Shown here in pieces: positions 1 to 64,000 of a DNA stretch of 64,000 bases. Both the position numbers and the translations under genes were made by a program. Origin of the DNA: Thalassotalea sediminis (lineage in GTDB: Bacteria > Pseudomonadota > Gammaproteobacteria > Enterobacterales > Alteromonadaceae); contig NZ_AP027361.1 in the NCBI RefSeq assembly GCF_030295915.1, positions 1,674,001-1,738,000 of the forward strand. The letters run 5' to 3'. Each line of letters opens with the position of its first letter. The first letter of the stretch is position 1. The notes under the pieces are model-generated. The model was not told the DNA's origin. It did not search any database and worked only from the letters and a program-made list of their open reading frames with translations.

Positions 1-1014
1 AATATAACTGAAGAACAGATAGCGCCTTTACAAGCATTTACGGAAGAATACGATATTCCTCATCGTGGTTTTTATCCTGTATATCGTGGACGTTTAACAG
101 CGATTAATGGTGAAGAAACCGTTAGGGTTGAACGCGATGACGAAAAGGCAGATGAAAACTCTACTGCTGAAAACACTGATGAGGAGAAAGAAAAAGAAGG
201 TCGTCGCGGTATGGGGCGTGAACTGGGTTTAACATGGCGTGATAATGTGCCTTATCAAAATGAAATTTTAGAAGGGCGTTGGTGGCAACAAGGTGATACT
301 ACGCCGCAAGTTTCCATTGAATCAGGTGTGGCAGAGCGGTTAGAGATTAAACTAGGAGATGAACTGTCTTTTGATTTAGGCGGCCGTAAGTTTACCGTAC
401 CTGTAACCAGTATTCGCGAGGTTGATTGGAAAACACGACAACTTAACTTCATTATGGTGTTTAACCAAGCAGTGTTTGAAGACTTTCCTACTACGTCAAT
501 TTCTGCCTGGAAAGTAGCGCCTGAGAAAAAAGACGCCTTTTATGATCTAATTGCTCAATATCCAACAATTTCAATGATCGACTTTGATGCCATTATGAAA
601 CAGCTCAATGAAATGATTGAGCAAGTTACGATTGCTATCGAGTTAATTCTAGTATTGGTGGTGCTAGCAGGTAGCTTAGTACTTGTTGCACAAGTGCAGG
701 CAAGCATGGAAGAAAGAGAGCGTGAATTAGCCATACTTCGTACGCTAGGGGCAAAAGGCTCACTATTGAGAAACAGTATACTGTTTGAATTTGTTGCGCT
801 AGGTGCGATTGCTGGTTTTATGGCAAGTGTTGGTATGGAAATAGGTGTGTTCATTCTGCAAACACAAACCTTTGAAATGGATCCAACATTTCACTTTAGC
901 TATTGGTTAGTAGGTATTTTGTCTGGTGCGATTTTTGTTGGTACGATTGGCATGATAAGTTGTTGGCGATTGTTGAACCTGACAAGTGTTACCTTGATCA
1001 GACGTACGATGTAA
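1..1014 (+). CDS. FtsX-type ABC transporter permease, 3' part (5' end outside window)
   Basis: The frame is open from base 1 to the TAA at 1012-1014, so this is the C-terminal ~337 residues of a longer protein. It holds a periplasmic MacB-like core segment followed by three predicted membrane helices, with the cytoplasmic-loop motif ERERELAILRTLGAKG between helices one and two that is typical of FtsX/MacB/YbbP permeases. The YbbP-like family exports or remodels envelope substrates together with a YbbA-type ATPase, which would lie to the left. An acidic/lysine-rich low-complexity stretch (roughly codons 40-65) is inserted in the periplasmic part. The internal ATG at 211 is not the start. A rho-independent terminator follows directly. 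Confidence 0.85.
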   Translation, partial: NITEEQIAPLQAFTEEYDIPHRGFYPVYRGRLTAINGEETVRVERDDEKADENSTAENTDEEKEKEGRRGMGRELGLTWRDNVPYQNEILEGRWWQQGDTTPQVSIESGVAERLEIKLGDELSFDLGGRKFTVPVTSIREVDWKTRQLNFIMVFNQAVFEDFPTTSISAWKVAPEKKDAFYDLIAQYPTISMIDFDAIMKQLNEMIEQVTIAIELILVLVVLAGSLVLVAQVQASMEERERELAILRTLGAKGSLLRNSILFEFVALGAIAGFMASVGMEIGVFILQTQTFEMDPTFHFSYWLVGILSGAIFVGTIGMISCWRLLNLTSVTLIRRTM

Positions 1015-1037
1015 ACATTGTTTTAATCAACGCACAG

Positions 1038-1078
1038 AAGTATCGTTATTTTTAATCGGATAACGATACTTTTTTTTA
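1038..1078 (+). terminator. Rho-independent terminator after the ABC permease
   Basis: Perfect 11-bp stem (1039-1049 pairing with 1060-1070) with a 10-nt loop, followed by an uninterrupted T run. Confidence 0.85.
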
Positions 1079-1124
1079 TTAATCAGTTATATTGCCGAGA
1101 TAAAAGCACAAGAAACTAACTATT

Positions 1125-2177
1125 ATGGGATTATCACAGCCAAGCTCTGGCGTATTAAAAGGGTTATTAATTACCGCGGCATTGTTTGTTGTATTTGCGG
1201 GGATCAAATCGGCCACCAATATTCTGGTACCTTTTCTTTTGTCGGTATTTATCGCCATTATTTGTAACCCTTTGGTGAATAAAATAGAGCGCTATAAAGT
1301 CCCTAAAGCGCTCGCTGTATTATTAGTGGTGATATTTGTTGTTAGTATTGTTATGTCGCTAGCAGGGTTAGTGGGCAACTCGTTATCACAGTTGTCAGCA
1401 TTGATGCCTGCTTATCGTGAACAGCTTAATGATCAGCTTGTTTGGGTGGTGGAGCAATTAGCATCGTATAACGTGATTTTATCGAAAGAATTAGTCATGG
1501 AGCATGTTGACCCTGCTGCAGCAATGGGCTTAGCGGCTGATATGTTGAGCGGTTTAGGTAATGTAATGGCCAATTTATTTCTGATCATCATTACGGTTGT
1601 GTTTATGTTATTTGAAGCACCTTCATTATCGCACAAGTTTCATCTCGCGCTTGATGACCCCGAAATGCGTTTAAAGCAAATTGATAAGTTTTTGTCGTCG
1701 GTTAATAATTACTTGGCAATTAAAACATTGGTCAGCATAGCAACAGGTGCGTGTGTGTCTATTATGTTATGGGCAATTGGTTTAGACTTTCCACTGTTGT
1801 GGGGCGTACTGGCATTTTTACTTAATTACATTCCCAATATTGGATCTATTATTGCCGCTGTACCGGCGATGTCACTGGCCGTTTTACAGTTAGGGCCTGC
1901 TTATGCTGGTTTTATTGGTTTAGGTTATCTCACTATTAATACAGTAATGGGGAATATGGTTGAGCCACGTTACCTTGGCAGAGGGCTAGGTTTATCTACG
2001 TTAGTGGTGTTCTTATCGCTGATCTTTTGGGGATGGTTGCTCGGTACCGTTGGTATGTTGTTATCAGTACCGTTAACGATGATCATCAAAATTGCGCTTG
2101 AGAGTACGCAAGAAGGTAGGTGGTTCGCCGTACTTTTATCTGGCGACGAACTCAGCGATGTTGAAAAGAAAGCTTAG
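1125..2177 (+). CDS. AI-2E family transporter (PerM-like permease)
   Basis: 350 residues with about eight hydrophobic segments and a central soluble region, the usual layout and length of the AI-2E/PerM family (UPF0118). The C-terminal family signature around NYIPNIGSIIAAVPA and the later EPRYLGRGLGLS are visible. The substrate is unknown for most members; some act as sodium/proton antiporters or export autoinducer-2. Its stop overlaps by four bases the stop of the convergent DUF2947 gene. Confidence 0.85.
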   Translation: MGLSQPSSGVLKGLLITAALFVVFAGIKSATNILVPFLLSVFIAIICNPLVNKIERYKVPKALAVLLVVIFVVSIVMSLAGLVGNSLSQLSALMPAYREQLNDQLVWVVEQLASYNVILSKELVMEHVDPAAAMGLAADMLSGLGNVMANLFLIIITVVFMLFEAPSLSHKFHLALDDPEMRLKQIDKFLSSVNNYLAIKTLVSIATGACVSIMLWAIGLDFPLLWGVLAFLLNYIPNIGSIIAAVPAMSLAVLQLGPAYAGFIGLGYLTINTVMGNMVEPRYLGRGLGLSTLVVFLSLIFWGWLLGTVGMLLSVPLTMIIKIALESTQEGRWFAVLLSGDELSDVEKKA

Positions 2178-2653
2178 TTATTTGGTTTTTCACCAAAACG
2201 GCATTGCCCATTAGATGAAAACTGTACAGCTTGTTGGCGCTTTTTGCCGATCAGCAAGCTGCCATCGTCAAGAAACAAGAAGTTCTTCCAGCATTGTTTA
2301 AATAAGCCCCAAGTTGTTTCAAGGATATTTTGTCGATTTAAACAATAATATACTGTTGTGTTGTCTTCCCAGTTAATATGCAGCAATAAAGCTTCTGGTA
2401 AGCTTGGTTCGTCACTTTCCCAACGAGTTTCCCAATTGATGTGCTGATGTAAATATTTATCTTGCGTTGGCCAGTCATTTTTATCGAAAAGTTCTGGATG
2501 TAAGGCTGTTTTGCTAATAAAGGTATCCCACAGTGTAGCAGCGCGTTCTTCAGACATTGGTTGAATTTTTGCCAGTTGTTCAGCAGTTAATGGCATACTT
2601 TGGTGTCGAAAAATCCAAGCATGTTTAAATTGTTCTAGCGGTAAATATTTCAT
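2174..2653 (-). CDS. DUF2947 family protein
   Basis: 159 residues, soluble, rich in Trp (W13, the TLWDTF and HINWE motifs). The opening with a lysine/tyrosine start, WIFRHQSMP and KIQPMSEERA matches my memory of DUF2947 proteins of Vibrio/Shewanella/Alteromonadales; function unknown. It converges on the AI-2E permease with a 4-nt 3' overlap and no room for a separate terminator. Confidence 0.65.
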   Translation of the reverse strand: MKYLPLEQFKHAWIFRHQSMPLTAEQLAKIQPMSEERAATLWDTFISKTALHPELFDKNDWPTQDKYLHQHINWETRWESDEPSLPEALLLHINWEDNTTVYYCLNRQNILETTWGLFKQCWKNFLFLDDGSLLIGKKRQQAVQFSSNGQCRFGEKPNN

Positions 2654-2796
2654 GAAAATACAGGCTTGATAAAAAGCGGTATTATAGCAACCGTTACGCG
2701 CTTAACCAGTATATAGTAAAAATAAAGCGCGTTTCAGCGTGTACACAAATAGATGCTTTACTGTAACGCACTTTAGCTGTTGTATTACTTACCAGT

Positions 2797-3093
2797 TTAA
2801 AGCATAAGAACAGCTTGATTATCTGCCAATACTTTTTTGCCAATACCTTTAACGTTGAGTAAGTCTTCTAGCGTTTGAAACTCACCCATTTGCTGTCGAT
2901 ATAAAATAATTGCTTGCGCTTTTTTAACGCCTATACCTTTTAATGTTGATAGTTGCTCAGCGTCAGCCTTATTTAAGGCAATTTTAGTGGTAACAGGTTG
3001 AATTGCAGAAGTTTGCTCAGTATCAGTTGATTCATCAGCAAAGGTGTTGAACGACAATAATGTCGCAATAACTACGAGTGTTTTGATTTTCAT
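2797..3093 (-). CDS. ComEA-like helix-hairpin-helix protein, exported
   Basis: 98 residues from the third of three consecutive ATGs; this start places the AAGGA Shine-Dalgarno sequence about 7 nt upstream, while the first ATG would be only 1 nt away. An N-terminal signal peptide (KIKTLVVIATLLSFNTFA) precedes a short linker and a tandem helix-hairpin-helix domain (LSTLKGIGVKKA and LLNVKGIGKK) spanning the C-terminal ~65 residues. ComEA-type proteins bind double-stranded DNA in the periplasm during uptake in competent bacteria. Short periplasmic HhH proteins are widespread in gammaproteobacteria and not all are proven competence factors. Confidence 0.8.
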   Translation of the reverse strand: MKIKTLVVIATLLSFNTFADESTDTEQTSAIQPVTTKIALNKADAEQLSTLKGIGVKKAQAIILYRQQMGEFQTLEDLLNVKGIGKKVLADNQAVLML

Positions 3094-3229
3094 CATCATA
3101 TCCTTGATGGTTGTTGTAAATTCCAATCGTGTGCCGTAAGTGCAGCACACGCATTATTTCTAGAAGTGAAAATCAAATTTGTCAAATATTGTTAATTAAT
3201 TAACGTTAGCGTATGAGTAGTTGGGCGCG

Positions 3230-3685
3230 CTAACTGCGTGATTCTATGTACTTGTCGTAATCAGGAATAGATTTTTCATAGCTTTCGTTGAACAGAACAG
3301 ATTCAACCATAAAGTCAGCACTGGCGCGGTTACAGGCGACGGGAATGTTCCATACGGCTGCTAAACGCAAAAGTGCTTTTACGTCTGGGTCATGCGGCTG
3401 TGCTTCAAGTGGATCCCAAAAAAATATCATAATATCAACTTTTTGCTCTGTAATGAGTGCCCCAATTTGTTGGTCGCCACCAAGTGGACCGCTGATCAAC
3501 CGGTTAATTGCCAAGCCTGTTTGTTTAGCAATGTGCAGACCTGTTGTGCCTGTGGCGTACAAGGTATGGTTTGCGAGTTGTTCTTGATATTTAAGGCACC
3601 ACAGAATAAGTTCTGGCTTCATATTGTCGTGGGCAACTAACGCAATTGACTTTTTTGCTGGTGCGATAATTTTTCTATATTCCAT
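3230..3685 (-). CDS. mgsA: Methylglyoxal synthase
   Basis: 151 residues, full length for MgsA. It converts dihydroxyacetone phosphate to methylglyoxal plus phosphate in the cytosol, an overflow bypass of lower glycolysis. Visible active-site elements: VAHDNMK with His19, the phosphate-binding TGTTG at 45-49, and SGPLGGD with catalytic Asp71 (same number as in E. coli). The sequence is well conserved to the C-terminus. Confidence 0.95.
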
Positions 3686-3933
3686 AGCAATCTCGGTAGC
3701 GGGAAATGATTGCTTGAGCGTAGCACGTTACCTGAATACTGCGCTAGCACGATTAGTTATAATACATTGAATATCACAGTGTTTATCGATATCTATTTAC
3801 TTTTAATCGCTGAAAAACGCACTTATGTAATACAATTTATGGCACAGGCTTGTCAGATACATTTGCTACTTTGCTTTACAGGTACGACCTGTTAATCTTT
3901 TAACTACCATTTAAAGCAATAAAAACATAAACA

Positions 3934-4971
3934 ATGTCATTACCCACGACTAATAAAGGCTTTAGTTTAAAGCTTAGCGATAATAGCGAATTAATGTCTT
4001 CAGAGCGCATAGCGTTGACTGAAAAACCAATGCCAACAATAAAACCAGGGCAAGTGCTTGTTAAAATGCTTGCGAGCCCTGTAAACCCCTCTGATTTAGT
4101 ACACTTATTGGGTAAGTATGGTTTGGCTGCAGAAGATGGCGCCTATGTTGGTTTTGAAGGTTGTGGTGTCGTTGTTAAGGCTAATGCTGGTCTTTATGGT
4201 AAATATTTAGTCGGTAAACGTGTTGCACTTTCTGCACAACCTGGCTGTGATGGTGTATGGGCGCAATATGCGGTTACAAAAGCAAATTATTGTTTGCCTG
4301 TAGATAAAAATATTGCCGATGAACAAGCCGCTACCTTGATTGTAAACCCCTGTACGTCTGTTTGTTTAGTTGAACGCGCGATAACATTAGGCGCTAGAGC
4401 ATTGGTGATTAATGCGGCAGCAAGCCAAGTAGGAAAGGGCGTAATACGTTACGCTAAATCTGTTGGTATTCGAGTTATTGCAACAGTTCGCAGCCAACAT
4501 AACGTTGATGTATTGACGCAACTAGGTGCAGATGTTGTATTACTTACAACGTCTGATAGTTACCAAAATGACTTAAAAGAAGCGTGTAAAAAACTAAACG
4601 CTAGTGTGCTTTTGGATGCTGTAGCAGCTGAGGATACGCCAATGGTTTTAAAGGCAATGCCAAAAGGTAGTACGGCAATTGTTTACGGACGTTTAACGGA
4701 AACGCATGATCCCATTGGTGGGTTGTTTTCGGTCTCAGATGTTATTTTTAGAGATATTAAAATCGAAGGTTTTTGGCTTGCAAATTATATTGGTAACGCT
4801 TCACCTTTAAAAGTACTGCGGCTGAGTAAGAAAGTTCAAAAATTGTTTTTACAAGGTGTTTTCCATACTGACATATTTAAAGTGACTGATTTTGAGCACT
4901 TTGCACCTGCACTAGATCACTACGCTAATCATAAAAGTGACGGTAAAGTAATACTGCGCCCGAATGATTAA
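3934..4971 (+). CDS. Zinc-independent MDR-family oxidoreductase (enoyl reductase/quinone reductase-like)
   Basis: 345 residues. An N-terminal GroES-like domain contains the VNPSDL signature of the quinone oxidoreductase/MECR branch, followed by a Rossmann domain with a degenerate nucleotide-binding loop (VINAAASQVGKG, roughly residues 156-167). The zinc-ligand cysteines of alcohol dehydrogenases are absent. Likely NADPH-dependent reduction of an enoyl or quinone substrate; the exact substrate cannot be read from sequence. It is the last ordinary gene before the cassette array. Confidence 0.8.
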   Translation: MSLPTTNKGFSLKLSDNSELMSSERIALTEKPMPTIKPGQVLVKMLASPVNPSDLVHLLGKYGLAAEDGAYVGFEGCGVVVKANAGLYGKYLVGKRVALSAQPGCDGVWAQYAVTKANYCLPVDKNIADEQAATLIVNPCTSVCLVERAITLGARALVINAAASQVGKGVIRYAKSVGIRVIATVRSQHNVDVLTQLGADVVLLTTSDSYQNDLKEACKKLNASVLLDAVAAEDTPMVLKAMPKGSTAIVYGRLTETHDPIGGLFSVSDVIFRDIKIEGFWLANYIGNASPLKVLRLSKKVQKLFLQGVFHTDIFKVTDFEHFAPALDHYANHKSDGKVILRPND

Positions 4972-5213
4972 TGAGTAGGTAGATTAATTTGCAAGTTAAC
5001 GTTGAAAGTACTGTGTTTATATACACGTCAGACAAAAGTGAGTTTTCTACAAGAAATAGAGAAAAATTCTCGCTTTCTCCAAACGCTGTTTAAAAGTAAA
5101 AGTGTTATCTAATTGATTAGTTTGTAATAACAAGGTAGTTTGTTGTTTAGTTTTTAATGAAGTAGAGGGAATGACTTTGTGTAGAAAGCGAGAATTATTC
5201 CTTCTAATAAGCT
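4972..5213. other. Non-coding left flank of the cassette array (attI-like or decayed attC candidate)
   Basis: No ORF, and no integrase fragment in either strand. An R''-like AATAACAAGG occurs at 5126-5135 and the first proven cassette junction is at 5214/5215, so this could be a decayed attC of about 95 bp or an attI. The expected inner-arm complementarity of an attC is poor. It also contains the inverted repeat listed separately. Confidence 0.35.
5065..5196. repeat. 14-bp inverted repeat flanking the array's left junction
   Basis: AATTCTCGCTTTCT at 5065-5078 is repeated inverted at 5183-5196, perfect over 14 bp and 17/18 when extended outward. The arms are 104 bp apart and end 17 bp before the first cassette junction. 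It is not part of any attC seen here. Confidence 0.6.
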
Positions 5214-5216
5214 GTT

Positions 5217-5498
5217 ATGTTTTTTCATCGAAGGTGTGCAGGCTTGCGTCAAAATGTAAATTATAAAGCCTTTTTTAGTAGGGTAGTTTTGTTTATTGTA
5301 TTTTCTTTGCACGCCACTTACTGTATTTATAATGGGCGTGTGATTACGCGGTTAACTCGTGAAGTGTACTTTGAGTCGAACCCTATTTTGTTTTTGGTCT
5401 TAATGGGAGTTGAGGTTTTATTCATTATATATCTACTTTATTCTGTTACTTTCAAGTTGCCAAAACATAACAAGCCATTACAGCAACGGGACTGCTAA
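5217..5498 (+). CDS. Cassette 1: small two-TM membrane protein, unknown function
   Basis: 93 residues with two hydrophobic helices (about residues 24-40 and 58-80) and a short polar C-terminus that reads into the following attC. The ATG lies inside the R' box and has no Shine-Dalgarno sequence, so the true start may be a downstream GTG or TTG. Family not recognised. The cassette termini (5214-5223 and 5462-5471) are perfect reverse complements, so the unit itself is intact. Confidence 0.5.
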   Translation: MFFHRRCAGLRQNVNYKAFFSRVVLFIVFSLHATYCIYNGRVITRLTREVYFESNPILFLVLMGVEVLFIIYLLYSVTFKLPKHNKPLQQRDC

Positions 5499-5568
5499 CA
5501 GCTTGCTCGGTTCCGCTACGCTTCACATTTTAGCAAGCTATTATCAGCCCCTGAATGGGGCGTTATGT
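5465..5568 (+). other. attC1 recombination site
   Basis: R'' ACATAAC at 5465, R' GTTATGT at 5562-5568. The inner 100 bp are identical to attC4. Stem arms CTGCTAACAGCTTGCT and AGCAAGCTATTATCAG are partly complementary with extrahelical bases. Confidence 0.9.
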
Positions 5569-5588
5569 GTTTTTAAGGATGATTTAGT

Positions 5589-5774
5589 ATGAGTCGAAGT
5601 ATTCACAAAACTATCAAGGGTGTTTTTGGTGGTAAATCTAAATCAACGATCAACGAAATGATTGTAGAAAATGATCCCGAAGTTGAGGCGCTAGGTAAAA
5701 AGTATTCTTATAAAAATACTGAACGTGGCAAACGAAAATTAGCAAAGCAAACTGATAGTATTGAGAAAGAGTAA
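5589..5774 (+). CDS. Cassette 2: 61-residue basic hypothetical protein
   Basis: Small, soluble and highly charged, with many Lys/Arg plus an acidic central patch; no membrane segment or known motif. An AAGGATG Shine-Dalgarno sequence sits about 8 nt upstream of the ATG. The cassette ends match (GTTATGTG at 5562 and CACATAAC at 5796). Function unknown; could be a nucleic-acid-binding or antitoxin-sized protein, but nothing in the sequence proves this. Confidence 0.7.
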   Translation: MSRSIHKTIKGVFGGKSKSTINEMIVENDPEVEALGKKYSYKNTERGKRKLAKQTDSIEKE

Positions 5775-5796
5775 CTAAACTTCAGTGTAAACAAAC

Positions 5797-5895
5797 ACAT
5801 AACAAGTCATTCCAAAGGACAAAAAACAGTTGGTTTTTGCTCCTTCGTCGCTAATTTTAACCAACTATTTTTTGCCTCTGAATGAGGCGTTAGGT
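5797..5895 (+). other. attC2 recombination site
   Basis: R'' ACATAAC, R' GTTAGGT at 5889-5895. Arms ACAGTTGGTTTTTGC and TTTTAACCAACTATTT. Shares its inner sequence type with attC12. Confidence 0.85.
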
Positions 5896-5901
5896 GAACG
5901 G

Positions 5902-6192
5902 ATGCGCAAAGCTTTAATATCATTTCCAATATTGTTTCTATGTCTCTTTTTGAGTATTTACAATTTAGAATATGGTGTTGTAATTGTCACTGAAGGTAAC
6001 GAACCTTGGTACTCTCCTTATACTTCAGCTGTATTTTTATTCTGCTCAATGTTTTTTTATCCTGTAACCTTACTTGCAAGTAAATTGGGATTAACGTTGT
6101 TTGGTGTCACTGCTATAGCGCTCTATTTTTTATACTCTATTGTAATATCAACATTTTTGTATAAGTATTGGCCTAGAAGTAAGTTCACCTAA
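5902..6192 (+). CDS. Cassette 3: three-TM membrane protein, unknown function
   Basis: 96 residues from the ATG at 5902, six bases after the R' box; the longer reading frame upstream is translated attC and is excluded. Three hydrophobic segments fill most of the protein, ending in a short basic tail. The TAA stop is part of the R'' box of the next attC. No recognised family and only a weak ribosome-binding site. Confidence 0.65.
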   Translation: MRKALISFPILFLCLFLSIYNLEYGVVIVTEGNEPWYSPYTSAVFLFCSMFFYPVTLLASKLGLTLFGVTAIALYFLYSIVISTFLYKYWPRSKFT

Positions 6193-6288
6193 CAAGGCAA
6201 TTATGTGTGGGACGTCTAAAGCTTGGCTGGCGCTCATTCTTCGCTAATTTTAGCCAAGCTTAGTACGCCCCATATTGCGGCGTTATAT
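6187..6288 (+). other. attC3 recombination site
   Basis: R'' ACCTAAC at 6187, R' GTTATAT at 6282-6288. Arms AAAGCTTGGCTGGC and TTTTAGCCAAGCTTAG. Inner sequence differs from attC11 at only about three positions. Confidence 0.9.
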
Positions 6289-6309
6289 ACCTATGTAGAA
6301 GGAAGCTAC

Positions 6310-6612
6310 TTGCATCAATTTCGAGAAAATATATTACCTGTGACTTTGTTGGTTTTAGCTGTTTTCCCAACAATAATAATTGCTCCCATTGATAGGGTGT
6401 ATTTAAAAATTACAGGTACGGAGTTTGTTGATATAACCTATGGAATGATTGCCTACTTGGTATTTATGCCAATGAGCCTATTAATAATTTCAGCTAATAT
6501 TATTTATCGTGTTTACTCTAAAAAAATCCCATTAAAAGATAGTGTTATACATTTAGCATGCTTTATACTAATGTTGTTTTTTACGATCACACGCTTTGTT
6601 GGTTACGGGTAA
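6310..6612 (+). CDS. Cassette 4: three-TM membrane protein, unknown function (TTG start)
   Basis: 100 residues if started at the TTG at 6310, which has GAAGGA seven bases upstream; the only in-frame upstream ATG lies inside attC3 and would translate the recombination site. Three hydrophobic helices are separated by short loops. Cassette ends GTTATATAC (6282) and GTATATAAC (6616-6624) are complementary. Function unknown. Confidence 0.65.
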   Translation: MHQFRENILPVTLLVLAVFPTIIIAPIDRVYLKITGTEFVDITYGMIAYLVFMPMSLLIISANIIYRVYSKKIPLKDSVIHLACFILMLFFTITRFVGYG

Positions 6613-6617
6613 TCGGT

Positions 6618-6721
6618 ATATAACAAGCCATTACAGCAACGGGACTGCTAACAGCTTGCTCGGTTCCGCTACGCTTCACATTTTAGCAAGCTATTATCAG
6701 CCCCTGAATGGGGCGTTATAA
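6618..6721 (+). other. attC4 recombination site
   Basis: R'' ATATAAC at 6618, R' GTTATAA at 6715-6721; identical to attC1 over 100 bp. Confidence 0.9.
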
Positions 6722-6739
6722 GCCAAAGGAAGTTCGGTG

Positions 6740-7087
6740 ATGAAATCGATAATTGGAAAACTGGATGTGTTAAGCGTGTTTGCAGCGTGGGCACTTTTAA
6801 TCGTTTTCTTTGTATCTTTGGCTTATGGGAAAATGTTTTCTGAACCTAGCGCAAGTGCTAGTCATTTAGTTTATTTGTTTGGGTCATTCTTTTGCGCAGT
6901 TTTAATTCATATAGTTTTGGCATTTTTCAACCGTTGCCCGCATTGCAATAAGTGTTTAACTGTTCAAGGTTTTAAAAAGCCTCATCCTGCATCAAGTGGG
7001 AGCTGGGATAAAGTTGTTTGGCGTTGGTTTTCTGGATCAATTGTTTGTATTCATTGCGGGCAAAGAGTGGCAACTAATGGCTTATAA
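6740..7087 (+). CDS. Cassette 5: two-TM protein with C-terminal zinc ribbon
   Basis: 115 residues from ATG 6740 (a GTG three bases earlier is also possible; AAAGGA lies upstream). Two membrane helices (about residues 10-30 and 42-60) are followed by a cytoplasmic four-cysteine module, CPHCNKC and CIHCG, that should bind one zinc ion. The TAA stop is within the R'' box of attC5. A membrane-anchored zinc ribbon suggests a protein- or nucleic-acid-docking role; not otherwise recognised. Confidence 0.7.
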   Translation: MKSIIGKLDVLSVFAAWALLIVFFVSLAYGKMFSEPSASASHLVYLFGSFFCAVLIHIVLAFFNRCPHCNKCLTVQGFKKPHPASSGSWDKVVWRWFSGSIVCIHCGQRVATNGL

Positions 7088-7201
7088 CAAGTTGCTCAAG
7101 CTCGTTCGTAAACTCACTGGGACAATTAACAGTTGGCTTGGCGCTTCGCGCAAGTATAGCCAACAGTCAATTGCCCCTTAGCAAAGCTACATGGACTCCC
7201 C

Positions 7202-7438
7202 TTTGTCAAGCACAAGCAGTCTATGACAACAAGAAGATCTGACAGCAGCTCTACATTCGGCGTTTATTAGCTATATACGCTATCGCCCTGATGATTTGCG
7301 CTTGCGCATGGCCTCATTCGTTAAACAGTATTTAAATACTTCCCGACTAAACAGGCTTTAATGCGCTCGGTCTGACCGTGTTATCGTCAATTGCTAATGC
7401 TACGACTCGGTGGGGTTAACCGTTTGGTTTAACCTTTT
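7202..7438 (-). ncRNA. Candidate bridge RNA region (right end of the IS1111-group element)
   Basis: About 237 nt with no ORF between the transposase stop and the right-end inverted repeat. IS110-family recombinases use a structured RNA from the non-coding end to choose target and donor; in the IS1111 group it comes from the region 3' of the transposase, as here. The region holds several self-complementary stretches (for example a 14-bp palindrome at 7327-7340 and GGTTAA/TTAACC near 7414-7434). TCATTCGTTA at 7314-7323 equals the junction sequence at 8536-8545. Exact RNA ends are unknown. Confidence 0.5.
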
Positions 7439-8464
7439 CTATTTTACATAATCAATCTGATATTCTTTTTCTGAGTGTAATAATGCCCAAATTAATCGGG
7501 CATTTTTTGCCGCTAATGCCACGGTGGCACGCTTAAACCCTCGTCGCTCGATAAGGTCTTTTATCCATAAACTGGTTCTGTCAGTTTTGTGCCTGCAGTT
7601 AGCAATCACGGCTCGCGCGCCATGAATGAGTGAGGTGCGAATATGTTTTTCGCCACGTTTGGATATTCTTCCTAACTTTACCTGTCCACCTGTAGTGTAT
7701 TGCTTTGGTACTAAACCAATCCATGCACTAAAGGCACGAGAGGTGTCGAAGTCTTTGGCATCACAGACAGTAGCAACTACCGCGGTTGCGGTCACTTCGC
7801 CGACACCAGGAATACTCATTAAGCGTTTAGCGGCATGCATTTGATGGGCTAATTGATACAGTTTTCTGTCATGTTTAAGGATTTGTTCGTTTAACCCTTT
7901 TATCTCTTGCCATAAATCATGCAATAGCTCTCTGGCGAGCATAGGTAAGCCGTTCTCTGCATCTTCTAAAATACTGGTGATAGCATGTTGTGCTGGGTAT
8001 CTACCTTTAGGCATAACAATACCGAACTCAGCGAGTAAGCCTCTAAGGCGATTAATCAGTGCTGTTCTGTCTTTGATAGCCCCTTGGCGAATACGATGTA
8101 AACACAATACGGCTTGTTGCTCTTCACTTTTAATACTCACAAACCGTGTTTTAGGACGTGTTACCGCTTCGCATATGGCTTCGGCGTCATTGGCATCATT
8201 TTTCTCATTTTGGCGATATGGGATAACAAACTTAGAGGCCATGATACGCACGTCATGACCAAGCTTAGTAAATTCTCTTGCCCAGTAATGAGCGCCAGAG
8301 CAAGCTTCCATGCCGATAATACATGGTGGCAATTTAGCAATTTCAGGTAACAGTTTGTTTCGCTTAACAGTTTTACGTAATTTACACTTGTCATGAGCAT
8401 CCACACCGTGGATACTAAACACAGATTTGGCTAAATCAACGCCAATTGCTTTAATTAGTGACAT
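7439..8464 (-). CDS. IS110-family transposase (DEDD recombinase), IS1111 group
   Basis: 341 residues from MSLIKAIGVD; the upstream in-frame extension is translated inverted repeat and is excluded, and GAGGAG lies about 9 nt before this ATG. The RuvC-like DEDD domain shows GVDLAKSVF (Asp10), GMEACSGAHYWA (Glu53) and NDANDAEA (Asp90, Asp93). The C-terminal transposase_20 domain shows SIPGVGEVTATAV and GRISKRGEKHIR, which carries the conserved serine. Intact, so the element could still be active. Confidence 0.95.
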   Translation of the reverse strand: MSLIKAIGVDLAKSVFSIHGVDAHDKCKLRKTVKRNKLLPEIAKLPPCIIGMEACSGAHYWAREFTKLGHDVRIMASKFVIPYRQNEKNDANDAEAICEAVTRPKTRFVSIKSEEQQAVLCLHRIRQGAIKDRTALINRLRGLLAEFGIVMPKGRYPAQHAITSILEDAENGLPMLARELLHDLWQEIKGLNEQILKHDRKLYQLAHQMHAAKRLMSIPGVGEVTATAVVATVCDAKDFDTSRAFSAWIGLVPKQYTTGGQVKLGRISKRGEKHIRTSLIHGARAVIANCRHKTDRTSLWIKDLIERRGFKRATVALAAKNARLIWALLHSEKEYQIDYVK

Positions 8465-8583
8465 ATGGACTCTCCTCAATTGAAGCTCTTTATCAACTTC
8501 ACTATGGCACATTGATGCTGAGTGGGGAGTCCATATCATTCGTTATGCAGCTATGAGCAGCCTACAAATTTTGGAATATAAAA

Positions 8584-9135
8584 ATGATAAAGTTAATTGG
8601 AGTAGCGCTGCAAGCTTTTGGGATGCGAAGTGCTAAACAAAAAGAAAAAACTCAAAGGGTAATTGATTATATTGATACTTGTCTTGAGCACATGGAAAAC
8701 ATCATGGGCTATAAAAAGGACGTAAATGAGGCAAGTGTAGAGCAGTCAAGAAAGTTTCTTCAGAGCGCATATCATGAAATGGCTTTTCAGTTAAACGGTG
8801 TCGCTACTCCTGTTGAATGCGACATAATTAAAAATTCGATTGCAAGTGCTCGAATTTACTTTCATGCAGTTAAAGAAGGTAAAGTGGTCAATGAAGATCT
8901 TACAATAGATTATGAATCACGCTATCAACTGTATATTAATCATATTTATGATCAAAAAGAATTCCGACAAAACTCATATGAAACGTTCCTTAGACAGCTT
9001 GTCAAAGACAAACGTGAAATTGATAAAAATTATGTCGAAATGGAGTTACAAAAAATAAAGGAAGTCTGCCAAGAAGATGTAGCAAGAATAATGTCATTAC
9101 GAGAAACACTTAAAACTCGAAAAGCAGCGGCATAA
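8584..9135 (+). CDS. Cassette 6: 183-residue soluble hypothetical protein
   Basis: Mainly alpha-helical and charged, with no membrane segment apart from a mildly hydrophobic N-terminus (MIKLIGVALQAFGM); the C-terminal third looks coiled-coil-prone. The ATG lies 36 nt after the R' box without an obvious Shine-Dalgarno sequence. The TAA stop is in the R'' box of attC6. No family recognised. The gene now lies 47 nt downstream of the IS, which has probably cut it off from array read-through transcription. Confidence 0.7.
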   Translation: MIKLIGVALQAFGMRSAKQKEKTQRVIDYIDTCLEHMENIMGYKKDVNEASVEQSRKFLQSAYHEMAFQLNGVATPVECDIIKNSIASARIYFHAVKEGKVVNEDLTIDYESRYQLYINHIYDQKEFRQNSYETFLRQLVKDKREIDKNYVEMELQKIKEVCQEDVARIMSLRETLKTRKAAA

Positions 9136-9230
9136 CAAGGCCTTAAAGTCGGATTCGTAACAGTTTGCTCGGTTCCACTTCGTCTCACATTTTAGCAAAC
9201 TGTTATTCACCGCTTAAGGCGGCGTTAGGT
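9130..9230 (+). other. attC6 recombination site
   Basis: R'' GCATAAC at 9130, R' GTTAGGT at 9224-9230; arms AACAGTTTGCT and AGCAAACTGTT. Confidence 0.9.
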
Positions 9231-9242
9231 GTACTAAAGAAT

Positions 9243-9527
9243 ATGCGAACAAAGGATAGTTCAGATAACCAATTTGGTTTTATTATTTGCTTAGTTTCCT
9301 TATTGGCTGTGTTGTCAGTTGTATTGTCAGGAAAGGAGCAATGGCTTAAGTATATAGCTCCAATCTTTCTGCTTTGGGGTTTAAATTGTATTTGGGCATA
9401 CTTCAAAAAGAAAATAATTTATAGTTTGTACTTTCCAATACCTAATGACGCACAAATTGTTTTACGCATTCTAGGTTTAGCTATTGGTATTTTATTTATT
9501 ATTGTCAGTATTGGTATGTACACCTAA
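9243..9527 (+). CDS. Cassette 7: three-TM small membrane protein
   Basis: 94 residues from ATG 9243 (the longer frame upstream is translated attC6). A short charged N-terminus is followed by hydrophobic segments around residues 11-28, 35-50 and 72-92. The cassette ends are complementary over 11 bp (GTTAGGTGTAC and GTACACCTAAC), and the TAA stop is part of R''. Function unknown. Confidence 0.65.
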   Translation: MRTKDSSDNQFGFIICLVSLLAVLSVVLSGKEQWLKYIAPIFLLWGLNCIWAYFKKKIIYSLYFPIPNDAQIVLRILGLAIGILFIIVSIGMYT

Positions 9528-9625
9528 CAAGCGCATTAAGTGACGGGACTGCTAACGCTTGGCTCGGTTCCGCTTCGCTTCACAGTTTAGCCAAGCATTA
9601 TCAGCCCCTTATGCGGGCGTTATAT
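9522..9625 (+). other. attC7 recombination site
   Basis: R'' ACCTAAC at 9522, R' GTTATAT at 9619-9625; arms CTAACGCTTGGCT and AGCCAAGCATTA. Confidence 0.9.
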
Positions 9626-9640
9626 GCCACAAGGAAAAGT

Positions 9641-10267
9641 ATGAAGTCGATTTTCAAAATCATCGGGAATTTATGGGCGTTAGCTTTTATCTCGTTTGTT
9701 GCTATTAAATTTTATGATAGTTCTGGAAATGAATTACCTGAATTAGCTATTTTGTATGCTTCAAAATTTGAAGGATTTCTTAGTGCATTTTTAACTTCTT
9801 CATGGTTCTTTGTCGTTTTTATTGCAATGTGGTTAGCAATAAGTTTTCATATCTCTAAATCCAGTGGTTGGGCTAAATTAGCAGAAAGATACAGCGCGAA
9901 TTATCCTCATGAAGACCAGCTAAATTTTAAAACAATAACTGCGGTATTTGATGAACAGGCATTTAGAAATGTTCTAAAGTGTGCAGTAAATAGTAATGGT
10001 GTTTATCTTAAAATCACATTTCCTTTTAACTTTGGTTTCAAAAAGTTGTTCATTCCATGGCACGCAATAAGTACCGTAGAACGAGAACAGGATAAACGTA
10101 CCGAGTCATCTTTAAGTTTGGTCAATAAATTCTTAGATACAATCCCTATAGAAAATCGTTATTTTATTAGGCTAAATATGTATCCAGAGCAAATTATAAA
10201 ATTAGAAGAAAAAGAATTTAATCTTATAAAAAATGAATTTCCTGCCCATATACTAGGTGGCATATAA
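9641..10267 (+). CDS. Cassette 8: two-TM protein with C-terminal soluble domain
   Basis: 208 residues from ATG 9641 with AAGGA five bases upstream. Two membrane helices (about 8-24 and 50-70) are followed by a cytoplasmic domain starting SGWAKLAERYS and continuing with beta-rich sequence (VYLKITFPFNFGFKKLFIPWHAI) that resembles PH-like modules seen behind paired helices in bacterial membrane proteins; this resemblance is by eye. The stop is in the R'' box. Function unknown. Confidence 0.65.
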   Translation: MKSIFKIIGNLWALAFISFVAIKFYDSSGNELPELAILYASKFEGFLSAFLTSSWFFVVFIAMWLAISFHISKSSGWAKLAERYSANYPHEDQLNFKTITAVFDEQAFRNVLKCAVNSNGVYLKITFPFNFGFKKLFIPWHAISTVEREQDKRTESSLSLVNKFLDTIPIENRYFIRLNMYPEQIIKLEEKEFNLIKNEFPAHILGGI

Positions 10268-10365
10268 CAAGCTGTTTAAGTGCGGGACTGCTAACGTTTG
10301 GCTCGGTTTCGCTACGCTACACAAGTTTAGCCAAACATTATCAGCCCCTTAACAGGGCGTTATGT
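10262..10365 (+). other. attC8 recombination site
   Basis: R'' ATATAAC at 10262, R' GTTATGT at 10359-10365; arms CTAACGTTTGGCT and AGCCAAACATTA. Confidence 0.9.
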
Positions 10366-10379
10366 TGCAAGGAGGCCGT

Positions 10380-10709
10380 TTGAAACTAATTTTAGCTATA
10401 TCATTTCCATTGTTACTTACGTCTACACTTTATTGGTTCTATTTATGTTCAAAGCTATTTGAACACTTAAAGATAAACCATCCTCAAATATATTCTGAAA
10501 TTGGAGAGCCTTCATTATTCTGGAATAGTACGCCATCAAATAATAATGCATTACTTAAATTTCTATTAAAAAAGGAGTGGCTGAAAGTAGATGATACTTA
10601 TTTAAATAAAACTTGTTCTATTATGAGGCTATTTTTTATAATCTATTCAATTGTTTTATTTATTGTTTTATTTATTGTTTTTGCGGCATTCTTTGTTGAA
10701 GCAACATAA
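10380..10709 (+). CDS. Cassette 9: UspB-like small membrane protein (TTG start)
   Basis: 109 residues from the TTG at 10380, which has a perfect AAGGAGG four bases upstream; the ATG at 10362 overlaps the R' box. An N-terminal membrane helix, a central segment with NHPQIYSEIGEPSLFWNS, then a C-terminal helix (IIYSIVLFIVLFIVFAAFFV). Size and layout resemble UspB-type proteins, and the same HP-G-PS-WN motif occurs in the next cassette. The stop lies in R''. Function unknown. Confidence 0.65.
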   Translation: MKLILAISFPLLLTSTLYWFYLCSKLFEHLKINHPQIYSEIGEPSLFWNSTPSNNNALLKFLLKKEWLKVDDTYLNKTCSIMRLFFIIYSIVLFIVLFIVFAAFFVEAT

Positions 10710-10808
10710 CAAGCCATTACAGTAACGGGACTGCTAACAGTTTGCTCGGTTTCGCTTCGCTACATATTTTAGCCAACTATTACTTAGCCGTTTAACGCGG
10801 CGTTATAT
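10704..10808 (+). other. attC9 recombination site
   Basis: R'' ACATAAC at 10704, R' GTTATAT at 10802-10808; arms CTAACAGTTTGCT and AGCCAACTATTA. Confidence 0.9.
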
Positions 10809-10825
10809 GCACAAGGAGGCATGCA

Positions 10826-11122
10826 ATCATCACCTTATTTTATGTCAGCCTTTTTGTTTCAATAAGTATCGTAAATTTTATCGTTATTCGTAAATTAAAG
10901 AAGAATCATCCCAAAGCCCTAGATAAAGGTGGTAATCCATCAGGGTTATGGAATAACGCTACTAATGCATCTTTTACATTTGGTTATATTGGGCTTAGGT
11001 TGTATCGTCACGATAAACTAGATAAAAATACGTTACGTTGGTGTAATGGATTAAGCGTTTTGGTTTGGTTTTTATTTGTCATCATAATCAATGAGTTGTA
11101 CAACGTTATTTATGTGTATTAA
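10826..11122 (+). CDS. Cassette 10: UspB-like small membrane protein with no canonical start codon
   Basis: An open frame of about 98 codons ends at TAA 11120-11122. It encodes an N-terminal helix (IITLFYVSLFVSISIVNFIV), then LKKNHPKALDKGGNPSGLWNNA, which parallels cassette 9, and a C-terminal helix. There is no ATG, GTG or TTG at its 5' end. A perfect AAGGAGG (10813-10819) is followed at 1 nt by an ATG in another frame that stops after 14 codons, and at 6 nt by an in-frame ATC. Either an AUC start or a one-base deletion just after the ATG explains it; the latter would make this a pseudogene. Confidence 0.5.
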   Translation: MITLFYVSLFVSISIVNFIVIRKLKKNHPKALDKGGNPSGLWNNATNASFTFGYIGLRLYRHDKLDKNTLRWCNGLSVLVWFLFVIIINELYNVIYVY

Positions 11123-11127
11123 AGTGC

Positions 11128-11230
11128 ATATAACAAGCGCATTAAGCATGGGACTGCTAACAGTTTGCTCGGTTCCGCTTCGCTTCACATTTTAGCAAAC
11201 TATTATCAGCTCCTTATGCGGGCGTTATAA
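11128..11230 (+). other. attC10 recombination site
   Basis: R'' ATATAAC at 11128, R' GTTATAA at 11224-11230; cassette 10 termini match over 11 bp (GTTATATGCAC and GTGCATATAAC). Confidence 0.9.
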
Positions 11231-11244
11231 ATTTAGGGGACGCG

Positions 11245-11532
11245 GTGAATAATCCTACACCTTTTGAAATCAGGAAGTTACTAGATGACTGTGGTCGCGC
11301 AGGACTTCTGGTGCAGATTCCTAGCTTTCCACCTGAAACTCAAGAACTATGCTTTCAAATTATCGAGCAAGTAGAAAATGATAAATTGGAAGAATTAAAA
11401 ATCGCATTGCAAAAAGATGCGAATCAAATAGCGTCATCCGCTAATAAAAAGTCAGGTATTTCACTTTGGGTAAGTTCGATTGCTTGTATAGTTAGTGTTT
11501 TTTCATTTATCGTAATGTATTGTCGTGGTTAA
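11245..11532 (+). CDS. Cassette 11: C-terminally anchored small protein (GTG start)
   Basis: 95 residues from a GTG preceded by AGGGGA. The first ~70 residues are soluble and helical; a single hydrophobic helix (WVSSIACIVSVFSFIVMY) near the C-terminus makes it a tail-anchored protein. The cassette termini match over 11 bp. No family recognised. Confidence 0.65.
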   Translation: MNNPTPFEIRKLLDDCGRAGLLVQIPSFPPETQELCFQIIEQVENDKLEELKIALQKDANQIASSANKKSGISLWVSSIACIVSVFSFIVMYCRG

Positions 11533-11535
11533 AAT

Positions 11536-11637
11536 TTATAACAAGGCAATTATGGATGGGACGTCTAAAGCTTGGCTGGCGCTCATTCTTCGCTAATTTT
11601 AGCCAAGCTTAATACGCCCCATATTGCGGCGTTAGCT
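11536..11637 (+). other. attC11 recombination site
   Basis: R'' TTATAAC at 11536, R' GTTAGCT at 11631-11637; near-identical inner sequence to attC3. Confidence 0.9.
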
Positions 11638-11659
11638 GTATAAGCATGTGAGGTATACC

Positions 11660-11947
11660 ATGGAAGGAATATTAAATGTTTTATTACCATCAATTTTAAT
11701 AGTTTTAATTATACATTTACTAAAACTGGTGTCGTTATTTCGATTTGTACTATTAATTTTTTTAGCTATATCATCTACATTCTTTGTCGATTTCTTGTAT
11801 TGTGAAATCCTTAAGTCAAGTTGTTCATCTGATCCATTGGTCGGGTTAGGTTATATAATTCATTCAATTTTAGTGGTGGTTGTTTCATTTGTTCTTGAAA
11901 TAGCTCGGGCAAATTTGTTAATCCATCTAAAAAGAAAATACAGCTAA
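11660..11947 (+). CDS. Cassette 12: three-TM small membrane protein
   Basis: 95 residues from ATG 11660 (GAGGT six bases upstream; an in-frame GTG four codons earlier is the alternative). Hydrophobic segments around residues 5-25, 28-46 and 64-84, then a basic tail. The stop codon is in the R'' box. Function unknown. Confidence 0.65.
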   Translation: MEGILNVLLPSILIVLIIHLLKLVSLFRFVLLIFLAISSTFFVDFLYCEILKSSCSSDPLVGLGYIIHSILVVVVSFVLEIARANLLIHLKRKYS

Positions 11948-12042
11948 CAAGCTGTTAAACAAGGACAAAATATAGTTGGCTTTTGCTCAATCGTCGCTTA
12001 TTCTAGCCAATTATATTTTGCTCATTAACGAGGGCGTTATAT
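11942..12042 (+). other. attC12 recombination site
   Basis: R'' AGCTAAC at 11942, R' GTTATAT at 12036-12042; same inner sequence type as attC2 (AGGACAAAA, AGTTGGCTTTTGCTC). Confidence 0.85.
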
Positions 12043-12074
12043 TTATTCAGCATCGGTGTTCAAAAAGGAGTTAT

Positions 12075-12809
12075 GTGAATATTTTCTGTAAAGTTATAAA
12101 TAAAGAGATTAAAGAAGAGATACCAGGTAATTGTGAGCCAAAGAAGATAGAAAACAGTATTTCTGATCAGGACTTACAAAGGTTATACGCTGTAGAGTTT
12201 AAAAGTCAGTCTTATTCATCTTTTTATAACACTACGATGGAGAAAGACAAGAGTATTTTGACGCTTTCGGTTGCTGGAATCGGGTTTCTAATAACTTTGT
12301 TAAAGCTATCTGACAGCCTTGGCTATTACGATATGGCGTTTTTTTCAATCGCTACGGTGGGCTTTCTAATTTCAATATTCTGCATTGTTACCTTATTTGG
12401 CAAAAATGCTGATTTTATAGTGGACTTGGCGCAAGAAAAAGATGTAACTATAAAACAGCATGTTTTAAAACAATTGGATACATGGGCTATAAGAACTTTC
12501 TATATAGCAATTATAATGTCGGTATGCTTAGGCGTTTCGACTTCCTCTACACTTTTTTTTAAAGGCGACAAAGAAATGACAAAAGAAACCGATATAAGCA
12601 AAACTATTGAAACACAGGGTACTCCTGCTAATGAAAGTTTTACCCAAGCTGTCGATTTAACAAAAAGCTATCAACAAGCTACTAGCTTTCAAGATAGTTT
12701 TCAGGGAGCTGCTAACTTACAGTCAAATACTAATGCTCAAACAACTGCACAAAGTAACAATTCTGGTGCGGCTGCAATGATGCCAAATACAAACAGTGAC
12801 AAAGAATAA
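12075..12809 (+). CDS. Cassette 13: three-TM protein with long Gln/Ser/Asn-rich tail (GTG start)
   Basis: 244 residues from GTG 12075 with AAAGGAG four bases upstream; the longer reading frame upstream is translated attC12. A charged N-terminal segment (~70 residues) leads into TMEKDKSILTLSVAGIGFL, a second helix and, after a loop, a third helix (~residues 158-178). The last ~65 residues are low-complexity Q/S/T/N/A-rich. The KSILTLSVAGIG-type first helix resembles small membrane proteins sometimes found as effectors in defence loci; that link is only suggestive. Confidence 0.65.
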   Translation: MNIFCKVINKEIKEEIPGNCEPKKIENSISDQDLQRLYAVEFKSQSYSSFYNTTMEKDKSILTLSVAGIGFLITLLKLSDSLGYYDMAFFSIATVGFLISIFCIVTLFGKNADFIVDLAQEKDVTIKQHVLKQLDTWAIRTFYIAIIMSVCLGVSTSSTLFFKGDKEMTKETDISKTIETQGTPANESFTQAVDLTKSYQQATSFQDSFQGAANLQSNTNAQTTAQSNNSGAAAMMPNTNSDKE

Positions 12810-12902
12810 ATATAACAAGGCGCTTAAGTCGGAAAAATTATTGTTGGCCATCGCTTCGCGATTATAGCCAACCATAATTTTCCGCTTAGCTTAGCGTTAT
12901 AA
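12810..12902 (+). other. attC13 recombination site
   Basis: R'' ATATAAC at 12810, R' GTTATAA at 12896-12902. A distinct, more symmetrical type: GTCGGAAAAATTAT and ATAATTTTCCGC arms around TTGGCCATCGCTTCGCGA. Confidence 0.85.
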
Positions 12903-12908
12903 ACTTCT

Positions 12909-13328
12909 ATGAAAATTCATTTGGCTACATTTCAAATTCTTGGTGTATGTGACAATGCTGGGTTTGTGTATAAATCTTTTCATGAAGCAGTGATGGGGAT
13001 TTTGCCTTTTGCAGAAACTGCATTAGACCATATCTATGAGTATGCAACCGCAAATGACTGGTTTGATTTAGATGGCAACTCAATAGAAGCATTTGAATTA
13101 CTCTCTGTAAAAAGTGATTTAGAGTTAGCTCATAGATATCGACAATTAGATGACTTGATGAAAGTTAATGGGGTTGGCTTCATACAGTTATTTGAATATG
13201 AAAATGTATTTGAATTAATTAAAGACCAAAACATTGAACAATGGTGCAGTGAAAAATTAAAATGTGAAATTTTGGAGTTAAAGAAGTCAGAAGGTCGCTT
13301 TCTCTATAACCTCGAGCAGGAGTGGTAA
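12909..13328 (+). CDS. Cassette 14: 139-residue soluble hypothetical protein
   Basis: Acidic, helical protein without membrane segment or recognisable motif; two tryptophan-containing motifs (NDWFDLDG, IEQWCSEKL). The ATG follows the R' box by six bases with no Shine-Dalgarno sequence. The cassette termini match over 11 bp (GTTATAAACTT and AAGTTTATAAC), but the downstream attC is reduced to a stub, so this cassette is probably fixed to the next one. Confidence 0.65.
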   Translation: MKIHLATFQILGVCDNAGFVYKSFHEAVMGILPFAETALDHIYEYATANDWFDLDGNSIEAFELLSVKSDLELAHRYRQLDDLMKVNGVGFIQLFEYENVFELIKDQNIEQWCSEKLKCEILELKKSEGRFLYNLEQEW

Positions 13329-13331
13329 AGT

Positions 13332-13365
13332 TTATAACAAGGCAATTATGTATGGTGCGTTATTC
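13332..13365 (+). other. attC14, collapsed stub
   Basis: R'' TTATAAC at 13332 and R' GTTATTC at 13359 are only about 20 bp apart. The left part (AAGGCAATTATGTATGG) matches attC3 and attC11, so the whole hairpin, about 65-70 bp, is missing. Confidence 0.7.
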
Positions 13366-13425
13366 ACCTAGAATTTAGGGCAATTTATCCCGCGAGGTAT
13401 AAGACAACAAAGTGGTGAGTCGATA

Positions 13426-13968
13426 ATGAAGTATTTAAAAACGCCGGAGTTTCTTTTCGAAGTGTTCGGGGAAAAACAATCACTACTGGAAGTTGGTTGC
13501 ACGTTAATCTTTGCTTTAGCTGGTACTTGGGTTGTTTACTTAGTTGCTGGCGTAGAGCTAGACAACTGGAAATCAATTTTAGCTTTTCTAGTCATTGCCG
13601 ATGTACTGGCAGGTTGCATTGCTAACTTCAGCTACGGAACAAATGAATACTATTCGAAGCGGCCAAAAAAACGCCTTATATTCATTGCTATCCATGTGCA
13701 TATTTTAGCTATTGCTTGGCTGCTATCTGAGCCGCTTGATAGTGCAATGATTATCTGGGGTTACACTATGGTATCAGCATTTGTAGTTAATGCTCTGAAA
13801 GGGAAGCGGGTTCAATGCTTTATTGCTGCGAATTTAATGTGCTATGGCATACTGTTGTTAATCTATCTGCCACTTTCAAATTGGTTTCTGATGGTTAGTG
13901 TGTTCTTTTTAATTAAGGTGCTATTTAGTTTTTCTGTCGATCACTTTGGTAAGCAGGTGGAAAGGTAG
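13426..13968 (+). CDS. Cassette 15: multi-pass membrane protein (about five TM), unknown function
   Basis: 180 residues with hydrophobic helices around residues 25-42, 48-66, 85-100, 108-124 and 130-165 separated by short basic loops (KRPKKR, KGKR). Start ATG 13426 with a weak GGTGAG upstream. No family recognised; length and composition fit a small integral membrane protein of the YndM/DUF type. Separated from cassette 14 only by the attC stub. Confidence 0.65.
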   Translation: MKYLKTPEFLFEVFGEKQSLLEVGCTLIFALAGTWVVYLVAGVELDNWKSILAFLVIADVLAGCIANFSYGTNEYYSKRPKKRLIFIAIHVHILAIAWLLSEPLDSAMIIWGYTMVSAFVVNALKGKRVQCFIAANLMCYGILLLIYLPLSNWFLMVSVFFLIKVLFSFSVDHFGKQVER

Positions 13969-13979
13969 GAGTGCCGTGA

Positions 13980-14075
13980 ATATAACAAAGCGTTTAAGGT
14001 TGATTCCAAACGCTTGCCGGTTCCGCTTTTCACTTTTTAGCAAACATTACTTAGCCGTTTATTGCGGCGTTTATA
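13980..14075 (+). other. attC15 recombination site (R' altered)
   Basis: R'' ATATAAC at 13980, R' GTTTATA at 14069-14075, which departs from GTTRRRY. Arms AAACGCTTGCCGG and TTTTTAGCAAACATTA; somewhat degraded. Confidence 0.7.
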
Positions 14076-14100
14076 CACCTAAACTGGCTGGTGTCGGGCA

Positions 14101-14129
14101 ACTGTCAGGTTAATGTCGTAACTGACAGT
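14101..14129. promoter_or_regulatory. Candidate operator: 8-bp inverted repeat upstream of the XRE gene
   Basis: ACTGTCAG (14101-14108) and CTGACAGT (14122-14129), 13 bp apart, about 50 bp before the XRE-2TM start. A dyad of this size suits a dimeric HTH repressor acting on its own promoter; binding is inferred. Confidence 0.4.
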
Positions 14130-14176
14130 CATAATTTTAATCAAAAATCCTGAGCTGAGAGTACAGGAGTAATTTA

Positions 14177-14635
14177 ATGATACTTAAACAACTAAGAATA
14201 AGTCGCCATTTATCACAAGAACAATTAGCTCAAATGTCAGGGCTTAATGTCAGAACCATTCAAAGAATAGAAAGTGGTGCAAACGCTAGTTTGGAGTCTC
14301 AAAAATGCCTCGCAGCTGCTCTCGATGTATCAATTGAAACATTACATCAGGAGACTATTATGTTCGATAAAAACTCAGAAAACTGGAACAGTTTGCCGCT
14401 GTTTATGAAAATTTGGTTTGCATTTAACTTTTTACAGTTACGTCCTAAACGCTATACAGCGAAACGTTCAGAAGTAATTTGCCATATCTTTGGCTTTTTC
14501 TTTTGTTTGCTAGGTTTGGTTGATGAAGCTGCATTAGTTGGAGGGCTTCTTTTGTTACTTACAGCATATTTGTTCACCTTTCTTAAATGGCAAGGAGATA
14601 AGTATGGTATATGGTACGAAGAATTAATTGATTAG
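14177..14635 (+). CDS. Cassette 16: XRE-family HTH regulator with C-terminal two-TM domain
   Basis: 152 residues. The N-terminal ~60 form a Cro/CI-type HTH (LRISRHLSQEQLAQMSGLNV then RTIQRIESG). After a linker, a domain with two hydrophobic helices (about 100-115 and 118-135) anchors it in the membrane, so it is a membrane-tethered one-component regulator. Shine-Dalgarno AGGAG lies seven bases upstream. It has about 100 bp of leader with a dyad, unusual for a cassette gene and suggesting its own promoter. The stop TAG is formed by the edge of the adjoining MITE. Confidence 0.8.
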   Translation: MILKQLRISRHLSQEQLAQMSGLNVRTIQRIESGANASLESQKCLAAALDVSIETLHQETIMFDKNSENWNSLPLFMKIWFAFNFLQLRPKRYTAKRSEVICHIFGFFFCLLGLVDEAALVGGLLLLLTAYLFTFLKWQGDKYGIWYEELID

Positions 14636-14901
14636 AGCGTGTTGATCTTTCATGTTTACTTTTGCCGCAAATTGTTTGGTATTTATACAAGGCAGCGCTT
14701 ACGCCGTGTGGTTATTCTACTCCAGTAAAGCGTTAACACAGTATAAATGCCAAACAGATGCAGCCCGAAGGGTTCACCTAAACGCCTCCTGCTCTTTGTT
14801 ACTTGAACTAACCATAGCATGACTATGCAATAATCCAAGTGCCGCGATCAGAAGACGTTTAATTTGAACAAAATTCAAACAGCAAAGATCAACACGCTCT
14901 A
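14633..14901 (+). mobile_element. MITE-like element copy 1 (18-bp perfect terminal inverted repeats)
   Basis: 269 bp bounded by TAGAGCGTGTTGATCTTT (14633-14650) and its exact reverse complement (14884-14901), consistent with a TA target duplication. No ORF of its own. The interior (GGTATTTATACAAGGCA, GTGTGGTTATTCTAC) is shared with copy 2 at 44488-44656 in the same orientation. TA target and long inverted repeats suggest mobilisation by an IS630/Tc1-type transposase; this is inferred. Confidence 0.8.
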
Positions 14902-14913
14902 GTATAAATTAGT

Positions 14914-15012
14914 AGGTATCAAGGCAATTATGAGCGGACGCATAACTTTTGGCTCGGCTCCGCTTCACATTTTAGCAAGCTACTATCAGTCCCTGAATTG
15001 GGAGCTGTATTT
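14914..15012 (+). other. attC16, degenerate
   Basis: AGGTATCAAGGCAATTATGAGCG, TTTTGGCTCGGCTCCGCTTC and TTTTAGCAAGCTACTATCAG are clearly attC-derived, but the R'' has lost its AAC and the R' is CTGTATT. Probably no longer recombinogenic. It sits just right of the MITE. Confidence 0.6.
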
Positions 15013-15039
15013 TTCGATAGCATTATAAGTTGGTATTAA

Positions 15040-15834
15040 ATGAAAATTGTTATTTTAGCTAATAAAGATATCGCAAGTAACTACGCTCTTAATATGTTAC
15101 TTCCAGAGCTTAATAATCATGAGCTTTGTGTGTTTCTATCCTCAAAAGTTGGAGGTAGTAGCAAAAAGAATCACTTAAATACTCTGACGTTTTTTGAACA
15201 AAGCTTATTTAATCAATTAATTTCACCATTGATTGACAAAGTTAATAACAAGTCTGCATATAAAAGTTTTGAACAACTAAATAGTCATTTGTCGCAACCA
15301 ATGGAGGAGTTGAATTTAATTAACTCTTCTGAAGGAGTAGAAAAAGTTAGAAAATTTCAACCTGACCTAATCATATCGATTCGCTACGGTAATATTCTAA
15401 AAGATGATGTATTAAGAATTCCTCACTTTGGAGTATTGAACTTACATTCTGGTTTGTTACCAGACTATAGGGGGGTAATGGCAACATTTTGGGCAATGTT
15501 AAATTATGAGAACGAAATTGGTACAACTTTACATTATATAGATGATAATAGTATTGATACTGGGCGAATTGTTTCTAGTTCAAAGTTTCAAGTTAATAAG
15601 GAAAAGTCATACATCTGGCACGTGTTACAACTGTATATTGCAGGTGTGAAACTAATTACAAATGCTATTTCCCGCATTGAAAATAATGAACAGTTAGAAA
15701 CTCACTCTCAACCTAATTCAGGTCAGTATTTCTCATTTCCAGATGTAAATGATTTACTTGAATTTAGTAAAAAAGGGTTTTGTCTATTTAATGAAAACGA
15801 AATAATAGACTTCATTCGTGCCAATTATTACTAG
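15040..15834 (+). CDS. Cassette 17: formyltransferase-domain protein
   Basis: 264 residues, soluble. The formyltransferase core holds ISIRYGNILKDDV, VLNLHSGLLPDYRGVMATFW and HYIDDNSIDTGRIV, i.e. the Asn, His and Asp catalytic triad of methionyl-tRNA, GAR and sugar formyltransferases using 10-formyl-tetrahydrofolate. It lacks the C-terminal tRNA-binding domain of Fmt and is closest in layout to stand-alone formyltransferases acting on sugar nucleotides or other amines. Start ATG 15040 without a clear Shine-Dalgarno sequence. The acceptor is unknown. Confidence 0.8.
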   Translation: MKIVILANKDIASNYALNMLLPELNNHELCVFLSSKVGGSSKKNHLNTLTFFEQSLFNQLISPLIDKVNNKSAYKSFEQLNSHLSQPMEELNLINSSEGVEKVRKFQPDLIISIRYGNILKDDVLRIPHFGVLNLHSGLLPDYRGVMATFWAMLNYENEIGTTLHYIDDNSIDTGRIVSSSKFQVNKEKSYIWHVLQLYIAGVKLITNAISRIENNEQLETHSQPNSGQYFSFPDVNDLLEFSKKGFCLFNENEIIDFIRANYY

Positions 15835-15835
15835 A

Positions 15836-15945
15836 ATATAACAAGCCAATCAAGCCGGAAAATTTACAGTGGGCTGTTATTTGTTCTTCAAATTTTAGCT
15901 AGTAAGAATAATTCAATCTAAAAAGTTAACTTACTTAGGTTATAA
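15836..15945 (+). other. attC17, degenerate
   Basis: R'' ATATAAC at 15836 followed by AAGCCAATCAAGCCGG, and a possible R' GTTATAA at 15939; the inner arms (TTTACAGTGGGCT, TTTTAGCTAGTAA) are only partly complementary. Confidence 0.5.
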
Positions 15946-15966
15946 CGAATATACATGGAGTATTAA

Positions 15967-16704
15967 ATGTTCAATATAATGTTGTTTTTCGTCTCAATTC
16001 TTATCAGTTTTTCTGTCTTTGCAGTAGGTGAAAAATCTACAGAAAGTATCGGTGATATTGAAGGGATTCTGAACGATGAAAAAATATGGGCAGCTCACGA
16101 GCTTGTTGCTGAGCAGACTTACCAGTTTAAAATCGGTCAACCACTTAGTTTAGGCGTTTTCGATGCTAAGCGTCCCTTGCCTCTAAAGTTGAGTGTTACT
16201 GATAAGGACGTAGCGGGAATATCATACTGTACGACCTATTTTCTTGATAAGGATTTTTCACTCAAGGAGGCAAGGGCTTTTTTTGAACAGTTCGCTGGCT
16301 CGAAGCTGAAATTATTAAATGTTCAGCAAGTCAAAATTATGGGTGGTGGTGGCCCTATCAGATGGTGCAAGTTTACCGATTATAACGTATTGGTGAATAA
16401 ACAGGAGAGAGAACTGGCAAAGCAGAATAAAGCAACTGCAGATAATGCTTATCAATTTGAAGGCACAATAAAAGTCTTAGTGGCTCGTTTGTATCCCTCA
16501 CGCATAATTATGTCAAAGCTAAACGCGGGGGATATAACACAAGAGAATCTGTTTGAACGCTGCGACAAGACTCTAATTATTGCCTCACCTCTTACTAAGT
16601 CACAAGTTAGAGCGATTGATTATAGGCATAAAGAGGCGACCGTTAATCTAAAAATAGAGGGTAGAAACTGTGTTGCTAACAGTGTGGTATTTGACGCTAA
16701 ATAA
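15967..16704 (+). CDS. Cassette 18: exported protein of unknown function
   Basis: 245 residues with an N-terminal signal peptide (MFNIMLFFVSILISFSVFA). The mature part is beta-rich with four cysteines (in SYCTTY, IRWCKF, ERCDKT and GRNCVA) that could form two disulfides in the periplasm. GGAG lies upstream of the ATG. No family recognised. Confidence 0.7.
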   Translation: MFNIMLFFVSILISFSVFAVGEKSTESIGDIEGILNDEKIWAAHELVAEQTYQFKIGQPLSLGVFDAKRPLPLKLSVTDKDVAGISYCTTYFLDKDFSLKEARAFFEQFAGSKLKLLNVQQVKIMGGGGPIRWCKFTDYNVLVNKQERELAKQNKATADNAYQFEGTIKVLVARLYPSRIIMSKLNAGDITQENLFERCDKTLIIASPLTKSQVRAIDYRHKEATVNLKIEGRNCVANSVVFDAK

Positions 16705-16878
16705 TTGAAAACCAGTAGGGGCAATTTTTGCTCATGTAGTTTCGGAAGGACGAAAAATAACATCCTAAAGATTCATGCAGTGGTATTAGGGCTTCTTACT
16801 GCTACACGCTAATTTTAATTCATTAACATTGTTCTTATTTAGGAATGTGTTTTATAGGCATATTGAGAGTATTTAAAT
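16705..16878. other. Non-coding gap between two accessory genes
   Basis: 174 bp without an ORF. It may hold a decayed attC (ACGCTAATTTTAATTCATTAAC near 16806), but I cannot assign R'' and R' boxes with confidence. Confidence 0.25.
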
Positions 16879-17076
16879 GTGAATCAATTAATTGAGAAAT
16901 CTATCGCTTGTCCATACTGTGGAGAAACTATCGACATTCTAATTGAACCATTCGATTTGGATCAACAATACATTGAAGATTGCCAAGTATGTTGTAAACC
17001 TATTAATTTCCTGATTTCTGAAGATGTTGATGGCGAACTTTTAATTAATGTTTATAGTGATGATGAGGCGTTTTAA
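16879..17076 (+). CDS. CPXCG motif-containing cysteine-rich protein (GTG start)
   Basis: 65 residues from a GTG. Two cysteine pairs, CPYCG (residues 11-15) and CQVCC (37-41), form a predicted zinc-binding module; YIEDCQVCCKPI is the family hallmark, and the acidic C-terminus is usual. Function is unknown; members are commonly encoded singly in proteobacteria. Here it lies between degenerate attC sites. Confidence 0.85.
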   Translation: MNQLIEKSIACPYCGETIDILIEPFDLDQQYIEDCQVCCKPINFLISEDVDGELLINVYSDDEAF

Positions 17077-17160
17077 TCATAACAAACAAGTTATTAAACT
17101 AAGATAAGAATCAGTTTTTATTTTAACTTTTTGTTTTAGTGTTTAACTTGAACGTTATAG
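17077..17160 (+). other. attC18, partly degenerate
   Basis: R'' TCATAAC at 17077, R' GTTATAG at 17154-17160, with AACAAGTTATTAAAC and GTTTAACTTGAACG as partly complementary arms. Confidence 0.55.
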
Positions 17161-17207
17161 CGCTTTAAGTATCGATTGTCGTTTAATTTGTTAAATTAAG
17201 AAGATAT

Positions 17208-17759
17208 ATGAATAAACCGAGTCAACAAGTATGGATAAAATTTATATTATTATTATTCATTTTATTATCGTACTTTGCCTACCTAACTTACCAATATGAC
17301 TTTATAACGGGAGGGGTCGCATCTCTAATAACGTGGAGCTTTTTTGTACTTTGTACTCCTATTGCTGATGCTGGCTTTTTATTAGACTTTCCTCTGCGCG
17401 TATTATTTGGCATTCGTATGGTGCTGTCAGAAGTCGTTGTATGGCTTATTGCGATTATAATTAATTTAATCTCATTGGTATATTTCGCTGAGCTTTATGA
17501 AACAACATACCTGACACAAACAATGAAAATAATACTCACTACACCTGTTCCATATTGGTTAGTTATTTTATTGTCTGGCATAGGTACTTTTCTTTCGATT
17601 CGCTTTGGTGATGAGCTAATGGATGTGTTACATCATAAAGATCGAGTATTTTATTTTCGCCATCAATTTAAACATGAATTGATCTTATTTGTTTTTTTTC
17701 TGCTTGTACTATTTGGCTATTACGAGATTATATCGACACTAGGTATCAACTTTGAGTAA
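17208..17759 (+). CDS. Multi-pass membrane protein (about five TM), conserved hypothetical
   Basis: 183 residues. Helices lie around 10-30, 36-52, 74-95, 112-130 and 153-175. The segment TWSFFVLCTPIADAGFLLDF is strongly patterned and resembles a conserved gammaproteobacterial membrane protein family I cannot name. Start ATG 17208 after AAGAAG. It lies between attC18 and attC19, so it is probably a cassette gene, though its termini no longer match. Confidence 0.65.
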   Translation: MNKPSQQVWIKFILLLFILLSYFAYLTYQYDFITGGVASLITWSFFVLCTPIADAGFLLDFPLRVLFGIRMVLSEVVVWLIAIIINLISLVYFAELYETTYLTQTMKIILTTPVPYWLVILLSGIGTFLSIRFGDELMDVLHHKDRVFYFRHQFKHELILFVFFLLVLFGYYEIISTLGINFE

Positions 17760-17950
17760 TAATACTGCTTACTTTTATAAGCAGTAAGTTGAAACTGGCC
17801 ACTAACAATATTTAAAGGATTACATTGAAAATTTAGTATTGCTTATTAGGGCTCTGGCAGGTGAGTATCTCTTTATTTTTGAGCGTTCTCTTTTTGGTTT
17901 GGTCGTCTTGAAGTTAAGCCTATGGTTAAACTTTGGGGAGAAGGTTTAAT
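17760..17950. other. Non-coding gap with a hairpin and a possible gene remnant
   Basis: A 9-bp perfect hairpin (17763-17771 with 17778-17786) follows the membrane-protein stop but lacks a T run. The rest contains only a ~36-codon open stretch (LLIRALAGEYLFIFERSLFG...) that may be a gene remnant. Confidence 0.35.
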
Positions 17951-18052
17951 AAGTAGCAAGTCAATTATGTGTGGGAAGTCTATAGCTTGGCTGACGCTCA
18001 TTCTTCGCTAATTTTAGCCAAGCTTTATCCGCCCATTGTGCGGGCGTTAACC
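17951..18052 (+). other. attC19 recombination site (R'' altered)
   Basis: Same family as attC3/attC11 (GTCAATTATGTGTGGGA, AGCTTGGCTGACGCTCATTC, TTTTAGCCAAGCTTTATC); R' GTTAACC at 18046-18052. The left box reads AGTAGCAAG instead of TAACAAG. Confidence 0.8.
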
Positions 18053-18186
18053 ACCTAGGTAATTCTAGTGCATTTATAGAAAATTCGCTCTTAAGGTAGC
18101 GCTTGCGTTTCACATTCTTCGATGTAATATAAATCATGAGGCAACAGCCTCACTAATAACACACGGAAATTATATGGAGATTTAAT

Positions 18187-18432
18187 ATGAAAATTAAAAC
18201 AAAAGTCGTTTTATTTTGTAGTGTTTTACTGGCGTCTTTCGCTAGCTATGCAGTTTGGAAAAATGCATTTACAGTTGTTTATTACAGTGATTCATCAATG
18301 AGTCAAGTTGTTGGGTATACAATGTATTATTGTCAATCAACAACCCCTCAGCATACTGGCGGAACATCTCAATATAGCGCAACTTTAGATGGAGGTTCTT
18401 GCTCAGGTAATGCTATTCCACCTAGACCATAG
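18187..18432 (+). CDS. Cassette 20: small exported peptide, DUF6289-like
   Basis: 81 residues: signal peptide (MKIKTKVVLFCSVLLASFASYA), then a ~58-residue mature peptide with VVYYSDSSMSQVVGYTMYYC and a GGSCSG near the end. The YYSD...VVG...C layout recalls DUF6289 small secreted proteins of unknown role; two mature-part cysteines could form a disulfide. GGAG lies upstream of the ATG. A leader of about 130 nt precedes it. Confidence 0.6.
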   Translation: MKIKTKVVLFCSVLLASFASYAVWKNAFTVVYYSDSSMSQVVGYTMYYCQSTTPQHTGGTSQYSATLDGGSCSGNAIPPRP

Positions 18433-18476
18433 ACCACTGTCACTGCAAATAAAGAGTGAAGCAAATGGTTAACAAT

Positions 18477-18570
18477 AAACTATAGTCGTTTGCTTTGCTC
18501 ACTGGGACAAAAACATGGGGCCGCTTCGTGATTATGAACCCATATTTTGCTCCTAAGATAAGCGTTAGGT
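18477..18570 (+). other. attC20 recombination site
   Basis: R'' GGTTAAC at 18477, R' GTTAGGT at 18564-18570; the R'' matches the start of its own cassette (GTTAACC at 18046). Arms GGGACAAAAACATGGG and CCCATATTTTGCTCC. Confidence 0.8.
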
Positions 18571-18585
18571 ACTTAAGGGGGGCCC

Positions 18586-18972
18586 TTGCCTGTTACACCA
18601 ACTGATATGTATAGAAGCTATACGGAAAGTGCAGGTAAACTGTGCCGACAACTTGCTATTATTAGCGTTGCTTTAATTTGGTTATTTCATAACCAATCTA
18701 TCGACAGTGAAAACCCGCTTTTGACTAACTTAAACTGTTTATTAAAATTTTCTTTTGGTTTTACTTTTTTGAGTCTATTTTTTGATGTGTTACAAGAGGC
18801 TATTGGTTCTTTGCTTTGGTATAAAGAATTCAAGAAAACAGACAATGATGACGCAACTAAGTGTTCTAGACCGATATATTTTGCTAATGGTTGTATAATA
18901 TTGAAGTTAATTTGTATGTTCACCTCATACGTTTTATTAGGTATATTTTTTCTTAAAACACCAATGTTTTAA
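18586..18972 (+). CDS. Cassette 21: small membrane protein, about three TM (TTG start)
   Basis: 128 residues from TTG 18586 (AAGGGGGG upstream; ATG 18607 is the alternative). Hydrophobic segments around residues 22-36, 52-68 and 103-124. The cassette termini match (GTTAGGTAC and GTACCTAAC). Family not recognised. Confidence 0.6.
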   Translation: MPVTPTDMYRSYTESAGKLCRQLAIISVALIWLFHNQSIDSENPLLTNLNCLLKFSFGFTFLSLFFDVLQEAIGSLLWYKEFKKTDNDDATKCSRPIYFANGCIILKLICMFTSYVLLGIFFLKTPMF

Positions 18973-18976
18973 ACGT

Positions 18977-19081
18977 ACCTAACATGAGGATCAATGGTAA
19001 TACCTATTGTTTGTCATTTTTAGTTGCAAACAGCGTATTACAATTGCCAAACCCTGCTCACACATTATTTAGGCGTTAGCT
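18977..19081 (+). other. attC21 recombination site
   Basis: R'' ACCTAAC at 18977, R' GTTAGCT at 19075-19081. Inner arms diverge from the other sites (GTAATACCTATTGTTTG, CAAACAGCGTATTAC). Last well-formed site of the array. Confidence 0.75.
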
Positions 19082-19100
19082 GTAAAGGGGAATTCAAAAT

Positions 19101-19760
19101 TTGATTTCACAACTACCAAAGTGGGTTGAGCTTGGCGCTTTCTTTTTAGCTTTAATTGCAGGGTGTATTAACGCAATTGGTCTTCTTGGTTTTGAGCATC
19201 AGTCTGTGTCTCACTTATCTGGTACTGCCACCTTAATAGGCACTGAATTTTTAAGCCTGCCATTTTTAAAAGTATTTCACCTTGTAGGTATTCTATTTTC
19301 ATTTTTAGGGGGCGCTTGCATTGCTGGCTTTTTACTTCATGGCTCAACGCTAAAATTGGGGCGGCATTACGATACCGCACTATTTATTGAGGCAATTTTT
19401 TTGTGTCTATCTTCATGGCTTTTATTGTCTGGTTCGTATTATGGACATTTTCTTGCTTCGGCCGCGTGTGGTCTTCAAAATGCCTTGGCAACTACCTACA
19501 GTGGGGCAATTATTCGTACCACTCATGTTACAGGTATTTTTACCGATCTGGGGATAATGCTAGGTTCGGTTTTAAGAGGGCAGACGCCAGAATGGAGAAA
19601 AGCAAAGCTATTTATTTTTATAATTATTGGTTTTATTCTTGGCGGCACTGTAGGCGCGTTACTTTATGCCGAACTTTTGTTTAAAGCGTTATTTGTTCCT
19701 GCCGCATTATGTTTAACGATGGCGGTAACCTATCGTGTTTATGCTAAAAAACACTTCTAA
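19101..19760 (+). CDS. YoaK/DUF1275 family membrane protein (TTG start)
   Basis: 219 residues, six predicted membrane helices. Family motifs are clear: AGCINAIGLLGFEHQSVSHLSG near the N-terminus and CGLQNALATTYSGAIIRTTH in the middle, followed by VTGIFTDLG. DUF1275 proteins are integral membrane proteins of unknown substrate. The start is TTG 19101 with AAAGGGG upstream. The gene follows attC21, so it entered as a cassette or lies at an old end of the array. Confidence 0.85.
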   Translation: MISQLPKWVELGAFFLALIAGCINAIGLLGFEHQSVSHLSGTATLIGTEFLSLPFLKVFHLVGILFSFLGGACIAGFLLHGSTLKLGRHYDTALFIEAIFLCLSSWLLLSGSYYGHFLASAACGLQNALATTYSGAIIRTTHVTGIFTDLGIMLGSVLRGQTPEWRKAKLFIFIIIGFILGGTVGALLYAELLFKALFVPAALCLTMAVTYRVYAKKHF

Positions 19761-19856
19761 TAATCGTTTTTAATCAAGGGCGAAAAATGCTTGGCTTACG
19801 CCCATTTTCGTTAACTTAAGTCGAGCACTTGTGCGTACCAGAGTCAGGCGTTTGCA
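19761..19856 (+). other. attC22, degenerate
   Basis: TGCTTGGCTTA and TAAGTCGAGCA remain complementary at 9 of 11 positions; the left box is TAATAATC and the right box GTTTGCA (19850-19856). Probably inactive. Confidence 0.5.
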
Positions 19857-20146
19857 CTAAATAATCTTGTACAATATTCAAACTATATTTGTATAATCAC
19901 GACTATGTAAAGGAATTAAATTTTTGATTAGGGATATACCATGAATAAAGTATTTAATTTTCAATCATTCTACTAATGCTGGTTTATGTTGTGTTTGGTT
20001 CAGGTAATTCAGATTATAGTGTTCATAAAAGAATAGATGTACTGCTACTTTTAGTTCATGCTAAATCGTGTGAACATAAAAACACATAACTAACAATACT
20101 CTAGTGAATGAAGCGTTGAGCGAAACAGTTAACATGCGGACATAGA
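19857..20146. other. Non-coding gap with small ORF remnants
   Basis: 290 bp. A 12-codon ORF at 19941 ends in TAATG, overlapping a 37-codon ORF (19976-20089, MLVYVVFGSG...) whose stop lies in an R''-like ACATAAC. It looks like a decayed small cassette gene; no longer reading frame exists. Confidence 0.35.
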
Positions 20147-20920
20147 ATGGACTATTTAAGTATTAATAAAGATGCATGGAACAAGAGAACTAAAGTACAT
20201 GTTGAATCAGCGTTTTACGATGTTGCGTCATTTAAAAAGGGTAAATGTTCGTTAAACCCCATCGAGTTGAAGCAAGTGGGAAGTGTGCAAGGAAAGTCGT
20301 TGCTACATCTACAATGCCATTTTGGCCTTGATACCTTGTCTTGGGCACGTTTAGGAGCAGACGTAACTGGCGTAGACTTATCTGCGGAAGCAATTTCGCA
20401 AGCAAACTTATTGAAGCAATCATTGGGGTTAAAAGCTGACTTTATTGAAAGAGACGTTGTTCAATTTGGTCGTGAAAGTAAGCAACAATTCGATATTGTA
20501 TTTACTTCGTACGGCGCTTTGTGCTGGTTATCCAATTTATCGGCGTGGGCAGCCACAATCGCTCATGCTTTAAAGCCAGATGGAGAGTTTCATCTGGTGG
20601 AGTTTCATTCATTTTACGACTTATTGTCAGGTTATTCGTATTTCCCGAAAATCGAGCCAGATATTGAAGTGGAAGGCACTTATACAGAAAACTGCGACGG
20701 TACTACATCAAAAGTGGTAACTTGGTCACATTCAATGAGTGAGGTAATAAGCGCGTTAATCAATGCAGGGTTAACGATTGAGTGTTTTTCAGAGCATCCT
20801 TATAGCCCATATAATTGCTTTGAAGGCTTAGAGTTAGTGCCAAACTTGGGGTATCAGTTGTTGTATAAAGGGCAGCAAGTGCCACTGTTATATTCAATTA
20901 AAGCGCGAAAAGTCGCCTAG
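20147..20920 (+). CDS. Class I SAM-dependent methyltransferase
   Basis: 257 residues. The Rossmann-fold motif I reads LLHLQCHFGLDTLSWARLGA with the acidic post-I GVDLS, followed by FDIVFTSYGALCWL (motif II-like) and LKPDGEFHLVEFH. This HLQCHFG variant is typical of a family of uncharacterised methyltransferases. ATG 20147 has a weak ribosome-binding site (ACATAGA). The TAG stop overlaps a collapsed attC. Confidence 0.85.
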   Translation: MDYLSINKDAWNKRTKVHVESAFYDVASFKKGKCSLNPIELKQVGSVQGKSLLHLQCHFGLDTLSWARLGADVTGVDLSAEAISQANLLKQSLGLKADFIERDVVQFGRESKQQFDIVFTSYGALCWLSNLSAWAATIAHALKPDGEFHLVEFHSFYDLLSGYSYFPKIEPDIEVEGTYTENCDGTTSKVVTWSHSMSEVISALINAGLTIECFSEHPYSPYNCFEGLELVPNLGYQLLYKGQQVPLLYSIKARKVA

Positions 20921-20944
20921 CAAATCGTTCAAAAAGCGTTCGGT
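20915..20944 (+). other. Collapsed attC stub
   Basis: GCCTAGCAAATCG followed after about 10 bp by GCGTTCGGT: recognisable as R'' (cf. CCTAACAA) and R' (cf. GCGTTAGGT), each with one substitution and no hairpin between them. Confidence 0.4.
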
Positions 20945-20982
20945 ATAGGATTTCATGCTTTAACAAGTTGGTAAAGCAACCC

Positions 20983-21276
20983 ATGGAGTGTTTAGGTGTG
21001 TACAAAATTGATAAGGGCAGGGAACTTGCTAGTTACTTTGTAAAAATAGTCGCTTTTGTTGTTAGTGCTATTGTCGGTTATTTATTTTTTCCAATCCTGC
21101 TTATTAAAGCAACAGAGCATAAATTAGTCACTGTTATATACTGTTTTATCGTTTTTACGCCCTTTTTGCTTTTATATCAAAACCAATACCGCGCTATTAA
21201 GTTGCTTGGCTGGTATTTACTTTTATTCTGGTGTTTTGTTACTGTTCTTTTTAAAGCGCTTGTAGGCGAATTGTAA
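20983..21276 (+). CDS. Small membrane protein, three TM, unknown function
   Basis: 97 residues from ATG 20983 (an in-frame TTG at 20968 is possible; neither has a good Shine-Dalgarno sequence). Hydrophobic helices at about 17-35, 46-64 and 70-92. The TAA stop abuts CCTAAC of a collapsed attC, so it is likely an old cassette. Family not recognised. Confidence 0.5.
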   Translation: MECLGVYKIDKGRELASYFVKIVAFVVSAIVGYLFFPILLIKATEHKLVTVIYCFIVFTPFLLLYQNQYRAIKLLGWYLLLFWCFVTVLFKALVGEL

Positions 21277-21304
21277 CCTAACAAGGCTTATTTTGGTGTT
21301 AAAA
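21276..21304 (+). other. Collapsed attC stub
   Basis: ACCTAACAAGGCTTA joined to GGTGTTAAAA: R'' and R' boxes with only about 15 bp between them. Confidence 0.5.
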
Positions 21305-21319
21305 ACCTCTGGTAGAACG

Positions 21320-21822
21320 ATGCACATTGAACAAGAAATAGTCTCTTGGAATGGTAAATCTGTTGATGATATAAAGGCGATATATGAATCGTATAATGCC
21401 GAACACCGTTTTTCTGACACCATAATTGCTCTTTTGTTTACACAGGCTTGTGAAAAGGGGGCCTCTTGGTTGTTGAAGGCGTGGCTTGAAGCAGGGCATG
21501 AACTTAATCAACAACAAGTAGCGAAAATATGTGGCCCCTTCAACAGTTGGAACACTGGCAGGCCAAGCTGCATATACTGCAAAGCCTTCCCTTTATGTCT
21601 ATTACTAATGAAGAAAGCAGTAACGTATACAAATTCTTAAGGCAAACGCTTACTGATCAAAATAACTTTGTGCGCGCATGGTCATACAACGGGTTTTATG
21701 AATTAAGCCGGCAGCACTCAATGTATAAAGATGAGACCGAGCAATACTTCGAAATGGCTATGCGTGATGAAGCACCATCTGTTAAGGCGCGAATTCGAAA
21801 CATTATGAAAAAAAATGGTTAA
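21320..21822 (+). pseudogene. Frameshifted HEAT-like repeat protein
   Basis: Two overlapping frames together encode one ~168-residue protein. Frame 1 from ATG 21320 (HIEQEIVSWNGKSVDD...) is coherent until VAKICG; frame 2 takes over at about 21530 with QQLEHWQAKLHILQSLPF and runs to 21822, ending MRDEAPSVKARIRNIMKKNG, a HEAT-type repeat pattern. The switch falls in a CCCC run at 21533-21536 and needs one lost base. Either a real pseudogene or a sequencing/assembly indel; no slippery heptamer supports programmed shifting. Confidence 0.7.
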
Positions 21823-22052
21823 CAAATTACTGCTTGGGACAAACCAACACTGCGCCTCGTTAAGCTAATGTCGCAAGCTGCAAAAGCGCTTGAGTTTTTG
21901 CACGTAAATTAGGCGACTTTCTTCATCGTACAAACTTATCTGATTATTTTACACTCATAAATTGTAACAATTGTAATGGTTTACTTATTTTCTATTTATG
22001 TTTCAAATAGAACCTTAAAGAAAACGAACATTTAACATATTCGAGAAATAAA

Positions 22053-22514
22053 ATGATTAAAGTAAAATTACTTGCAATGGCAGTGGCGTTTATATCGTTT
22101 CTCTTGTCATCGTTTAGTCATGCTGAGGCGTTAACAGGTAAAGAATACCAAGCAGTTATAAATACGGCTTATAATTATTTTAATGGGGCAGCAAATGGTG
22201 ATCAAAAACTGCTGTCAAAAGCGTTTGATCAAGAGTTTGGCCATGTGAAGATGATCACCGTAAACAAAGATACAGGAAAAGAAACCATTAGCACTGTTCC
22301 TTTAAAAGAGTTTTCTGGTTACTTTAAAAAAGCGACTCAAGATACTTGGACCGCGAATATTCTTTCTGTTGATATCGTTGATAACAAAATGGCGATGGTA
22401 AAACTTAATTTTGAAACACCAAAAACACATTACATTGACTACCTTGTTATGTATAAGCGTGAAAATGAGTGGCGTATTGTCAATAAAACATTTATTGCGA
22501 AGAAAAAGTCGTAG
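22053..22514 (+). CDS. Exported NTF2-like (lumazine-binding-like) protein
   Basis: 153 residues with a signal peptide (MIKVKLLAMAVAFISFLLSSFSHA) and a single NTF2-like domain: helices around the YFNGAANGDQKLLSKAFDQ segment and a beta-sheet ending DYLVMYKRENEWRIVNKTF. This is the Lumazine_bd_2/DUF4440-like group; a ligand-binding or structural role in the periplasm is likely, no specific activity known. Confidence 0.75.
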   Translation: MIKVKLLAMAVAFISFLLSSFSHAEALTGKEYQAVINTAYNYFNGAANGDQKLLSKAFDQEFGHVKMITVNKDTGKETISTVPLKEFSGYFKKATQDTWTANILSVDIVDNKMAMVKLNFETPKTHYIDYLVMYKRENEWRIVNKTFIAKKKS

Positions 22515-22621
22515 GTAAAATCAACGAAAAATAATACAAAGCAAGTCTGTGTAGTTCACTCGTGTAATGGCGATATGCGCTACTACCATTGAAACAATGA
22601 CGTTGAAATCAACAAGGAAAG

Positions 22622-23251
22622 ATGGTGATAAAATCCGATAAGTTCTGGGATAAAACTGCTGATAAATATGCTAAGAAAGCCGTTCCCGATGAAAAAATAT
22701 ATCAAAAGAAACTTGCTGAAACGCAGGCGTTTCTTTCAAAAGATATGCATATTCTTGAGTTTGGTTGTGGCACCGGCTCTACCGCCATTGAACATGCGCC
22801 TTATGTAAGGAAAGTTGAGGCGATTGATATTTCCCAAAAAATGATCGACATCGGCCGCTCTAGAGCGGAAAAAGCTGGAGTAAACAACCTTACCTTTACA
22901 TTAGGAACACTGGAAGATTTTAATGCAAAGCCTGCTAGCCTTGATGCGGTTCTCGGGTTAAACGTTATTCACTTAGTACCAAACAGAACAGCGTTGATAG
23001 CCGAGGTTGCAAGAATTCTAAAACCTGGCGGTGTTTTTGTCAGTAGCACGGGTTGCCTAGGTAATTCATACTTTCGATTTTTGATGTTACTTATGCCGTT
23101 ATTAAAATTGTTAAAGCTAGCGCCTGATATTTTTGTAATTCGCGAGTCAGAGTTAGTGAGTGAAATTAAGCAAGCGGGGTTTTCAATAGAGCGACAGTGG
23201 CATCATGGTCCGCAAGGGATAACGGTATTTATTATTGCCAAAAAACGATGA
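22622..23251 (+). CDS. Class I SAM-dependent methyltransferase (UbiE-like)
   Basis: 209 residues. Motif I HILEFGCGTGSTAIEHA, post-I VEAIDIS, motif II-like LDAVLGLNVIHLV and motif III ILKPGGVFVSSTGC are all present. A hydrophobic stretch (FRFLMLLMPLLKLLKL) near residue 150 suggests a lipid-like substrate or membrane contact. AAGGAAAG lies just upstream of the ATG. Confidence 0.85.
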   Translation: MVIKSDKFWDKTADKYAKKAVPDEKIYQKKLAETQAFLSKDMHILEFGCGTGSTAIEHAPYVRKVEAIDISQKMIDIGRSRAEKAGVNNLTFTLGTLEDFNAKPASLDAVLGLNVIHLVPNRTALIAEVARILKPGGVFVSSTGCLGNSYFRFLMLLMPLLKLLKLAPDIFVIRESELVSEIKQAGFSIERQWHHGPQGITVFIIAKKR

Positions 23252-23287
23252 CTTAGTGAGACAATGTGAAAAAGAGGGGGGCGTGAT

Positions 23288-23452
23288 ATGGATGTTTTTA
23301 TAAATACACTCATTGCATTAGGTTTATTGCCTGTAAAAAGCTTAGGGGAATCAATGCAGCAATCAAAATGTTTGACAATTATGGTGATTGTTGGTGTGTG
23401 TCTACTTAGTGCGTTAACTTTCTTTTTATTGCACATGGCGAGCAAACAGTAG
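23288..23452 (+). CDS. 54-residue single-TM protein
   Basis: Short ORF with a strong purine-rich ribosome-binding site (GAGGGGGGCG) seven bases before the ATG. One clear membrane helix (LTIMVIVGVCLLSALTFFLL, residues 29-48) after an amphipathic N-terminus. It starts 36 bp after the methyltransferase stop and could be co-transcribed. Function unknown. Confidence 0.5.
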   Translation: MDVFINTLIALGLLPVKSLGESMQQSKCLTIMVIVGVCLLSALTFFLLHMASKQ

Positions 23453-23699
23453 TTAAAGTCTTACTAGTAATGCTTAGCTATTGTTGCTACTAAATAAAAT
23501 CAATTAGTGGTCGGCATGAATATCAAGGGTAATGATGTTTTAGCGCGATCAGGTTAATAAGTGAAGGCTGGAAAACTTAAAGATAGGAAGTATTCTAAGC
23601 TAGTGTTGGCTGTATACAGAATTGTTAATTGCGTACTAATGATTCAAGATTAGCCCCATAAATGAAGTAAATTAATAATAAAAACGAAGGACCTAATTT

Positions 23700-25055
23700 A
23701 TGACAAAAACATTATTTGCCGCATTGTGTTGTACAGTGTTTATCATGTCTTGTAGTCAGAAAGAAACCACTAGTGCAAAGGTCGACAATATTCAATCAAA
23801 GCAAGAGAGGTTAACCAAAGCCTTTGAAACTATTCGCAATCAAAAAGATTTTATGGGTAGCGTTACCGTTATGCATAAGGGAAAGGTGGTTTTCTCTGAT
23901 AGTTCAGGTTTCGATGATATAAGCAAGAATACAAAATCCACTACGCAATCAGGTTATTTAATAGGCTCGGTGTCTAAAACTTACACAGCGGCGCTTGTTT
24001 TAAAAGCTGTTGAGGAGCAGAAGCTTAGATTAGACGAAACCGTTGAAGGTTTTTTTCCTACACTTGAGAATGGGCACCTGATCAGCATAAAAAATATGCT
24101 TCAGCACCGCAGTGGTATTGCCAATTACACTAAAAAAGGCAAAGGTTTTTTTAACTATCGTACACAAGAACAAAGTAGAGACGATATGTTAAAGAGAATT
24201 TTAGCACTAGGCAGTGATTTTGAACCAGATACGAAAGCCAAATACAGTAATTCAAATTATTATCTGCTTGCGCTGATATTAGAAAAAGTTTATCAGCAAA
24301 GTTTTGATAATATTCTCCGTGAAAAAATAACAACGCCGTTAAAACTTACCCAAACATTTCAGGTGGATAAAACGGTTCAAACACAGTTCTCATATTCCTA
24401 CAAAGAAGAGCAATGGTCTTTGTTTCCTGCCTCACACTTGTCTGTTGGCTTAGGAGCTGGTTCTATTAAGTCAACTCCAACGGAAGTAGCTATTTTTTAT
24501 AACGCGTTATTTAACGGTCAGGTTGTTTCTATGGCATTAGTTGATACCTTAAAACAAATAAAAAATGGCTTTGGTTTAGGCATTAAGCCGATTGACTTTT
24601 TTGATCACCAAGGGTTTGGACACGGTGGAACTTTTGACGCATACAACACGATAGCTGCCTATTTTCCTGATGAAAAATTAACGATAGTGTTAGCGTCAAA
24701 TGGCTCAAATGGTAACTTTCATAATATTTATCAACAACTACTTAAAAGCTATTTTAATCAAACACTGATTGATCTACCTGTGCCACCTGAGCAATTAAAA
24801 AAATACGTTGGTACTTATCAACTTTCTCCAGAAGATAAGTATGCTTTTTCATTTGTTGTGGAAGATGGCAAACTAGCCGTTATTTTTCCTGATGGTTACA
24901 CGCAAAAAATGAGGTATGAAGGTAATAGTCGATTTTATTACGACCAAACAAATGCAAAACCTGTTATCTTTCAATTTGTTGACGATGGCGCGAGCGTGAT
25001 CGAAACGTACGGCGAAAATGGCAGTGAAACCATCAAACAGAAAGTACCTAATTAG
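23700..25055 (+). CDS. Class C beta-lactamase-like serine hydrolase, lipoprotein
   Basis: 451 residues. A lipoprotein signal ends at Cys18 (FIMSC). The penicilloyl-serine transferase fold has S-x-x-K at Ser90-Lys93, Y-x-N at Tyr182-Asn184 and HGG at 308-310, so the triad of the AmpC/esterase EstB/DD-peptidase superfamily is complete. A C-terminal ~90-residue domain (from LKKYVGTYQLSPED) is the DUF3471-like lipocalin domain often attached to such hydrolases. Peptidase or esterase activity is more likely than true beta-lactamase activity. Confidence 0.85.
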   Translation: MTKTLFAALCCTVFIMSCSQKETTSAKVDNIQSKQERLTKAFETIRNQKDFMGSVTVMHKGKVVFSDSSGFDDISKNTKSTTQSGYLIGSVSKTYTAALVLKAVEEQKLRLDETVEGFFPTLENGHLISIKNMLQHRSGIANYTKKGKGFFNYRTQEQSRDDMLKRILALGSDFEPDTKAKYSNSNYYLLALILEKVYQQSFDNILREKITTPLKLTQTFQVDKTVQTQFSYSYKEEQWSLFPASHLSVGLGAGSIKSTPTEVAIFYNALFNGQVVSMALVDTLKQIKNGFGLGIKPIDFFDHQGFGHGGTFDAYNTIAAYFPDEKLTIVLASNGSNGNFHNIYQQLLKSYFNQTLIDLPVPPEQLKKYVGTYQLSPEDKYAFSFVVEDGKLAVIFPDGYTQKMRYEGNSRFYYDQTNAKPVIFQFVDDGASVIETYGENGSETIKQKVPN

Positions 25056-25288
25056 TGAGTAAAAACGGAAGGTATATTAAGCAGTACGGAAGATAGAGCG
25101 CAGTTAAAGAGTGAACAATAATTGTTGTTATGCGTGATGCTTGGCTTTTATCTAGAGTAACATCGTTTTATCAGTCTATGTTATCGTTATAATTGAAACA
25201 TAGTAGAGAGCTTAATGAGATAAATGAAGCGTAGCTTTTTTATCAGCTCTTTATTATTTGGAGCACTTTGTAATTAAATGGAATTATT

Positions 25289-25585
25289 ATGAGTAAATGG
25301 TGGACTAAAAAAAGAATATTTTTGGTGGGGTTCTTACCCGCACTTGGCTTTATTGTAACACTGCTGTTAAATGTTGTTGCAGGCCCTATTTATACAACAG
25401 GATTAAACCAAGGCGCACTTCGTGTATATTCTATGGGTGCTATTTTATGGTCGATACTGTCTTTTTTTGTTGGTATTTATTTGTATTCCAAATGCAGTTC
25501 TATGAATCATACAAAATTTTTCCTTGGCGTGTCTTCGGTCATCTTAGGTGCTGCTATACCTTGGCTGTTAGCCATGCTGTATTAA
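25289..25585 (+). CDS. Small membrane protein, three TM
   Basis: 98 residues: hydrophobic helices at about 10-32, 48-66 and 76-97. ATG 25289 without a strong Shine-Dalgarno sequence (GGAATTATT). Not recognised; lies in the accessory tail of the array. Confidence 0.55.
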   Translation: MSKWWTKKRIFLVGFLPALGFIVTLLLNVVAGPIYTTGLNQGALRVYSMGAILWSILSFFVGIYLYSKCSSMNHTKFFLGVSSVILGAAIPWLLAMLY

Positions 25586-25890
25586 CGCAAACAGAATCGG
25601 GGTTAAGGTTTGACTAAGTACCGTTGGTTTTTGAGCGAACAAGGTGTACTGGTATATCGCATCATTTGAAAACCAAATGCATACCGTCCCAAAGCAGCTT
25701 ATGTATAAATTGAATTGCGAAAAATATTACCCTTATTGTTTCAGGGGAAGAAAGTAAGCGTCGCTCTTTAGAGTGTTTAGGTAAATAAAACAGGATAAGC
25801 GTTTTAACAGCGATAAAGCGAGTTAATGCATGTTTATTTGCCGCTGAATTAAGCGACAATGTCAATGCCATAAAGTGAGCGTGATAACGA
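25586..25890. other. Non-coding gap
   Basis: 305 bp. A - strand frame exists (25662-25871) but has no ribosome-binding site or recognisable product. GCCGCTGAATTAAGCGAC near 25839 faintly resembles the right arm of an attC. Nothing firmer. Confidence 0.3.
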
Positions 25891-26322
25891 ATGGATAAAA
25901 CAGTGCACGCTAATAAGTATGTTATTAGCGTTGAAAGCCCTAAAACTGAAGAATTCTTATGTTTAAGACATAAAGTTGGTTGGGGTGAATTAGATTATAA
26001 TCTGGCGCAAACGAGTTTAAACAATTCATTGTTCCACATTATTGTTCGCGATAAATCACAACTTATTGGCATGGGACGTATCGTTGGTGACGGTGCAATG
26101 TACTTTTATATTCAAGATGTTATTGTTGACCCTGACTATCAAGGCGCTGGACTAGGTTCAATATTAATGGATCATATAGAGCGCTATTTATCAGTTGCTG
26201 CTAAGAAAGGCGCTACGATTGGCTTGCTTGCTGCAAAAGGTAAAGAAGCGTTTTATTTGCGTTATGGTTACCTGTTACGACCCAATGATATGTTAGGTAA
26301 CGGCATGTGCAAGTTTATATAA
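25891..26322 (+). CDS. GNAT family N-acetyltransferase
   Basis: 143 residues, typical GNAT length. The acetyl-CoA-binding motif A is VIVDPDYQGAGLGSILMDHI (Q-x-x-G-x-G variant), preceded by the beta strand LIGMGRIVGDGAMYFYIQ; the C-terminal AFYLRYGY is the usual end of the fold. The acceptor substrate is unknown. Confidence 0.85.
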   Translation: MDKTVHANKYVISVESPKTEEFLCLRHKVGWGELDYNLAQTSLNNSLFHIIVRDKSQLIGMGRIVGDGAMYFYIQDVIVDPDYQGAGLGSILMDHIERYLSVAAKKGATIGLLAAKGKEAFYLRYGYLLRPNDMLGNGMCKFI

Positions 26323-26452
26323 ATTTGCCGCGTAAAACCTTGAAAAAAAGAACATTGTATATTGGTTGATGTTTGTTCATTGTTAACGCATTGTTTCAGG
26401 CATATATTATTAACCCTGAGTTGCTCTATATGTCATATTAAGGATTAACGTA

Positions 26453-26638
26453 ATGAATAAAAAAATGGCATTTTGGGTAACATGGATAGCCTTTACTTTA
26501 TTCGTTATATGGTTTTTCTATGTGAATGGCGTCTTGCAGTACATGGATTTTGGTAAATCTGTTATTTTAACGGTTATTCCTTTAATGGTAGCTTACCCAA
26601 TTTATCGTTGGATAAAAAATAATGACGATTTAGATTAA
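26453..26638 (+). CDS. 61-residue two-TM protein
   Basis: Two hydrophobic helices (about 6-25 and 35-50) and a charged C-terminus (IKNNDDLD). ATG 26453 preceded by AAGGATTAACGTA. Family not recognised. Confidence 0.55.
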   Translation: MNKKMAFWVTWIAFTLFVIWFFYVNGVLQYMDFGKSVILTVIPLMVAYPIYRWIKNNDDLD

Positions 26639-26774
26639 TTAATTACGTAAGTTATTGTTAAAAAACAATGCCGTCGGTATTTTTATCAACCTTGTTTATG
26701 CTAATCAATGTTTTAGGCACCCAAGTGCGGTGTTGATATGACTGAATTATTACTCATTATATTTAGGAGAAGTA

Positions 26775-27119
26775 ATGCCACATTTTGTAATAGATTGTTC
26801 TGCAAATGTGCTTAAATCACATGATGAAGAATTTATTATTGAACAAATTCACCTCGTTGCAAATTCAACCGGATTATTTGATGAGGGCGATATAAAAGTA
26901 AGAATAAATCCGTTTCAAAAATATTCTGTAGGTAATAAACGAGAAGATTTTATTCATGTTTTTACGCATATAATGCAAGGGCGAACAACTGAGCAAAAAG
27001 CCTACTTATCCAAACAAGTTGTTACTAAACTTATTGCCTTATTCCCTGATATTCCTAGTATTGCAATGAATGTTAGTGACTTTGAAAAGGCGACTTACTG
27101 TAATCGTGCCATGTTGTAG
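26775..27119 (+). CDS. 5-carboxymethyl-2-hydroxymuconate isomerase-family protein
   Basis: 114 residues, full length for the CHMI/tautomerase fold. MPHFVIDCSANVL supplies the N-terminal Pro2 used as catalytic base; STGLFDEGDIKVRINPF, HIMQGRTTEQK and the C-terminal DFEKATYCNRAML are family signatures. In homoprotocatechuate degradation it isomerises CHM, but no other hpa gene lies nearby, so the physiological substrate here may differ. AGGAG lies seven bases before the ATG. Confidence 0.85.
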   Translation: MPHFVIDCSANVLKSHDEEFIIEQIHLVANSTGLFDEGDIKVRINPFQKYSVGNKREDFIHVFTHIMQGRTTEQKAYLSKQVVTKLIALFPDIPSIAMNVSDFEKATYCNRAML

Positions 27120-27228
27120 CTGAGACAATTGCACACAAACTCATTAATTACACACTGCATCTATTTGCTTGGGTTCTTTGTATGCAGTGTTAACAGAAAT
27201 ACATTAGCCCCTGTTAGGGGAATTAGGC
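27119..27228 (+). other. attC remnant (right arm recognisable)
   Basis: TAGCCCCTGTTAGGGGAATT at 27205-27224 followed by AGGC closely parallels the right arms in the array (CAGCCCCTGAATGGGGCGTT). The left half, from the CHMI stop, has lost clear R'' identity. Marks the rightmost trace of the cassette array. Confidence 0.4.
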
Positions 27229-27246
27229 AAAACAAGGATGTTTTAA

Positions 27247-27780
27247 ATGCAGTATTATTTTCGCCTCACTCTTATGCTTTTTCTTGCTGGTTGCGCGAGT
27301 GTTCCGTTAGGAACAATGTTGAAATTTTCTTCTTTTGATAAAAAAGACTTTATTGCATTGGAACCTCATGCGATCAAGGCAAAACTTATTGTTGATGAAC
27401 CGGTTAAAATTGATATTGAAAAGGTTGATTTAACGCTTGATGCAGAAACGCAACAACAACGTCGAAGCTATAACTTTCCGCTATCATTAATTGAACAGGT
27501 TACTGTGCCAGCTAACGCGGGTTGGCTCTACTCAAATGCAGCAAAAACAGAATACACTTTTAAATTATCGACTGAATCTACGTTAAATTTTAAAGATCTT
27601 CAGGGCACATTAACAACGCACGAAGGTTGGAAATTTAGCTTTTCTATCAATTCTGGTTTTGAGCAAGTACCCGTTGAAGTTGACGCAATTAATTTTTCGA
27701 TGCTTTTAAAGTTAAGAAAAAATGAAAATTACACGGCAATTCTTGAAAATGCGACACTCGATATTAAGCGCGAGGAATAG
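27247..27780 (+). CDS. Lipoprotein of unknown function
   Basis: 177 residues with a lipoprotein signal ending LMLFLAGCAS (Cys16). The mature part is beta-rich with the conserved opening VPLGTMLKFSSFDKKDF that I associate with an uncharacterised Vibrio/Alteromonadales lipoprotein family. ATG 27247 has an AAGGATG sequence about nine bases upstream. It lies immediately right of the last attC remnant. Confidence 0.65.
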   Translation: MQYYFRLTLMLFLAGCASVPLGTMLKFSSFDKKDFIALEPHAIKAKLIVDEPVKIDIEKVDLTLDAETQQQRRSYNFPLSLIEQVTVPANAGWLYSNAAKTEYTFKLSTESTLNFKDLQGTLTTHEGWKFSFSINSGFEQVPVEVDAINFSMLLKLRKNENYTAILENATLDIKREE

Positions 27781-27939
27781 CAACGCATTGTTCTGGTTTA
27801 TTAGTGTTTTTATACATAAGCTTTTTTACGAGGTTATACCCAAAAGAACAATGAGCGTTTATTGGCATCTCTAAGCGCTAAATTAGAGGGTATAATAGGT
27901 ATATAAAGAAAAATGGATAAACAGCAAAGCGTTATGAAA

Positions 27940-28407
27940 CTACGCTGTTATTTCTCCAAATTTAGCATTAAGTATTTGTTCAAATGTTGCCGGGCAGGTT
28001 TCAATTTCAAGTCCGCGTTTGCCACCACTGACAAAGATAGTTTCGAATGCTTGAGCACTATTATCAATGAATGTATTAAGTCGTTTTTTTTGCCCAAATG
28101 GACTTACGCCACCTAGCACATAGCCAGTTGTTGCTTGTACCTTAGCAGGATCAGCCATGATTGCTTTTTTACCTCGCGCCATTTTGGCAACGGCTTTTAA
28201 GCTGAGTTTCAAAGACACAGGAATAATTGCAACAACAAGTTGGTTACCGTCTACCTCAGTGACTAGGGTTTTAAATACTTTATCACTGTCAATACCAAGC
28301 TTTTCGGCCGCTTCAAGACCGTAGCTTTGCGCAGATGATTGATGTTGATAATTGTGTAATTGATACGTAACCTTTGCTTTATCAAGCAGTTTTACTGCAG
28401 GGGTCAT
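27940..28407 (-). CDS. ybaK: Cys-tRNA(Pro)/Cys-tRNA(Cys) deacylase
   Basis: 155 residues, full length. YbaK hydrolyses cysteine mischarged on tRNA(Pro) in the cytosol, as part of translation quality control. Conserved elements are KVFKTLVTEVDG (with the essential lysine), GYVLGGVSPFGQKKRL and the C-terminal FVSGGKRGLEIE. First core gene on the right of the accessory zone. Confidence 0.92.
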   Translation of the reverse strand: MTPAVKLLDKAKVTYQLHNYQHQSSAQSYGLEAAEKLGIDSDKVFKTLVTEVDGNQLVVAIIPVSLKLSLKAVAKMARGKKAIMADPAKVQATTGYVLGGVSPFGQKKRLNTFIDNSAQAFETIFVSGGKRGLEIETCPATFEQILNAKFGEITA

Positions 28408-28601
28408 AGTGATACCTAAACGTGTTAACTAACCGTGCTATGTAATGGAATTCGATAGCCTTCTTTTTTGTATGATAATGGTCTGTACTATTTGTGGCCT
28501 AACAACCTAACGAGCTTTGATAGTTTTTGCAAATTTGATTCTTATTGTTTGCGATCTGCGATAGAATTTTAACTATTATAAAAATAACGTCGTTGTTTTA
28601 C

Positions 28602-29861
28602 ATGGCATTTAGGATACTACACACTTCTGATTGGCACTTAGGCCAGCATTTTTACGGCAAAAGCAGGGCAAAAGAACATCAAAAATTCATCCGCTGGTTG
28701 CTTGCTGAAGTAGAAAAAACAAAGGTTGATGCAGTTATCGTTGCTGGTGATATTTTTGACACGGGTACACCACCAAGTTACGCCAGAGAGTTATATTTTG
28801 AATTTGTCGTCGCCTTAAATAAACGTAATTGTGCCGCTATTATTCTAGCAGGAAATCATGATTCTGTAGCAATGCTAAACGAATCAGCCAGTTTGTTAAA
28901 AACGTTGAATTGTCATGTTGTGGTTCGAGCACAAGATATAACACAAGCACCAGAACAGTTAATTTATTTAGAAAATAGTGAGCAAGAACGTGCTGTTGTT
29001 TGTGCTGTTCCCTTTATTCGTCCACGCGATGTAATGACAAGTATGGCAGGGCAAACGGCTAAAGAAAAACAGCAACAACTACAACAGGCGATTGCAAATC
29101 ATTACCAACAGTTAGTCGCAAAAGCAAAAAACGACATGGCTCCTGATACTGCAGTTATTGCTACAGGTCACCTAACAACCGTTGGTGCCAGTTGTAGCGA
29201 TTCCGTTAGAGATATATACATTGGTACATTAGACGCGTTTCCTGCAAGTGAGTTTCCAACTGTTGACTACCTAGCCTTAGGGCATATTCACCGGCCACAA
29301 ATCATCGCTAAACAAGAACATATTCGTTATTGCGGATCTCCTATTTCACTGAGCTTTGATGAAACTCAGCAAACGAAACATGTAAATTTAGTCAGTTTTG
29401 AAAAAGGTAAAATGATTGCGTGTGAGCCGATTGAAATTCCTAATTTTCAAGCAATGGCAACAATCAAAACATCGCTTGAGCAGCTTGAAGAACAGGTTGA
29501 GGCGTTACTTGAACAGTTGTCTTTGCATGAAGACGAAGTATTGTGGCTAGACGTTGAGCTCAGTCAGGGGGATTATTTACTCGATTTAACCGCTAGAGTG
29601 CAAGAAATTTTAGCGGCATACCCTGTTGAAATATTACTTGTAAGAAAAGCGAAAAAAGCACGCTTTGAACTTACACCTCAAGACAAAATTACCTTAGACG
29701 AACTAAACGTTTATGACGTCTTTAAGGCGCGATTAGCCTTAGAAAATTGGTCAGAAGACGATGCGTTAGCACAGCGTTTAACAACATTGTTTGAACAGGT
29801 GAAAGCACAATGTGAGCAAAAAGATACTGATGAAGACGAAAAGAATGAGGCAGTATCATGA
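28602..29861 (+). CDS. sbcD: Exonuclease subunit SbcD
   Basis: 419 residues from [15 protein letters not shown]; the upstream in-frame Met 19 codons earlier has no support. The Mre11-type metallophosphoesterase motifs are all seen: [26 protein letters not shown] and LALGHIH, followed by the capping domain. With SbcC it forms the nuclease that cleaves DNA hairpins and processes blocked ends, which may matter for the stability of the many palindromic attC and REP sequences nearby. Stop overlaps the sbcC start (ATGA). Confidence 0.95.
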
Positions 29862-32800
29862 AAATATTGTCGCTACGTTTTGAAAATATAAATTCATTGA
29901 AAGGGCAATGGTTTATCGATTTTTCTGCATCACCTTTTGACGAATGTGCTTTGTTTGCAATAACAGGAGATACAGGCGCGGGAAAAACCACAATACTCGA
30001 TGCCATATGTTTAGCGTTGTATCATCAAACGCCGCGAATATCTGTCTCTGAAAGTCAAAATCAATTAATGACACGCCATACCGCTAATTGTCTTGCTGAA
30101 GTTGAGTTTGAAGTGAATGGCCAAGGATACCGCGCGTTTTGGAGTCAACGTCGCGCGAAAAACCAGCTCGATGGTAAACTACAAAAACAAGTAACAGAAT
30201 TGGCTTATCGAGACGGCCGTATCATTGCCAATAAAATTTCTGACGTTAAACAACACATTGAACAAATCACCGGTTTAAATTTTTCACGCTTTACTAAGTC
30301 AATGATGCTCTCGCAAGGACAATTTGCGGCATTTTTAAATGCGAGTGATAAAGATCGCGCTGAATTGTTAGAACAGCTTACGGGTACTGAGATTTACAGT
30401 ATTATCTCACAGCAAGTTTATGAAAACTTTCGTCAAGCTAAAGAACAGTTAACGTTATCGAAAAGCCATTTAGAGCAGCTTGAATTGCTAGACGAAGCAA
30501 CAAAGCAATCGTATGAACAAGAACAAGCATTACTCGCGACAGAAGAAGCTACATTTATTAAACAAAGGCAAGATTGGTCGCAATTAGCAGACAAACTCAG
30601 ACAACAACATGAGCTTGAACAACAATCTGTAAAAGCAGAACATGTGCTAAAGGCAGCGAACGAATTGGCACAAGAAAATGCACAACAATTGGCTAAATTA
30701 ACATTAGCTGAACCAGCCGAAGAGCTGCGAAATGTATTCGGAGACTTTAAGCTTCATCAGGCTCAATTGCAGGAACTAAATAGTGCAATTGAGCAAAAAA
30801 ATACCAATATGGCTGAGCTAGAGAAAGCGGTTAACGAGCAGCAAGATGCTCTTGCTGCTTACCAAAAATTGCATGATAGTACGCTTGAGACTATTGCAAA
30901 CAAAGAGTCATTGTTAGTCTCTCAGGTGATACCGCTAGATAGCCAGTTATCGTTAATAAAAGAACAAAAAGAGAATACCCAACAGGCGATAACCCAGAGT
31001 ATTGAAGCACAAAAAAATGCCGAACAGCAGTTGTCACAAGTTGCCCAAGAACAGCAGCGTCAGCAAGCACAATTTTCTCAATTACAGCAAAGGTTACAGC
31101 GTGTTGCCTATGCAGATACACTTAGCAATAAATTACCTTTGTGGCGTCACCAAGAGCAATCACTTTTACAACAAGCACAACAACAAACAACACTTTTAGA
31201 TAAATACAAAAAAAATGAAGAACAATATCAACAAGCGATAAATCAAGAGAAATCCTTGTTAGCTGACATTGAAGCTGAAAAAACGCCTTTACAGCAACAA
31301 CAATCACAGTTGCAAGACACAATTGAACGTCAAAAAGCTTTGTTAGCAACCTTTGATTGTCAGACTGAAAATGAACTGCATCAGTTAGCATCTACGAAAC
31401 AACAATTTGGGCAGCGACTTAACGATTGTTTAAATAGTGCCGCGAATATTGCGACTACAGAGCAACACGTTATTGAAGTAAATCAGCAAATCTTAGCGAA
31501 AACGCAACAGTTGCAAACAACCGAGCGCTCGCTTATCGACTGTCGTGAGCGTTTTAAAGCCGTTAAACAACAATTAAAAGATGTGGAGCTCATTGTAAAT
31601 CAGCAGCAGGCAATATTGTCTTTAGCACATCACCGAGCTAATTTATTGCCTAATGACGCTTGTCCGTTATGTGGTGCTACCGAGCATCCCTTAATTGAAG
31701 AATATCAGCAAGTGCAACCTGACGAACATCAACAAAGGTTAACTGCGCTAAGCAGTGACTTACAGCGGATTGAGAAAGAAGGTAAGGGCATTAACTCTGA
31801 TTATGACCGGTTAGCAAGTGCAATAGAGACATTGAAAAACCAGCAGCAAAGTCTTTTACAGCAACAAGCGAGTAACGTTCAACAGTTAGCTGAAAAGTCA
31901 GACTATTTACCTGAAAATACCGTAGTTACTGACAATAGTTCAACGATCAATAACCTTAATCAGTTACTTGTAAGTAATAATACGAGCATTGAGAAGCTCA
32001 ATGAAGCGCTTGGTAAACTTACGATTATCAATCGTGAAGTAGAACAATTACAACAAACAATTCAGGCTGCACAAAAACAATATGATGAGAAAATAAATCA
32101 ACAGACATTGACGACTAACCAAATAGCCGCGCAACAACAATCATTACAACAACTTACTCAGCAAATTCAGGAAAGCGAACAGCAGTGTGTAGCGTCAACG
32201 CAACAATTAAAAGCTGACATTTCTTCTATTGTTGGTGATGAGCCTCTGCCGTTTATGTCTACTGATGGTGAAAGTATTGAGCTTGGTAAGTTTAGTCAAT
32301 GGTTAGCAGATAAAAGTACGTTGCTTGAAGGTTGGCGCCAAGATAAAGAGATGTTAGTAAGTATTGAAAAATCACTTGTCGAATTTAACCATCAATTCGC
32401 ACAATTTACACAACAGATAGAGCGCCTGAAGCAAGAAAAAGAAAAACAACAACAACAGCTTATCAGCATAAATAGTGAGTTAGATACTTTATATAAAAAA
32501 CGTAGTGAGCTCGTCGGTGAAGCAGCCGTTGAAGACATTCGTGCAGATCTTGATTTACAAAAAACGGAAGCAAATAACGTACTCAAGCTTAAACAAGAAG
32601 GGTTACAAGAGGTACATGCGCAATTAACGAGTACACGCGCAATAGTTGTTAACCTTACGGAGCAATTACAACAGCAGAAGGTTAAACTTGAACAAGCAAC
32701 AACAGCATGGGAAAAGGCGTTATCGCAAAGCCAGTTTACTACGCTAGAAGATGTTGAAAGTGCGTTAATGGGGAGCAGTGAAAGACAAAAAATAGCGACA

Positions 32801-33607
32801 ATTGCCAAAGAAATAGAACAAAAACATCAACAGGCTGAGCATTTAAAAAATGATGTAAGCAATCGTAAGGCCATGTTATTACCTGAAATAGCAGCACTTA
32901 AAAAACGTGAAATTCACGCGGAAGATGTATCGCAATGCCAAGATAAACTGGCGAACATTGAACGCTCGCTAAAAGAGTTACAGCTTAATTTAGGCCGTAT
33001 ACAAGCGACTCTTGCACAAGACGAAAAACAACGTAAAAAACAGTTAACCTTGATTGACGATATTGAAAAGTCACAGCAGCACCATGATGATTTATCACAC
33101 CTAAATGGCTTAATCGGCTCAGCAAGCGGTGACAAGTTTAGGCGTTTTGCCCAAGGATTAACGTTGAATCACCTCGTTTACTTAGCTAATCATCGTCTTG
33201 AAAAATTGCATGGTCGTTATTTATTACAATGTAATAGTGAGGAAAAGTTAGCGTTAGCCGTTATTGATACTTGGCAAGCTGATACGGTACGGGATACCAA
33301 AACACTCTCTGGTGGAGAGTCATTTTTAGTAAGCTTAGCACTAGCGCTAGCACTTTCAGATCTTGCTAGTGCCAAGACACAAATTGACTCTTTGTTTCTT
33401 GATGAAGGATTTGGCACGCTCGATAACGAAACATTAGAAATAGCGTTAGATGCGCTTGATAACTTAAATGCAAGTGGCAAAATGATTGGGATTATTAGTC
33501 ATGTTGATGCTTTAAAAGAGCGAGTGGATGTGCAAATTAAGGTGCATAAAAAGTCTGGACTTGGCTACAGTGAATTATCGCCAACGTACAAAGTAAAGCG
33601 CGAGTAG
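29858..33607 (+). CDS. sbcC: Exonuclease subunit SbcC (Rad50-like ATPase)
   Basis: 1249 residues. Walker [11 protein letters not shown] near residue 38; long glutamine-rich coiled-coil arms; zinc hook CPLCG near residue 602; ABC signature [17 protein letters not shown] and Walker [13 protein letters not shown] near the C-terminus. It pairs with SbcD, to which it is translationally coupled by a 4-nt overlap. The coiled coil is unusually rich in Gln (QQQQ runs), but the length is ordinary for the family. Confidence 0.95.
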
Positions 33608-33756
33608 GCGAGGTTTATCGTCATTTGTCAGGTTTAGTTCATCCGATGAACCAAGCCTAACAATGACGAAAGGTATGTTGTAATAGTCATATTACATTGC
33701 TAAGAACAGCGTCTGGGTTAAATCGGCTCTTAGCTTCCCACCTAATAACATTACTA

Positions 33757-34392
33757 TTAATTCAGTTTAACGAGTTGCTCATCTGGCTTAACGGTCATTT
33801 TAATATCGTATAAAGACATTTCTGTTTGCTCTTCTGTTGCTTGCACGGTATTAATCACTAATTCATTTTTAACATCATGCCATGCGATATCAGAAATAAG
33901 CCCAGAAGCAACAGGTACAATATAAGAACGTTTACGCTGTAAAGAGTATACTTTTGCAAGGTAATGCGCATTATTACTTGATAAGTACTGCACCCACTGA
34001 CCATTAGGTGACCATTTAACGTTGAAACTTAACGGTGTTTTATGTTGAAATTTATGGTCAACAAGCGTAACAGCACTGTCTTCTACATTAAAAAGCCATA
34101 AACTTTCATCATTTTTGGTAAACGTAAGATACTTTTCATTACTCGACCAATTAATATTATTTAATGTTTGCGCTCTTGGAATTAATTGCTCTGCAACAAT
34201 TTTATCTTTAGCGTTTTTAACTACGAGGTAATTAACACTTTGTTTGGTGATAAATTGTGCTTTGAATTCCTTAGAAAAACTCCATTTTTCATCATTATTT
34301 GGTCTTTGTTCACTAATATTAAACGCATTAACCGTGATGTGATAAAACATCAAGCCAATTGCTAGTAAAACGTTGATTTTATGATCCATCAT
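33757..34392 (-). CDS. Exported WD40/TolB-like beta-propeller protein
   Basis: 211 residues with an N-terminal signal or anchor helix (VLLAIGLMFYHITVNA). PD40-like repeat units are visible in INWSSNEKYLTFTKNDESLW and VKWSPNGQWVQYLSSNNAHY. Divergent from the nSTAND1 regulator gene with a shared 243-bp intergenic region, so the two may form a sensing pair; partner and ligand are unknown. Confidence 0.65.
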   Translation of the reverse strand: MMDHKINVLLAIGLMFYHITVNAFNISEQRPNNDEKWSFSKEFKAQFITKQSVNYLVVKNAKDKIVAEQLIPRAQTLNNINWSSNEKYLTFTKNDESLWLFNVEDSAVTLVDHKFQHKTPLSFNVKWSPNGQWVQYLSSNNAHYLAKVYSLQRKRSYIVPVASGLISDIAWHDVKNELVINTVQATEEQTEMSLYDIKMTVKPDEQLVKLN

Positions 34393-34635
34393 TTGCTCCT
34401 TAGTTTTTACTATAAAAGACTAAAATTAAACTGCTTCTCCATGTCTAAGCATTATGGTTCAAAAAGTAAAAAAAAGACTTACGGTTTCCTTACCATTTAC
34501 ATGAATAATTAAATCTCCTTTTTATTCATATGGTTACTCTTTATTTTCATTGATATCTTGGCTGGAATATATTGTGTTTATGTTTTAAGCTTTAGGTTGA
34601 GTTTTAAACGTATTCTGACCAAAGGTTGTCGATGA
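34393..34635. promoter_or_regulatory. Shared intergenic region between divergent genes
   Basis: 243 bp, AT-rich, no ORF. It must hold both promoters of the divergent PD40-like and wHTH-nSTAND1 genes. I see no clean inverted repeat to propose as operator. Confidence 0.35.
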
Positions 34636-37566
34636 ATGGATGCTAAAGCCACCTCAGGCCTAACCAAAAAATCACGTACTTTTACCTTAGGCACTTGGAC
34701 AGTTGATGGCGATTCAAACCAACTTCTGAATGAAGATAAACGCTACACCATCGAGCCTAAAATGATGGATGTGTTGATTTATCTTTGTCAAAATGCGGGT
34801 GAAACAGTGAGTGCAGAGCAGTTACTTATTGCTTGTTGGGCTGGCACCTTTTATGGTGATGCTCCTGTACAAAAGTGCATAGCAGGCTTAAGAAAAAAGT
34901 TAGGCTGTAACGCTAAAAACCCTACTTATATTGAAACAATTTATCGCCGTGGCTATAAAATTATTGCAACGGTAACGTTTCCAACTAATGCTAAGCAAGT
35001 CTCACCACGTAAAGCGCTAGAAAACTGGACGGATGGGTCTCCGTATCTAGGGTTAAATACCTTTAATGAACGCCATAGTGCAATTTATTTTGGTCGAACT
35101 AAAGCGATTGTTGATATTATTGCGCATTTAAAAGCAAGTATAAAAAGGCCCAATAATTTTCTGTTGGTCTTGGGAAAAAGTGGCAGTGGAAAATCATCAT
35201 TGATGCGAGCAGGGGTACTGCCTTACCTTACTAGTGAATCTGGGTTTTCTCAGTTACGTGTCACTAATTACCATATTGTAACGCCGAGCCAAAGTATTGA
35301 TGAAACCCCTACAGCAACACTGATTTATGCGTTACAAAAATTATCATTAATAAAAAACCATTTAACCATACAAACGTTAATTTCCAGCGTTGAAGCTGAC
35401 CCATCGCAACTGAAAAGCGCGTTACATTGTAATAAAGATGTAAATGTTGAAAAAATGAACCTAGATAAAGGACAACAGGTTCACGCGTATAAATTATTAG
35501 TGATTGATCAATTTGAACGTTTCTTATTAGACGAGAATCTTACTATCAGTGCAAAACAGAATTTGGTCGCTTGCTTAGAACAAATAGCCCACTGTGACCA
35601 ATTGCTTTTTACTGCAATGCTAAGAAATGATTTTTACGCGGAATGTCTTGATGTAAAAGGCTTCTATGAATTGAAAGATCAAGGAAAGCAATATGACTTA
35701 AAAGCCCCTACGCCTGTTGAAATTACCCGAATGATCAGAAACCCAGCGATTGCAGCGGGATTAAGCTTTGAACACGATGAAACACGTAAAGAATACTTAG
35801 ATGAAATATTACTTGAGGCCGCAGTAAAAAATCCTGATGCGCTTCCTCTTTTAGAATATACCTTGGACTTACTCTACCAACAACGCAGTGACGAGAATGT
35901 TTTATTACTTAGTGCATACCATAAAATGGGAGGAATAGAGGGGGCAATAGCCCAACAAGCCGAAAAAGTGTTCAATAGTTTACCTGCTAACATTCAAGCA
36001 TGTTGGGATAATATTATGCATGCGTTGATTCAAGTCGATCATAAAAATAAATATAATGTGACGGCGCGTAAGCTTCCAATGAGTTTTTTTAAAGCGCCTG
36101 CTGAAAAACAATTTATTCAGCATTTTCTCAATGCACGTTTATTTGTCACTATTATTCAGACAAATACAGGGGAACAACGCAGCTATAACGCAGAAAATAA
36201 CGAAGTATCCACTACGACAAACAGCGATATTCAATATATCAGTATCGCGCATGAAGCATTATTGAAGCATTGGCAACGCATTAAGCAATGGCTAAGCAAT
36301 AACCGTGTCGCGATTCATCGTAGAGAACAACTGGCCGATGATTGTGTTTATTGGCTAAACAACAATAAAGCTAATGATGCGTTGCTTAACTCTCGACAAA
36401 AGGTGCTCGATGCGGAAGAATTAATAGCGTACCACGGCATAACACTAAACGAAGATGAACTTACGTTTATCGCCCGTTCTAAACGTTATCGAGAACGACG
36501 AAGAATGTTTTTTAGCTTTGCGGTTATTGCACTTATTGGGTTTAGTTTACTTTCTTGGTTTCAAGCCACACAAGTGGCGAAAGAGCGAGACATTGCACTA
36601 TCTCAAAGTCAACGTACCAAGGCAATTTCAAAGTTTTTAACAGAAACATTAGCGGCAAGCAGCCCATTTGTCGCCAAAGGTAAAGAAGTATCACTCATTG
36701 ACGTGCTTAATGAGGCAACGAATAAATTAAATGATGCCAATCAAGGAGATCATCCTCCTTATGTTGATGCTTTACTTCATAAAACATTAGGGTTGATTTA
36801 CATTGACCTTGGTAAAATAAAACCAGCTGAACAACACTTATTTAAAGGTTTATCGATATACAAAGAAAATCAATTAGAAAAAAATGAAGATTACTTGGGG
36901 TTATTATTCAACCTTAGTCGGCTGAATGTATTAAAATATGGCAGTGATAATAACTTGCCTTTGATTAAAGAAACCATTGCCGTAAGTAAACAGGTATATG
37001 GTGAAGATCATAAAGATACTTTAGGGGCATTAGATAACCTAGGTACATATTATTTAGATAATAATGAATTTGCCTTGGCTGAAGATATTTTTATGCAGGT
37101 ATATCAAAGGCGAACTGCATTATTTGGTGCTGACTTTCGTCACACACTGTATTCTATCGAAAATCTTGGTGATCTTTACTATGCTCAACAAGCCTTTGAA
37201 CGATCTGAGCAATATTACCAACGTTGCGTTGATAAATGGTTAGCGAATTCGGATTTTAACAACCCTTATACATTGTACTGTTTGAAAGGGGTAGCTTTAT
37301 CTAAATTAGCGAAAGGGCAATATCAACAAGCGGAAGATTTATTGCTCAAACATATCGACATTGCAGTGCGTGTGTTTGGCGATGAACACCCAGAAGTATT
37401 AACTGCACAGCATTATTTAGCCGTGCTTTATCAATCGACTGAAAGATATGAGCAAGCTGAAAAATTATTTCGCCAGACCCTTCAAACTAGAATACAAGTA
37501 TTAGGTGAGAACCATAAAGCAACCCGAAATACCAAATCACATTTAGCGCAGTTATTAAATGAATAA
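34636..37566 (+). CDS. wHTH - nSTAND1 NTPase - TM - TPR regulatory protein
   Basis: 976 residues. An OmpR/CadC-type winged helix lies at about 15-115 (MMDVLIYLCQNAGETVS, YIETIYRRGYKI). The nSTAND1 NTPase starts SPYLGLNTFNERHSAIYFGR, with a P-loop GKSGSGKSS at 180-188 and Walker B LLVIDQFE near 287-294. A single membrane helix is at about 624-642 (FFSFAVIALIGFSLLSWF). The rest is a TPR array of kinesin-light-chain type (GEDHKDTLGALDNLGTYYL). It looks like a CadC-like membrane-bound regulator with a STAND switch and periplasmic TPR sensor; targets unknown. Confidence 0.8.
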   Translation: MDAKATSGLTKKSRTFTLGTWTVDGDSNQLLNEDKRYTIEPKMMDVLIYLCQNAGETVSAEQLLIACWAGTFYGDAPVQKCIAGLRKKLGCNAKNPTYIETIYRRGYKIIATVTFPTNAKQVSPRKALENWTDGSPYLGLNTFNERHSAIYFGRTKAIVDIIAHLKASIKRPNNFLLVLGKSGSGKSSLMRAGVLPYLTSESGFSQLRVTNYHIVTPSQSIDETPTATLIYALQKLSLIKNHLTIQTLISSVEADPSQLKSALHCNKDVNVEKMNLDKGQQVHAYKLLVIDQFERFLLDENLTISAKQNLVACLEQIAHCDQLLFTAMLRNDFYAECLDVKGFYELKDQGKQYDLKAPTPVEITRMIRNPAIAAGLSFEHDETRKEYLDEILLEAAVKNPDALPLLEYTLDLLYQQRSDENVLLLSAYHKMGGIEGAIAQQAEKVFNSLPANIQACWDNIMHALIQVDHKNKYNVTARKLPMSFFKAPAEKQFIQHFLNARLFVTIIQTNTGEQRSYNAENNEVSTTTNSDIQYISIAHEALLKHWQRIKQWLSNNRVAIHRREQLADDCVYWLNNNKANDALLNSRQKVLDAEELIAYHGITLNEDELTFIARSKRYRERRRMFFSFAVIALIGFSLLSWFQATQVAKERDIALSQSQRTKAISKFLTETLAASSPFVAKGKEVSLIDVLNEATNKLNDANQGDHPPYVDALLHKTLGLIYIDLGKIKPAEQHLFKGLSIYKENQLEKNEDYLGLLFNLSRLNVLKYGSDNNLPLIKETIAVSKQVYGEDHKDTLGALDNLGTYYLDNNEFALAEDIFMQVYQRRTALFGADFRHTLYSIENLGDLYYAQQAFERSEQYYQRCVDKWLANSDFNNPYTLYCLKGVALSKLAKGQYQQAEDLLLKHIDIAVRVFGDEHPEVLTAQHYLAVLYQSTERYEQAEKLFRQTLQTRIQVLGENHKATRNTKSHLAQLLNE

Positions 37567-37807
37567 TTCGTTAGCTAGATTAACCAAAAAGTACAGGTGT
37601 TGCATAGTAGATACTGCGTTAATAAAACCCTAATAAACGTGGCTGTTTCTTTCAATAACTTGACCATTATATACATACGAATATACACCGAGTAATACTA
37701 CGAGGTATAAATTACCTTTATGTTAACTATAGTGAAATAGACGGAGAGCTTAACGCTAACTTATGATAAATTAACGCGATATCTTATATGGAATACAGTT
37801 AACATTC

Positions 37808-38695
37808 GTGGAAATTTGGATTTACTTTACCTTACTCGCTGCATTTATGCAGGCTGTTCGTACGGCAGGGCAAAAGCAACTGGGTCAATACTTAAATGCC
37901 ATGGCAACGACAAGCGTAAGATATGTTTATGCATTGCCTTTTGCATACCTTTACTTATTCGTGTTACTCGATGTTCGTGAACAATCGATACCAAATTTAA
38001 ATAATACCTTTCTAATGTATGCGCTTATCGCAAGTGTTATGCAAATTATTGGTACTGCTTGCTTAGTTGCTGCATTTAATTACCGTAATTTTGCCGTCGC
38101 TACTAGTTTAGCGAAAACCGAAGCAATTCAAGTTGCCATTTTAGGTGCGTTGCTATTTTCGGCTTCGTTAAGTGTATTAGGCTGGGTGTCGGTTATCATT
38201 GGCGTACTAGGTGTACTTATCGTGTCAAAGGTACAATTTACGTTTAATGATGTGTTTAGAAACCCAGGCGCAGGTTTTGGATTAGCATCAGGTCTCGGAC
38301 TTGCGATTACAACGTTATTGATAAGAGAATCAAGTCTTGCGTTAAACAGTGATTTAATGATTAGTGCTGCGGTTACACTGGTATTTATGATCACAGTGCA
38401 ATCAATTTTATCGCTAGCCTATGTATATGTTCAAAACAAACAACAGATCAACGTAATGATGAGCCAGTGGCGCTTATGTTTGTTTGTTGGTATTACAAGT
38501 GTACTAGGCTCTATTGGTTGGTTTACTGGTGCGAGCTTTCAAAACGCGGCTTATGTTAAGGCACTTGGGCAAGTAGAGTTTTTTATTACACTCATATTGA
38601 CCTATCGTATATTTAAAGAGCGGATTAGTTTAAAAGAATATATTGGTATGTTTTTAATCATGCTGAGTGTTGTGATTCTTTTACTTTGGGCGTAG
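37808..38695 (+). CDS. EamA/DMT-family transporter (GTG start)
   Basis: 295 residues, ten hydrophobic segments in two EamA repeats, the standard drug/metabolite transporter layout. GTG start at 37808. The conserved end (GQVEFFITLILTYRIFKERI then EYIGMFLIMLSVVILLL) is typical. Substrate cannot be predicted. Confidence 0.8.
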   Translation: MEIWIYFTLLAAFMQAVRTAGQKQLGQYLNAMATTSVRYVYALPFAYLYLFVLLDVREQSIPNLNNTFLMYALIASVMQIIGTACLVAAFNYRNFAVATSLAKTEAIQVAILGALLFSASLSVLGWVSVIIGVLGVLIVSKVQFTFNDVFRNPGAGFGLASGLGLAITTLLIRESSLALNSDLMISAAVTLVFMITVQSILSLAYVYVQNKQQINVMMSQWRLCLFVGITSVLGSIGWFTGASFQNAAYVKALGQVEFFITLILTYRIFKERISLKEYIGMFLIMLSVVILLLWA

Positions 38696-38756
38696 TGTTA
38701 GCGCAATAACTCTGATAAACTCGCCGCCATTAAAAACCGCGTATTTAAGGCAATCT

Positions 38757-39239
38757 ATGAACATTTCAGACAACAAAGTTGTACAGTTTCATTACACACT
38801 AAAAGATGATCAAGGGCAGGAGATTGAATCTTCAAACGGTAGTGATCCTCTCGCTTATCTTCACGGTCATAAAAATATGATCGTTGGTGTTGAAAAAGCA
38901 TTAACAGACAAGAAAGTTGGTGATAAGTTTTCTGTCACTGTTGAACCTGCTGACGGCTATGGTGAACGCGATGAAAACGCTGTACAGCGTGTCCCTGCAA
39001 AGCATTTACAAGGCGCTAAAAAGTGGCGACCTGGCATGCAAGCAGTTGTACAAACTGAACAAGGTGCTCGTCAAGTAACCGTGATTAAAGCAGGTCGCTT
39101 CATGGTTGATGTGGATGTGAATCACCCGTTAGCCGGTAAAACCATTACGTTTGATATTGAAGTTATTGATGTACGTGAAGCTACCGAAGATGAAATTTCA
39201 CATGGTCATGCTCATGGCGTTGGTGGTCATCAGCACTAA
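38757..39239 (+). CDS. slyD: FKBP-type peptidyl-prolyl isomerase SlyD
   Basis: 160 residues. The split FKBP domain (VVQFHYTLKDDQGQEIESS, then PLAYLHGHKNMIVGVEKAL) encloses the IF chaperone flap (VEPADGYGERDENAVQRVP), and FDIEVIDVREAT closes the domain. A short His-rich tail (HGHAHGVGGHQH) can bind nickel, as in other SlyD proteins. Folding helper in the cytosol. Confidence 0.92.
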   Translation: MNISDNKVVQFHYTLKDDQGQEIESSNGSDPLAYLHGHKNMIVGVEKALTDKKVGDKFSVTVEPADGYGERDENAVQRVPAKHLQGAKKWRPGMQAVVQTEQGARQVTVIKAGRFMVDVDVNHPLAGKTITFDIEVIDVREATEDEISHGHAHGVGGHQH

Positions 39240-39259
39240 GTAAAAAGACGTTTGAAGAA

Positions 39260-39284
39260 AGCCAGCGACACGCTGGCTTTTTTG
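39260..39284 (+). terminator. Rho-independent terminator after slyD
   Basis: AGCCAGCG (39260-39267) pairs with CGCTGGCT (39271-39278), followed by a T run. Confidence 0.9.
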
Positions 39285-39286
39285 TA

Positions 39287-39414
39287 TCTGTAATGAGTGC
39301 TTCTTTCTCAAACTAACGGTTAAAGATAAGAGCAATGATGTTAATCACTGCTTTTTACTAGTGGTGAACCTTGCTATGGTAGCTATTATTAATAAGAAAA
39401 ATAAAAAAGATAAA
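39287..39414 (+). repeat. Direct repeat copy A (duplicated amidohydrolase leader)
   Basis: 128 bp, nearly identical to 39627-39752. It starts TCTGTAATGAGTGCTT and ends ATAAAAAAGATAAA. Copy A leads into a REP palindrome rather than a gene. Confidence 0.85.
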
Positions 39415-39417
39415 TAA

Positions 39418-39466
39418 TTAAAGGGGTCAGGTACAATAAAAGCGTTATTGTACCTGACCCCTTTAA
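39418..39466. repeat. REP-like palindrome 1
   Basis: Perfect 20-bp arms (39418-39437 and 39447-39466, core AAAGGGGTCAGGTACAAT) around a 9-nt loop. The same GGGGTCAGGTAC arm recurs at 48008-48064. Such palindromes commonly flank REP-associated tyrosine transposases (RAYTs). Confidence 0.8.
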
Positions 39467-39480
39467 TTTGGATTAATGAA

Positions 39481-39561
39481 GAAATAATAAGGCGTTATGT
39501 GCGTCATCAAGAAAAACAAGAGAAGTTAGAAGGGGTTGCCCAAATTCGTTTGGTTGACTGA
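39481..39561 (+). pseudogene. C-terminal remnant of a possible RAYT transposase
   Basis: 26 codons ending TGA encode EIIRRYVRHQEKQEKLEGVA and a few more residues. Position next to a REP palindrome and a basic, helical end fit the tail of a TnpA_REP-type transposase, but the fragment is too short for certainty. Confidence 0.35.
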
Positions 39562-39626
39562 GCTAGACAAAGGCCCCTTGGAGGGGGCTCATTCAAAGCC
39601 CCTTCTTTAGAAGGTAGATATTGACC

Positions 39627-39752
39627 TCTGTAATGAGTGCTTTTTCTCAAATGAACGGTTAAAGATAAGAACAGGGGGTTAATCACCGCTTTTTACTACT
39701 GGTGAACCTTGCTATGGTAGCTATTATTAATAAGAAAAATAAAAAAGATAAA
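39627..39752 (+). repeat. Direct repeat copy B (leader of the amidohydrolase gene)
   Basis: 126 bp, matches copy A with a few substitutions and two small gaps; ends 21 bp before the amidohydrolase start, so it carries that gene's 5' untranslated region and perhaps its promoter. Confidence 0.85.
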
Positions 39753-39773
39753 CAACTCCTGAGGAAGCGTAAA

Positions 39774-41063
39774 ATGAAAACAACAATAAAAACTGGCTGT
39801 TTAGCATTATTAACGGGCTGCTTAATAACGGGGGCAGCGTCGGCTCAAACAACGGTTATTCATGCCGGCAAGCTATTAGCAATGCCAGGTGAAACACCTC
39901 TTAGTAATTACTCTGTTATTATAGACAATGGCAAAATAACGGCAGTCAAACAGGGGTTCGTTACGCCAGATAGTGCGAAAGTCATAGATTTACGTAATAG
40001 TTTTGTTTTACCAGGGTTAATGGATATGCATGTTCATTTACAAGGTGAACTTGGGCCTAATAATGATAGCGATAGTTTGCGTGCTTCTGATGCTGATTAC
40101 TTAGTTAAAAGCATTCATTTTGCAGAAAAAACCTTATTAGCCGGTTTTACAACTGTGCGCGATCTTGGTAGTAAACCTGAACAAATATATGCGTTACGTG
40201 ACGGTATAGAAAAAGGGCTGCTTACCGGACCAAGAATAGTCGCTGCAGGAAGCAGTGTGGCTGTTACTGGCGGTCATGGGGATGTTGATGGTATGAACCC
40301 TGATATTTTAAAAATGCGCACCCCTGAAACTATTTGTGATGGTGCTGATGATTGTCGTAGAGCGACGCGTCATGCCATTAAATATGGCGCAGATGTCATT
40401 AAGATCACATCAACAGGTGGCGTGTTATCTGACACTAATACCGGCACGGGTCAACAAATGGCAGATGATGAGTTAAAAGAAGTTGTTGAAACTGCTCATG
40501 CCTTAGGTCGAAAAATAGCAAGTCATGCTCATGCTGCTGCTGGTATTAATGCAGCATTACGAGCAGGAGTAGACAGTATTGAGCACGGTAGTTATGCCGA
40601 CAAAGAAAGCATTAAACTGTTTAAGCAATCGGGCGCTTATCTTGTTCCAACGTTAATGGCAGGCGATACCGTTGTTGATCTTGCGAAAAAAACAACCTTT
40701 ATGTCCAAAACCATTCGTGAAAAAGCGATTCGTGTTGGTGGCGATATGATCAAAAACTTTACTCGGGCGCACAAAGCCGGTGTAAAAATAGCCTATGGTA
40801 CCGACAGTGGCGTATCCCCACATGGCAATAATGGTAAAGAAGCCTTGCTAATGCATGAAACAGGTATGAATGCTCAAGATATTATAGTTTCTGCTACGGT
40901 TAATAGTGCTGACTTGATCGGTAAATCAAACCAATTAGGTACAATTGAAGCGGGAAAGTTTGCTGATATTATTGCTACGCATGGCAGTCCATTAAAAGAT
41001 ATTAAAGAATTAATGGATGTCGACTTTGTAATGAAGTCAGGTATTGTCCATAAACAAAAATAG
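39774..41063 (+). CDS. Exported metal-dependent amidohydrolase (prolidase/imidazolonepropionase-like)
   Basis: 429 residues from MKTTIKTG, with GAGGA upstream; the longer in-frame start would read through the repeat and is not used. Signal peptide to about residue 24 (ends GAASA). Metal-binding motifs: MDMHVHL (HxH), DVIKITSTGG (carbamylated Lys), ASHAHAA, SIEHGS and AYGTDSG (Asp). Family members hydrolyse Xaa-Pro or Xaa-Arg dipeptides or cyclic amides in the periplasm; the substrate is not determinable. Confidence 0.88.
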   Translation: MKTTIKTGCLALLTGCLITGAASAQTTVIHAGKLLAMPGETPLSNYSVIIDNGKITAVKQGFVTPDSAKVIDLRNSFVLPGLMDMHVHLQGELGPNNDSDSLRASDADYLVKSIHFAEKTLLAGFTTVRDLGSKPEQIYALRDGIEKGLLTGPRIVAAGSSVAVTGGHGDVDGMNPDILKMRTPETICDGADDCRRATRHAIKYGADVIKITSTGGVLSDTNTGTGQQMADDELKEVVETAHALGRKIASHAHAAAGINAALRAGVDSIEHGSYADKESIKLFKQSGAYLVPTLMAGDTVVDLAKKTTFMSKTIREKAIRVGGDMIKNFTRAHKAGVKIAYGTDSGVSPHGNNGKEALLMHETGMNAQDIIVSATVNSADLIGKSNQLGTIEAGKFADIIATHGSPLKDIKELMDVDFVMKSGIVHKQK

Positions 41064-41093
41064 CTATCAATTTTATTAACACCGCAAGCGATA

Positions 41094-41128
41094 AAAGAGC
41101 ATGACGGTATTTAACTGTCATGCTCTTT
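41094..41128. terminator. Bidirectional rho-independent terminator
   Basis: AAAGAGCATGAC (41094-41105) and GTCATGCTCTTT (41117-41128) form a 12-bp stem; the T run on the + strand serves the amidohydrolase gene. Confidence 0.85.
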
Positions 41129-41196
41129 CTTATTATTAGCTGATTTAATTAACCGTAATAACCTGTGCCGTTTTATCCCAACTCACGTTGTTAACG

Positions 41197-42090
41197 CTAT
41201 AAGGTCGGTTTTGTATCAAACCAAGCTTTTAACTTTAGTGCTCCGGTAGAAAAGGCAACCCCAATTAAAATTAATATGCTGCCATAAAGCGTAAATGCTG
41301 AAACTTCTTCATTTAAAATCATAACGCCCCAGAAAATACCAAAAACCGGGATCAAATAGGTGACAGAAATCGCATTCGTCGGTCCAAGCTGGCTAATTAA
41401 GCGAAACAGAATGATATAAGCAACACCTGTACATAATATGCCGATAGCAAGTGCAGCATTAATTGCCGTTAAGCTAGGGATTGTGCTCGGCAGGTAAAAC
41501 AAGCTAATAGGTACTAATACGATACTTGCCGAAATTTGACTGCCAGCAGCAGAGGCGAGTGGTTTAACATTGGATAAGTAGAGTTTACTTATTGTTGCAC
41601 CTAAGCCATAACATGATGCTGCTAAGAGTACAGCTAATGTTGGTAACAAAGTCTCTTTGGGGGCAGATGTTAACTGTGGATACATTAAGACGTAAACGCC
41701 GACAAAACCGAGCAATAACCCAAAAACCTGCAATTTTGTTAAGCGACTTTTTAACCAAAAGTAGGCAACTACTGCTCCAAAGAGTGGTGTAGTGGCGTTA
41801 AGTACAGAGATATTACTCGCACTTAGCGATAACGTTGCCCATCCAAATAACACAAAAGGAATCGCGGTATTAAATAAACCGACAATAAAAAGTTGCCATG
41901 GTGCGTTACGTAACGTTTTGAACTGCTTTTTTAGTAATAAAACAGACACGAGCACAATGGCGCCTATCAAAGTACGAATCGCCATAAAGCTAACCGCGCC
42001 AAATTCTGGAACACCTAGTTTCATGAACAGAAAAGATGCACCCCAAATAGCGGCGAGTAATATAAATTCAAGTGCAGGTTGTATTGTCAT
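41197..42090 (-). CDS. EamA/DMT-family transporter
   Basis: 297 residues, ten membrane helices in two EamA repeats (FILLAAIWGASFLFMKLGVP at the N-terminus, VTYLIPVFGIFWGVMILNEE in the second half). RhaT/YedA-type exporter of unknown substrate. It starts only eight bases from the trmO stop and may be co-transcribed with rcsF-trmO. Confidence 0.85.
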   Translation of the reverse strand: MTIQPALEFILLAAIWGASFLFMKLGVPEFGAVSFMAIRTLIGAIVLVSVLLLKKQFKTLRNAPWQLFIVGLFNTAIPFVLFGWATLSLSASNISVLNATTPLFGAVVAYFWLKSRLTKLQVFGLLLGFVGVYVLMYPQLTSAPKETLLPTLAVLLAASCYGLGATISKLYLSNVKPLASAAGSQISASIVLVPISLFYLPSTIPSLTAINAALAIGILCTGVAYIILFRLISQLGPTNAISVTYLIPVFGIFWGVMILNEEVSAFTLYGSILILIGVAFSTGALKLKAWFDTKPTL

Positions 42091-42098
42091 CAGGTTGT

Positions 42099-42821
42099 TT
42101 AATCTATGATTTTTTCATAGCATACGTCGAAAACTTCGATAATACTGGCGGAAATAAGACGCCACATAATATTAAAGTCGTAAAGTCGAATGCCGTAATG
42201 TTTCTCATCGCGCTGTTTTTGTTTGTAGGCAGGGCGTGGATCTTGCTCAAGCACTTGTGAAATTAACGCTTTTAAATCTGGGTATTGGGCTTGCACTTTC
42301 GTCAACGCCACATCAGCCTTGTTGTTAAAAACAACGCTTAGTGAGTTATTGGGGGCTTTTTCAGCGTAACTTGCACATGCTGAAGGGACAGCATCTGAAT
42401 AAGGTACGTAAGGTTTTATATCTAATACGGGTGTACCGTCTAATAGATCTAATCCAGTTACGTGTAACCAACACTTGTCTTTATCGTATATAAGGTTATC
42501 TAATGATAAAACAGACATACCAATTGGATTAGGCCTAAAAGTTGAGCGTGACGCCAATACGCCTATTTTTTTATTGCCACCTAAGCGAGGCGGACGGATC
42601 AAGGGTTTCCAGCCTTGTTCTACCGTTTGGTGAAAAACAAATAATACCCAAACATGGCTAAAATCGTTCAAGCCGCGACACATATCTAGCTGATTATCGT
42701 TGTTTATCAATTCAATGGTGCCTTTAGCCGCAGTTACTAAACCTGGTTGGCGTGGTATGGCAAATTTTTCTTTATAGGGAGAGTGCACCTTACCGATGGG
42801 GGTGAATTGATAATTGTCCAT
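42099..42821 (-). CDS. trmO: tRNA (t6A37) N6-methyltransferase TrmO
   Basis: 240 residues from MDNYQFTPIGKVHSPY; the 30-codon upstream extension overlaps rcsF and is excluded. TrmO (TsaA/YaeB) uses SAM to methylate t6A37 of tRNA(Thr). Visible: FAIPRQPGLV, LNDFSHVWVLFVFHQ, RSTFRPNPIGMSVL (typical TsaA signature) and GTPVLDIKPYVPYSD. Four bases separate it from rcsF, the same neighbour as in E. coli. Confidence 0.93.
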   Translation of the reverse strand: MDNYQFTPIGKVHSPYKEKFAIPRQPGLVTAAKGTIELINNDNQLDMCRGLNDFSHVWVLFVFHQTVEQGWKPLIRPPRLGGNKKIGVLASRSTFRPNPIGMSVLSLDNLIYDKDKCWLHVTGLDLLDGTPVLDIKPYVPYSDAVPSACASYAEKAPNNSLSVVFNNKADVALTKVQAQYPDLKALISQVLEQDPRPAYKQKQRDEKHYGIRLYDFNIMWRLISASIIEVFDVCYEKIID

Positions 42822-42825
42822 GATG

Positions 42826-43227
42826 TTAGTTACTTTTATCATTAATAAAGAAAATTCTGCCGTAGCAAACTCGCGTGCGGATACACTTTTTGTCTGCTTG
42901 GTTATTTTCAATCAAAGCACAGTTAGTAAAAATAATTGCGTTTGCACCTTGTTGAAATGCAGTTCTACGGGCGTCTGTTCTTGCGTCTATTATATTAGGC
43001 ATTTCGTGGTGCGATTTTGACTGACAAGATTCGCCTTCAACACCACCAAGTGATTGATATGTAGATGGAAGCTCTTGTTCATTTTGATAAATTTTTACCT
43101 TAGTTGGCGAAAAGTAACGAGAGAAGTTAGTTTTGTCTACATTGGTCTTTACGGCATATTGGCTGCTACATGCGCCAAGTAACACGGTACATACAATAAC
43201 GAAAACTGAAGATAGGTAGTGTGTCAT
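42826..43227 (-). CDS. rcsF: Outer-membrane lipoprotein RcsF-like
   Basis: 133 residues. Lipoprotein signal ends LLGACSS (Cys20). The RcsF fold appears as VKIYQNEQELPSTYQSLGGV then EGESC, and four core cysteines (GESC, FTNC, DKKC, RVC) can form the two nested disulfides of RcsF. RcsF senses envelope damage for the Rcs phosphorelay in enterics; no Rcs partner lies in this window, and in this lineage the output may differ. Adjacency to trmO supports the call. Confidence 0.85.
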   Translation of the reverse strand: MTHYLSSVFVIVCTVLLGACSSQYAVKTNVDKTNFSRYFSPTKVKIYQNEQELPSTYQSLGGVEGESCQSKSHHEMPNIIDARTDARRTAFQQGANAIIFTNCALIENNQADKKCIRTRVCYGRIFFINDKSN

Positions 43228-43276
43228 TACAGGTGAATTATTGTGTTTAATTGGAATGTGTATTTATAACATGGCA

Positions 43277-43305
43277 AGAAAAAAGCAGGAAATGATTCCT
43301 GCTTT
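43277..43305 (-). terminator. Rho-independent terminator of the DAHP synthase gene
   Basis: 10-bp stem (43282-43291 with 43296-43305) around ATGA; read on the - strand it is followed by a T run. Confidence 0.85.
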
Positions 43306-43314
43306 ATCAACGTT

Positions 43315-44367
43315 CTATTTTCTTGCGGAGTGCACTGCTTCAGCGAGTATATCGAGCATATTTTCGCTAACGGTTAAATCAACACATGCATCAGTAATGC
43401 TTTTCCCATAGACGAGTGGTTGTTCGGGGTCTACTGTTTGTTTACCTTCTTCAAGAAAGCTTTCGACCATAACACCCGAAATGCCTTTTGTTCCACTGGC
43501 AACTTGATCAGCAATAGAACGGGCAACGTTAATTTGTTTACGATGATCTTTATCGCTATTGCCATGGCTACAATCTACCATGATACCCGTTTGGATCTGA
43601 TTAGTGTCTAACTTAGCTAACGTTTCACTCACATCTTCTGCATGGTAGTTAGGTTTTGTACCACCACGTAAAATAACATGTGCAAATGGGTTTCCATGCG
43701 TTTGATAGATACACATTTGTCCACTTTTATCAGGAGAATAAAGTACATGCGGTACACTTGACGCTTTAATGGCATCAACAGCAATTTGAATGTTACCGTC
43801 AGTACCATTTTTAAAGCCGACAGGGCAGGACAGTGCAGAAGCGAGTTCTCTATGAACTTGGCTTTCGGTTGTTCTTGCACCAATAGCACCCCAAGAAATC
43901 AGATCAGAAATATATTGACCTGTCACCATGTCTAAAAATTCTGTACCTGCCGGTAGCCCTAATTCGTTAATTTCCATCAATAGACGACGTGCAAGGTTTA
44001 ACCCTTTTGCCACTTTAAATGATTTATCTAGATCAGGATCACTAATGAGTCCTTTCCAACCAACAGTGGTGCGTGGCTTTTCAAAGTAAACGCGCATTAC
44101 AATATACAAACTGTCTTGATATTTATCGTGTAATACTTTTAATTTTTTAGCGTAATCTATTGCAGCATCTATATCGTGGATAGAGCAAGGACCTATTACA
44201 ATTAACAAACGGTCATCTTCACCATTAATTATCGCTTCAATTTGTTTACGACTTTCAATAATGAAATTGGCGGTGTTGTCAGACAAAGGTATTTGATCTG
44301 CTAACTCTTGCGGCGACACTAAACTATCAATCAGCGTCGTTCTAAATTCGTCGGTCTTGATGGTCAT
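43315..44367 (-). CDS. Class I 3-deoxy-7-phosphoheptulonate (DAHP) synthase
   Basis: 350 residues. First step of the shikimate pathway: phosphoenolpyruvate plus erythrose-4-phosphate to DAHP. Conserved: LLIVIGPCSIHD (metal-binding Cys), MRVYFEKPRTTVGWKGL, GARTTESQVHRELASALSCP and MVDCSHGNSDKDH. The sequence alone does not tell the AroF, AroG and AroH feedback types apart. A PEP user next to the PEP-making ppsA/ppsR pair. Confidence 0.93.
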   Translation of the reverse strand: MTIKTDEFRTTLIDSLVSPQELADQIPLSDNTANFIIESRKQIEAIINGEDDRLLIVIGPCSIHDIDAAIDYAKKLKVLHDKYQDSLYIVMRVYFEKPRTTVGWKGLISDPDLDKSFKVAKGLNLARRLLMEINELGLPAGTEFLDMVTGQYISDLISWGAIGARTTESQVHRELASALSCPVGFKNGTDGNIQIAVDAIKASSVPHVLYSPDKSGQMCIYQTHGNPFAHVILRGGTKPNYHAEDVSETLAKLDTNQIQTGIMVDCSHGNSDKDHRKQINVARSIADQVASGTKGISGVMVESFLEEGKQTVDPEQPLVYGKSITDACVDLTVSENMLDILAEAVHSARK

Positions 44368-44487
44368 AATAAACCTAGGTATGCAAGGTATCGCTTATTA
44401 CGCAATACTCTCGATTAAATTATCGCGCTAACATACCTAAATTCAGCAGCGTTGTGAACATTAAACAAAGAATAAATTGCTATTAAT

Positions 44488-44656
44488 TAGGGTCTATTGA
44501 TCTTTCGCGTTCATTTTTGCAGTACTTTATTGGTATTTAGGCAAGGCATAGCGATTAATGTGTGGTTATTCCACATGAAAAAGCAATAACGACGTATAAA
44601 TAACAAAAAGCGTTTAGTTCGAACAAAATTTAATTTTGAAAGGTCAACAGCCCCTA
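44488..44656 (+). mobile_element. MITE-like element copy 2 (diverged)
   Basis: 169 bp with 19-bp imperfect terminal inverted repeats (44488-44506 and 44638-44656, 16/19 matches) and flanking TA. Shares termini and interior (GGTATTTAGGCAAGGCA, GTGTGGTTATTCCAC) with copy 1 at 14633-14901; shorter by about 100 bp. Its right edge supplies the TAG stop of ppsR. Confidence 0.75.
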
Positions 44657-45463
44657 ATATTTATAACGTTGTAAACCTGTCTGTGCGAGTATTTTAGCCG
44701 TGATTTCTTCAACCGAAAGTTTAGTGGTGTTGATATAGGGCACCTTTTCCTTTTTATAAAGATTCTCTACTGCACGTACTTCCATGCGGCATTGTCTCGC
44801 TGAAGAATACTTACTGTTTGCCATTCTACCATCGCGAATGTCCATTAAGCGCTGTGCATCGATTGTTAAGCCAAAAATTTTCTTTTTATAAGGTTTTAAA
44901 AATTCAGGTATTTTTAACGCATCCATATCTTCATCAATAAAAGGGTAGTTGGCCGTTTTAATACCGTATTGTAACGCGAGATAAAGCGAGGTTGGGGTTT
45001 TACCAGAGCGAGAAACGCCAACAAGAATTAAGTCTGCTTGGTCATAATTAGTAATATTTGAACCATCATCGTTTGCTAACGAATAATTAACTGCATCAAT
45101 ACGATTATCGTAGCTATTTTCATGGATGCTATGTGTTCTATGCGCTTTGGGCTTTGCAGAAATTCCAAGTTCCTGCTCTATTGGCGCAATGAAATGCTCA
45201 AGGAAATTGTAAATAATGCCATCACAACTATCGATAATTTCTCTAATTTTAGGATTAACAAAGGTGTGGAATACAAGAGGCTTTTCGCCGGTTAATTTTG
45301 CTGCACGATTTATTTTTTCTTTTGCAGCAATTGCTTGTTGCTCTGATTCAACGAAAGCAATAGTGTCGTGATTAAACTCCATTGGAAATAAAGATAAAAG
45401 TGCGTGGCCAAAAACTTCCGACGTTATAGCAGTACCGTCTGAAATGTAAAACGCTGTTCTCAT
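44654..45463 (-). CDS. ppsR: PEP synthase regulatory protein (kinase/pyrophosphorylase)
   Basis: 269 residues, full-length DUF299/PSRP. It inactivates PpsA by ADP-dependent phosphorylation and restores it by phosphorolysis. The P-loop VGVSRSGKTPTSLYLALQYG and the C-terminal NTTKLSVEEITAKIL are visible. It is divergent from ppsA, the standard arrangement. Its TAG stop is formed by the edge of an adjoining MITE. Confidence 0.95.
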   Translation of the reverse strand: MRTAFYISDGTAITSEVFGHALLSLFPMEFNHDTIAFVESEQQAIAAKEKINRAAKLTGEKPLVFHTFVNPKIREIIDSCDGIIYNFLEHFIAPIEQELGISAKPKAHRTHSIHENSYDNRIDAVNYSLANDDGSNITNYDQADLILVGVSRSGKTPTSLYLALQYGIKTANYPFIDEDMDALKIPEFLKPYKKKIFGLTIDAQRLMDIRDGRMANSKYSSARQCRMEVRAVENLYKKEKVPYINTTKLSVEEITAKILAQTGLQRYKY

Positions 45464-45610
45464 GAGTATTCCTTATCCTTATTAAATATGTGAAATTAAA
45501 ATTGAAAGTTTACATTAATACTTTCAGTTCTAAATTGCTATGTGTAAAATGCACGTGAACTGTAGATATAACTATACTTAATTTTATTTGTCCATTTTGG
45601 AGAAGAAGCC

Positions 45611-47983
45611 GTGCAAGAAAACGTTCTTTGGTATGAAGAGTTAGGGATGGGTGATGTAGACCGTGTAGGCGGTAAAAATGCGTCACTGGGTGAAATGATA
45701 TCAAACTTAGCAAATGTTGGTGTTCAAGTACCTGGAGGCTTTGCTACATCAGCTTTTGCCTTTAATGAGTTTCTTGAACAAAGTGGTTTGAACGAAAAAA
45801 TTCATCAACTTCTTGATAAATTGGATGTGAGTGATGTTAATGCGTTAGCTGAATGTGGTAGTACCATTCGCCAGTGGATTATCGATACGCCCTTTTTACC
45901 AACGATGCAAAAAGATATTGAGCAAGCATACGCAAAACTTGCAGGCGAATTCTCTGATGATGCATCTTTTGCTGTACGTTCTTCTGCAACTGCTGAAGAT
46001 ATGCCAGATGCGTCTTTTGCTGGTCAACAAGAAACGTTTCTTAACGTACGCGGTTTAGATGCAGTAATGACGGCAATAAAACACGTATATGCGTCATTAT
46101 TTAACGATCGCGCTATTTCTTACCGTGTGCATCAAGGCTACGACCACCGAGGTGTTGCGTTGTCAGCAGGCATTCAACGTATGGTGCGTAGTGATATTTC
46201 TGCTAGTGGTGTTATGTTCTCAATCGATACTGAATCTGGCTTTGAAGATGTTGTTTTCATTACTTCGAGTTATGGTTTAGGTGAAATGGTCGTGCAAGGT
46301 GCTGTTAATCCAGATGAATTTTACGTGCATAAACCAACACTTACTGATGGAAAACCAGCCGTCGTTCGTCGAAATATTGGCAGCAAAGCAATTAAAATGA
46401 TTTATGCTGATACGCAAGAACACGGTAAGCAAGTTGAAATTGTTGACGTAGATGAAAGCTTATCAAATAAATTTTCATTAACGGATGAAGAAGTACAGTT
46501 ATTAGCTAAACAAGCAATGATTATCGAAAAACACTATCAGCGACCTATGGATATAGAATGGGCTAAAGATGGGTTAGATGGTAAGTTATATATTGTTCAA
46601 GCGCGCCCTGAAACTGTGCGCAGTCGTGAACAAGCAAATGTTATGGAGCAGTTCCAGTTACAAGGTTCAGGTGCAGTCATTTGTGAAGGTCGCTCAATTG
46701 GTCACAAAATTGGCAGTGGTGCTGCGAAGGTATTAGCTTCACTTGAAGAGATGGATAAAATTCAGCCGGGCGACGTATTAGTTACCGACATGACAGATCC
46801 TGATTGGGAACCAATCATGAAAAAGGCATCGGCTATTGTTACTAATCGCGGTGGTCGCACGTGTCATGCAGCGATAATTGCCCGTGAAATGGGTATTCCT
46901 GCAGTTGTTGGTTGTGGTAATGCTACCAGTAAAATTAGTGCAGGTGATGAAGTTACCGTGTCTTGTGCTGAAGGTGATACTGGGTTTATTTATCAAGGAA
47001 AGTTAGATTTTACTGTGACTACTTCTCAAGTAGATGAAATGCCTGAACTTCCTTTAAAGATAATGATGAACGTAGGTAATCCAGATCGTGCTTTTGCGTT
47101 TGCGAAATTACCTCATGCAGGTATAGGTTTAGCACGCTTAGAATTTATTATTAATAAAATGATCGGTGTTCATCCTAAAGCTTTACTTAATTTCGAGCAG
47201 CAATCTGCAGATTTACAGGAAGAAATTCGTGATTATATGGCAGGGTACAGTGATCCTGTTGAATTCTATATCGCTAAATTAACCGAAGGTATTTCCACGT
47301 TAGCTTGCGCATACGCACCAGAAAAAGTCATTGTGCGCATGTCAGACTTTAAATCAAATGAATATGCTAATCTGGTAGGTGGTGAAGAATATGAGCCAGA
47401 TGAAGAAAACCCTATGATTGGTTACCGCGGGGCATCTCGTTATGTATCGGAAGATTTTCGTGATTGTTTTGCACTTGAATGTGAAGCAATTAAGCGTGTT
47501 AGAAATGAGATGGGCTTAACAAATGTTGAAGTGATGATCCCATTCGTTCGTACTTTAGAAGAGGGTCAAGCGGTGATCGATATTCTTGCTGAGAATGGCC
47601 TCAAACGCGGAGAAAACGGATTACGTGTGATCATGATGTGTGAATTGCCATCGAATGCGTTATTGGCTGATGAGTTCTTAGATATATTTGACGGTTTCTC
47701 AATTGGATCAAATGATTTAACACAGCTTACGCTTGGCTTAGATCGCGATTCTGGTTTAATTGCACATCTGTTTGATGAACGTAACCCTGCGATTAAAAAG
47801 TTATTAGAAATGGCTATTAAAGCGTGTAAAGCGCGTGGTAAATACGTGGGTATTTGTGGGCAAGGCCCATCTGATCATGCAGACTTTGCCGCATGGTTAG
47901 TTGAACAAGGAATTGATAGCGTATCGTTAAACCCTGATACTGTACTGCCAACTTGGTTGTACCTCGCAGAGCAACATGGTTAA
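45611..47983 (+). CDS. ppsA: Phosphoenolpyruvate synthase
   Basis: 790 residues from a GTG with GGAGAAG upstream. It converts pyruvate plus ATP to PEP plus AMP plus phosphate for gluconeogenesis. N-terminal ATP-grasp domain ([30 protein letters not shown]), swivelling phosphohistidine domain ([15 protein letters not shown]) and C-terminal PEP/pyruvate TIM barrel with the catalytic cysteine in [12 protein letters not shown]. Paired with divergent ppsR. Confidence 0.96.
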
Positions 47984-48007
47984 TGCCAATGCTTTGATGT
48001 AGTAAGT

Positions 48008-48064
48008 AAAAAAGGGGTCAGGTACATTCAAATGATAACGTTTAATGTACCTGACCCCTTTTTT
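48008..48064. terminator. REP-like palindrome 2, likely terminator of ppsA
   Basis: Perfect 21-bp arms (48008-48028 and 48044-48064, core AAAAAGGGGTCAGGTACATT) with a 15-nt loop and a T-rich 3' edge, 25 bp after ppsA. The arms are the same sequence family as the REP palindrome at 39418-39466. Confidence 0.75.
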
Positions 48065-48173
48065 CTTTATCAATAATTTATGACTTATTCATTATCCCCC
48101 GTATTTACTGTCTATACTTAAACTAAGGTTTGTTGCCAATTTCCCGTAAACTGGTAGAAGTATTGAGTGAAAG

Positions 48174-48902
48174 ATGCCTAAAAAGAGTTTAATCGTACTA
48201 ATTTTTTTACTGAGTTTAACGACTAAAGCGGATACATTTACGGTAGTGCTTTATTCCGGTGGTAATCCACCTTATACCATTTTAGAGAATAATGTACCGA
48301 AAGGTATATTTGTTGATTTGTTTAGTTATATTGAACGTCATTCAGATCATCGGTTTGTTTTTAAGGTGATGCCAGTCGCGAGAGCATTGGTTGCTTTTAA
48401 CGAAGGTGTTGTAGATATAGAACCCGGTATTTCTGATGAATGGCGTTTAGGTGAAAAAGTACCTGGTGTTTATTCTATTGGTTATGAAACATCAACAGAG
48501 GTCGTTGTTTCTCGCCCCAAAAACATGATAGAGGTTAATCGGCCTGAAGACTTATTAGGGCAAAGAGTAGGTATTGTAAGGGGCTATTCTTATCCGAGAT
48601 TTGATGACTATTTAACGTTAGGGAAAATTAAAAAAGTTGAAAACATTTCGGAAGAAAATTTACTTAAGCAGCTAGAAGCGAATAGATTAAAATATATTTT
48701 TATTGGCTATAAAACCATTCGTTACTATCAAAAACATTTTCCTCAATATCAAAATCTTGAAATAGGGAATATTGTTCATCAGTCAACAATCAAAATGCGA
48801 GTACACCCCAAGAAAGCCTCGTTTATCAATGAGATTAATCGCCTTTTAAAACAAATGAAGGATAATGGTGAGATAGAAAGAATATATGCTAAGTATCGAT
48901 AA
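48174..48902 (+). CDS. Periplasmic substrate-binding protein, SBP_bac_3 type
   Basis: 242 residues with a signal peptide (SLIVLIFLLSLTTKA). GGNPPYTILENNVPKGIFVD is the usual opening of family-3 (amino-acid type) binding proteins and PEDLLGQRVGIVRGYSYPRF the hinge region. No ABC permease or ATPase neighbours, so it is an orphan; such proteins may feed a distant transporter or a sensor. Confidence 0.8.
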   Translation: MPKKSLIVLIFLLSLTTKADTFTVVLYSGGNPPYTILENNVPKGIFVDLFSYIERHSDHRFVFKVMPVARALVAFNEGVVDIEPGISDEWRLGEKVPGVYSIGYETSTEVVVSRPKNMIEVNRPEDLLGQRVGIVRGYSYPRFDDYLTLGKIKKVENISEENLLKQLEANRLKYIFIGYKTIRYYQKHFPQYQNLEIGNIVHQSTIKMRVHPKKASFINEINRLLKQMKDNGEIERIYAKYR

Positions 48903-49045
48903 TATCACTAAAGTTAGGCGTACCGCGTTAGAAGATATCGATATTTAAAAAACGATAAACAATATAACATCCCGTTTTCTTTTTAAAAATTTACCGTGAT
49001 ATACTAAGCGTCTACTATCTTTCGAAAAAATATATACTAGGCCTT

Positions 49046-52000
49046 ATGTTACCTCGGTTAGATCCTCAAGAACTCGTTGAACCACTATATCAACAATTCG
49101 CGCAAGCGCTTAAATTAAAAGCTTTTAAAGGCGATATTAGTCATCAGTATAGTGCTCGATTAGCTGTTGCTACTGATAACAGTATTTATCAGCAACTTCC
49201 GCAGTTGGTGTTGCATCCTAAATGTAAAGAGGACGTTCAAGAAATTACCGCATTGGCGCATCAAGCAAAATTTGCTGACATTAAATTCAGTGCGCGCGGC
49301 GGTGGAACCGGCACTAATGGGCAAAGTTTAACGCCTGGTATCGTGGTAGACATGTCTAAATACATGAATCGCATCTTAGAAATAAATGTTGAAGAAAATT
49401 GGGTGCGCGTTGAGGCAGGTGTGGTAAAAGATCAGCTTAATGATTATTTACGCCCTTATGGATTCTTTTTTTCGCCAGACTTATCCACCAGTAATCGAGC
49501 GACAATAGGCGGCATGATCAATACTGACGCTTCTGGTCAAGGTTCGTTGATTTACGGCAAAACATCTGATCATGTCTTAGCACTTGAAAGTGTATTAGCA
49601 ACTGGAGAGATATTATCGACTTCTCCTATGGCAATTGACACGGCGGAATCTCTTGCGCGACAAGACTCAACGTTAGGTAAAATAGTTAAGCAAGTGCTCG
49701 AAACAAGCATAGGCAAACGAGAACAAATTTTAGCTAAGTTTCCACGACTAAATCGTTTTCTCACGGGTTATGATTTGGAACATGCTGTTTCTGACGATCT
49801 AACACAGGTTGATTTATCACGTTTGATCACTGGCTCTGAAGGTTCTTTAGCCTTTGTTTGCGAAGCGAAACTTAATTTAACGCCTATTGCGCCAGCAAAA
49901 ACGTTGATTAATATTAAATACGATAGTTTCGACTCTGCATTGAGACATTCACCTACGTTGGTTGAAGCGAAAGCAACGTCTGTTGAAACGATTGACAGCA
50001 AAGTATTAAATCTGGCGAAACAAGATATTATTTGGCATTCCGTGAGTGAGTTAATCACTGATGTTGAAGGCCAAAATATGGATGGTATCAATATCGTTGA
50101 GTACAACGGTCAGTCAATCGAAGGGCTAGCAGAACAAGTTGAAGCATTAACGAAACAGTTAGATAAAGACATCGAGAACAAAACTGGCGTAATTGGATAT
50201 CAAGTAACGACCGACTTAGCTAGTATTGGCAAAATTTACGCAATGCGTAAGAAAGCGGTTGGTTTGCTCGGTAATACGAAAGGTGCTCAGAAACCATTAG
50301 CTTTCGCTGAAGATACTGCGGTGCCGCCAGAAAAACTCGCGGATTTTATTGTTGAATTTCGCGAGCTACTCGATAGCTATCAACTTCACTATGGTATGTT
50401 TGGTCACGTAGATGCTGGCGTATTACATGTGAGGCCCGCACTTGATATGTGTGATCCTGAGCAAGAAAAGATAATGCGTGCTATCTCCGACAAAGTTGTT
50501 GCGTTAACCGCAAAATATGGTGGCTTAATGTGGGGCGAGCACGGTAAAGGATATCGTAGCGAGTATGGGCCGGAATTTTTTGGCGAAGCGCTATTTACTG
50601 AGTTACGTAAAATAAAATCTGCGTTTGACCCGCTTAATAAAATGAACCCGGGTAAAATATGTACGCCACTCAAGTCAAGTGAATCGCTCGTGTCTGTGGA
50701 TGGTGTTAAACGTGGAACCTTTGATCGTCAAATACCTATTAGTGTTAAAGACTCTTTTAAATCTGCAATGGAGTGCAACGGTAACGGTTTATGTTTTAAT
50801 TACGATACTGCAAGTCCAATGTGCCCATCGAGTAAAGTAACGCGCGATAGAAGGCATTCTCCTAAAGGTAGAGCAGGACTAATGCGTGAGTGGTTACGAT
50901 TACTTGAAAACAAAGGTGTAGATGTATTAAAGCTTGAGCAAGATATTAATGGTTGGTCAGTAAAACGGTTAATTGACAAAGTTAAAAATGCATTATCAAC
51001 ACAACGTGATCAAGACTTCTCTCATGAAGTGATGGAAGCAATGTCAGGTTGTTTAGCCTGTAAAGCGTGTGCGAGCCAATGCCCTATAAAAGTAGATGTA
51101 CCCGACTTTAGAGCGCGCTTTTTAAATATTTATCACAGTAGTTATTTTAGACCATTAAAGGACCACCTCGTTGCAAATGTAGAACGAATGGCGCCCTTAA
51201 TGGCAAAATCACCAACGTTAGTTAATAAGGTTTTAAGCTCTAAAGCTTATGATAAAGTCAGCCGAGCAACTATTGGATATATTGATACACCGTTATTATC
51301 TGTGCCAACATTAATGCAACGTGTAGAAACATTGCAGTTTGAGCCGTTCCAATTAACTCGATTTCAACAGTTAACTGATGCTGATAAAGCGAATTATGTT
51401 TTTATTGTTCAAGATCCGTTTACCTCATTTTATGATGCGCATGTGGTAGAAAAACTTATGCAGTTGGTGGATACACTTGGTTACCGCCCAGTTTTACTGC
51501 CTTTTAAACCTAACGGTAAACCACAGCACGTTAAAGGCTTTTTAAGCAAATTTGCTAAAACAGCGAAGAATACAGCCGATTTTCTCAACCAATTACAGCA
51601 ACTTAAAATTCCTATGATTGGTACTGACGCATCAACAGTGCTGTGTTTTCGTGATGAGTACCAACAAGTGCTAGGCGATAAACGCGGTGATTTTCATGTG
51701 CAGTTGGCTCATGAATGGTTGTTAACGGTGATCGAGCATCTAAAATCAAAAAATAAACCAATGTTGGCGGCTAAATGTACAACTACGTATAAGCTCTTTG
51801 CTCATTGCACAGAAAAAACAGCACTTGCTGGCAGTGAACAACAGTGGATTGATATTTTTAGCTACTTTGGCATATCGCTTGAAAAGCAATCGGTGGGGTG
51901 TTGTGGTATGGCGGGTACATATGGCCATGAGCAGGTTAACTTTGAAAATTCAAAATCATTATATGGTATGAGTTGGCAACCAAAAGTTGATGATGCGAAA

Positions 52001-52111
52001 GAAGAACAATTAGTGGTTACAGGTTATTCATGTCGTTCGCAAATTAAACGTCTTGCTAATAAGGCAACAAAACATCCGGTTGAAGTATTAGTTGCGCAAC
52101 TACGTAAATAA
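49046..52111 (+). CDS. ydiJ: YdiJ-type FAD/Fe-S D-2-hydroxy acid dehydrogenase
   Basis: 1021 residues. N-terminal PCMH FAD-binding domain (RGGGTGTNGQSLTPGIVVDM), FAD-oxidase C domain with GMFGHVDAGVLHVRP, then a ferredoxin-like module with CNGNGLCFNYDTASPMCPSS and CLACKACASQCPIKVDVP, and a C-terminal CCG-type domain (SVGCCGMAGTYGHE). YdiJ homologues oxidise D-2-hydroxyglutarate or related acids and pass electrons on at the membrane. Single-gene unit. Confidence 0.9.
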   Translation: MLPRLDPQELVEPLYQQFAQALKLKAFKGDISHQYSARLAVATDNSIYQQLPQLVLHPKCKEDVQEITALAHQAKFADIKFSARGGGTGTNGQSLTPGIVVDMSKYMNRILEINVEENWVRVEAGVVKDQLNDYLRPYGFFFSPDLSTSNRATIGGMINTDASGQGSLIYGKTSDHVLALESVLATGEILSTSPMAIDTAESLARQDSTLGKIVKQVLETSIGKREQILAKFPRLNRFLTGYDLEHAVSDDLTQVDLSRLITGSEGSLAFVCEAKLNLTPIAPAKTLINIKYDSFDSALRHSPTLVEAKATSVETIDSKVLNLAKQDIIWHSVSELITDVEGQNMDGINIVEYNGQSIEGLAEQVEALTKQLDKDIENKTGVIGYQVTTDLASIGKIYAMRKKAVGLLGNTKGAQKPLAFAEDTAVPPEKLADFIVEFRELLDSYQLHYGMFGHVDAGVLHVRPALDMCDPEQEKIMRAISDKVVALTAKYGGLMWGEHGKGYRSEYGPEFFGEALFTELRKIKSAFDPLNKMNPGKICTPLKSSESLVSVDGVKRGTFDRQIPISVKDSFKSAMECNGNGLCFNYDTASPMCPSSKVTRDRRHSPKGRAGLMREWLRLLENKGVDVLKLEQDINGWSVKRLIDKVKNALSTQRDQDFSHEVMEAMSGCLACKACASQCPIKVDVPDFRARFLNIYHSSYFRPLKDHLVANVERMAPLMAKSPTLVNKVLSSKAYDKVSRATIGYIDTPLLSVPTLMQRVETLQFEPFQLTRFQQLTDADKANYVFIVQDPFTSFYDAHVVEKLMQLVDTLGYRPVLLPFKPNGKPQHVKGFLSKFAKTAKNTADFLNQLQQLKIPMIGTDASTVLCFRDEYQQVLGDKRGDFHVQLAHEWLLTVIEHLKSKNKPMLAAKCTTTYKLFAHCTEKTALAGSEQQWIDIFSYFGISLEKQSVGCCGMAGTYGHEQVNFENSKSLYGMSWQPKVDDAKEEQLVVTGYSCRSQIKRLANKATKHPVEVLVAQLRK

Positions 52112-52299
52112 TATTGATTGTTCAAATAAACAAGGTTTTTACAACATTAATATAATGTTTTTGACTGGCTATTAGTTGCTTGAATGCATAGGCTTGTTGT
52201 TAGCAAGACAGGGTTGTCTTGCACTCACATTTCATTCCAAATTGAAGTAATTAAAAAGGTGGCCTAGGCCACCTTATTTTTTGTTTTAATAAAGGCTAT
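52112..52299 (-). terminator. Intergenic region with convergent terminator
   Basis: A perfect 20-bp palindrome at 52256-52275 (AAGGTGGCCTAGGCCACCTT) with A/T runs on both sides, serving the - strand dehydrogenase gene and possibly ydiJ. The rest of the gap shows nothing else. Confidence 0.75.
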
Positions 52300-53361
52300 T
52301 TATTTACTTGCGTTAGCAATAATCTCTTGAGCCATTTGATCTGCGATAATACCTGTTGGTTTATCCTGTTCAGCTGCTTTGGTAAATACTGTCGTTAACG
52401 TATTATAGATATTTTCTACCAATCGAGTGGCCTCTTGAGCACAGTATGGTTCTGGATAAATCTCTAATGATACATTGATAATACCACCAGCATTTATGAC
52501 GTAATCTGGTGTGTATAAAATACCTTTATCTTTTAAGATCTGATCGTGTTTATTAGCAGCTAACTGGTTGTTTGCACAACCGGCAATGATAGATGCTTTT
52601 AACTGTGGGATCGTGTCATCATTAATAGAAGCACCTAGTGCACACGGTGAGAAAACATCAACATCTTGGCTGTAAATATCATCAAGCTCAACAATTGTTG
52701 CACCAAATTCAGCCGATGCTTTTTCTAGCGTTTCGTGGTTAATATCCGTAACAACTAAGCTAGCACCCGCAGCATGTAATTTAGCACATAAGTCATAACC
52801 TACGCTGCCAAGACCTTGTACGGCAACTTTAATACCGTTTAAGTCATCTTTTCCAAGTTTGAATTTAACCGCGGCTTTAATCCCTAAAAAGGTACCGAGC
52901 GCAGTAAAGGGAGCAGGGTTGCCACTTTTACCATCTAAGCCCGCAACATAATCGGTTACTTGATTAACTGTAGCCATGTCGCTCGTGGTAATATTAACGT
53001 CTTCAGCAGTATAGTATCTACCACCAATGTTATTAACTGCGCGGCCAAAGGCTTCAAATAACTCTGTTGATTTTAGTGCTTTTGGGTTACCAATGATAAC
53101 AGCTTTACCGCCACCAAGTTTTAATCCCGCCATAGCGTTCTTGTAAGTCATACCTTTTGACAATCGCAATACATCGGTTAATGCTTGTTCATCATTTGCG
53201 TAATCCCAAAATCGACAACCACCGGCTGCTGGCCCCAATGCTGTGCTATGAACTGCGATAATTGCTTTTAAGCCTGTTGCTTTATCACTACAAAAAACGA
53301 CTTGCTCGTGGTTATCAAAATCAACTAAATCGAAAAAAGCCACTTCTACTTCTCCGTGCAT
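52300..53361 (-). CDS. Leucine/valine dehydrogenase (Glu/Leu/Phe/Val family)
   Basis: 353 residues. Oxidative deamination of branched-chain amino acids with NAD. AVHSTALGPAAGGCRFWDY and GLKLGGGKAVIIGNP (catalytic Lys) form the N-terminal domain; VAVQGLGSVGYDLCAKLHAA is the Rossmann loop; PDYVINAGGIINVSLE is conserved near the C-terminus. Closest in pattern to bacterial leucine dehydrogenase (Bcd/Ldh); preference among Leu, Val and Ile cannot be read. Confidence 0.9.
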   Translation of the reverse strand: MHGEVEVAFFDLVDFDNHEQVVFCSDKATGLKAIIAVHSTALGPAAGGCRFWDYANDEQALTDVLRLSKGMTYKNAMAGLKLGGGKAVIIGNPKALKSTELFEAFGRAVNNIGGRYYTAEDVNITTSDMATVNQVTDYVAGLDGKSGNPAPFTALGTFLGIKAAVKFKLGKDDLNGIKVAVQGLGSVGYDLCAKLHAAGASLVVTDINHETLEKASAEFGATIVELDDIYSQDVDVFSPCALGASINDDTIPQLKASIIAGCANNQLAANKHDQILKDKGILYTPDYVINAGGIINVSLEIYPEPYCAQEATRLVENIYNTLTTVFTKAAEQDKPTGIIADQMAQEIIANASK

Positions 53362-53592
53362 TAAAACGTTTCAAAATGAAACCGTAGGTGTAATATTTCT
53401 TGGCGCGCACAATACCATTAGTTTGGGCCTTTAGCCAGTCGAACCAGTGCGTTTTCTTGCCTAAACTTATCGTGTAAATAATGTAATTGTTCACAAATTT
53501 GAACATAAGCTTGCAATGCTTAAAATTTACCGCTTGTTTCTCATGTGCTCTTTGGCTAGTCTAAGCTACATCAATAAGTAGTATAGAAAAAC

Positions 53593-54009
53593 ATGAGTGT
53601 TATGACTGAACAAATTGCAATGAGCGAACAAGAACAACAACAATGGGTAAGAGAACAATACCAAACAGCAACAAAATTTCTTGCTGACCGTGGCTTGATC
53701 ACCAAAAGTGTTGCCGATACTGAAAGTCGCTATTTAATACCGCTCATGTCGGTTTGGAAGATAAACTTATCGGATAACACAAGTGTGTGGGCTATTTCTG
53801 GAGATTTACCAACAGATTATTCGCCTGAGGTAGTGGCACAAAACGCTCGAGAAGCGGTTAGACATTTTTCGTTGAAGTGGCAATTACAAGCAGAAAACTT
53901 ACTGAAAGACGAAGCAGAAGAGAGTAAGAAGCTTGCGGAACATTTAATTTCAAGAGCAGAAGGCTTGTATCAATTGTTTGATGATGAAAAGGTTTGGCAA
54001 ACTGCGTAA
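53593..54009 (+). CDS. DUF4826 family protein
   Basis: 138 residues, soluble. MSEQEQQQWVREQYQTATKF then ESRYLIPLMSVWKIN and VWAISGDLPTDYSP are the family's typical segments; function unknown. Start could be ATG 53593 or the Met codons at positions 4 and 10. Convergent with the GNAT gene. Confidence 0.7.
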   Translation: MSVMTEQIAMSEQEQQQWVREQYQTATKFLADRGLITKSVADTESRYLIPLMSVWKINLSDNTSVWAISGDLPTDYSPEVVAQNAREAVRHFSLKWQLQAENLLKDEAEESKKLAEHLISRAEGLYQLFDDEKVWQTA

Positions 54010-54023
54010 GCACTAGTAGAGCA

Positions 54024-54488
54024 TTAATGAGTAAAACAGTAGTTTGCGTTGGTTACATTGTTTAACTGGCAACTCATGCGTTGTCTTGGCATGCCGGCTT
54101 CCATAAAAACAGCACCGGCACTTATAAAATTAAATCGTCGATAGTACTCTACAGTGTCAAGAGGGCTGTAAATGAATACTTCGTCTAAGCCAATTTCTTT
54201 TGCAATGCTAAGTAGACCATGCACAACGATGTTATCGACCTGTTTTTTTCGATAGGGTAACAAAACCGCAATGCGAGAAATCTCACCTGTGGCGAGAATT
54301 CTCCCTGTAGCAATGGGCTCTTGCGTTTTGTCATCACATACTAGCACGTGAAATGCAAAGCGATCTTTTTTATCAAATTCAATGTGTTTTGGAATGCGCC
54401 ATTCACAAATAAACACTTTTTCTCTGACATTTTTTAAAAGGGGAGCTGCTTGCTCCCACTGCACACGGCTAATACTAAATGATGACAT
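54024..54488 (-). CDS. GNAT family N-acetyltransferase (ElaA/YjcF-like)
   Basis: 154 residues. VREKVFICEWRIPKHIEFD is the common opening of this GNAT branch; motif A is the R-x-x-x-x-x-G-type VLLPYRKKQVDNIVVHGLLS. Located four bases downstream of roxA and probably co-transcribed. Confidence 0.8.
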   Translation of the reverse strand: MSSFSISRVQWEQAAPLLKNVREKVFICEWRIPKHIEFDKKDRFAFHVLVCDDKTQEPIATGRILATGEISRIAVLLPYRKKQVDNIVVHGLLSIAKEIGLDEVFIYSPLDTVEYYRRFNFISAGAVFMEAGMPRQRMSCQLNNVTNANYCFTH

Positions 54489-54492
54489 TCCA

Positions 54493-55644
54493 CTATTCTT
54501 CGATAAACCAATAACCCTTATTTAAAACATTAGTTAACAACTGAGTGTTTTTCAAACAATCAGTGAAACTTTTTAATGTTTTTGTGGTCAAAGGGTCACT
54601 GCTTGCCAATAACTTTGCTAAAGGTTTTGTTTCTTCGCATAATGTAAAAGCGTCTCCATTGATGTATAAGCATGGAGATGGCTCATCAATAATAAGCGCT
54701 TTAATGCCTGAAACTGGCGCAAGATGAATATCTTCATTATCTAATATCTCAACAACATACGCTTGTTCAAAAGCTTCCATAGGTATAAGTAGCTCAAGTG
54801 CATGGTGATTTTGTGTAAGGTATTTTCCGATAAATTCATTAAACATCGCCGTATCATTAAACTGCGAAAGCATAAAAGCATGTAGCGCCTTAGTATCCTT
54901 TTCAGTTAACTGACTAGAATCAACACATGCTGTTCTATTTGGATCAGTGAAACGTGCTTCTCCTAAATTTTTATCTATGAGTATATCGGCAAAGCCTGAC
55001 CATAAATCTTGGTTGCTTGGTGCTTGAAAACCAATAGAAAAATTAAGCGAATTTTCAACAGATACACCATTGTGTGGGTGGTTTGGTGGAATATAGAGTA
55101 AATCACCTGGCTCTGTTATTTCGTCAATCAGCGGGTCAAAAGGAGACACTTGTTTCAGATCTGGGTGAGGTAACAATGTTTTTAAGCTCGCATCAGGCGC
55201 TCCAACTTGCCACCGACGGCGACCTTCGCCTTGCAATATAAACACGTCGTACTGATCTAAATGAGCGCCAACACCACCTTCAGGGGTTGAAAAACTTACC
55301 ATTACATCATCAACGCGCCAGCGAGGTATAAAATTAACAAGGGAAAGTAATTGGTTTGTTTCTCGGGACCAATTATTTACCGCTTGTACAAGTAAGGTCC
55401 AATTTTGTTCTCCAAATTGGCTAAAGTCTTCAAATGGACCATGGTGCACTTGCCATTGTTCATTTCCATCATGACTAATAATACGAGATTCAATTTCTTG
55501 TTCCATTGCCAAACCTGCAAGTTCATCAGCTTCAATGGTGCCTGTAAACCCTGGAACCGCTTGTTTTATAAGTAGCGGTTTTTTCTGCCAGTATTCTTGC
55601 AAAAATTTTTCGGGTGTTAAGTCACCCCAAGAAATCTTGATCAT
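54493..55644 (-). CDS. roxA: 50S ribosomal protein L16 arginine 3-hydroxylase (RoxA/YcfD), cupin type
   Basis: 383 residues. Fe(II)/2-oxoglutarate oxygenase of the JmjC/cupin class that hydroxylates an arginine of L16. Features: WGDLTPEKFLQEYWQKKPLL at the N-terminus, the HxD metal motif in GVGAHLDQYDVFILQGEGRR, and the distal His in DLLYIPPNHPHNGVSVENSL. It lies downstream of purB, separated by a terminator. Confidence 0.9.
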   Translation of the reverse strand: MIKISWGDLTPEKFLQEYWQKKPLLIKQAVPGFTGTIEADELAGLAMEQEIESRIISHDGNEQWQVHHGPFEDFSQFGEQNWTLLVQAVNNWSRETNQLLSLVNFIPRWRVDDVMVSFSTPEGGVGAHLDQYDVFILQGEGRRRWQVGAPDASLKTLLPHPDLKQVSPFDPLIDEITEPGDLLYIPPNHPHNGVSVENSLNFSIGFQAPSNQDLWSGFADILIDKNLGEARFTDPNRTACVDSSQLTEKDTKALHAFMLSQFNDTAMFNEFIGKYLTQNHHALELLIPMEAFEQAYVVEILDNEDIHLAPVSGIKALIIDEPSPCLYINGDAFTLCEETKPLAKLLASSDPLTTKTLKSFTDCLKNTQLLTNVLNKGYWFIEE

Positions 55645-55702
55645 GTGTTACATGTTCCTAAATTTTAATTTATTTTTAATAATACATTTCTGTTAATGCA
55701 AA

Positions 55703-55730
55703 GAAAAAGGAACCCTAGGGTTCCTTTTTC
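55703..55730. terminator. Palindromic terminator between purB and roxA
   Basis: A perfect 28-bp palindrome centred on CCCTAGGG with A5/T5 edges; ends purB transcription on the - strand. Confidence 0.85.
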
Positions 55731-55748
55731 TGAACTTGCTTACAAAGC

Positions 55749-57762
<2,014 letters not shown>

Positions 57763-57776
57763 ATGACTCGTCAGCG

Positions 57777-58931
57777 CTATTGGCGAATTAAAGTGTTAAT
57801 AATACCACCACCCAAGCATACTTCGTCTTGGTAGAATACAACGGATTGACCGGGAGTGACTGAGCTTTGTGGTGTATCAAAAATGACGGTGTATTCATCT
57901 GTAAGTTCATCACCATTTTTAATTGGAGATAAAGTACAAGGCACATCTTGTTGACGATAACGGGTTTTTACGGTGCATTTTATAGTGTCTAATAAAGGCT
58001 CTCTGCTAACTAAATGCAGTTGATTACCAACTAATCCATTTGAAAATAGGCGAGGGTGGTCATGACCCTGTCCAACAATTAACACGTTACGTGTTAAATC
58101 TTTTTCGACAACATACCAAGGGGCTTCACCGGCATTAGCTAAACCGCCTATTCTAAGGCCTTTTCGCTGTCCAAGTGTGTGGTACATCAAACCATCATGT
58201 TCACCAATTACATCACCGTCAGCAGACTCTATTTTGCCTGGTTGCGCGGGTAAATATTGCTGTAGAAAGTCTTTAAATTTGCGTTCACCAATAAAACAGA
58301 TACCGGTGCTGTCTTTTTTATTATGGGTTATAAGATCGGCTTTTTCCGCAATGGCACGCACTTGTGGTTTTTCAATATTGCCTACTGGAAATAACGTTTG
58401 ACCTACTTGTTTATCGCTAAGCGTATATAAGAAGTAACTTTGGTCTTTGTTTTGATCGAGGCCTCGTAGCATATGCCATTTACCATCACGAAATTCACGC
58501 TGAACATAATGACCAGTTGCAATGTAGTCTGCGCCTAGATCTTCACAGGCAAACTCAAGAAATGCTTTAAATTTAATTTCTTTATTGCACATTATATCAG
58601 GATTAGGGGTTCTACCTGCTTTGTACTCTGCTAAGAAATACTCAAATACGTTATCCCAATATTCGGTAGCAAAATTAATTGTATGAAGTTTGATACCTAA
58701 TTTTTCACATACTTTTTCCGCATCTTTTAAGTCATCAGCTGCTGCACAGTATTCGTCAGTGTCATCTTCTTCCCAGTTTTTCATGAACAAGCCTTCTACT
58801 TGATAGCCTTGTTCTTGTAATAAATATGCCGAAACAGAAGAGTCAACACCGCCAGACATGCCGACAATAACGCGGATATCTTTTGGCTCACGTGCATCAG
58901 GAGAATTTGCAGTTAAACAGCTATTGGTCAT
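57777..58931 (-). CDS. mnmA: tRNA-specific 2-thiouridylase MnmA
   Basis: 384 residues. Thiolates U34 of tRNA(Lys/Glu/Gln). PP-loop GMSGGVDSS near the N-terminus, catalytic cysteines in [12 protein letters not shown] and [13 protein letters not shown], and [10 protein letters not shown] before the C-terminal beta-barrel. First gene of the mnmA-hflD-purB operon. Confidence 0.95.
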
Positions 58932-59137
58932 TTTGAAATTTAATCAAACTCACTAAAAAATGGCGCGAGATTGTAGCATTTATTGTCAGCAAATTCACTA
59001 CTGTAGTGATAACTTTCGTGATTAATTCATACAAAAGTTTATCGTATGCAATTTGTGAAGCGATAAGACTGAAAAACAAGAGTAAAACCGACATTTAAAA
59101 GGAAAATAATCTGCTAAAACGTATATGGAAAGTTTAG

Positions 59138-59986
59138 CTATTCACGCATTTGTTGATCAATAAATCTATTTAACTGCTTAAAGTGGCTCTTTTTATCCTC
59201 AGGGTATAGGAATTGCCAAAGGGTGTTAAAGTGTTGGTTGTGATACCAACTAAATGCCGTACGATCAAAATCGTTTAAAAACTGTTGGTGCGTGTCATTA
59301 TCGCTACAAATAAAATAGAGTGGCTGCGGAGATTGCTCAGCAAAGGGAACAATGGTGAAATCATCTAAGGTTATGCCGGATATTAACGGCATAATTTGTG
59401 GTAAACCGACGAAGTAGTCTAGTTGACCTTGGTGGGTGAGTTTATGCAACTGATGAATTGAGAAATGGCCACCAAATAAGGTGGATTTTCTATCGGTAAT
59501 TTTTTCTTCTATAAGTTGTTGCACATATACAGGGTAATTCCTACCAGTGTTGTAGCCACCCATTAATTGTTTATTGGCAATAATAGACTCTGCACTGAGA
59601 GTTTGGTTTTCGAGTTTCTTTAATGCACTGTTGTGAATAACAACGGCAGGCATAGGGGTAAGTAATGTCGCGTGTTTACTCCTGATAGTATTAATATTGC
59701 TGATATGGCCACGAGCAAAAACATGACAGAGCGGCTCTCCTTGTTGTACGTTTCGCCAAAATGCCAGGAAGTTAGTTTCGATATAATTTAAACGGTATTG
59801 AGGTAAATAATGGCTAATATGGTTATTTAGTAATTGCCTGACTGGACCATTTTCGTTGAATATATGTTCTTTATCGATGGCTGCAATATTAATTGTGGTC
59901 TGGTGCTTATTATCAGACGCAGATAGTGTGCTTAGTGGCAGTGCGCCAACTAAAACGAATATCATTAGCCGCTGAAAAAACACCAT
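59138..59986 (-). CDS. Periplasmic solute-binding-like protein (TIGR02285-like)
   Basis: 282 residues with signal peptide (FFQRLMIFVLVGALPLSTLS). Two-lobed binding-protein pattern; VQQGEPLCHVFARGHISN and QLMGGYNTGRNYPVYVQQLI recall the TIGR02285 family of uncharacterised extracellular solute-binding proteins. No transporter nearby. It splits nudJ from mnmA, genes that are adjacent in E. coli. Confidence 0.65.
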   Translation of the reverse strand: MVFFQRLMIFVLVGALPLSTLSASDNKHQTTINIAAIDKEHIFNENGPVRQLLNNHISHYLPQYRLNYIETNFLAFWRNVQQGEPLCHVFARGHISNINTIRSKHATLLTPMPAVVIHNSALKKLENQTLSAESIIANKQLMGGYNTGRNYPVYVQQLIEEKITDRKSTLFGGHFSIHQLHKLTHQGQLDYFVGLPQIMPLISGITLDDFTIVPFAEQSPQPLYFICSDNDTHQQFLNDFDRTAFSWYHNQHFNTLWQFLYPEDKKSHFKQLNRFIDQQMRE

Positions 59987-60296
59987 GAATGCTCCTTAAG
60001 TAGGCCGAAAAGCAATGATTGCTTATGAGAATAAAGCGAAGTGTTCTGCTTCATTTGGCTTGCTTGATTAAACAATCTCAACTGAAATAAGGACGCACTT
60101 ACGCTTAGCATTATCGTTTAATTTATCTAATATTATTTATATATCAATGTTTTTATTATAGAAGTTTAAATGGATATTTACCTAATACAGCTTGGCGCGT
60201 GAGTATAGCGGTCTAACCGCAACGCTTTAAAAACGTGAGTTTACAAAAGAATGGACCCTTATTTACCACATCGTACGTTATTTACAGGTAGTACGG
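59987..60296. other. Intergenic gap upstream of the binding-protein gene
   Basis: 310 bp, AT-rich. It holds the promoter of the - strand gene at its left edge. AGCGGTCTAACCGC at 60199-60212 forms a small hairpin (GCGGT/ACCGC) near the nudJ end. Nothing else seen; a 55-codon + strand frame from 60251 is antisense to nudJ. Confidence 0.4.
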
Positions 60297-60785
60297 TTAT
60301 AGATTTGACGAAAAGTTATCGAGAGGTATGTGGTGACCCGCTAGAAAGTCATCAATACATTGCAGAACCATTGGGCTTCGCAACGCTGATTTTTTCGCCA
60401 CTATTTCATCATAAGTAAGCCAATGACAAGCAATTATCTCGTTATCTTGTGGTATACAGGGTTTTGTTTCGGTTAGCGTGATAGCAAAACAAAACCTTAA
60501 AAAATACAGGTTTAATTCAGACCGATGAAAATAATAGATACCTGTGCAACACTGTGGTGCTAATGATAAACCTGTTTCTTCTCGTATTTCACGCTTACAG
60601 GCGGTAATTAAGTTCTCTTTTGCTTCTAAGTGACCTGCTGGTTGATTGTAAACCGTTTTACCATTCTCTTTTTCTTCAACTAATAAAAACTTGTTATCTG
60701 CATAAATGACCGCAGCTACGGTGGTATTTGGTTTAAACTGATCACTGCCGTGTTCATTGGACAGTTTATGTGTAGGTTCAATCAT
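60297..60785 (-). CDS. nudJ: NUDIX hydrolase NudJ
   Basis: 162 residues. The Nudix box [20 protein letters not shown] followed by TGL is complete. NudJ (YmfB) hydrolyses nucleoside tri- and diphosphates and [25 protein letters not shown] opens the fold. Its start overlaps the end of rluE by eight bases, so the two are co-translated, as in E. coli. Confidence 0.9.
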
Positions 60786-61449
60786 GGGGCTTAATTTCCT
60801 TGTATTCGCCGTTTTTAATGCCGTCTATTGTGTATTCACCTATGGCATATCTGATCAAGCGTAAAGTTGGAAAGCCGACATGTGCAGTCATACGGCGTAC
60901 TTGGCGATTACGACCTTCAGTAATTTTTATTGATAACCATGTTGTAGGAATATTGGCGCGTTCTCTTATCGGCGGGTTTCTGGGCCAAAGTGCTGGCGCT
61001 TCAATAATAGCTACTTTAGCAGGTAGTGTTTTACCATCTTTTAACATCACCCCAGATCGTAATTGTGCTAACGCGGCTTCATCTGGTTGTCCTTCTACTT
61101 GAACCCAGTAGGTCTTCTCTGTTTTTTGTTTTGGATTTGCTAATTTATGTTGAAGCTTCCCATCGTTGGTAAGTAACAAAAGACCTTCGCTGTCGCGATC
61201 TAGTCTTCCCGCAGGGTATACATCTTTAATGGGGACAAATGTTTTTAAAGATTGGCGATTGTTTTTTAACGCTTCATTGTTATCACTAAATTGGCTAAGC
61301 ACATTAAAAGGTTTATTGAGTAGTACGATAACGCGATCGTTAGGATCGACTGATGGCTTAGTGACTTTTCTATGTCTTTGGTATTTATTACGCTGCTGTT
61401 TTTTTAAGGCTAAGGGTTTACCGCTAGCGCTTTTAAGATTTTGTCTCAT
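60778..61449 (-). CDS. rluE: 23S rRNA pseudouridine-2457 synthase
   Basis: 223 residues. RluE/RsuA-family synthase without an S4 domain. The catalytic motif is [18 protein letters not shown] (Asp of the GRLD element), followed by KTYWVQVEG, and the C-terminal [20 protein letters not shown] is the RsuA-family end. A basic N-terminal tail ([14 protein letters not shown]) precedes it. In an operon with nudJ. Confidence 0.9.
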
Positions 61450-61530
61450 GGTGGTATTTTAGGGTGACGACGTTTTTTTCGCTAGCGTTAAATGTATTAC
61501 TTATCTTATCAGGTTTACGAATGACTACTG

Positions 61531-62865
61531 TTAGCGCATTTTGGGCAAAGAAATGGTTGCCATTGCGCCTGTTTGCTGTGTCCTATTTGTTAATGTTAAA
61601 TCCCCACCATGGTTGAACATTATTTGACGGCATAGCACTAAACCAATACCACTACCTTGTTTTTTAGTTGTATAAAAGGGCACAAAAAGGTTGTCTGGGT
61701 TTTTGATACCATCACCGTTATCGCAAATCATAATTTGAATAAATTCACCGCTTGCCTGCCAACTAATCTCTATCTGACATGTTGTTGTGTTTGAGCATGC
61801 TTGTACAGCATTTGTTATTAGGTTGACTAAAACTTGAGATAATTGGTTGCTATCAGCAAAAACGTCGATGTTTTGCGGTGTAACAATCTTTATTTTCGCG
61901 TCAGTAAAAAAGTTACCTTGATCTTGAATAAATTCGCGCAAAGAAAAGAGTGTTTTTTGAGGCTCAGGAAGCCGGGTAAGTGATTGATATTCTCTAATGA
62001 AGCCGTTTAACGTTAATGCTCGCTCGGTCATAATACGTAAACCACCAGTTAGGTCTTGCTTGGTTTCATTTTCTAAATCAGCAGTAGTTACTATTTGCGA
62101 TAATGACTCTCCAATAGACGCTATTGGTGCTAGCGAATTATTAATTTCATGGCTGAGCACGCGTAACAATCGTTGCCATGCTACACGTTCTTCATTTTGC
62201 AATAATTTTTGCACATCGTTGAGAAATAATAAGGTATAGGTTTTGCCATAAAGTCGATAACTATCTGTTTGTAAATAGACACGTTTTTGGCCTCTATCTG
62301 TGGTTAAATTAACTACTTGTTGTAACGGCTGAGCGAGTAACGTTTTGTCAATTCCCAAACTTCTCAATGGCATGCCTATCATGTCGTCTTGTAATGAAAA
62401 CAGTTGCTTGGCTTTCGGGTTTAGCAGGGTAACAACGGCATGGTCGTCTAAACAAATCACCGCGACATTAATATGTTCTAATACTTTTGCCATCGCGATG
62501 TGGTGTTCTTTCGATACCAACCGCTGTTCTGCTAATTGCAGCGCTGCGGTATTTATCACGTTATTAAGTTCAGCTAATGCGCCAGTGTTAACTGATGAAC
62601 TGGGCCGCATTGTGGTATCACCTGTAATAAGGGCTTCAACGACATTGGTGGTTGTTCTTAATTGATTACGTATACGTCGCCATACCAGTAAGTTACCGAT
62701 TGCGATAAACGAAACAGTAAACACGACAATAATAATTTTTAAATACAATGATATAGCGCTAAAGCTCAGTAAAATGAACAGTAATGCACAGGGAATAAGA
62801 GAAATGAATAAACTTTGCTGAGCAAGTTTATTTTCAAACGATAAGGCAGTTGGTTTATGAGTCAT
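61531..62865 (-). CDS. Membrane sensor histidine kinase (PAS, NtrY-like)
   Basis: 444 residues. Two N-terminal membrane helices (about 18-35 and 38-60), a HAMP-like linker, a PAS domain (INVAVICLDDHAVVTLLNPK), then HisKA with H-box LRVLSHEINNSLAPI and an HATPase domain with VLVNLITNAVQA (N-box), CDNGDG and GSGIGL. The ATG shares one base with the TAA of the upstream regulator gene, so kinase and regulator are co-translated. Confidence 0.9.
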   Translation of the reverse strand: MTHKPTALSFENKLAQQSLFISLIPCALLFILLSFSAISLYLKIIIVVFTVSFIAIGNLLVWRRIRNQLRTTTNVVEALITGDTTMRPSSSVNTGALAELNNVINTAALQLAEQRLVSKEHHIAMAKVLEHINVAVICLDDHAVVTLLNPKAKQLFSLQDDMIGMPLRSLGIDKTLLAQPLQQVVNLTTDRGQKRVYLQTDSYRLYGKTYTLLFLNDVQKLLQNEERVAWQRLLRVLSHEINNSLAPIASIGESLSQIVTTADLENETKQDLTGGLRIMTERALTLNGFIREYQSLTRLPEPQKTLFSLREFIQDQGNFFTDAKIKIVTPQNIDVFADSNQLSQVLVNLITNAVQACSNTTTCQIEISWQASGEFIQIMICDNGDGIKNPDNLFVPFYTTKKQGSGIGLVLCRQIMFNHGGDLTLTNRTQQTGAMATISLPKMR

Positions 62866-64000
62866 TATTCAGTGTTTAGTTGATACTTTTCAAGTCGACG
62901 ATAGTACGAACTACGAGATAATCCAAGAGACTTTGCAGTATTATGTGGATCATTTTTAAAGCGTTGTAAGCGCTCGATAATTATTTGCTTTTCTATGTCT
63001 GCTAATGTTTGCTCGTGAAGGTGTTGACTAACAGGCGTAGCCGTTATAGGTAAGTTTAAATCTTTCACTTGAATATTATCTTGAGTCGATAAAAATAAGG
63101 CACGCTCAATAGTATGGCTAAGCTCTCTAATGTTACCTGGCCAATGATAAAATGTGATGGCTTGACTCGCTTCTTGGCTTAATGCTTTTGCCGGTATACG
63201 GTATTTTTGGCAAAATACGTTTATAAAATATTCTGCCAGTGGCAGTATATCTTCTACGCGCTCTTTTAACGCGGGAATACGTATTTCTACGGTATTTAAT
63301 CGGTATAGTAAGTCTTGTCTAAATTGTTGATTCGCCACTAATTCATCGAGGTTTGCATTGGTAGCCGAAACAACCCGTACGTCAGCGTCAATGGTAATAT
63401 GGCTTCCAACACGCTCAAATTTTTGTTCTTCTAAAATATGTAACAATTTAGCTTGCTGATTTAAGTTTATATTGGCAATTTCGTCTAAAAATAGTGTCCC
63501 TTGCGAGGCAAGCTCAAAACGACCAATGCGATCTTCTTTGGCATCAGTGAAAGCGCCTTTAATATGACCGAACATTTCACTTTCGAATAGTGATTCGGTG
63601 ACTGCCCCCATATTAACGGAAATAAAGCTATTATGTTGTCGCTCAGAATGTTGATGAAGGTAACGGGCGAGCATTGATTTACCCGTACCATTTTCGCCAG
63701 TAAAAAGTACATTCATGTTACTTAACGCAATGCGCTGGATTTGTTCAAGCACTTCGCGCATTAATGCCGAGTGTGCGATAACATTTTGATTTTTTTCACG
63801 GCTAAGTAACGCGTTTTCTTGCGCGAGTTTTTCATTACTACGTAAGGTATCAACATGTGCTATTTGTTGTCTTACTTTGTTAAGCAGTTGTGCATTTCGC
63901 CATGGCTTTTCAATAAAGTCACTTGCGCCGAGTTTCATCATTTCTACAGCAATATCAACGCTACTGTATCCTGTCATTGCAATGATCGGTACATGACTAT
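62865..64000 (-). CDS. Sigma-54-type response regulator, 5' end outside window
   Basis: Open to the right edge. The visible part starts within the receiver domain (VPIIAMTGYSSVDIA, KPW), then an AAA+ domain with Walker A GENGTGKS, GAFTDA in place of GAFTGA, Walker B GTLFLDE, and a Fis-type HTH (NTAKSLGLSRSSYYRRLEKY). The GAFTDA variant alters the loop that contacts sigma-54. Operon with the histidine kinase. Confidence 0.9.
   Translation of the reverse strand, partial: SHVPIIAMTGYSSVDIAVEMMKLGASDFIEKPWRNAQLLNKVRQQIAHVDTLRSNEKLAQENALLSREKNQNVIAHSALMREVLEQIQRIALSNMNVLFTGENGTGKSMLARYLHQHSERQHNSFISVNMGAVTESLFESEMFGHIKGAFTDAKEDRIGRFELASQGTLFLDEIANINLNQQAKLLHILEEQKFERVGSHITIDADVRVVSATNANLDELVANQQFRQDLLYRLNTVEIRIPALKERVEDILPLAEYFINVFCQKYRIPAKALSQEASQAITFYHWPGNIRELSHTIERALFLSTQDNIQVKDLNLPITATPVSQHLHEQTLADIEKQIIIERLQRFKNDPHNTAKSLGLSRSSYYRRLEKYQLNTE

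What the first reader, a model, noticed from the sequence alone, without database searches (positions are those of the whole stretch)
7202..7438. Candidate bridge RNA with a 10-nt match to the attC/element junction
The non-coding right end contains TCATTCGTTA (7314-7323), identical to the element/R' junction at 8536-8545; the following bases make GTTAAAC, a perfect GTTRRRY core. A shorter GCTAC occurs both near 7400 and directly before the left repeat (7186-7190). A simple 4^-10 estimate makes the 10-nt match uncommon by chance (below about 1 in 100). It could be a guide loop that pairs with attC cores, explaining the site choice.
Basis: partly seen in the sequence, partly recalled or inferred. 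Interest (0 to 1): 0.75.

Follow-up and report, generated by a model that had tools for sequence, protein, structure and literature searches.

The report
Two-loop guide RNA of attC-targeting IS

Summary
The match is real: TCATTCGTTA occurs at 7314-7323 and 8536-8545 and nowhere else in the window. It lies in the downstream non-coding region of a 1354-bp IS1111-attC element (7188-8541, transposase on the minus strand). I compared 99 related elements. The region encodes an IS1111 seekRNA/bridge RNA (covariance model hit 7400-7239, minus). The matched bases lie in the internal loop, not in a stem, except 7314. Reading the RNA strand, 7325-7319 (TTTAACG) is the left target guide and pairs with the attC R' core. 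Its partner, the right target guide (TTTAGTCGGG, 7351-7342), faces it and reads the attC L' side. Guides change with target across the family. The rest of the match (AATGA) is loop scaffold that happens to equal the element's left tip; it does not co-change with that tip. The true donor guides are elsewhere: ATCAT (7295-7291), complementary to the left tip, and AATGTAG (7257-7251), matching right tip plus core. These co-change with the element ends on a transposase tree. The GCTAC match near 7400 is not conserved. The mechanism was already shown for ISKpn4 and ISPst6 (PMC11187229). Verdict: new member of a known kind, with covariation evidence for donor guides in IS1111.

The parts
7188..8541 (-). 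IS1111-attC insertion sequence, 1354 bp, inserted between C and GTTATGC at the end of an attC site
   Evidence: Ends from the inverted repeats plus the 7-nt and 3-nt extensions; the same ends occur in copies at other attC sites
7439..8461 (-). DEDD transposase, 340 aa
   Evidence: PF01548 and PF02371 hits; full-length relatives
8524..8534 (-). left subterminal inverted repeat ATGGACTCCCC
7191..7201 (-). right subterminal inverted repeat GGGGAGTCCAT
8535..8541 (-). 7-nt left extension GAATGAT (right half of the donor; first base G is the core)
7188..7190 (-). 3-nt right extension GTA (left half of the donor)
7239..7400 (-). guide RNA (seekRNA/bridge RNA), model-supported extent; true 5' and 3' ends unknown
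   Evidence: Covariance model R1, 174.9 bits, positions 1-164 of 164
7342..7351 (-). right target guide TTTAGTCGGG, 5' strand of the target loop; pairs with the target strand next to the L' box
   Evidence: In Vibrio copies this strand is an exact 9-nt complement of the right flank (TTAATTGGG); in L018 it has changed together with its own flank
7319..7325 (-). left target guide TTTAACG (core G at 7319), 3' strand of the target loop; pairs with the attC R' core
   Evidence: TAACG in all 29 attC elements; changes with the target elsewhere; unpaired in the consensus fold
7314..7318 (-).
   Evidence: No supported co-change with the left extension; AATAA or AGTGA in six attC elements
7327..7340 (-). 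apical hairpin AGTATTTAAATACT of the target loop
   Evidence: All 4 counted pairs show changes on both sides
7291..7295 (-). right donor guide ATCAT, complementary to bases 3-7 of the left extension
   Evidence: Covaries with the left extension across 53 non-redundant elements; co-change on the tree
7251..7257 (-). left donor guide AATGTAG, of which ATGTAG is the last bases of the inverted repeat (AT), the right extension GTA and core G
   Evidence: 42 of 46 elements carry their own right extension plus core base after a conserved scaffold motif; co-change on the tree
7083..7187 (+). interrupted attC site, left part; the R' remnant GTTATGC is at 8542-8548
   Evidence: R'', L'' and L' boxes read from the sequence

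Best explanation
The non-coding region behind the transposase gene encodes a seekRNA/bridge RNA with two loops. In the target loop, the 5' strand (TTTAGTCGGG) pairs with the strand next to the attC L' box and the 3' strand (TTTAACG) pairs with the opposite strand over the attC R' core; the two meet at the core G where the element inserts. In the donor loop, ATCAT pairs with the left tip of the element and AATGTAG with the right tip plus the same core base. The DEDD transposase would use the RNA to hold the abutted element ends and the attC site together and recombine them. Shown here: the sequences, the consensus fold and the co-change of guides with their DNA partners. Inferred: expression, binding to the transposase, and catalysis.
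For: Element anatomy as in the IS1111 family. Three near-identical copies in the same genome, all in attC sites with different flanks. RNAalifold on 24 attC-type RNAs puts the matched bases in an internal loop, with 8 pairs showing changes on both sides; in the named 14-pair structure 98.2% of cells pair against 84% in shuffles, covariation score 0.434 against 0.154. In elements with other targets the same loop carries other sequences that match their own flanks. Left guide to left flank co-change on the transposase tree at positions -1 to -4: 19, 16, 17 and 13 shared branches. Donor guides: left extension base 6 with RNA, 8 shared branches of 9 DNA and 11 RNA changes, p=1e-8; right extension base 1, 4 of 4, p=1e-5; core with left donor guide, 6 of 10, p=5e-5; controls p>0.5. 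The model finds exactly five RNAs in the genome, each beside one of the five complete copies. The order, top-strand guide 5' of bottom-strand guide, is that reported for IS1111 seekRNAs (PMC11187229).
Against: No transcript or binding data for this element. The single-sequence fold is no more stable than shuffles (z -0.35). The right target guide matches the window's own site at only 5 of 10 bases (9 with wobble) and does not single out occupied from unoccupied attC sites. Left-guide positions were located by their match to the flank, so that test is partly circular; the donor-guide tests were anchored without the element ends. Left extension base 7 co-changes only weakly (p=0.075). PMC11187229 found that an 82-nt seekRNA of ISEc11 suffices, which may leave the donor loop dispensable.
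Confidence: 0.92

Rival explanations
1. The whole 10-nt stretch is a junction guide: it pairs across the integrated left junction (target R' plus left tip) and serves excision of the resident copy.
For: Exact 10-nt identity in the window and in 23 of 29 attC elements. Movement of ISEc11 requires the correct target sequence around the donor (PMC11187229). In a first permutation test the extension matched its own left extension slightly more than others'.
Against: On the tree the extension positions do not co-change with the left extension (0-2 shared branches, p 0.07-1); the permutation signal weakens after removing elements with a 6-nt left extension or uncertain loops (71 of 5000); six attC elements break the match while keeping the insertion site. 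Separate guides for the left tip exist.
Confidence: 0.07
2. The match is a coincidence: a stretch of RNA scaffold that happens to resemble the junction.
For: The AATGA half appears to be exactly this.
Against: The TAACG half is invariant in 29 attC elements and is replaced by each element's own target sequence in others.
Confidence: 0.02
3. The match is a relic: a fragment of attC or of an element end captured in the non-coding region by past recombination, with no guide role.
For: One hybrid element exists in the genome, so recombination between copies does occur.
Against: The position is fixed within a conserved fold and present in elements as far apart as 53% transposase identity.
Confidence: 0.01

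Closest known systems
IS1111-attC elements ISKpn4, ISPst6 and ISPa25 with their seekRNAs (Siddiquee et al. 2024, PMC11187229)
   Same: Target at one end of attC; downstream non-coding region; guides in the same order; both strands of the target read
   Different: Found in marine Gammaproteobacteria; here donor guides are also identified, which I did not find described in that paper's main text. Sequences of those three elements were not in reach for a direct alignment
IS110-family bridge RNA of IS621 (Durrant et al. 2024, PMC11208160)
   Same: Target loop and donor loop, each with two guides that overlap at a core
   Different: RNA in the other (3') end; guide order reversed; a single conserved core base appears rather than a CT dinucleotide; long subterminal repeats
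Predicted IS1111 bridge RNAs (ISPa11, ISAzs32 and others in PMC11208160)
   Same: RNA in the right end; donor-binding nucleotides predicted
   Different: There inspected by hand for a few elements; here supported by co-change over about 50 non-redundant elements

Membership tests
IS1111 group of the IS110 family | DEDD transposase with C-terminal Transposase_20 domain | tested here: met
   PF01548 4.6e-14, PF02371 1.1e-24
IS1111 group of the IS110 family | 11-13 bp subterminal inverted repeats with 7-bp left and 3-bp right extensions | tested here: met
   ATGGACTCCCC pair, GAATGAT and GTA
IS1111 group of the IS110 family | Long non-coding region downstream of the transposase gene | tested here: met
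   About 240 nt from the stop codon to the right repeat
IS1111 group of the IS110 family | Circular intermediate with abutted ends | not testable with these tools
   Needs experiment
IS1111-attC group | Insertion at one fixed position and orientation in attC | tested here: met
   Copies L001-L003 and 26 relatives all read YAAC, element, then mostly GCC in the element's orientation
seekRNA / bridge RNA | Two guides facing each other in an internal loop, matching opposite strands of the target | tested here: met
seekRNA / bridge RNA | Second loop with guides for the element ends (bridge RNA proper) | tested here: met
[quoted passage not shown]
   Needs small-RNA sequencing of purified complex
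Rfam families | Match to a curated RNA family | tested here: not met
   No hit up to E=1 in 6000-10000

The most novel reading that the evidence does not exclude
IS1111 RNAs in general are full four-guide bridge RNAs whose donor loop reads five bases of the left tip and the right tip plus core, and in the attC group the left target guide additionally reads through into the left tip, giving a single 10-nt guide for the resident junction that couples excision to the presence of the right target around the element.
Probability: 0.1. Interest if true: 0.6.

Novelty: new member of a known kind. Interest (0 to 1): 0.4.

Why it matters
It gives a complete, testable guide map for an attC-specific element outside the elements studied so far. 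It also adds comparative evidence that IS1111 RNAs carry donor guides, a point on which the two founding papers differ: one describes target matches only and finds a short target-loop RNA sufficient, the other predicts donor binding. The guides read attC as linear double-stranded sequence across the L' and R' boxes, which accounts for the choice of attC as a class but not for which attC is hit.

Tried and rejected
Second match GCTAC/GTAGC at 7399-7403: lost in close relatives with the same ends. Extension of the left target guide as a donor guide: no co-change. Prediction of occupied versus unoccupied attC sites from guide complementarity: only about nine clear sites in the window, no separation. 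Viral contigs: no relatives. Rfam: no family. Search for ISKpn4/ISPst6/ISPa25 sequences in the plasmid set through related transposases and one related RNA: none recognised. Single-sequence folding energy: uninformative.

Full report
Observation. TCATTCGTTA is present at 7314-7323 and 8536-8545 and nowhere else in the window (expected 0.17). At 8536-8545 it is made of six bases of the element and four of the attC R' box. The element is read on the minus strand. Its transposase runs 8461 to 7439 and carries PF01548 and PF02371. The subterminal repeats ATGGACTCCCC are at 8534-8524 and 7201-7191, with a 7-nt left extension GAATGAT and a 3-nt right extension GTA. The attC site reads GCAAAGC then GTTATGC once the element is set aside, so the insertion point is between L' and R' at C^GTT.

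Related elements. The same genome holds three near-identical copies, all in attC sites with different flanks, a hybrid copy, a copy at 59% transposase identity and a fragment. With genome collections and plasmids I extracted 99 elements with both ends: 29 attC elements (from 100% down to 53% transposase identity), the hybrid, and 69 elements with other targets.

Target loop. On the RNA strand the attC elements have, in order, a closing stem (GCCTG in most), a 10-nt strand, a short hairpin, a strand ending TAACGAATGA or a near variant, then the other side of the stem (GGC in most). RNAalifold on 24 of them, without guidance, leaves the TAACGAATG strand unpaired between a CCT/AGG stem and the apical hairpin; the fold is supported by changes on both sides of 8 pairs and by controls. 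The 5' strand is the complement of the right flank: Vibrio copies have TTAATTGGG, exactly complementary to CCCAATTAA beside them, and L018, whose flank is GCTTTATAG, has CTATAAAGC. In elements with other targets the same two strands match their own left and right flanks. On a transposase tree, changes at the last four left-flank positions fall on the same branches as changes in the guide: 19 of 21, 16 of 20, 17 of 17 and 13 of 19. That guide was located through its match, so the test is partly circular, but the size of the effect and the decay at positions -5 and -6 argue for a guide of 4-5 bases plus core.

The rest of the match. The five bases AATGA after the core equal the left tip of the element. 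In elements with other targets this place often reads GATNAGG or similar. It is AATAA in five and AGTGA in one of the attC elements. A first permutation test gave a weak signal that shrank after removal of elements with a 6-nt left extension or uncertain loops and is absent on the tree (0-2 shared branches). I read it as scaffold.

Donor loop. About 28 nt after the left target guide the RNA carries the complement of the last five bases of the left extension: ATCAT for GAATGAT, CTCAT for GAATGAG, GTCAT for GAATGAC, and corresponding words for TAATGGA, TGATGTG and others. The mean own match is 4.5 of 5 against 3.8 under permutation, 0 of 5000 reaching it, with flat controls. Further on, after a conserved CCGAAT or CCGGAT motif, the RNA repeats the element's own right extension and core base in 42 of 46 elements: GTAG, ATAT, ATAC, AGAT, ACAT, CTAT. 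These two stretches face each other between an AGC/GCT stem and a GGCG/CGCC stem, the same arrangement as the target loop. Co-change on the tree, anchored without reference to the element ends, gives p=1e-8 for left-extension base 6, 1e-5 and 2e-5 for right-extension bases 1 and 2 and 5e-5 for the core, while swapped controls give p>0.5. The p-values assume changes fall at random on branches and are approximate.

Spread. A covariance model of the attC-type RNA finds exactly five hits in the genome, each beside one of the five complete copies. It also finds full-length hits in the non-coding regions of many IS1111 elements with other targets and in 22 other genomes of a class-wide sample of 369.

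Comparison with what is known. Siddiquee et al. (PMC11187229) showed for ISKpn4 and ISPst6, which target one end of attC sites, that the downstream region makes a seekRNA that co-purifies with the transposase, with the top-strand guide 5' of the bottom-strand guide; this element fits in every feature I could test. Durrant et al. (PMC11208160) predicted bridge RNAs in 93% of IS1111 elements and noted possible donor-binding nucleotides. The donor-guide evidence here is consistent with that prediction and extends it by comparative data. It sits uneasily with the sufficiency of an 82-nt RNA for ISEc11, which remains to be resolved by experiment.

Limits. No expression or binding data. The right target guide pairs imperfectly with the window's own site (5 Watson-Crick plus 4 wobble of 10) and does not distinguish occupied from free attC sites. 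The sequences of ISKpn4, ISPst6 and ISPa25 were not found in the collections, so kinship with them rests on anatomy and mechanism.

Noticed in passing
L004 (G000:C1:2556414-2557427 and ends): Hybrid element: the first about 490 nt match the L005-type copy (95-100% in most blocks) and the transposase gene from there on is identical to the window copy (non-coding region 95-97% over most of its length in a three-way alignment). Its left extension AATTGAG no longer fits its right donor guide ATCAT, so it may be stranded.
   Followed up: partly
L006 (G000:C1:2201447-2201914): Left-end fragment of an L005-type element with a stop codon, for which no right end was found.
   Followed up: no
L154 (G425:C31:3239-3406): Guide RNA (113 bits) and right end without a recognisable transposase gene; probably a remnant.
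   Followed up: partly
All 99 elements, first base of the left extension and of the right flank: These two bases are the same in most elements (G in the attC group, T or C elsewhere; 26 of 30 in the curated non-attC set), which suggests a one-base core for IS1111 rather than a dinucleotide.
   Followed up: partly
L020: An attC element with right extension ATA instead of GTA and loop TAACGAGTGA, while its left donor guide still reads GTAG: a possible recent mismatch.
   Followed up: no
window 5500-11700: Short integron cassette array with about nine clear attC sites carrying mostly small unknown proteins.
   Followed up: no

Follow-up and report, generated by a model that had tools for sequence, protein, structure and literature searches.

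The DNA analysed here is a stretch of 64,000 nucleotides of Thalassotalea sediminis (contig NZ_AP027361.1, positions 1,674,001 to 1,738,000), referred to below as the window. It contains two copies of a MITE, each located directly at the end of a gene. Copy 1, taken with both copies of its TA target, occupies positions 14633–14901 (+ strand, 269 bp, TAG...CTA), with the element proper at 14635–14899. Its left terminal inverted repeat, GAGCGTGTTGATCTTT (14635–14650, + strand), is matched perfectly by the right one (14884–14899, − strand). To the left lies the gene for an HTH_3 (XRE-like) regulator of 152 aa (14177–14635, + strand), and its TAG stop (14633–14635, + strand) is composed of the TA target and the first base, G, of the element. 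Copy 2, which belongs to the B subfamily, is found at 44488–44656 (+ strand, 169 bp with both TA copies, again TAG...CTA; element proper 44490–44654). It adjoins ppsR (44654–45463, − strand), which encodes a complete pyruvate water dikinase regulatory protein of 269 aa; the TAG stop, read from 44656 to 44654 on the − strand, is likewise formed by the TA target and the first base G of the copy. Both stop-bearing reading frames are real genes, the first an HTH_3 regulator and the second PpsR, of which residues 2–266 match positions 4–270 of the 272-position model. An earlier note on this DNA had observed that the TAG at the edge of each copy is the in-frame stop of an intact neighbour, and this holds for both copies. 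It had also proposed that the edges supply these stops; instead, they preserve them. When the element is removed and one TA is kept, the joined flanks already read TAG for copy 1 and TAA for copy 2, so a stop was present before insertion. The further point that insertion at the TA of a stop leaves the protein intact is borne out, as the stop stays TAG.

The family has the features that define MITEs, being short, without a transposase, bounded by terminal inverted repeats and present in many copies. In the T. sediminis genome (G000; 3.90 Mb, one contig), BLAST gave 23 matches for copy 1 and 21 for copy 2, the closest other matches to copy 1 having 96–97% identity. The end pattern, with three mismatches or fewer, was matched 66 times in this genome and eight times with the reversed control. 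Elements were delimited in the window and 40 further stretches of G000 and in 60 stretches of a second Thalassotalea genome (G002), 2.0 Mb in total; the presence of end matches was the reason for choosing 24 of the 40 stretches and 58 of the 60. Pairing of ends delimited 76 elements (24 in G000 and 52 in G002) and left 30 unpaired ends. The usual element sizes are 66, about 169–178, 266 and 269 bp. Of 118 genomes of the host's family, 86 hold end matches, and the reversed control gave one match in each of three genomes. Second replicons carry relatives with approximately 69–75% identity, nine records being from Pseudoalteromonas, two from Catenovulum and one from Vibrio; none was found in phages. 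At L257 (G001), the left flank and the element are the same as those at G002:C1:1887038 and the right flank differs, a possible rearrangement through MITE copies. At the place of a 66-bp element of G000 (G000:C1:702425-702490), the G002 sequence (L179, 86% identical) reads GATTAGTGCGTACTAATC, a short palindrome that resembles an excision footprint.

The target of the MITE is AYTART, with the core YTAR. This motif was read from the joined sites of the 76 elements, in which TA is present at 70 and YTAR at 64. Among the 70 TA sites, a pyrimidine precedes TA in 68 and a purine follows it in 66, and the outer positions are symmetric (A before, T after). All 31 TA sites of the 33 elements in G044, a genome of another genus, are YTAR, as are 26 of 33 in the Pseudoalteromonas and Vibrio elements. 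The evidence that TA is duplicated comes from tandem elements and from a related IS. Two adjoining pairs of elements in G044 share a single TA, as would be expected of a TA that belongs to the target and not to the element; such side-by-side elements are seen at L315 (near record position 1054041) and L303 (near 342202). Every insertion restores a YTAR on either side, so that elements can stack. For the IS, the IS-bearing intergenic sequence of Pseudoalteromonas sp. HL-AS1 and the IS-free one of Bsw20308 have the same length once a single TA is retained, as counted by eye. Alignments with empty sites of the MITEs in relatives crossed a junction in four cases and then in two, none of them decisive. 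A duplicated TA is well supported: each insertion leaves YTAG...CTAR, and a TAA or TAG stop approached from either side becomes TAG with the protein unchanged. A duplication of four bases, as listed for IS701 in the accessible part of PMC2266710, was rejected, as the tetramers on the two sides were seen by eye to differ.

The HL-AS1 IS is 882 bp in length, has MITE-like ends and is inserted at a YTAR site behind a gene of the YebC/PmpR family. Its transposase (WP_309169457.1, 253 aa) is annotated as IS5-family and matches the NCBIfam profile NF033580 (IS5) with 256.6 bits (cut-off 110), as well as DUF4096 and DDE_Tnp_1. The 18-bp ends of the MITE and this IS are near-identical, and the two interiors gave no alignment. 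Judged by sequence likeness, the MITE ends match those of an IS5-family IS, and the relation would run through the ends only. Elements of 883 bp bounded by the terminal inverted repeats and holding a DDE_Tnp_1 frame are present in two further genomes (three in G099, one in G066). Among 59 searched genomes of the host's family, six gave a match to the transposase at 1e-30, and this search detected no close one in G000 or G002. Versions of 1.46–1.56 kb in G002, carrying an IS4-family transposase, were considered as the autonomous parent and rejected by their coordinates. They contain an independent IS4-family IS with its own ends, inserted inside MITEs next to CCCNNNGGG. This IS (approximately 1277 bp, 392-aa transposase) has 18 near-identical full-length matches in G002 and none in G000. 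It lies inside these MITEs in eight of 14 examined copies in G002 (L200:7874-9428; L195, L201, L203, L207, L213, L216 and L217), and the other six copies have two recurring flanks (four and two). The sequence CCCNNNGGG adjoins its left end in all 14 copies and recurs at the right end of the one copy inspected. The IS4-family IS seems to home on the internal palindrome of the MITE.

The coincidence of target and stop codon follows from the genetic code. Within a reading frame, TAR is found only as TAA or TAG; a YTAR element that hits codon position one of a gene must therefore sit at its stop. Both ends of the element begin with G, and a gene running into it from the left or the right thus has its TAR changed to TAG. 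The next frame meets a further stop, TGA, 10 nt into the element from its end, and four neighbouring ORFs end on it (elements 430647, 794658 and 2648613 and the unpaired end 2622980). The gene calls gave 1754 stops; TAA and TAG make up 1587 of them, 780 with a pyrimidine directly in front. Full-length models indicate that several stop-hit proteins are complete to the C-terminus, the clearest cases being glutathione reductase (Gor), uracil phosphoribosyltransferase (Upp), HldE and glutaminase.

Stop overlap was counted with genes called by a dicodon model on the joined sequences, YTAR insertions being compared with all YTAR sites of the same stretches. G000 and G002 together have 64 such insertions, 60 non-coding and four coding, although 79% of the target weight is coding. 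Sixteen of the 60 non-coding insertions are at stops (5.6 expected, 2.9-fold), so that the overlap exceeds chance in the stretches of these two Thalassotalea genomes. Six lie 1–10 nt downstream of stops (2.5 expected) and six at 11–20 nt (3.2 expected). Further away, the numbers are five at 21–40 nt (5.1 expected), six at 41–80 nt (7.1), four at 81–150 nt (8.0) and eight beyond 150 nt (12.9), with nine in divergent regions (15.7 expected). Under a null that weights sites by the target matrix, 17 of 65 are at stops against 9.1–10.1% (P 5e-5 to 2e-4). The two genomes share one orthologous site, at a CNNM-family gene (90% protein identity); counted once, it leaves 15 of 59 at stops (P 2.6e-4). 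The count covers paired YTAR elements; three of the 30 unpaired ends, which stand outside it, are exactly at stops (1797241, 73652 and 1765086), as is one (742005) of the 12 non-YTAR elements among the 76, also omitted. Chance or an artefact of gene calling could be suspected from two examples in one window, and some stop-hit ORFs are small and doubtful, for example that at G000 1048563 (73 codons). However, the excess grows with a higher gene score cut-off (13 of 62 at stops with high-scoring genes only, 2.3 expected, 5.7-fold), which largely refutes such an origin, and several stop-hit proteins match complete families; we regard it as extremely improbable.

The count was repeated in other genomes. 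G044 has 33 paired elements, of which 31 are YTAR (25 non-coding, six coding), its 23 unpaired ends being left aside. Four are at stops (1.6 expected, P 0.07) and three at 1–10 nt (0.8 expected); convergent regions are not enriched (two, 5.1 expected). The Pseudoalteromonas/Vibrio set comprises several stretches of three Pseudoalteromonas records, a single stretch from P. piscicida and another from a Vibrio, counted as paired elements with one duplicate removed. All 26 YTAR insertions among its 33 elements are non-coding; there is no excess at stops in this set (1 of 26, 2.0 expected), and two are at 1–10 nt (1.0 expected). The difference from Thalassotalea (16 of 60 versus 1 of 26) is nominally significant (Fisher P 0.017), and the tolerance of gene ends is not universal, with Pseudoalteromonas/Vibrio lacking the stop excess. 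G001, G003 and G004 (23 distinct elements) add five further independent non-coding YTAR sites, two at stops. When the three main sets are pooled, with rounded expectations, 20 of 110 insertions are at stops against approximately 9.2 expected (P 7e-4). In Thalassotalea and G044, stops and the 10 nt that follow them are over-represented about 2.7-fold, with like ratios at stops (2.8-fold) and at 1–10 nt (2.7-fold). Of the 31 insertions in the pooled sets that fall no more than 10 nt from a gene end, 20 are at stops against an expected 68%, so the excess is tied to the immediate gene end, with stops taking their proportional share.

The earlier note had suggested that selection or targeting may favour stop codons. 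The excess itself stands in Thalassotalea (15–16 of approximately 60), but targeting specific to stops is not required to explain it: the first 10 nt are equally enriched, and Pseudoalteromonas/Vibrio show no excess. Stop codons might still be favoured as such, either because they are targeted (for example, via terminating ribosomes or transcripts) or because a landing there is neutral and is selected for. G000 alone leans to this, although with a small sample: eight of 20 insertions are at stops and none at 1–10 nt (0.9 expected); the stop excess in G000 and G002 together (P approximately 1e-4) and its rise to 5.7-fold with high-scoring genes also point this way. Against it, G002 has eight of 40 at stops and six of 40 at 1–10 nt (1.6 expected), stops near gene ends do not exceed their share, and Pseudoalteromonas/Vibrio show no excess; we consider it quite unlikely.

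We favour, with a probability of about 0.75, the view that the stop overlap is a by-product of the YTAR target and of selection against damage, and not of stop-codon recognition, in a MITE with ends that match an IS5-family IS. An IS5-type transposase would move the MITEs in trans, as suggested by the ends common to both. Insertions in reading frames and promoters would then be purged, and the first nucleotides behind genes would tolerate them. Within this tolerant zone, stop codons account for half to two thirds of the YTAR sites, a high share explained by the fact that TAR in frame always means stop. The YTAR motif and the tolerance of gene ends suffice, and recognition of stop codons is not needed. 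The main cause of the stop excess would be the YTAR target, of which the TAR half is a stop in frame, combined with purging from coding and promoter DNA. A stronger version, in which YTAR and the terminal G make the lineage harmless at stops from either side, the internal TGA catches another frame, and the lineage is specialised as a gene-end parasite that in some hosts lands on stops more often than sequence would predict, is unlikely in our judgement. The hairpin might also be retained as a 3′ structure useful to the upstream gene. Enrichment at 0–20 nt behind genes is consistent with this, and the RNA of copy 1 is predicted to form one end-to-end hairpin from the stop codon (−93.7 kcal/mol, z −8.2), which might affect mRNA stability or termination. 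However, the predicted fold of copy 2 is weak (z −2.7) and any MITE is expected to fold self-complementarily, which makes retention for mRNA protection or termination a very unlikely reason for the excess. Under the favoured by-product reading, a transposable element whose target motif doubles as a stop codon can spread at the ends of genes with proteins unbroken, and stop overlap of such elements alone is no evidence of stop-codon targeting. The ends in 86 of 118 host-family genomes provide a large countable data set for separating targeting from selection.

The portion of the open-access literature available to us yielded no report of this MITE family or of stop-neutral YTAR insertion, which is weak evidence of absence. 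Several known systems are comparable. Rickettsia palindromic elements sit in frame within ORFs, a location different from that of the MITE. Like it, they are short non-autonomous bacterial repeats by description, and a review (PMC10969869) names them. The HL-AS1 IS shares the ends, the YTAR site and the TA duplication with the MITE, but is about 882 bp, carries a 253-aa transposase and has an unrelated interior. IS711 (IS6501), an element of Brucella, belongs to the IS5 family. With a YTAR target consensus and a duplicated TA, it is the nearest known target match, by description and not by sequence; the available text of PMC2266754 contains no occurrence of 'stop codon'. The ERIC/IRU (RU-1) elements of enterobacteria, again likened by description from the accessible part of PMC2759123, are small palindromic repeats that end in TA and duplicate a TA. 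In one gene-end case, the normal stop is removed and residues are added, whereas the Thalassotalea MITE keeps the stop. The MITE copies are a known type of element in which target and stop codon neatly coincide.
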